Positions 1 through 13,841 of a stretch of DNA of 13,841 bases are shown here, piece by piece; positions within the stretch are counted from its first letter, which is position 1, and each line of letters starts with the position of its first letter. Location: NCBI GenBank assembly GCA_017421145.1, contig JAFOTA010000020.1, positions 1-13,841 of the forward strand, given 5' to 3'. The translations under genes were made by a program, and so were the position numbers. Source of the stretch: Treponema sp. (GTDB taxonomy: Bacteria > Spirochaetota > Spirochaetia > Treponematales > Treponemataceae). The notes under the pieces are model-generated. The model was given only the letters and a program-made list of their open reading frames with translations. It did not search any database and was not told the origin of the DNA.

Positions 1-1
1 A

Positions 2-202
2 GACAGGCCGGGACATGACAAACGCTATGCCGTTGACTCCGAAAAAGCAAGGCGGTCGCTCGGATGGAATCAGAAGATGGATTTTGATTCAGGGCTTTTA
101 AAAACAATCCGCTGGTATCTTTCCAATGAAGGATGGATGGAAAGGGTAAAAAACGGATCATACAAAGAATGGATCACAAAAAACTACGGGGAGCGGAAAT
201 GA
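2..202 (+). CDS. rfbB: dTDP-glucose 4,6-dehydratase, C-terminal end (partial)
   Basis: This open frame enters from the left edge and ends at TGA 200-202, giving the last 66 residues. It contains [12 protein letters not shown], then LGW, KTIRWYL and a terminal [13 protein letters not shown]. These match the C-terminus of RfbB/RmlB, where E. coli has DRPGHDRRYAID and a similar YxxWIxxNY end. The enzyme is a cytoplasmic, NAD-dependent short-chain dehydrogenase/reductase. It converts dTDP-glucose to dTDP-4-keto-6-deoxyglucose, the second step of dTDP-L-rhamnose synthesis. The catalytic and nucleotide-binding parts lie outside the window. The stop overlaps the rfbD start by 4 bp (ATGA), so the two are co-transcribed and probably translationally coupled. 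The frame has no ATG inside the window and is simply truncated by the edge. Confidence 0.9.
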
Positions 203-1110
203 TTTGGGTGACCGGTTGCAGCGGGATGCTTGGTGCGGAAATATGCAGGGGGCTTTTGCGCGGGAAAAAAGATTTTATAGGAACGGGAAGCGAGCTTGAT
301 ATAAGCGATTTTGAGAAAGCGGAATCTTTTTCGTACGATAAAAATATTTCGGCAATCATAAACTGTGCGGCATACACTTCAGTCGACAAGGCTGAATCGG
401 AACCAAGGGCAGCAGAAAAAGCAAACGTTGCCGGGCCGGAAAATCTTTCGCGCATTGCAGAGAAAAAAGGGGCTGCAATCATTCATTTTTCAAGCGATTA
501 TGTTTTTGACGGGACTTCCACTGCTCCCTACAAAGAAGATGATCCTGTTTCACCGCTCGGAATCTACGGGGCGACAAAAGCGGAAGGCGATGACAGAATC
601 CGCAGGTCACAAAGCCTTCACTACATAATAAGGACTTCGTGGCTTTACGGTGACGGCGAAAACAATTTTCCCGCAAAAATAATCAGGCTTTTGAATTCAA
701 GGGATGAAATCAAAGTCGTGGACGATCAGAAAGGTTCCCCCACTTTTTGCAGGACGGTTTCAGATGCCGTAGTAAAAATCATGGAACGTATTGGAACGGA
801 CATGCAGATTCCGGGAGGCACATACAATCTTACGGATTCCGGCGAAGCAACATGGTTTGATTTTGCAAGGGAAATCAGAAGGCTTGGAATTGAATGCGGG
901 GCCGTAAAAAACACTGAATGCAGGATAACGGCTTGCACGAGCGAAGAATTCAACTCTATTGCAAAACGTCCGCATTATTCAGTCCTTGACAAAACAAAAA
1001 TCCGGCAGACACTTAAAATAATGCCGCCGGACTGGAAACATTCACTGGCCGATTTTTTCAGGCTGATTCAAACCAGACAAACGCCGGACAATCCGGGAGA
1101 TCCACCATGA
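199..1110 (+). CDS. rfbD: dTDP-4-dehydrorhamnose reductase
   Basis: The 303-residue protein is an extended short-chain dehydrogenase of RfbD/RmlD type. It reduces dTDP-4-keto-L-rhamnose to dTDP-L-rhamnose with NAD(P)H in the cytoplasm, the last step of the pathway. Visible motifs are the Rossmann loop GCSGMLGAE (residues 6-14), [12 protein letters not shown] (55-66), SSDYVFDG (98-105) and the catalytic YGATK with Tyr123 and Lys127. A longer frame opens at 133, but the ATG at 199 puts the Rossmann strand MIWVTG right at the N-terminus, as in the family. It is preceded by GGGGAG about 5 nt upstream and overlaps the rfbB stop. The gene ends 4 bp before the stop of the convergent potD paralogue. 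I see no convincing terminator between them. Confidence 0.95.
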
Positions 1111-1114
1111 TTTC

Positions 1115-2164
1115 CTAATCTGCAAAACGGATTTTCTGCCAGATGTCGTGATATTTGTCAAGGTTGTCGCCCAAATCCTGCTTGAGAGTGCACGTATATG
1201 CCTGTTCAGCATCATACATAGGTTTTTTGGTCACATATTCAAGCGCCTTTGTGTTGACGACACATGGATAGCGGAAAGTGTCGATGAATTTTGCGTACAT
1301 CTCCGGCCTGTGGATGAAGTTTATGAATTCGTTCGCAAGCTCGTAATGAGGTGCATCTTTCAAAATGACCATGCAGTCCAATGTTGCGGGACCGCCCTCA
1401 GGAGGAATGAAAAAGTCAATCGTTTCATCCCAACGGCTTTCGTCAACTTCACCGTAGACTATTTCAGGATATCCCTGGCACAACCAGAAATCACCGGAGG
1501 CAAATGATTTTCCGAATCCTTCGGCATCGAATTTCGTGAGGTTCGGCTTCCATTCCTTTGAAACAAGCTCGTATGCGGCATTAAGCTCGGCCTCATCGAC
1601 TGAGTTCATGTCAAATCCCTTGTGTACGAGAGCGCATCCCAAAACCTCGCGCATTTCATCCATCATGGTTGCGTGTCCAGCAAACTGCGGGTCTGAAAAA
1701 ATGCTGTAGTCACGCTTGTATTCGCCCGTGACCTTCGTCTTGTTCACCATTACACCTGTCGCACTGAGCGCATATGGGATTGCATATTTCATATCGGGGT
1801 CAAAATCCATTTTCTGCTGGACAACGGGATTTATTTTGTCCCTGTTCGTCATCTTGGACTGATCCAGCTCCCTCAACATTCCCTGCTTGAGCATGATCGA
1901 AACGAAATCATTTGAAGGAATGACCACATCATAGCCTTTTGCGCCTGCCCTGAGTTTCGCATACATTTCATCGCAAGTGGAATAGCTGTCGAGCTTAACG
2001 GTGCAGTCAAATTCCTTTTCAAAAGCCTTTATAACGTCATCGGGCGTATAATACGTCCAGTTGTAAAGGTAGAGCGTCCTATCATTGCCTTTTGAGCATG
2101 AGACGGCAGAAAACGACAAAGCGGCAGACAGTGCTGCGGTAAGGATTTTGGTAAGTTTTTTCAA
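1115..2164 (-). CDS. potD: PotD-type spermidine/putrescine-binding lipoprotein, second paralogue
   Basis: The 349-residue protein is a periplasmic polyamine-binding component of an ABC importer. It has a Lys-rich hydrophobic signal peptide ending SAVSC, with Cys23 as the likely lipidation site. The mature protein begins RTLYLYNWTYYTP, the PotD ligand-site strand. It also keeps YDVVIPS (78-84), DEMRE (169-173), GDFWLCQGY and DETIDFFIP. By eye it is well over half identical to the potD product just upstream, so the two are tandem duplicates. Residues aligned with E. coli PotD ligand contacts differ: Thr261 sits where E. coli has Trp255, although the following Asp is kept. The start is TTG at 2162-2164, with AGAGG 7 nt upstream and no in-frame ATG nearby. 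A terminator and a separate promoter lie between the copies, so it can be expressed apart from potABCD. It could have a different ligand preference. Confidence 0.93.
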   Translation of the reverse strand: MKKLTKILTAALSAALSFSAVSCSKGNDRTLYLYNWTYYTPDDVIKAFEKEFDCTVKLDSYSTCDEMYAKLRAGAKGYDVVIPSNDFVSIMLKQGMLRELDQSKMTNRDKINPVVQQKMDFDPDMKYAIPYALSATGVMVNKTKVTGEYKRDYSIFSDPQFAGHATMMDEMREVLGCALVHKGFDMNSVDEAELNAAYELVSKEWKPNLTKFDAEGFGKSFASGDFWLCQGYPEIVYGEVDESRWDETIDFFIPPEGGPATLDCMVILKDAPHYELANEFINFIHRPEMYAKFIDTFRYPCVVNTKALEYVTKKPMYDAEQAYTCTLKQDLGDNLDKYHDIWQKIRFAD

Positions 2165-2249
2165 TTGAAAACCTCTAGAAAATTATTTTTATGGTTGTAC
2201 CCCATTGTTTGGCCGCCCACAAGAACGGCTTTAGTTTTTAAGAAGCTGT

Positions 2250-2278
2250 ATTATAGATTTTTTTTTTGATTTGATAAA
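2250..2278 (-). promoter_or_regulatory. Predicted promoter of the second potD
   Basis: On the minus strand a perfect TATAAT (2250-2255) lies 17 bp downstream of TTTATC (2273-2278), a weak -35. The spacer contains a run of ten A, which may help through an UP-like or bending effect. Transcription would begin near 2243, leaving a leader of about 80 nt before the TTG start at 2164. It lies downstream of the potABCD terminator, as expected for an independent promoter. Confidence 0.6.
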
Positions 2279-2287
2279 GGCATTTGC

Positions 2288-2318
2288 AAAAAAAAATCCG
2301 GGAAGCTTAATTCCCGGA
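2288..2318 (-). terminator. Intrinsic terminator of potABCD
   Basis: On the minus strand, a perfect 8-bp stem TCCGGGAA/TTCCCGGA (2311-2318 with 2297-2304) with a 6-nt loop is followed by nine T. It begins 12 bp after the potD stop codon at 2331. It separates potABCD from the downstream second potD. Confidence 0.9.
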
Positions 2319-2330
2319 CCAAGTTTTTTA

Positions 2331-3383
2331 TCAGTCTGTGAACCTGACTTTCTGCCAGCGTTCGTTGTATTTGTCAAGGCCTTCTCCAAGGTCTATTTTG
2401 AGCGTGCAGTTGTTCATCTGGCTTGCCTCGTACATGGGCTTTTCTTTCATGAACTTTTCTGCGGACGGGTTCACAAAGCATGGAAAATGGAAAGTGTCAA
2501 GGAATTTCGCATACACTTCAGGTCTGTGGATGTAGTTTATGAATTCCGTTGCAAGCTCGACGTGCTTTGAATCCTTGAGGATGCACATGCTGTCAAGATA
2601 TGAGGCTCCTCCTTCCTGCGGGATAAAAAAGTCTATCGTTTCGTCCCACTTTTCCTCAGGCACTTCTCCGTACACGACTTCCGCATATCCATGGCAGAGC
2701 CAGAAATCTCCTGCGGCAAATGATTTTCCGAAGCTTTCCGCATCGAATTTCACAAGGTTCGGCTTCCATTCCTTGTCTATCATATCCACGGCGGCATCAA
2801 GCTCCGAATCATTCAGGCTGTTCACGTCATATCCCTTGTGCGCAAGAGCGTCTCCTATGACTTCACGCATGTCGTCCATCATGGTTGCGTGTCCTGCAAA
2901 CTGCTTGTCGGCAAAAATGCCCCATGAACGCTCGTACGAACCGGCAGGGACTTTCGTCTTGTTCACGCATACGCCGGCAGCCCCGAAATAATACGGAACG
3001 GCATATTTCATATCAGGATCGTAGGTCGCCTTTTCAAGCACCAGAGGATTTATGTTTCCGCGGTTTGTGAGCTTGGTCTGGTCAATCTCCTTGAGCATGC
3101 CCTGGTTAAGCATGATCGATACATAATCCTGTGAAGGAACAACGATGTCATAGCCTTTTGCACCTGCACGGAGCTTTGCATACATCTCTTCGTTTGAAGC
3201 ATAGCTGTCAACCTTTACCTTGCAGTCAAACTCCTTTTCAAAATCACGGAGAACTTCTTCCGGCGTATAATAGGTCCAGTTGTACAGGTAAAGAGTCTTT
3301 CCGTCATCAGATGCGCATGACGTAAGCCCAAGCGAAAATGCGGTCAGGACAGCAGCCGCAAAAACCATAGCAATTCTTTTCAT
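2331..3383 (-). CDS. potD: Spermidine/putrescine-binding lipoprotein PotD (operon copy)
   Basis: The 350-residue protein is the periplasmic solute-binding subunit that delivers polyamines to PotBC. The signal peptide ends LGLTSC, with Cys23 the probable lipidated residue, so it would be anchored to the outer face of the inner membrane. The polyamine-site segments are LYLYNWTYYTP (31-41), VVPSQDYV (81-88), DDMRE (170-174), GDFWLCHGY and SYLDSM, where Tyr262 and Asp264 align with E. coli PotD Trp255 and Asp257. The Glu of E. coli NWTEY is Tyr here. The start is ATG with GGAGA 7 nt upstream. It lies 27 bp after potC and is the last gene of the operon, followed at once by a strong terminator. The family assignment is secure; whether it prefers putrescine or spermidine cannot be told from sequence. 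Confidence 0.95.
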   Translation of the reverse strand: MKRIAMVFAAAVLTAFSLGLTSCASDDGKTLYLYNWTYYTPEEVLRDFEKEFDCKVKVDSYASNEEMYAKLRAGAKGYDIVVPSQDYVSIMLNQGMLKEIDQTKLTNRGNINPLVLEKATYDPDMKYAVPYYFGAAGVCVNKTKVPAGSYERSWGIFADKQFAGHATMMDDMREVIGDALAHKGYDVNSLNDSELDAAVDMIDKEWKPNLVKFDAESFGKSFAAGDFWLCHGYAEVVYGEVPEEKWDETIDFFIPQEGGASYLDSMCILKDSKHVELATEFINYIHRPEVYAKFLDTFHFPCFVNPSAEKFMKEKPMYEASQMNNCTLKIDLGEGLDKYNERWQKVRFTD

Positions 3384-3410
3384 AAAATTATCTCCATTAA
3401 AAATTTTCGT

Positions 3411-4277
3411 CTAGCGTGATGATGCGAACGATTTGAGGCCGTTTCTAAGCAGTATCGTAAGCGTACAGATTGCAAGGATCAGTACGAACGAAAGCGCGTT
3501 GATTACCGGGCTTACTCCGAAACGTATCATCGAGTAGACGTACAGCGGAAGTGTCGTGCTTCCCGGTCCGCTCACCAAAAACGTTATGACATAATCTTCA
3601 AGCGACATGGTTACGCTCATCATAAAGCCGGATATGATTCCAGGCATGATTGCCGGCAAAGTCACCCTGAACAAAGTCTGCACTTCGTTTGCGCCCAGGT
3701 CATGGCTGGCTTCTATGATCGAATAGTCGAACTCATCGATTCTTGCGCTGACCATCATGTATACGAAAGGCATGCAGAAAGTCGTGTGTGCGATGTAGAT
3801 CGTGCCGAGTCCCAGAGACATCTTGATTCCGCTGAAAAAAATCAGGAGGGAAATTCCCATGATGACTTCCGGGAGAACCATAGGCAGGAAGCTTGTGGTC
3901 TGTATGTAGCCCTTTCCGAAAAACTTGTACCACGTCACGCCGATTGCAGCAAGGGTTCCCAGCACCGTTGCAGTGATTGACGAGAGGATTGCGATGATCA
4001 TGCTGTTGAAAAGCGACGTCCACAAATCCTTGCTCTCAAAAATCAGCTTCTCATACCAGACGAAAGAAAATCCGGTGAAAGTCGTGTCCTTCGATTCATT
4101 GAAAGAATAGAAGATTATCACGAAAAGCGGAACGAACAAAAAGAAAAGGCACAGCCAGAGCACAGTCTTTGAAAACGACCATCTGCCCTGCTTTTTTTTC
4201 CAGTCCCTTTTTGCATGGCGGGCAGGTTCTGAAGGTTTCTGTCTTTTCAAAAAAAGCTTGAAAGGATTGAATCTCAT
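3411..4277 (-). CDS. potC: Polyamine ABC transporter permease PotC
   Basis: The 288-residue inner-membrane permease is the PotC half of the PotBC channel. After a basic cytoplasmic N-terminus of about 35 residues, hydrophobic helices start at TVLWLCLFFLFVPLFVII (38-55) and recur to the end. The ATPase-docking EAA loop is visible as IEASHDLGANEVQTLF (188-203), followed by LPAIMPGI. PotC is recognised by this loop, its order after potB, and the family motif around LPMVLPEVIMGISLLIFF. It is slightly longer than E. coli PotC because of the charged N-terminus. Its ATG overlaps the potB stop by 4 bp. The GGAGGT ribosome-binding site is formed by the last potB codons, so translation is probably coupled. 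Confidence 0.95.
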   Translation of the reverse strand: MRFNPFKLFLKRQKPSEPARHAKRDWKKKQGRWSFSKTVLWLCLFFLFVPLFVIIFYSFNESKDTTFTGFSFVWYEKLIFESKDLWTSLFNSMIIAILSSITATVLGTLAAIGVTWYKFFGKGYIQTTSFLPMVLPEVIMGISLLIFFSGIKMSLGLGTIYIAHTTFCMPFVYMMVSARIDEFDYSIIEASHDLGANEVQTLFRVTLPAIMPGIISGFMMSVTMSLEDYVITFLVSGPGSTTLPLYVYSMIRFGVSPVINALSFVLILAICTLTILLRNGLKSFASSR

Positions 4278-5317
4278 TTTTTACCTCCGAAAGCGTCTCC
4301 GGCAAGCAGCGGCGTATTTGTGTTCGCGGCAATGTCTTCTTTCGTGGAAACTTTCTTAAGGTTCGCCTCTTTTCTGTTGGACATGAGCATCCACATGATG
4401 GCGGCCATGGAAATGATGGTTATCACAAGGCTGAATGCTGAGGCAAGCGGCCAGTTCCTGACTTTCTGAACCTGATCTACGATGATGTTTCCGAGCATGT
4501 AGCTGTCCTTTCCGCCGACCATCTGAGGAACCGTATAGGAACCGAAAATCGGGATGAAAGTAAAGATCAGCGCACTGATTATTCCGCTTTTTATTTCGGG
4601 AATCAGCACCTTGAACATGGACTGGGGCTTGGTGGCTCCAAGATCGCGTGCAGCTTCAAGCAGGCTGAAATCAAAGCGGTCTACGGAAGTGAATATCGGG
4701 AGTATGGCATACGGAAGGTACATGTATATGCTCACGAGAACTATCGCACCCTGTGTGAACATGAACTTGTGCGGCACGAATTCCGCGGCTTTTGTCCAAC
4801 CGAACGAATGGCCTATGTTCCAGAAAAATTTAAGTATGCCGTTAAGAAGCCCTGCGTCTCCGAGTATGGTCTGCCACGCAAATATGCGGATGAGGCTGTT
4901 GGTCAAAAAAGGAATCACCACCAGAATCAGAAAGAAAGTCTGGTGACGGCTCTTCGCCATGGCATAACCGCACGGAAGGGCAAGCACGATGGAGATGAAG
5001 CTTGAAAGCGCCGCAATCCACAAAGTCCGCAGAAAGATTTTTCCGTATGCAGGATCGAACATCTGCGTGTATGCCTTGAGCGTGAATTTCGGTTCGACGC
5101 CTCCGTATACATCGCGGGTCATGAATGAATAGGCCACGATGATCACGATAGGGACGATGAAAAACAAGGAAAACCAAAGTCCCATAGGCCACGCATAGAA
5201 CGGACCCGGATTCGGCTTTTTGAATTTGAACGCCCTGGCCTTTGAAGCAAGTTTCAAATCAGCAGGGATTTTCTGCTTTTCCTTTGACTCTTCGTTTTTT
5301 TTGCTTTCAGAACTCAT
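4274..5317 (-). CDS. potB: Polyamine ABC transporter permease PotB
   Basis: The 347-residue inner-membrane permease pairs with PotC. It has an unusually long hydrophilic, Lys/Glu-rich N-terminus (about residues 1-38) before the first membrane helix (LWFSLFFIVPIVIIVAYSF, 47-65). A further hydrophilic tail of about 30 residues follows the last helix. The EAA loop reads LLEAARDLGATKPQSMFKV (219-237), followed by LIPEIKSGI, and is the contact site for PotA. The PotB-type segment VVIPFLTNSLIRIFAWQ (133-149) is present. The start overlaps the potA stop by 4 bp. A weak GAGGA lies about 11 nt upstream, so expression probably relies on coupling to potA. Both charged ends are longer than in E. coli PotB; their role is unknown. 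Confidence 0.95.
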   Translation of the reverse strand: MSSESKKNEESKEKQKIPADLKLASKARAFKFKKPNPGPFYAWPMGLWFSLFFIVPIVIIVAYSFMTRDVYGGVEPKFTLKAYTQMFDPAYGKIFLRTLWIAALSSFISIVLALPCGYAMAKSRHQTFFLILVVIPFLTNSLIRIFAWQTILGDAGLLNGILKFFWNIGHSFGWTKAAEFVPHKFMFTQGAIVLVSIYMYLPYAILPIFTSVDRFDFSLLEAARDLGATKPQSMFKVLIPEIKSGIISALIFTFIPIFGSYTVPQMVGGKDSYMLGNIIVDQVQKVRNWPLASAFSLVITIISMAAIMWMLMSNRKEANLKKVSTKEDIAANTNTPLLAGDAFGGKK

Positions 5318-6504
5318 TTATTGATGTCCTCGACGATATATCCGTCTTCTGCCGCCCAAGAGACATATACGGTGTCTTTCCATGCGATTTCAGGCCCGTC
5401 GTCCAGATAGTTCACGTGCTGCTTGAACACTTTGATTATGGAACCGTTTTCAAGGCGGACGTAGAATTTTGACTGGAATCCGGTGTAGACAGGCTCCTCG
5501 ACCACTCCCTTGAAAACATTGATGTCCTTGCGCCCGTTGATTTTCGGCTCTTCCGTTGTTATGCGGATTTTTTCAGGCCTGATCGTGAACGCGACTTTCT
5601 GACCGTGATCGGTGTGCTCGTAATCGGTGACGAGTATGTTCTTGTCCTCTTCCCTTGTTGCGGCGGTTTCACCCGTGAGCTGTGCCTGCATTCCGAGTGC
5701 CGGTACGTTGAGCGTAACCATGAACTCAGGATCTTTTCCCGGAACCTGATAAGGCTCGCAGTTTACGACGGTGCTCTCGAAGAGATTCGTTTCACCGATG
5801 AACTGTGCCACGAACTGAGTTGCAGGGCTTTCGTAGATTTCAAAAGGAGTGCCCACCTGGAGAACGTGCCCCTGGTTCATTACGGCAATCCTGTCGCTGA
5901 CCGCAAGTGCCTCGCTCTGGTCATGGGTTACATATATGAATGTGATTCCGATCTTGTCATGGAGTGCATCAAGGTCAACCAGAAGATTGGAACGGAGCTT
6001 TGCATCAAGTGCTGAAAGAGGCTCGTCAAGCAAGAGGACCTTAGGCTCGTTGATCAATGCACGTGCAATGGCCACACGCTGCCTCTGTCCGCCGGAAAGC
6101 TGGTTGGGCTTTTTGTTTATGTGCTGGTCAAGCTGAACCAGATGGAGATAATGGCGCACCCTTTCGTCTATCACGGATTTCTTTTCCTTGCGCAGCCTAA
6201 GCGGGAACGCGACGTTCTCATACACGCTCAGGTGGGGGAAAAGCGCATAGCTCTGAAAGACAGTATTGCTCGGCCTTTTGTTTGCCGGAAGCGGAATAAT
6301 GTTCAAATCATCGAAAAGGACGGCTCCCTCATCCGGGAACTCAAATCCGGCGATAATGCGGAGCAAAGTGGTCTTTCCGCATCCTGACGGTCCGAGCAAA
6401 GAGAAAAATTCCCCCTGCTTGATTGTAAAGTTAATGTCGTCCAAAGCCCGGAAATCACCGAAGTTCTTGGAAACATGATCAATGGAAACTGCACTTCCGT
6501 TCAC
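5314..6504 (-). CDS. potA: Polyamine ABC transporter ATPase PotA
   Basis: The 396-residue cytoplasmic ATPase powers PotBC. Motifs in order are Walker A GPSGCGKT (38-45), Q-loop Gln84 in VFQSYALFP, signature LSGGQRQRVAIARA (136-149), Walker B VLLLDEP (156-162), D-loop SALD and H-loop His194 in YVTHDQSEAL. The C-terminal part (about 240-390) contains a TOBE-like regulatory region with IRPEKIRI, typical of PotA/MalK-type ATPases. PotA is chosen over other importer ATPases because of the neighbouring potB, potC and potD. The start is GTG at 6502-6504. AGGAG lies about 11 nt upstream, a rather long spacing, and I found no better in-frame start. It is the first gene of the operon and has a structured leader of about 125 nt. 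Confidence 0.95.
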   Translation of the reverse strand: MNGSAVSIDHVSKNFGDFRALDDINFTIKQGEFFSLLGPSGCGKTTLLRIIAGFEFPDEGAVLFDDLNIIPLPANKRPSNTVFQSYALFPHLSVYENVAFPLRLRKEKKSVIDERVRHYLHLVQLDQHINKKPNQLSGGQRQRVAIARALINEPKVLLLDEPLSALDAKLRSNLLVDLDALHDKIGITFIYVTHDQSEALAVSDRIAVMNQGHVLQVGTPFEIYESPATQFVAQFIGETNLFESTVVNCEPYQVPGKDPEFMVTLNVPALGMQAQLTGETAATREEDKNILVTDYEHTDHGQKVAFTIRPEKIRITTEEPKINGRKDINVFKGVVEEPVYTGFQSKFYVRLENGSIIKVFKQHVNYLDDGPEIAWKDTVYVSWAAEDGYIVEDINK

Positions 6505-6522
6505 AGCAGGTACATCTCCTGT

Positions 6523-6631
6523 CCATAAAAATAGGGAACCACCATGCGTCTTGTATTTAAGCGGCTCCCATCAGGGCATTCCGGAAAACGTCTTGAAGCT
6601 GCAACATCTCTGCCGGCTCCCGGACGACCCT
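6523..6631 (-). promoter_or_regulatory. Structured potA leader with attenuator-like hairpin
   Basis: On the minus strand the potA 5' leader contains GGGAGCCGC (6561-6569), which can pair over 9 bp, two of them G-U, with GTGGTTCCC (6534-6542). The loop is 18 nt. The helix is followed directly by TATTTTTAT and then by the potA AGGAG, so it resembles a weak intrinsic terminator just before the ribosome-binding site. A second copy of GGGAGCC lies upstream (6615-6621) and could compete for the same GGTTCCC arm. This would fit an attenuation or translational switch upstream of a polyamine importer. No known riboswitch class was recognised. Structure is by eye only. Confidence 0.45.
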
Positions 6632-6637
6632 AATACT

Positions 6638-6666
6638 TTTATCTTTTATTTAGGCAGATATGTCAA
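6638..6666 (-). promoter_or_regulatory. Predicted potABCD promoter
   Basis: On the minus strand a perfect TTGACA (6661-6666) is followed after 17 bp by GATAAA (6638-6643), a 4/6 match to TATAAT. Transcription would begin near 6631, giving a leader of about 127 nt before the potA GTG. It is back-to-back with a plus-strand promoter candidate whose -35 lies 6 bp away. Confidence 0.65.
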
Positions 6667-6672
6667 GTTTTT

Positions 6673-6700
6673 TTGAGAAAAATTTATTTTTTTTGATAAA
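6673..6700 (+). promoter_or_regulatory. Candidate promoter of small RNA 1
   Basis: TTGAGA (6673-6678) and GATAAA (6695-6700) are separated by 16 bp, on the plus strand, divergent from the potA promoter. The region is A/T-rich, so chance matches are easy and this is a modest call. Its main support is the orphan plus-strand terminator 80-130 bp downstream. Confidence 0.4.
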
Positions 6701-6706
6701 AAGTGC

Positions 6707-6836
6707 ATAAGCCCTAATGCATTTCCAAAACATACCGATGATTTACGTATCCATTTCGCAGTAGAAATTACTGTTTTTTTATGCTCCGCGGTCTTCTATC
6801 CCCTCCCACCCATTAGGCCGCGGAGCACTTTTTTTT
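6707..6836 (+). ncRNA. Predicted small RNA 1 (C-rich terminator loop)
   Basis: The two flanking genes both run on the minus strand, yet a strong hairpin plus T-tract at 6782-6836 points along the plus strand, so an untranslated plus transcript is implied. The start near 6707 is inferred from a candidate promoter and is uncertain. Within it, CAGTA-GAAAT-TACTG (6759-6773) followed by seven T forms a weak inner hairpin that could also end transcription. The 26-nt terminator loop exposes CCCCTCCCA (6800-6808), an anti-Shine-Dalgarno-like sequence of the kind bacterial small RNAs use to block ribosome-binding sites. Two segments are complementary to small RNA 2: 6746-6760 and 6800-6808. No open reading frame with a ribosome-binding site was seen. 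Confidence 0.5.
6782..6836 (+). terminator. Intrinsic terminator of small RNA 1
   Basis: A perfect 10-bp GC-rich stem TGCTCCGCGG/CCGCGGAGCA (6782-6791 with 6818-6827) encloses a 26-nt loop. It is followed by CA-like flank and eight T (6829-6836). The opposite strand has no T-run, so the direction is plus. It cannot serve either neighbouring protein gene. Confidence 0.8.
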
Positions 6837-6856
6837 GCAATTCAAGGAAAAAACAT

Positions 6857-6885
6857 TTGACTTTATGGAAAAACCATAATATGAT
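6857..6885 (+). promoter_or_regulatory. Promoter of small RNA 2 with palindrome in its spacer
   Basis: TTGACT (6857-6862) and TATGAT (6880-6885) each match consensus in 5 of 6 positions and are separated by exactly 17 bp. The whole spacer is the palindrome TTATGG-AAAAA-CCATAA (6863-6879). This is a good position for a repressor to block polymerase or for a MerR-type activator to reshape the promoter. Transcription should begin near 6892. Confidence 0.7.
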
Positions 6886-6891
6886 TAGATA

Positions 6892-6971
6892 ATGTTCTAT
6901 ATGCGGAATGGATATGGAGCGTTGGCCTGCCGGCACTCTGGGAGGGGTTGCCGGTGGGCTTTATTTTTTTT
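6892..6971 (+). ncRNA. Predicted small RNA 2 (G-rich terminator loop)
   Basis: A strong plus-strand promoter and a hairpin-T-tract terminator only about 80 nt apart define a compact untranslated RNA between two minus-strand genes. Its 5' part (about 6892-6924) looks unstructured and contains TGCGGAATGGATATG (6902-6916). This can pair with 6746-6760 of small RNA 1 over 15 bp with two G-U. Its terminator loop carries TGGGAGGGG (6939-6947), the exact complement of the loop of small RNA 1. It is not antisense to a coding region; it ends 12 bp before the convergent PHP gene stop. The sequence matches no family I recognise. Confidence 0.6.
6925..6971 (+). terminator. Intrinsic terminator of small RNA 2
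   Basis: The 11-bp stem GCCTGCCGGCA/TGCCGGTGGGC (6925-6935 with 6949-6959) includes two G-U pairs. It encloses a 13-nt G-rich loop and is followed by TTTATTTTTTTT. There is no T-run on the minus strand, so it acts on plus-strand transcripts. Confidence 0.8.
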
Positions 6972-6982
6972 AGGGATGACCT

Positions 6983-7867
6983 TTATCCGTTTTCCCTGAA
7001 TTCCAGGCTTTCTCCTCCGTGGACTTTTTCAAGAAGGGGCTTAAGTCCGTCATACCACAAGGAATCGCTTATCTTAAGCTTCCCTGCCGCAAATCCAAGG
7101 AAACGGTCTGCACGTACTTTTTCACCGTGGAAATCAGAGCCTCCGGTGACCACGAGACCAAGGTTCCCCGCAAGCTCGACAAGCCTTTCTGCCTCGGATA
7201 TCCTGACTCCGGGATGCCACGCCTCAAGCCCCATAACGCCGGCTTCCTTTATGCTTTCCATGGTCTCCGCCATCTTTCCCCATGAAACGTACATTGAAAG
7301 CGGATGTGCCTGAACCGGAACTCCTCCAGAAGATTTTATGGCCTCAACCGCCGCTTCAAGCTCCGCTCCCTCGCGTTCTATATAGCACGGCCTTCCGACT
7401 GCAAAATAGCGGTCAAAAGCCTCCTGACGCTGCCTTACATAGCCTTTTTCCGTCATGATCTGGGCAAAATGGGGGCGTCCTATGTTTCCTGTGCCGAATC
7501 TTTCGGTCAGCTCATCGTAGGAAAGATCCACACCATGTCCCTTTAGAAGCGAAATCATCTTTTTGTTGCGGTTTATGCGCTCTTCATGCAGATAATCCGT
7601 TATTTTTCCAAGCTCCGGCGACTTGTGCGTAAGACCCAGGCCAAGAAGGTGGAATTCCCCGGTCGGCCAGCCTATAGTAATCTCAATTCCCGGAACGAAC
7701 GTAATGCCCTGATCTACGGCTTCGCGCTGAGCTTCTTCAAGGCCGGAAACAGTGTCATGGTCAGTCAGCGCCATGACTTCAAGCCCCTTGGATGCGGCAA
7801 GCTTCACCAGATCTGAGGGGGAATATGTGCCGTCAGACGAAGTCGAATGTGTGTGTAAATCAATCAT
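6983..7867 (-). CDS. PHP-domain phosphoesterase (RNase AM / nucleoside bisphosphate phosphatase family)
   Basis: The 294-residue cytoplasmic metal-dependent phosphoesterase has the PHP motifs in order: DLHTHSTSSDG (3-13), LTDHDT, PGIEI, GRPHFA, AHP and GGSDFHG. This is the full-length single-domain layout of the YciV/TrpH group. Characterised members are a 5'-3' RNase (Rnm/RNase AM) and a 3',5'-nucleoside bisphosphate phosphatase, so either activity is plausible; the substrate is not decided by sequence. The ATG at 7865-7867 is chosen because family members begin MIDLHTHS. An upstream GTG would add only six unlikely residues. There is no Shine-Dalgarno, and an extended -10 (TGCTATCAT) ends 8 nt before the ATG, so the mRNA may be nearly leaderless. 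It is divergent from the CRP-like regulator. I see no intrinsic terminator in its own direction. Confidence 0.88.
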   Translation of the reverse strand: MIDLHTHSTSSDGTYSPSDLVKLAASKGLEVMALTDHDTVSGLEEAQREAVDQGITFVPGIEITIGWPTGEFHLLGLGLTHKSPELGKITDYLHEERINRNKKMISLLKGHGVDLSYDELTERFGTGNIGRPHFAQIMTEKGYVRQRQEAFDRYFAVGRPCYIEREGAELEAAVEAIKSSGGVPVQAHPLSMYVSWGKMAETMESIKEAGVMGLEAWHPGVRISEAERLVELAGNLGLVVTGGSDFHGEKVRADRFLGFAAGKLKISDSLWYDGLKPLLEKVHGGESLEFRENG

Positions 7868-7875
7868 AGTGAGAA

Positions 7876-7884
7876 ATGATAGCA
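7876..7884 (-). promoter_or_regulatory. Extended -10 promoter of the PHP gene
   Basis: On the minus strand TGCTATCAT is an extended -10 (TGn plus a 5/6 match to TATAAT); no good -35 is visible. Transcription would begin 0-3 nt before the ATG at 7867, leaving no room for a ribosome-binding site. Confidence 0.5.
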
Positions 7885-7899
7885 CATTTGATTAATTTA

Positions 7900-7908
7900 T
7901 GATATAAT
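7900..7908 (+). promoter_or_regulatory. Extended -10 promoter of the CRP-like regulator
   Basis: TGATATAAT combines a perfect TATAAT (7903-7908) with the TGn extension. No clear -35 is present, as is common for extended -10 promoters. Transcription would start near 7915, giving a leader of about 57 nt. It faces away from the PHP promoter about 20 bp away, and both are spanned by the imperfect dyad GCACA (7882-7886) and TGTGC (7909-7913). Confidence 0.55.
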
Positions 7909-7971
7909 TGTGCCGATAAAGAAATAGGATGCTTCCGAACAGCACCCATTTGAGAATTCAGGAGACGTTGT

Positions 7972-9249
7972 ATGCCAAAAGTATTGACTTATGCAAGAGG
8001 ATCCATCATCTTTTTTGAAGGTGACAAGGACGAAAGGATCTACATACTGCAGTCAGGCACGGTTATTCTTTCGCAGTCAGATTTGGAAACCGGCGCACAC
8101 ATAAACGAACAGGTCAATCCCGGTGAATTTTTTGGGGTCAAAAGCGCGCTCGCTCACAAACCTAAGATGGAAACGGCGAATGTACTGACGGACGTTCAGG
8201 TAATCCAGCTTTCTGTACAGGAATTCGAGCAGATTATAGGAAAAAATCAGGACATGATCCTGAAAATGCTCAGGGCATTCAGCAAAAGCCTCAGGCAGAT
8301 TCACAAAAAGACCGAAAACGTGCTGAAAAACGATACGGCGGCACTTCCACCGGAACTCGGAATGAACATAGTGGCCCAGTGCTTCTTTGACGAGCAGAAA
8401 TACGTTTCCTGCATGTCGATCTGCAACAAGCTCCTTTCAAGGTATCCGACCGCATCCAATGCAGCCGGAATGAAAAAGCTTCTTTCACAGGCAAACCTTC
8501 TTCAGCAGAGGGTCGGAGCTTCGAAAAGAGGCGTTCAGGCATCGGCGGCAGCGGCAGCACCGGCAGACACTGCGCTCAAGCAGTTCGAGCTTCCTATGTT
8601 CGAAAGATTTTCAAAGACATACGAAGACGGAGAGGTAATCATAAGCGAATTCGAGCCTGGAGACTGCTTCTACCTGATCCAGTCCGGTCACGTGCAGCTT
8701 GAAAAATGCATAAAGGGAGCGATGAAAAACCTTGACATACTCCGCCCCGGCGAATTCTTCGGTGAAATGGCCATCCTCGACAACTCACCAAGAAGCGCGA
8801 CATGCATCGCAAAGGGGCCGGTAAAATGCCTCGAATTCAACAAGGAGAACTTCAAGGCTCTCATCACCGGAAACCCTCAGATAGCCATAATCCTCCTGAA
8901 ACTGTTCTGCAAGAGAATCTACGCACAAAAGAGGAGATTCAGAATCCTCTGCATAGAAGACCTTCAGGCAAGGCTTGCGGACGTTTTCCTCATGTACGAC
9001 GACATACAGGTTATGGAAGACAAGGTTCCTCCTACTGGTTCAAAGAGAAAGTTCCAGCTCACGATAAACGACGTGGCTCACTGGGCAGGAATCGCGCTTG
9101 ACGTGGCAAAAGACGAGCTGAGCAAATACAGCGCCAAAAAGAGGATTGAGATTTACGACGACTACATCATCGTGCTGAACATACAGGAAATGAAGCGCAC
9201 GGTCGACGCATATTTCTCAACCCACGACAAGTCAAAGGTAAGGACGTAA
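7972..9249 (+). CDS. CRP-like regulator with two cyclic-nucleotide-binding domains and a C-terminal winged helix
   Basis: The 425-residue cytoplasmic protein has a double architecture. The first cNMP-binding fold (about 1-110) has PGEFFGVKSALAHKPKMET at the phosphate-binding cassette, lacking the usual Arg-Ser/Thr, so it may not bind a cyclic nucleotide. A helical linker (about 125-175, FFDEQKYVSCMSICNKLLSRYP) resembles a TPR-like helix pair and is followed by an Ala-rich stretch (190-198). The second fold (about 205-320) has a canonical cassette PGEFFGEMAILDNSPRSAT (259-277). A Crp-type DNA-binding end (about 325-405) has LTINDVAHWAGIALDVAKDELSKY as the probable helix-turn-helix. The start has AGGAG 8 nt upstream. 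It is monocistronic with a terminator after it. It is probably a cAMP- or cyclic-dinucleotide-responsive transcription factor; ligand and targets are not visible here. Confidence 0.85.
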   Translation: MPKVLTYARGSIIFFEGDKDERIYILQSGTVILSQSDLETGAHINEQVNPGEFFGVKSALAHKPKMETANVLTDVQVIQLSVQEFEQIIGKNQDMILKMLRAFSKSLRQIHKKTENVLKNDTAALPPELGMNIVAQCFFDEQKYVSCMSICNKLLSRYPTASNAAGMKKLLSQANLLQQRVGASKRGVQASAAAAAPADTALKQFELPMFERFSKTYEDGEVIISEFEPGDCFYLIQSGHVQLEKCIKGAMKNLDILRPGEFFGEMAILDNSPRSATCIAKGPVKCLEFNKENFKALITGNPQIAIILLKLFCKRIYAQKRRFRILCIEDLQARLADVFLMYDDIQVMEDKVPPTGSKRKFQLTINDVAHWAGIALDVAKDELSKYSAKKRIEIYDDYIIVLNIQEMKRTVDAYFSTHDKSKVRT

Positions 9250-9272
9250 TAAAAGCGGCCGGATCAAAAGAG

Positions 9273-9306
9273 CGGGACATCGGACAAAAGATGCCCCGTT
9301 TTTTTT
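9273..9306 (+). terminator. Terminator of the CRP-like regulator
   Basis: CGGGACATC pairs with GATGCCCCG (9273-9281 with 9290-9298) with one A-C mismatch and an 8-nt loop. It is followed by eight T, 23 bp after the stop codon. Confidence 0.85.
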
Positions 9307-9329
9307 AGCCACATTTTTTGAATTTGCCC

Positions 9330-9357
9330 TTGACTAAAATCCGCTGATTTGTAAAAT
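9330..9357 (+). promoter_or_regulatory. Promoter of tRNA-Thr
   Basis: TTGACT (9330-9335) and TAAAAT (9352-9357) each match consensus in 5 of 6 positions with a 16-bp spacer. The predicted start near 9364 would give a 5' leader of about 28 nt removed by RNase P. Confidence 0.65.
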
Positions 9358-9391
9358 AGATTGTGCTTGCATAAATCATTGCAAGTTGAAT

Positions 9392-9464
9392 GCCAACTTA
9401 GCTCATCCGGTAGAGCAGCTCCCTCGTAAAGAGCAGGTGACCCGTTCAAGTCGGGTAGTTGGCT
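9392..9464 (+). tRNA. tRNA-Thr(CGT)
   Basis: The 73-nt cloverleaf folds fully by eye. The acceptor stem GCCAACT/AGTTGGC is 7 perfect pairs. The D-arm is GCTC/GAGC with loop ATCCGGTA. The anticodon stem is GCTCC/AGAGC with loop CTCGTAA, giving anticodon CGT at 9425-9427, which reads ACG for Thr. The variable loop is AGGTG, and the T-arm is ACCCG/CGGGT with loop TTCAAGT. The discriminator is T and CCA is not encoded. The last anticodon-stem pair is a C-A mismatch. It stands alone with its own promoter and terminator. Confidence 0.95.
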
Positions 9465-9479
9465 TTGAGATTGAAGAAT

Positions 9480-9518
9480 CCGCCTGTTCAACCATAATCA
9501 GTTGCCGGGCGGTTTTTT
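9480..9518 (+). terminator. Terminator of tRNA-Thr
   Basis: CCGCCTG pairs with CGGGCGG (9480-9486 with 9506-9512, one G-U) across a 19-nt loop and is followed by six T. It abuts the stop of the convergent metallophosphoesterase gene at 9521. On the minus strand the T-run is poor. Confidence 0.8.
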
Positions 9519-9520
9519 GT

Positions 9521-10390
9521 TTACGGCGAAACGATCCTGCATTTGATGCTCATATCCGATTCATCTATGGTAAAAAGAAGGAACCGTCCGTCTTTACCAA
9601 GGCTCGGGGCGTTTATTTCCTTGAACGTACCCGCCTCAAGCTCCTCATAAACATGCGAATGCCCTGCAATGACGTACCGCACCTTGTTTTTTACGAACAT
9701 ATCCACAAGAAGATCCCTTTCATACGAATCCTGAATGCTGCAGTAACCCATCAGCTCGTTTGAGAGGACGGGATAATGCGAAAGGACTATTTTCTGTTTG
9801 CCGTCGTTTTCCATGGCAGTCCTGAGGCTGTTCATCTGGGCGTTACCAAGAGAGCCTGAGGCGGAATCAATGAAATAGAAGCTTAAGGCTCCGGTCGAAA
9901 AAGTATAGAAAGATTCATGGGGATACATGCGCTCTTTCCAGTAATTCCATCCGCTGTTGTAGAGGTCGTGGTTTCCGGGCAGATTGTATACGTTTTTTAC
10001 CCCAAGCGTCTTGATATAATCTTCCATTTCAACATAAGAATCTATTTCAGACGGATTTCCGTGGTCGGCAGTATCTCCGAGATTTATGCAGAAATCCGGC
10101 TTTTGGCTTTCAGAAAACACCCAGGAAGTGAATTTAGCGGCATTAGATGCGGAATCTTCATTTTTACCCTGATGCACGTCGCTGATTACAAGAAGCTTGT
10201 ATTTTTTTCCCGAAATCGATGAAACCAAGCCGGATGTCGCCGTATCAGAAAGAACGGCTATTGCCCCTGCCCTATCTCCGACCGGATTTTCCCTGTAGAA
10301 CCCCTCATGTATGCCGTATCCGCATGAAACAGCAAGGAAAGCAGGCAAAACAAGGATTAAAAATACTTTCAATGCATGATTCCGTTTCAA
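9521..10390 (-). CDS. Calcineurin-like metallophosphoesterase lipoprotein
   Basis: The 289-residue protein begins with a basic N-terminus, a hydrophobic stretch and the lipobox FLAVSC, so Cys23 is probably lipidated and the enzyme exported. After a linker of about 40 residues the metallophosphoesterase motifs follow: ISDVHQG (Asp71, His73), LGDTADHG (Asp106), PGNHD (Asn140, His141), LSHYPV (His205) and AGHSHVYE (His244, His246). The dinuclear metal site therefore looks complete. The substrate is unknown; exported relatives act on nucleotides or phosphodiesters. The start is TTG at 10388-10390, overlapping the upstream gene stop by 4 bp, with GAGG 8 nt upstream; there is no nearby in-frame ATG. 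It is the second gene of a pair with a probable outer-membrane protein, which suggests an envelope role. Confidence 0.87.
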   Translation of the reverse strand: MKRNHALKVFLILVLPAFLAVSCGYGIHEGFYRENPVGDRAGAIAVLSDTATSGLVSSISGKKYKLLVISDVHQGKNEDSASNAAKFTSWVFSESQKPDFCINLGDTADHGNPSEIDSYVEMEDYIKTLGVKNVYNLPGNHDLYNSGWNYWKERMYPHESFYTFSTGALSFYFIDSASGSLGNAQMNSLRTAMENDGKQKIVLSHYPVLSNELMGYCSIQDSYERDLLVDMFVKNKVRYVIAGHSHVYEELEAGTFKEINAPSLGKDGRFLLFTIDESDMSIKCRIVSP

Positions 10391-11193
10391 AACAAGTACC
10401 TCACCATAAGCTTGAATTCAGCATCGTACATGTATGCCGAAAGAGTGAACAAATCTATAAAACGGGCGCAGGCTCCCGCACCGAACTGCCAGGCTCCGGT
10501 TTTGTATGTAAAATCAAGGCAGATGCTGGGGCTTCCCAAAAGGACTATGCGCAAAGGCTCATACGAAGATACCGTAAAATCGATTCCGAAACCAAGCGGA
10601 AGGGCAAAACGGAATACAAAGCCAAGGCCAAGGGATCTGTTTTCAACCGGCGGCGCCCCTATATCTGCCATGGAATAAACGGTCGAGTAGCGCAGAAGGT
10701 AGTTCACGTACATGTCCATGGAAAAAATACCGGATGTTTTTATCCCCAGGTAGAGGCCGGGCATGAAAGTATTTGAAAGGCTCACGTCGCCGAAAAAATT
10801 CAATCCGTAGAAAATACCTAGGCCTGCACGCACATATTTGAAGCAGAGCGGCCACAAAATGACTTCAGTTCCAAGATCGAAGGTTCCTGAAGCTCCCCTT
10901 GCATTGACGTTCACCGAGTATTTTCCGCCGTCCAGATGAAAATCCAAAAGAGCGGAAAATCTGTAAAGCTCATAGCCTGTTCCTGTATTGAATGCGCCCG
11001 CAATCCCGAAATGGGAGTTTCCGCCGAACAAAGTACCGGACGATTTTTTTTCCTCTGCCTTTTCCCCGTCAATCTCCTGGGGGACGACAAGCCTTACGCC
11101 GCTTTCATCATTATCCGAAAAAGCCGCCTGAGAGAAAATTGGAGTGCCGAAAAGCGCGGTAAAAAACAGCGCAAAAAACAAGGATCTTTTCAT
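10387..11193 (-). CDS. Probable outer-membrane beta-barrel protein, function unknown
   Basis: I do not recognise the family. The 268-residue product has a typical signal peptide, MKRSLFFALFFTALFGTPIF, with likely cleavage after SQA. A polar, Lys/Glu-rich stretch follows (about 25-50). The remainder is made of alternating hydrophobic strands rich in Gly, Tyr and Phe, ending in YLF. A C-terminal Phe is the usual signal for beta-barrel assembly, so an outer-membrane barrel of roughly 10-12 strands is inferred. The frame opens earlier, at ATG 11224-11226, but that ATG lies at or before the predicted transcription start and would add 11 residues ahead of the signal peptide. ATG 11191-11193 is therefore preferred, although its ribosome-binding site is weak. 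It overlaps the downstream metallophosphoesterase lipoprotein by 4 bp. Confidence 0.75.
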   Translation of the reverse strand: MKRSLFFALFFTALFGTPIFSQAAFSDNDESGVRLVVPQEIDGEKAEEKKSSGTLFGGNSHFGIAGAFNTGTGYELYRFSALLDFHLDGGKYSVNVNARGASGTFDLGTEVILWPLCFKYVRAGLGIFYGLNFFGDVSLSNTFMPGLYLGIKTSGIFSMDMYVNYLLRYSTVYSMADIGAPPVENRSLGLGFVFRFALPLGFGIDFTVSSYEPLRIVLLGSPSICLDFTYKTGAWQFGAGACARFIDLFTLSAYMYDAEFKLMVRYLF

Positions 11194-11226
11194 GCCTGGA
11201 ATATTGTGATTCCCTAAGACTACCAT

Positions 11227-11255
11227 AATTTAATTTATAAACAAATACTTTTCAA
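11227..11255 (-). promoter_or_regulatory. Predicted promoter of the beta-barrel/phosphoesterase pair
   Basis: On the minus strand TTGAAA (11250-11255, 5/6) and TAAATT (11227-11232, 4/6) are 17 bp apart. The start would be near 11220, which excludes the upstream ATG at 11226 as the translation start. Confidence 0.5.
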
Positions 11256-11256
11256 T

Positions 11257-11290
11257 CACCAACCCCGCCGCAGAGCAACGGGGTATGGTG
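11257..11290. repeat. GC-rich hairpin repeat, copy A
   Basis: CACC-A-ACCCCG (11257-11267) pairs with CGGGGT-AT-GGTG (11279-11290): 10 bp around a small internal loop. The 11-nt apical loop is CCGCAGAGCAA. The right arm shares CAGAG and CGGGGTAT with copy B, 50 bp away. No T-run follows on either strand, so it is not an ordinary terminator. Confidence 0.6.
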
Positions 11291-11314
11291 TTCTCATAAG
11301 GTATTGCAGTCGGA

Positions 11315-11356
11315 TTTAATACCCCTTGTTTCGCCCCAGAGGGGCGGGGTATTAAA
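11315..11356. repeat. Long composite hairpin repeat, copy B
   Basis: TTTAATACCCC (11315-11325) is a perfect inverted repeat of GGGGTATTAAA (11346-11356). Nested inside is GCCCC-AGA-GGGGC (11333-11345), stacked directly on the outer stem with a 7-nt bulge on the left. That gives 16 bp in all. It lies 46 bp downstream of the radC stop and lacks a T-run. It resembles an extragenic palindromic or REP-like element; the class is not identified. Confidence 0.7.
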
Positions 11357-11402
11357 CCCTCCGCTCGAATAAAAGTTTCTTTGTTTGCCGGATACCATGT
11401 GA

Positions 11403-12125
11403 TCAGACGGCAGTCACCAGTTTTTTTTCTGCAGATTGTTTTTCAAGCATGTCCTCATCCATAAGGCCGTTCGTAAGGAAGCTGAAAAATTCGTTTTTGG
11501 TTAGGATTATGTGGTCCAAAAAGCTTATTCCAAGCAGGGTCGAAGCACGGATCAATGCCTTGGTCGTCTCCAAATCGGCTGAAGAAGGCAGGCACGGGCC
11601 GCACGGATGGTTATGGCAGCAGATTATTCCTGATGCATGTTCCATGACGGGGGAAGAAAGCACTTCACGCGGATGCACCAAGGTTCTGTTGGTCGTTCCT
11701 ATGGAAATCACTTTTATGCTGAGTATCTCTCTGGATCCGTTCAATGAAACGCAGACAAAACGCTCGGTCGGTTCAAGGACTATGTGCTTTAGGTAGGGCA
11801 CTATGTCGGACGGATTTTTTATTACGGCACCAAGAGAACCGAATCTTCTGCGGCCGAATTCAAGCGCGGCTCCAAGTGAAAGAGCTTTTGCCTCACCCAC
11901 TCCGCTTATGGATTTCAATCTTTCAACGATGTCTTCCAGTGCAGTGCCGTTAATGATCTTTAGGCTTTCATGCGCAATCTTTTCGACGGGCATGGATTGG
12001 GTTCCCTTGCTCAGAATCAGCATAAGAAGCTCTTCGTCGCTCGGATATGAAAGTCCGTTTTTCAGTGTCAGCTCACGGATATCGGGCTTTTCTTTCAGCG
12101 GGACATATAAATTTACTTCGCTCAC
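11403..12125 (-). CDS. radC: RadC family JAMM-domain protein
   Basis: The 240-residue protein has the two RadC parts. The N-terminal region has helix-hairpin-helix-like motif ISGVGEAKA (73-81), followed by GAALEFGRR. The C-terminal JAB1/MPN domain has the zinc-site motif HNHPCGPCLPSSAD (171-184), with His171, His173 and Asp184 as ligands. Despite the name, RadC has no proven general role in DNA repair; the family is a predicted metallo-hydrolase. The metal motif is unusual. The common HNHPSGDPxPS has become HNHPCGPCLPS, so with the preceding CC there are four Cys within ten residues. The start is GTG at 12123-12125 with no ribosome-binding site and a TATAAT ending 6 nt upstream, so the mRNA is probably leaderless. 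It is transcribed alone. Confidence 0.93.
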   Translation of the reverse strand: MSEVNLYVPLKEKPDIRELTLKNGLSYPSDEELLMLILSKGTQSMPVEKIAHESLKIINGTALEDIVERLKSISGVGEAKALSLGAALEFGRRRFGSLGAVIKNPSDIVPYLKHIVLEPTERFVCVSLNGSREILSIKVISIGTTNRTLVHPREVLSSPVMEHASGIICCHNHPCGPCLPSSADLETTKALIRASTLLGISFLDHIILTKNEFFSFLTNGLMDEDMLEKQSAEKKLVTAV

Positions 12126-12130
12126 ATATT

Positions 12131-12160
12131 ATTATATTCAATGAAAAACACCGTTGTAAA
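12131..12160 (-). promoter_or_regulatory. Promoter of radC, start at the initiation codon
   Basis: On the minus strand TTTACA (12155-12160, 5/6) and a perfect TATAAT (12131-12136) are 18 bp apart. The expected transcription start is 12125, which is the G of the GTG start codon. Confidence 0.7.
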
Positions 12161-12169
12161 AAAATTTGC

Positions 12170-12199
12170 AAAAAAAACCGGCTCCCTTTCGGAAACCGG
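12170..12199 (-). terminator. Terminator of the EF-G/ATPase operon
   Basis: On the minus strand CCGGTTTCC (12191-12199) pairs with GGGAGCCGG (12178-12186), with two G-U pairs, around a GAAA tetraloop. It is followed by eight T. It begins 12 bp after the stop at 12211. Confidence 0.9.
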
Positions 12200-12210
12200 C
12201 CTTTGCTGAT

Positions 12211-12888
12211 TTATTTTGCAAGAATCAGATATGACTTAGGATCAAGCTTGAGCGCTGATTCATCAACAGGCTTTGAACCTGCTTTCAAAATCTTCACTTC
12301 CGTTCCCTTTGTCTTTGAAGCTGAAAGATGCACTACATCGGTGAAATATGGAAGGAGAGCCTTAGGAGCCTGCTCAGAAAGAGTTTCTCCGTCAGAAGTC
12401 GCTGACATCCACACCTTTGCCTTTGTAGCCTTTGCATAGCTTGCAACAGCCTGAATGTCGCTTTCCTTCACCTTCGCAAAATCGGCACCGTCGATTACAA
12501 CTCCTGCAACACCGATTCCGCCGGCCTTGAGAGCGTTGAGCGTGTTGATCACTTTTTCAAGGCTTACGTTGTCCTGGTTGAAGTTGAGGATCGTGCGGTT
12601 TCTGAGAACCTGTTCCTTAACGTCATCGGACATAGTCTTATTCTTTGAGATTTCTCCCAAGATAGTGTCATACCATGTAATGACGTTAGCTGACACCTGG
12701 TCGAATGAAACGTGAACCAGCTGCTTACCGTTGAGCAGAGTGTCCATTCCAAACTGAACCAAAACAGCCGTCTTACCAACGCCTTTCTTTGCCGTTACCA
12801 ATCCAAGCTCGCCGGCCTTCAAACCGCCGTTGGCAACTGCATCAAAAGCGCGGACAGGGCTGCGTTCAAAAAGTTCCTGCTTTGCCAT
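12211..12888 (-). CDS. Small RecA/KaiC-like P-loop protein, function unknown
   Basis: The 225-residue soluble protein has a Walker A AKKGVGKT (33-40) inside GELGLVTAKKGVGKTAVLVQ. A Walker B-like strand VAGVVIDGADF (127-137) and a further strand KAKVWMSATSDGE follow. The order and spacing resemble RecA/DnaB/KaiC-type ATPases reduced to the core domain. No lid, zinc or DNA-binding extension is seen. The motif VNG-like entry FDAVANGGLKAGELGLV is typical of KaiC-like proteins. The start ATG is preceded by AGGGGG about 6 nt upstream. It lies 11 bp after the EF-G stop and shares a transcript and terminator with it, so a role linked to translation is possible but only inferred. The lone Asp followed by Gly at the Walker B end lacks the usual catalytic Glu nearby. 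Confidence 0.7.
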   Translation of the reverse strand: MAKQELFERSPVRAFDAVANGGLKAGELGLVTAKKGVGKTAVLVQFGMDTLLNGKQLVHVSFDQVSANVITWYDTILGEISKNKTMSDDVKEQVLRNRTILNFNQDNVSLEKVINTLNALKAGGIGVAGVVIDGADFAKVKESDIQAVASYAKATKAKVWMSATSDGETLSEQAPKALLPYFTDVVHLSASKTKGTEVKILKAGSKPVDESALKLDPKSYLILAK

Positions 12889-12899
12889 CTCTTTCCCCC

Positions 12900-13841
12900 T
12901 TATTTCTGTTCAGCCTTTCTCTTTTCTTTGTACTTGGCGATCAATTCTTCTGCGACAGCGTTAGGCACCTTTCCGTACTTTTCGAATTCCATCGTGAATT
13001 CTGCCTTTCCCTGTGTTGAAGAGCGGAGAATCGTGGAGAATCCGAACATTTCTGAAAGCGGAACCTCAGCATTGACTGTTGAAGTGTTGTTTTCATCGGT
13101 TGAATCAACGATAACGCCGCGGCGCTGGTTGATAAGACCGAACATATTTCCCTGGAACTCAGTAGGTCCTGCAATCTGGACTTTCATGATTGGTTCGAGG
13201 ATGACCGGCTTTGCCTTTTCATATCCTTCGCGGAATGCACCGATAGCTGCAGTCTGGAAAGCGATGTCCGAAGAGTCGACCGGGTGATACTGACCGTCGT
13301 TGATTGTACAGCGGACGCCCACGACAGGAGCACCGATCAAAGAACCCTTTTCCATGGCTCTCTTGAATCCCTTGTCGCAAGAAGGAATGTATTCGTTAGG
13401 AATTGCTCCTCCCTTGATTGAGTCGACGAACTCGTAATCCTTTTCAGAAATCGGCTCCATGAAACCGGCAACGCGGCCGTACTGACCGGAACCACCAGTC
13501 TGCTTCTTGTGAGTGTAGTTGAAGTTTGCCTGCTGGGTGATTGATTCGCGGTATGCAACCTCAGGCTGTGAAACCTTAACGTCGCACTTGTATTCACGTC
13601 TCATGCGCTCAACGTAAACGTCAAGGTGAAGCTCACCCATACCCTTGATGATAGTCTGGTTTGACTCAGGATCAACATAGGTCTGGAATGTCGGGTCTTC
13701 CTTGGTGAAGCGGTTGAGGGCCTTTGCCATGTTTGCCGCATCCTGCTTGTTTACAGGCTCGATTGCCTCAGAAATAACAGGATTCGGAACGAACATTGAA
13801 GTCATTGCGATGTTGAGTCCGCCGCCGCAGAATGTATCTCC
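12900..13841 (-). CDS. fusA: Elongation factor G, mitochondrial-EFG1/spirochaete type, C-terminal part (partial)
   Basis: The frame runs from the right edge to the stop at 12900, giving the last 313 residues of a translocase GTPase. No GTP-binding domain is inside the window. It covers domains III to [14 protein letters not shown], the domain IV segment [15 protein letters not shown], then [24 protein letters not shown] and [18 protein letters not shown] in domain V. Features such as ASGDT-like entry, THKKQ and EFQG with INQRRGV resemble mitochondrial EFG1 and the related spirochaete/planctomycete EF-G more than housekeeping FusA. I infer it is one of two or more EF-G copies in the genome. 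An internal ATG at 13805 is not the start because the conserved sequence continues upstream. It is co-transcribed with the downstream P-loop protein. Confidence 0.92.

Follow-up and report, generated by a model that had tools for sequence, protein, structure and literature searches.

A candidate sponge RNA complementary at two contacts to a neighbouring putative small RNA in Treponema, and a widespread seed RNA predicted to share one of them

Double kissing complexes, in which two separate loop contacts join two RNAs, are formed by OxyS with fhlA and by RNAIII with rot; unlike the pair described here, these join a small RNA (sRNA) to an mRNA. A C-rich sRNA matched by a G-rich sponge is likewise a known kind. 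In the CrfA/SisA-D system of Caulobacter crescentus, the sponge CrfA uses a G/A-rich stem-loop to bind the C-rich single-stranded core UUUCCUCCCU that the sibling SisA-D (alphaR8) sRNAs have in common, and alphaR8 is spread across most of a class (PMC12559287). As described there, it involves one contact, its sisA-D genes lie at separate loci, pairing is facilitated by Hfq and the sponge is induced by carbon starvation, all of which differ from what we report below. In Campylobacter jejuni, CjNC140 and CjNC110 bind each other directly through CU-rich and GA-rich stem-loops (CUCCUU/AAGGAG), by a single short contact of 6 nt, and no flagellar sigma logic enters the description cited (PMC10470494). 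In Escherichia coli, UhpU, MotR, FliX and FlgO are described as sRNAs under the flagellar sigma factor that derive from mRNA UTRs (PMC10578931). Described spirochaete small RNAs are few, and a 2022 survey placed T. pallidum among species averaging one or two annotated sRNAs, with the sRNAs there unexamined (PMC9029176).

The window analysed here is the whole 13,841-nucleotide stretch of a Treponema sp. contig (JAFOTA010000020.1). Its intergenic region 6505-6982 is flanked by two minus-strand genes, those of a pot-type transporter operon and a PHP-domain gene, and holds two plus-strand hairpin-terminator units, which we call RNA1 and RNA2. The features are as follows.

5314..6504, minus strand: potA-type ABC transporter ATPase gene
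6715..6741, plus strand: RNA1 sigma-28-like promoter candidate, TAAT-N15-ACCGATGA (suggestive only)
6746..6836 (about), plus strand: RNA1, a putative small RNA that opens with contact A, followed by a small hairpin with a GAAA loop and then by a long terminator hairpin whose C-rich loop spans 20 nt; start inferred
6746..6760, plus strand: contact A, RNA1 side, CGTATCCATTTCGCA
6759..6780, plus strand: small hairpin CAGTAGAAATTACTG; in the window a T run comes after it
6782..6827, plus strand: RNA1 terminator hairpin, stem 6782-6794 / 6815-6827
6797..6812, plus strand: TATCCCCTCCCACCCA, the 16-nt seed, within the loop of RNA1
6800..6808, plus strand: contact B, RNA1 side, CCCCTCCCA
6857..6885, plus strand: RNA2 sigma-70 promoter, TTGACT-N17-TATGAT
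6892..6971 (about), plus strand: RNA2, a putative small RNA that forms two hairpins; the second is a terminator and has a G-rich loop
6902..6916, plus strand: contact A, RNA2 side, TGCGGAATGGATATG, towards the apex of hairpin 1
6939..6947, plus strand: contact B, RNA2 side, TGGGAGGGG, located in the loop of the terminator
6983..7885, minus strand: PHP-domain protein gene, the other flank

The first-pass annotation of this region had held that the arrangement matches no family known. As a kind, a C-rich sRNA with a G-rich sponge had in fact been described, in the Caulobacter and Campylobacter systems above, and the likeness drawn here between alphaR8/CrfA and RNA1-RNA3 (RNA3 is introduced below) is one of logic. 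What sets the treponemal RNAs apart from both systems is a second, private contact, the adjacency of the two genes and a sigma-28/sigma-70 split. At Rfam gathering scores, a tRNA gene at 9392-9464 (plus strand, RF00005) was alone matched in the whole window, and the best score in the RNA1/RNA2 region, 23.6 bits for ncS54, fell short of that family's cut-off of 43 and is no match. Two tandem paralogous substrate-binding protein genes (1115-2164 and 2331-3383, minus strand) follow the pot permease genes.

Both terminators that had been annotated on the plus strand are well supported: the terminator hairpin region of RNA1 (6781-6840) and the RNA2 region (6890-6971) each fold with a z-score of -6.4, equalled by 0/200 shuffles, and three pairs of the RNA1 stem show two-sided changes among four sequences. 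The small hairpin at 6759-6780 with its T run was considered as a conserved terminator and rejected, the T run being absent in three relatives (G002, G003 and G007). A promoter had been proposed for each RNA, and the two differ in strength. For RNA2, TTGACT-N17-TATNAT is kept in 5/5 genomes. Upstream of RNA1, TAAT and ACCGA (spacing N15/16) are kept in all six RNA1 genomes; however, the sigma-28-like promoter scores 9/12 in the window, a value reached by 34/300 shuffles (32-157/300 across the six genomes), and is therefore not significant taken alone. Because the conserved upstream TACCGA resembles a promoter, a start of RNA1 close to 6746 is probable, which would place contact A at the 5' end, and this start replaces the earlier one at 6707.

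The two RNAs can pair in two places. Contact A (6746-6760 with 6902-6916) comprises 15 bp including two G-U pairs, and contact B (6800-6808 with 6939-6947) comprises 9 bp; A precedes B in each RNA, so the two cannot form one long duplex. The first-pass annotation had every one of these coordinates right, and TAGAA (6762-6766) and TTCTA (6895-6899), which it also pointed out, are present. RNA1 and RNA2 thus lie adjacent on the same strand with contacts in parallel order, rather than on opposite strands in one long duplex as cis-antisense RNAs would. Conservation and energetics both support two RNAs joined by two contacts. In the five genomes with both RNAs, 110/110 contact cells are paired (65/65 in the 13-bp core of A, 45/45 in B), compared with 35-65/110 when the partners were slid by 1-3 columns, and only 2 of 44 contact columns are variable, against 44 of 133 other columns (Fisher p 6e-5). 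Independent drift of the segments among relatives was looked for and not seen. The sole two changes within the contacts, one per RNA, each yield a G-U pair, and the compensatory changes that had been suggested as a check did not appear in two-sided form in either contact in the five aligned genomes. For this reason the conservation favours pairing without proving it, and other causes could explain it.

Shuffled controls gave a divided answer. When the two best gapless runs that do not overlap were added together, the total was reached in 0, 0, 0, 1 and 1 of 300 dinucleotide shuffles in the five genomes, and when accessibility was counted, two equally good contacts were found in 0-5/200 shuffles and a match to the best single contact in 1-8/200, over six tests. 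The plain whole-RNA duplex energy was unremarkable (25-145/300 shuffles reach the observed value), but it ignores internal structure and is uninformative here. We regard conservation as stronger evidence for the contacts than the shuffle tests. Interaction energies, computed gapless and with opening costs, were about -12 kcal/mol net for contact B (-11.5 to -12.1) and -3.4 to -6.9 kcal/mol for contact A, with totals of -15.6 to -19.1 kcal/mol for the two together in the three genomes for which they were computed. Outside RNA1 and RNA2, no copy of the contact A sequence GCGAAATGGATA exists in G002, G003 or G007, and G001 and G050 have one each, at sites that look coding-like by inspection; bar these two places, only the pair carries contact A among the five genomes scanned.

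We scanned the best 80 of 190 loci with the PHP protein and checked 44 spirochaetal ones for synteny (L001-L043 and L062, leaving out L046 and L048). Among the best 80, contact motifs were found at L001, L006 and L008 only, and the PHP gene adjoins the RNAs there as in the window. potA follows the PHP gene in 4/44 loci, three of which carry both RNAs; the fourth, L010, has a spacer of just ~170 nt and neither RNA. Covariance models R1 and R2, built from four RNA pairs, were then run against 200 genus genomes with strict filters, the best candidates per genome being scored. RNA1 was found in 5/200 (E<1e-18) and RNA2, as a strong match, in 4/200 (E<1e-22), with one copy per RNA in each strongly matching genome; in the fifth RNA1 genome, G050, the contig ends ~340 nt beyond RNA1. 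Eight weak R2 hits in other genus genomes (35 bits or fewer) were rejected, all being without contact A, as were five weak hits from a further scan, of which one is among those eight and the other four lie at loci with neither GCG[AG]AATGG nor TGGGAGGGG. The other 25 of the best 30 potA loci, some of which end at contig ends, gave no R1 or R2 match save a chance-level R2 score (L129, E 1.8).

Counting the window, RNA1 lies directly upstream of potA in 6/6 genomes, with RNA2 there too where it was seen, and the two RNA genes are neighbours in 5/5 genomes where both were seen. In the window, G001 and G007, the RNAs are directed away from potA, RNA1 coming first and RNA2 second (in G007 the PHP-domain gene is on the same contig, but ~7 kb distant), whereas in G002 and G003 both are on the potA strand in the order RNA2, RNA1, potA. 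The spacing between them ranges from about 55 to about 330 nt, and both RNAs are conserved while the flanking intergenic DNA has changed. Since both genes are on the other strand in G002 and G003, in an arrangement not explained by simple block inversion, RNA1 and RNA2 appear to be free-standing, separate units that stay together. At L006 (5000-5270) and L008 (2931-3180), both RNA genes are strand-flipped relative to potA with their order along potA kept, which a single inversion cannot yield and which suggests individual relocation or a permuted re-insertion. Intergenic units such as TTTGCGAAGCAAAAAAATG(C/G)GAGCC, possibly intergenic repeats, were seen near the pair, twice in L001 (about 5060-5175), with a similar one in L084 (about 1920-1965).

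In a potA tree of 25 sequences, the bearers of the RNA pair fall in two subclades, which means two changes, and G108, G004 and G042, which do not have the pair, stand between them. The pattern could reflect a single gain and a single loss, and a single clade appears in 4% of bootstrap trees. A phage or plasmid origin was considered and rejected: phages and plasmids gave no match to the RNAs, the six exact seed hits in viral contigs are none of them RNA1 by the model, and the RNA2 pattern had no hit in viral contigs.

These comparisons bear on whether the locus owes its features to chance, or whether an element that is coding or acts in cis has been mistaken for RNAs. By eye, RNA2 can be read as a leaderless frame starting MFYMRNGYGA; however, a one-base length change shifts this frame between the window and L001 on the one hand and L006, L008 and G007 on the other. 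The two-contact statistic was matched by just 0-1/300 shuffles, and the variable orders, strands and spacing would also be hard to reconcile with either, and we hold both to be highly improbable. Small peptides were set aside by eye, as their frames shift or their starts vary among genomes.

A search for mRNA sites matching the RNA1 loop led to another putative intergenic RNA, RNA3, which in G001 and G050 carries TATCCCCTCCCACCCA in a hairpin loop, as do the RNA3 copies of G002, G003 and G007. Within one mismatch, the pattern TATCCCCTCCCACC is found in 186/196 genus genomes, mostly once, and reversed-pattern controls gave mostly zero. Thirty aligned copies, from which L203, where the seed match is due to chance, and L206, which is a copy of RNA1, were left out, share an architecture of a seed hairpin, a short hairpin that is mostly TGCCTGATGGGCA-like, and a terminator. 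Their loop carries a near-invariant CCCCUCCC seed, an invariance that in this alignment is partly by construction, the seed having been the search pattern; the hits of the R3 covariance model in the family and class, among them 19 copies outside the family, were selected without the exact pattern. The seed hairpin (helix 1) shows two-sided changes with pairing kept at 9/9 pairs, and its covariation score was reached by 0/500 shuffles. The copies lie as follows.

L139, about 687-795, minus strand: RNA3
L141, 1485-1580, plus strand: RNA3
L178-L207 (except L203 and L206), L268 and L281-L299: RNA3

Model R3 finds RNA3 in 260/274 family genomes, nearly always as a single copy, and in 83/394 genomes of a class draw, 64 in the family list and 19 outside it; all these counts are lower bounds, since strict filters lose weak matches. 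A relaxed search of the 14 family genomes without a match recovered a homologue in G247 and a copy with a masked loop in G046, and found no seed at the matched place in the remaining 12. The G247 match, in a 1.1-Mb genome, is weak (E 0.0035) but has TTCCCCTCCCACC, a TCAAG-N15-CCGATA promoter word (by eye) and, like L178 and L193, an adjoining transglycosylase/penicillin-binding protein gene. The 19 copies outside the family (E 2e-7 to 7e-4) are all homologue-like: 18/19 have CCCCTCCC and one has TCCCTCCC, the seed lies in a loop in 18/19 folds, and CGA[TC] stands 28-32 nt upstream of the seed in 19/19. Nine RNA3 loci (L139, L141, L281, L284, L289, L268, L193, L178 and L194) had no match to Rfam at gathering scores. 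The transglycosylase/penicillin-binding protein gene also adjoins RNA3 in L268 and, by eye, in L188, L194 and L205; a PEGA-domain gene is often on the other side (in L268, an M23 peptidase gene), and the neighbours in G002 and G007 differ.

The promoter of RNA3 points to flagellar control. T[AC]AAG-N16/17-CGATA stands at 23/30 loci, and one of the other seven is cut off. Among 28 flagellin upstream regions from 12 genomes, 11 have, at -173 to -195, TAAA-N16 with a -10 that resembles GCCGATAA, scoring 10-12 of 12 (reached by 0-12/200 shuffles), and in 17/28 the sigma-28 design was not found at that place. The T. denticola flaB2 promoter, whose start was mapped, is reported with -35 TTAA and -10 CCGATAA (PMC9481697). 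By its sequence, the RNA3 promoter appears to be of the sigma-28 design of treponemal flagellin genes, and because this design is shared with the flagellin upstreams and the mapped flaB2 promoter, RNA3 is very probably under sigma-28. It would thereby resemble the E. coli sRNAs under the flagellar sigma factor; however, those come from mRNA UTRs, and RNA3, which has a promoter and a terminator to itself, looks like an independent gene between other genes. The flagellin upstream regions examined are those at L238-L249, where the tandem neighbours of the 11 lack sigma-28-type promoters.

RNA1 shares the 16-nt seed in a hairpin loop but departs from the three-hairpin order of RNA3 (seed hairpin, short hairpin, separate terminator). 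Because its seed hairpin is itself the terminator, we call RNA1 a seed-sharing sibling and not a member of RNA3. We infer from its conservation that CCCCUCCCA, the core common to RNA1 and RNA3, is the functional seed, with contact B as its exact complement; since TGGGAGGGG of RNA2 is that complement, RNA2 should bind RNA3 too. In the four genomes tested, RNA3 and RNA2 are predicted to pair through the same contact B at about -12 kcal/mol, and nothing like contact A was found as a second contact, the second-best being -1.2 or weaker. RNA3 seems to function without this sponge almost everywhere, since RNA2 is found in just 4/200 genus genomes plus the window. The RNA1 seed is likely conserved for RNA3-like reasons, and the RNA1 side of contact B would then be conserved even without RNA2.

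We suggest, with a probability of about 0.5, that RNA2 is a sponge for anti-Shine-Dalgarno RNAs of sigma-28 type, with an extra hold on RNA1, and that a threshold results. RNA1 and RNA2 would be transcribed as two trans-acting small RNAs that bind in cells, with RNA1 a clade-specific sibling of RNA3. The loop seed CCCCUCCC of RNA3 resembles the anti-Shine-Dalgarno sequence, and both RNA1 and RNA3 would act by blocking translation where an mRNA has a ribosome-binding site of the GGGAGG type. RNA2, expressed from its sigma-70 promoter, would hide the seed of both by pairing its G-rich loop with it through contact B, while contact A would be a second hold on RNA1 only; the seed RNAs would then act only once their synthesis exceeds that of RNA2. 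The roles that had been proposed for the pair, RNA1 as regulator and RNA2 as its sponge, are supported in part, conservation and energetics favouring the anti-Shine-Dalgarno-like loop and the sponge-like partner; a reading of RNA1 as bait stays beside them.

In that reading, RNA1 is an anti-sponge that baits RNA2 through contacts A and B and so frees RNA3, with no mRNA regulation of its own. RNA1 is predicted to win RNA2, since it offers two sites (-15.6 to -19.1 kcal/mol) against the single site of RNA3; contact A, moreover, is all but private to the pair, and the two genes are together in all five genomes with both. The sequence would fit either direction of titration. However, RNA1 retains all 16 nt of the RNA3 seed and not just the 9 nt that a bait needs, which suggests other seed targets, and we consider the bait unlikely.

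It is rather unlikely, too, that RNA2 is no sponge and that its G-rich loops bind CsrA (ANGGA) or the anti-Shine-Dalgarno sequence of 16S rRNA, with contact B as a by-product. Two ANGGA motifs are conserved in 5/5 RNA2 copies, all of which have 3-4 GGA, and these motifs could serve CsrA; CsrA sponges of the CsrB/RsmZ type carry many GGA motifs in hairpin loops. A CsrA homologue is reported for T. denticola, and its sites lie close to the Shine-Dalgarno sequences of flagellin genes (PMC9481697). Such binding would leave the 13-15 bp of contact A unexplained, and the exact 9-bp match of contact B to the RNA3 core of the same genome goes beyond a generic need for GGAGG. A further possibility is that the two-contact complex of RNA1 and RNA2 is the effector itself, a two-piece RNA for a protein or the ribosome. 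The two conserved contacts in parallel order and the neighbouring genes in 5/5 genomes would suit such a complex, but in nearly all genomes the seed is present in RNA3 while RNA2 is missing, and the different promoter types of RNA1 and RNA2 would make unequal amounts, so we think this very unlikely.

Returning to RNA2 as a sponge, a broader statement can be made, to which we give slightly less than even odds. RNA3 would be a sigma-28-controlled anti-Shine-Dalgarno RNA across treponemes and other families of the class, so far undescribed and among their most conserved regulators, to which one gut lineage has added a private module: the sigma-70 sponge RNA2 and the seed-sharing bait or regulator RNA1, with a second contact, setting a threshold between flagellar and housekeeping transcription. 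By title or the start of the abstract, no description of RNA3 in treponemes was found among the open-licence literature matches listed, and an earlier description elsewhere is possible. With its apparent flagellar promoter and usually single copy, RNA3 offers a handle on post-transcriptional control of periplasmic flagella. RNA1 and RNA2 would be a natural two-contact sponge beside its partner gene, with one contact shared with the older RNA3 and one private, and this combination makes the evolution of sponge specificity testable.

As to mRNA targets, potA was considered as a target in cis and rejected, because none of 13 start regions in the window, that of potA among them, offers more than five Watson-Crick pairs to the seed. 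A search of five genomes for TGGGAGGGG-N1-13-ATG gave 10 hits (one site counted twice) and no clade-wide target; two of the hits are RNA3 read from the other strand, and one in-gene site is common to G002 and G003.
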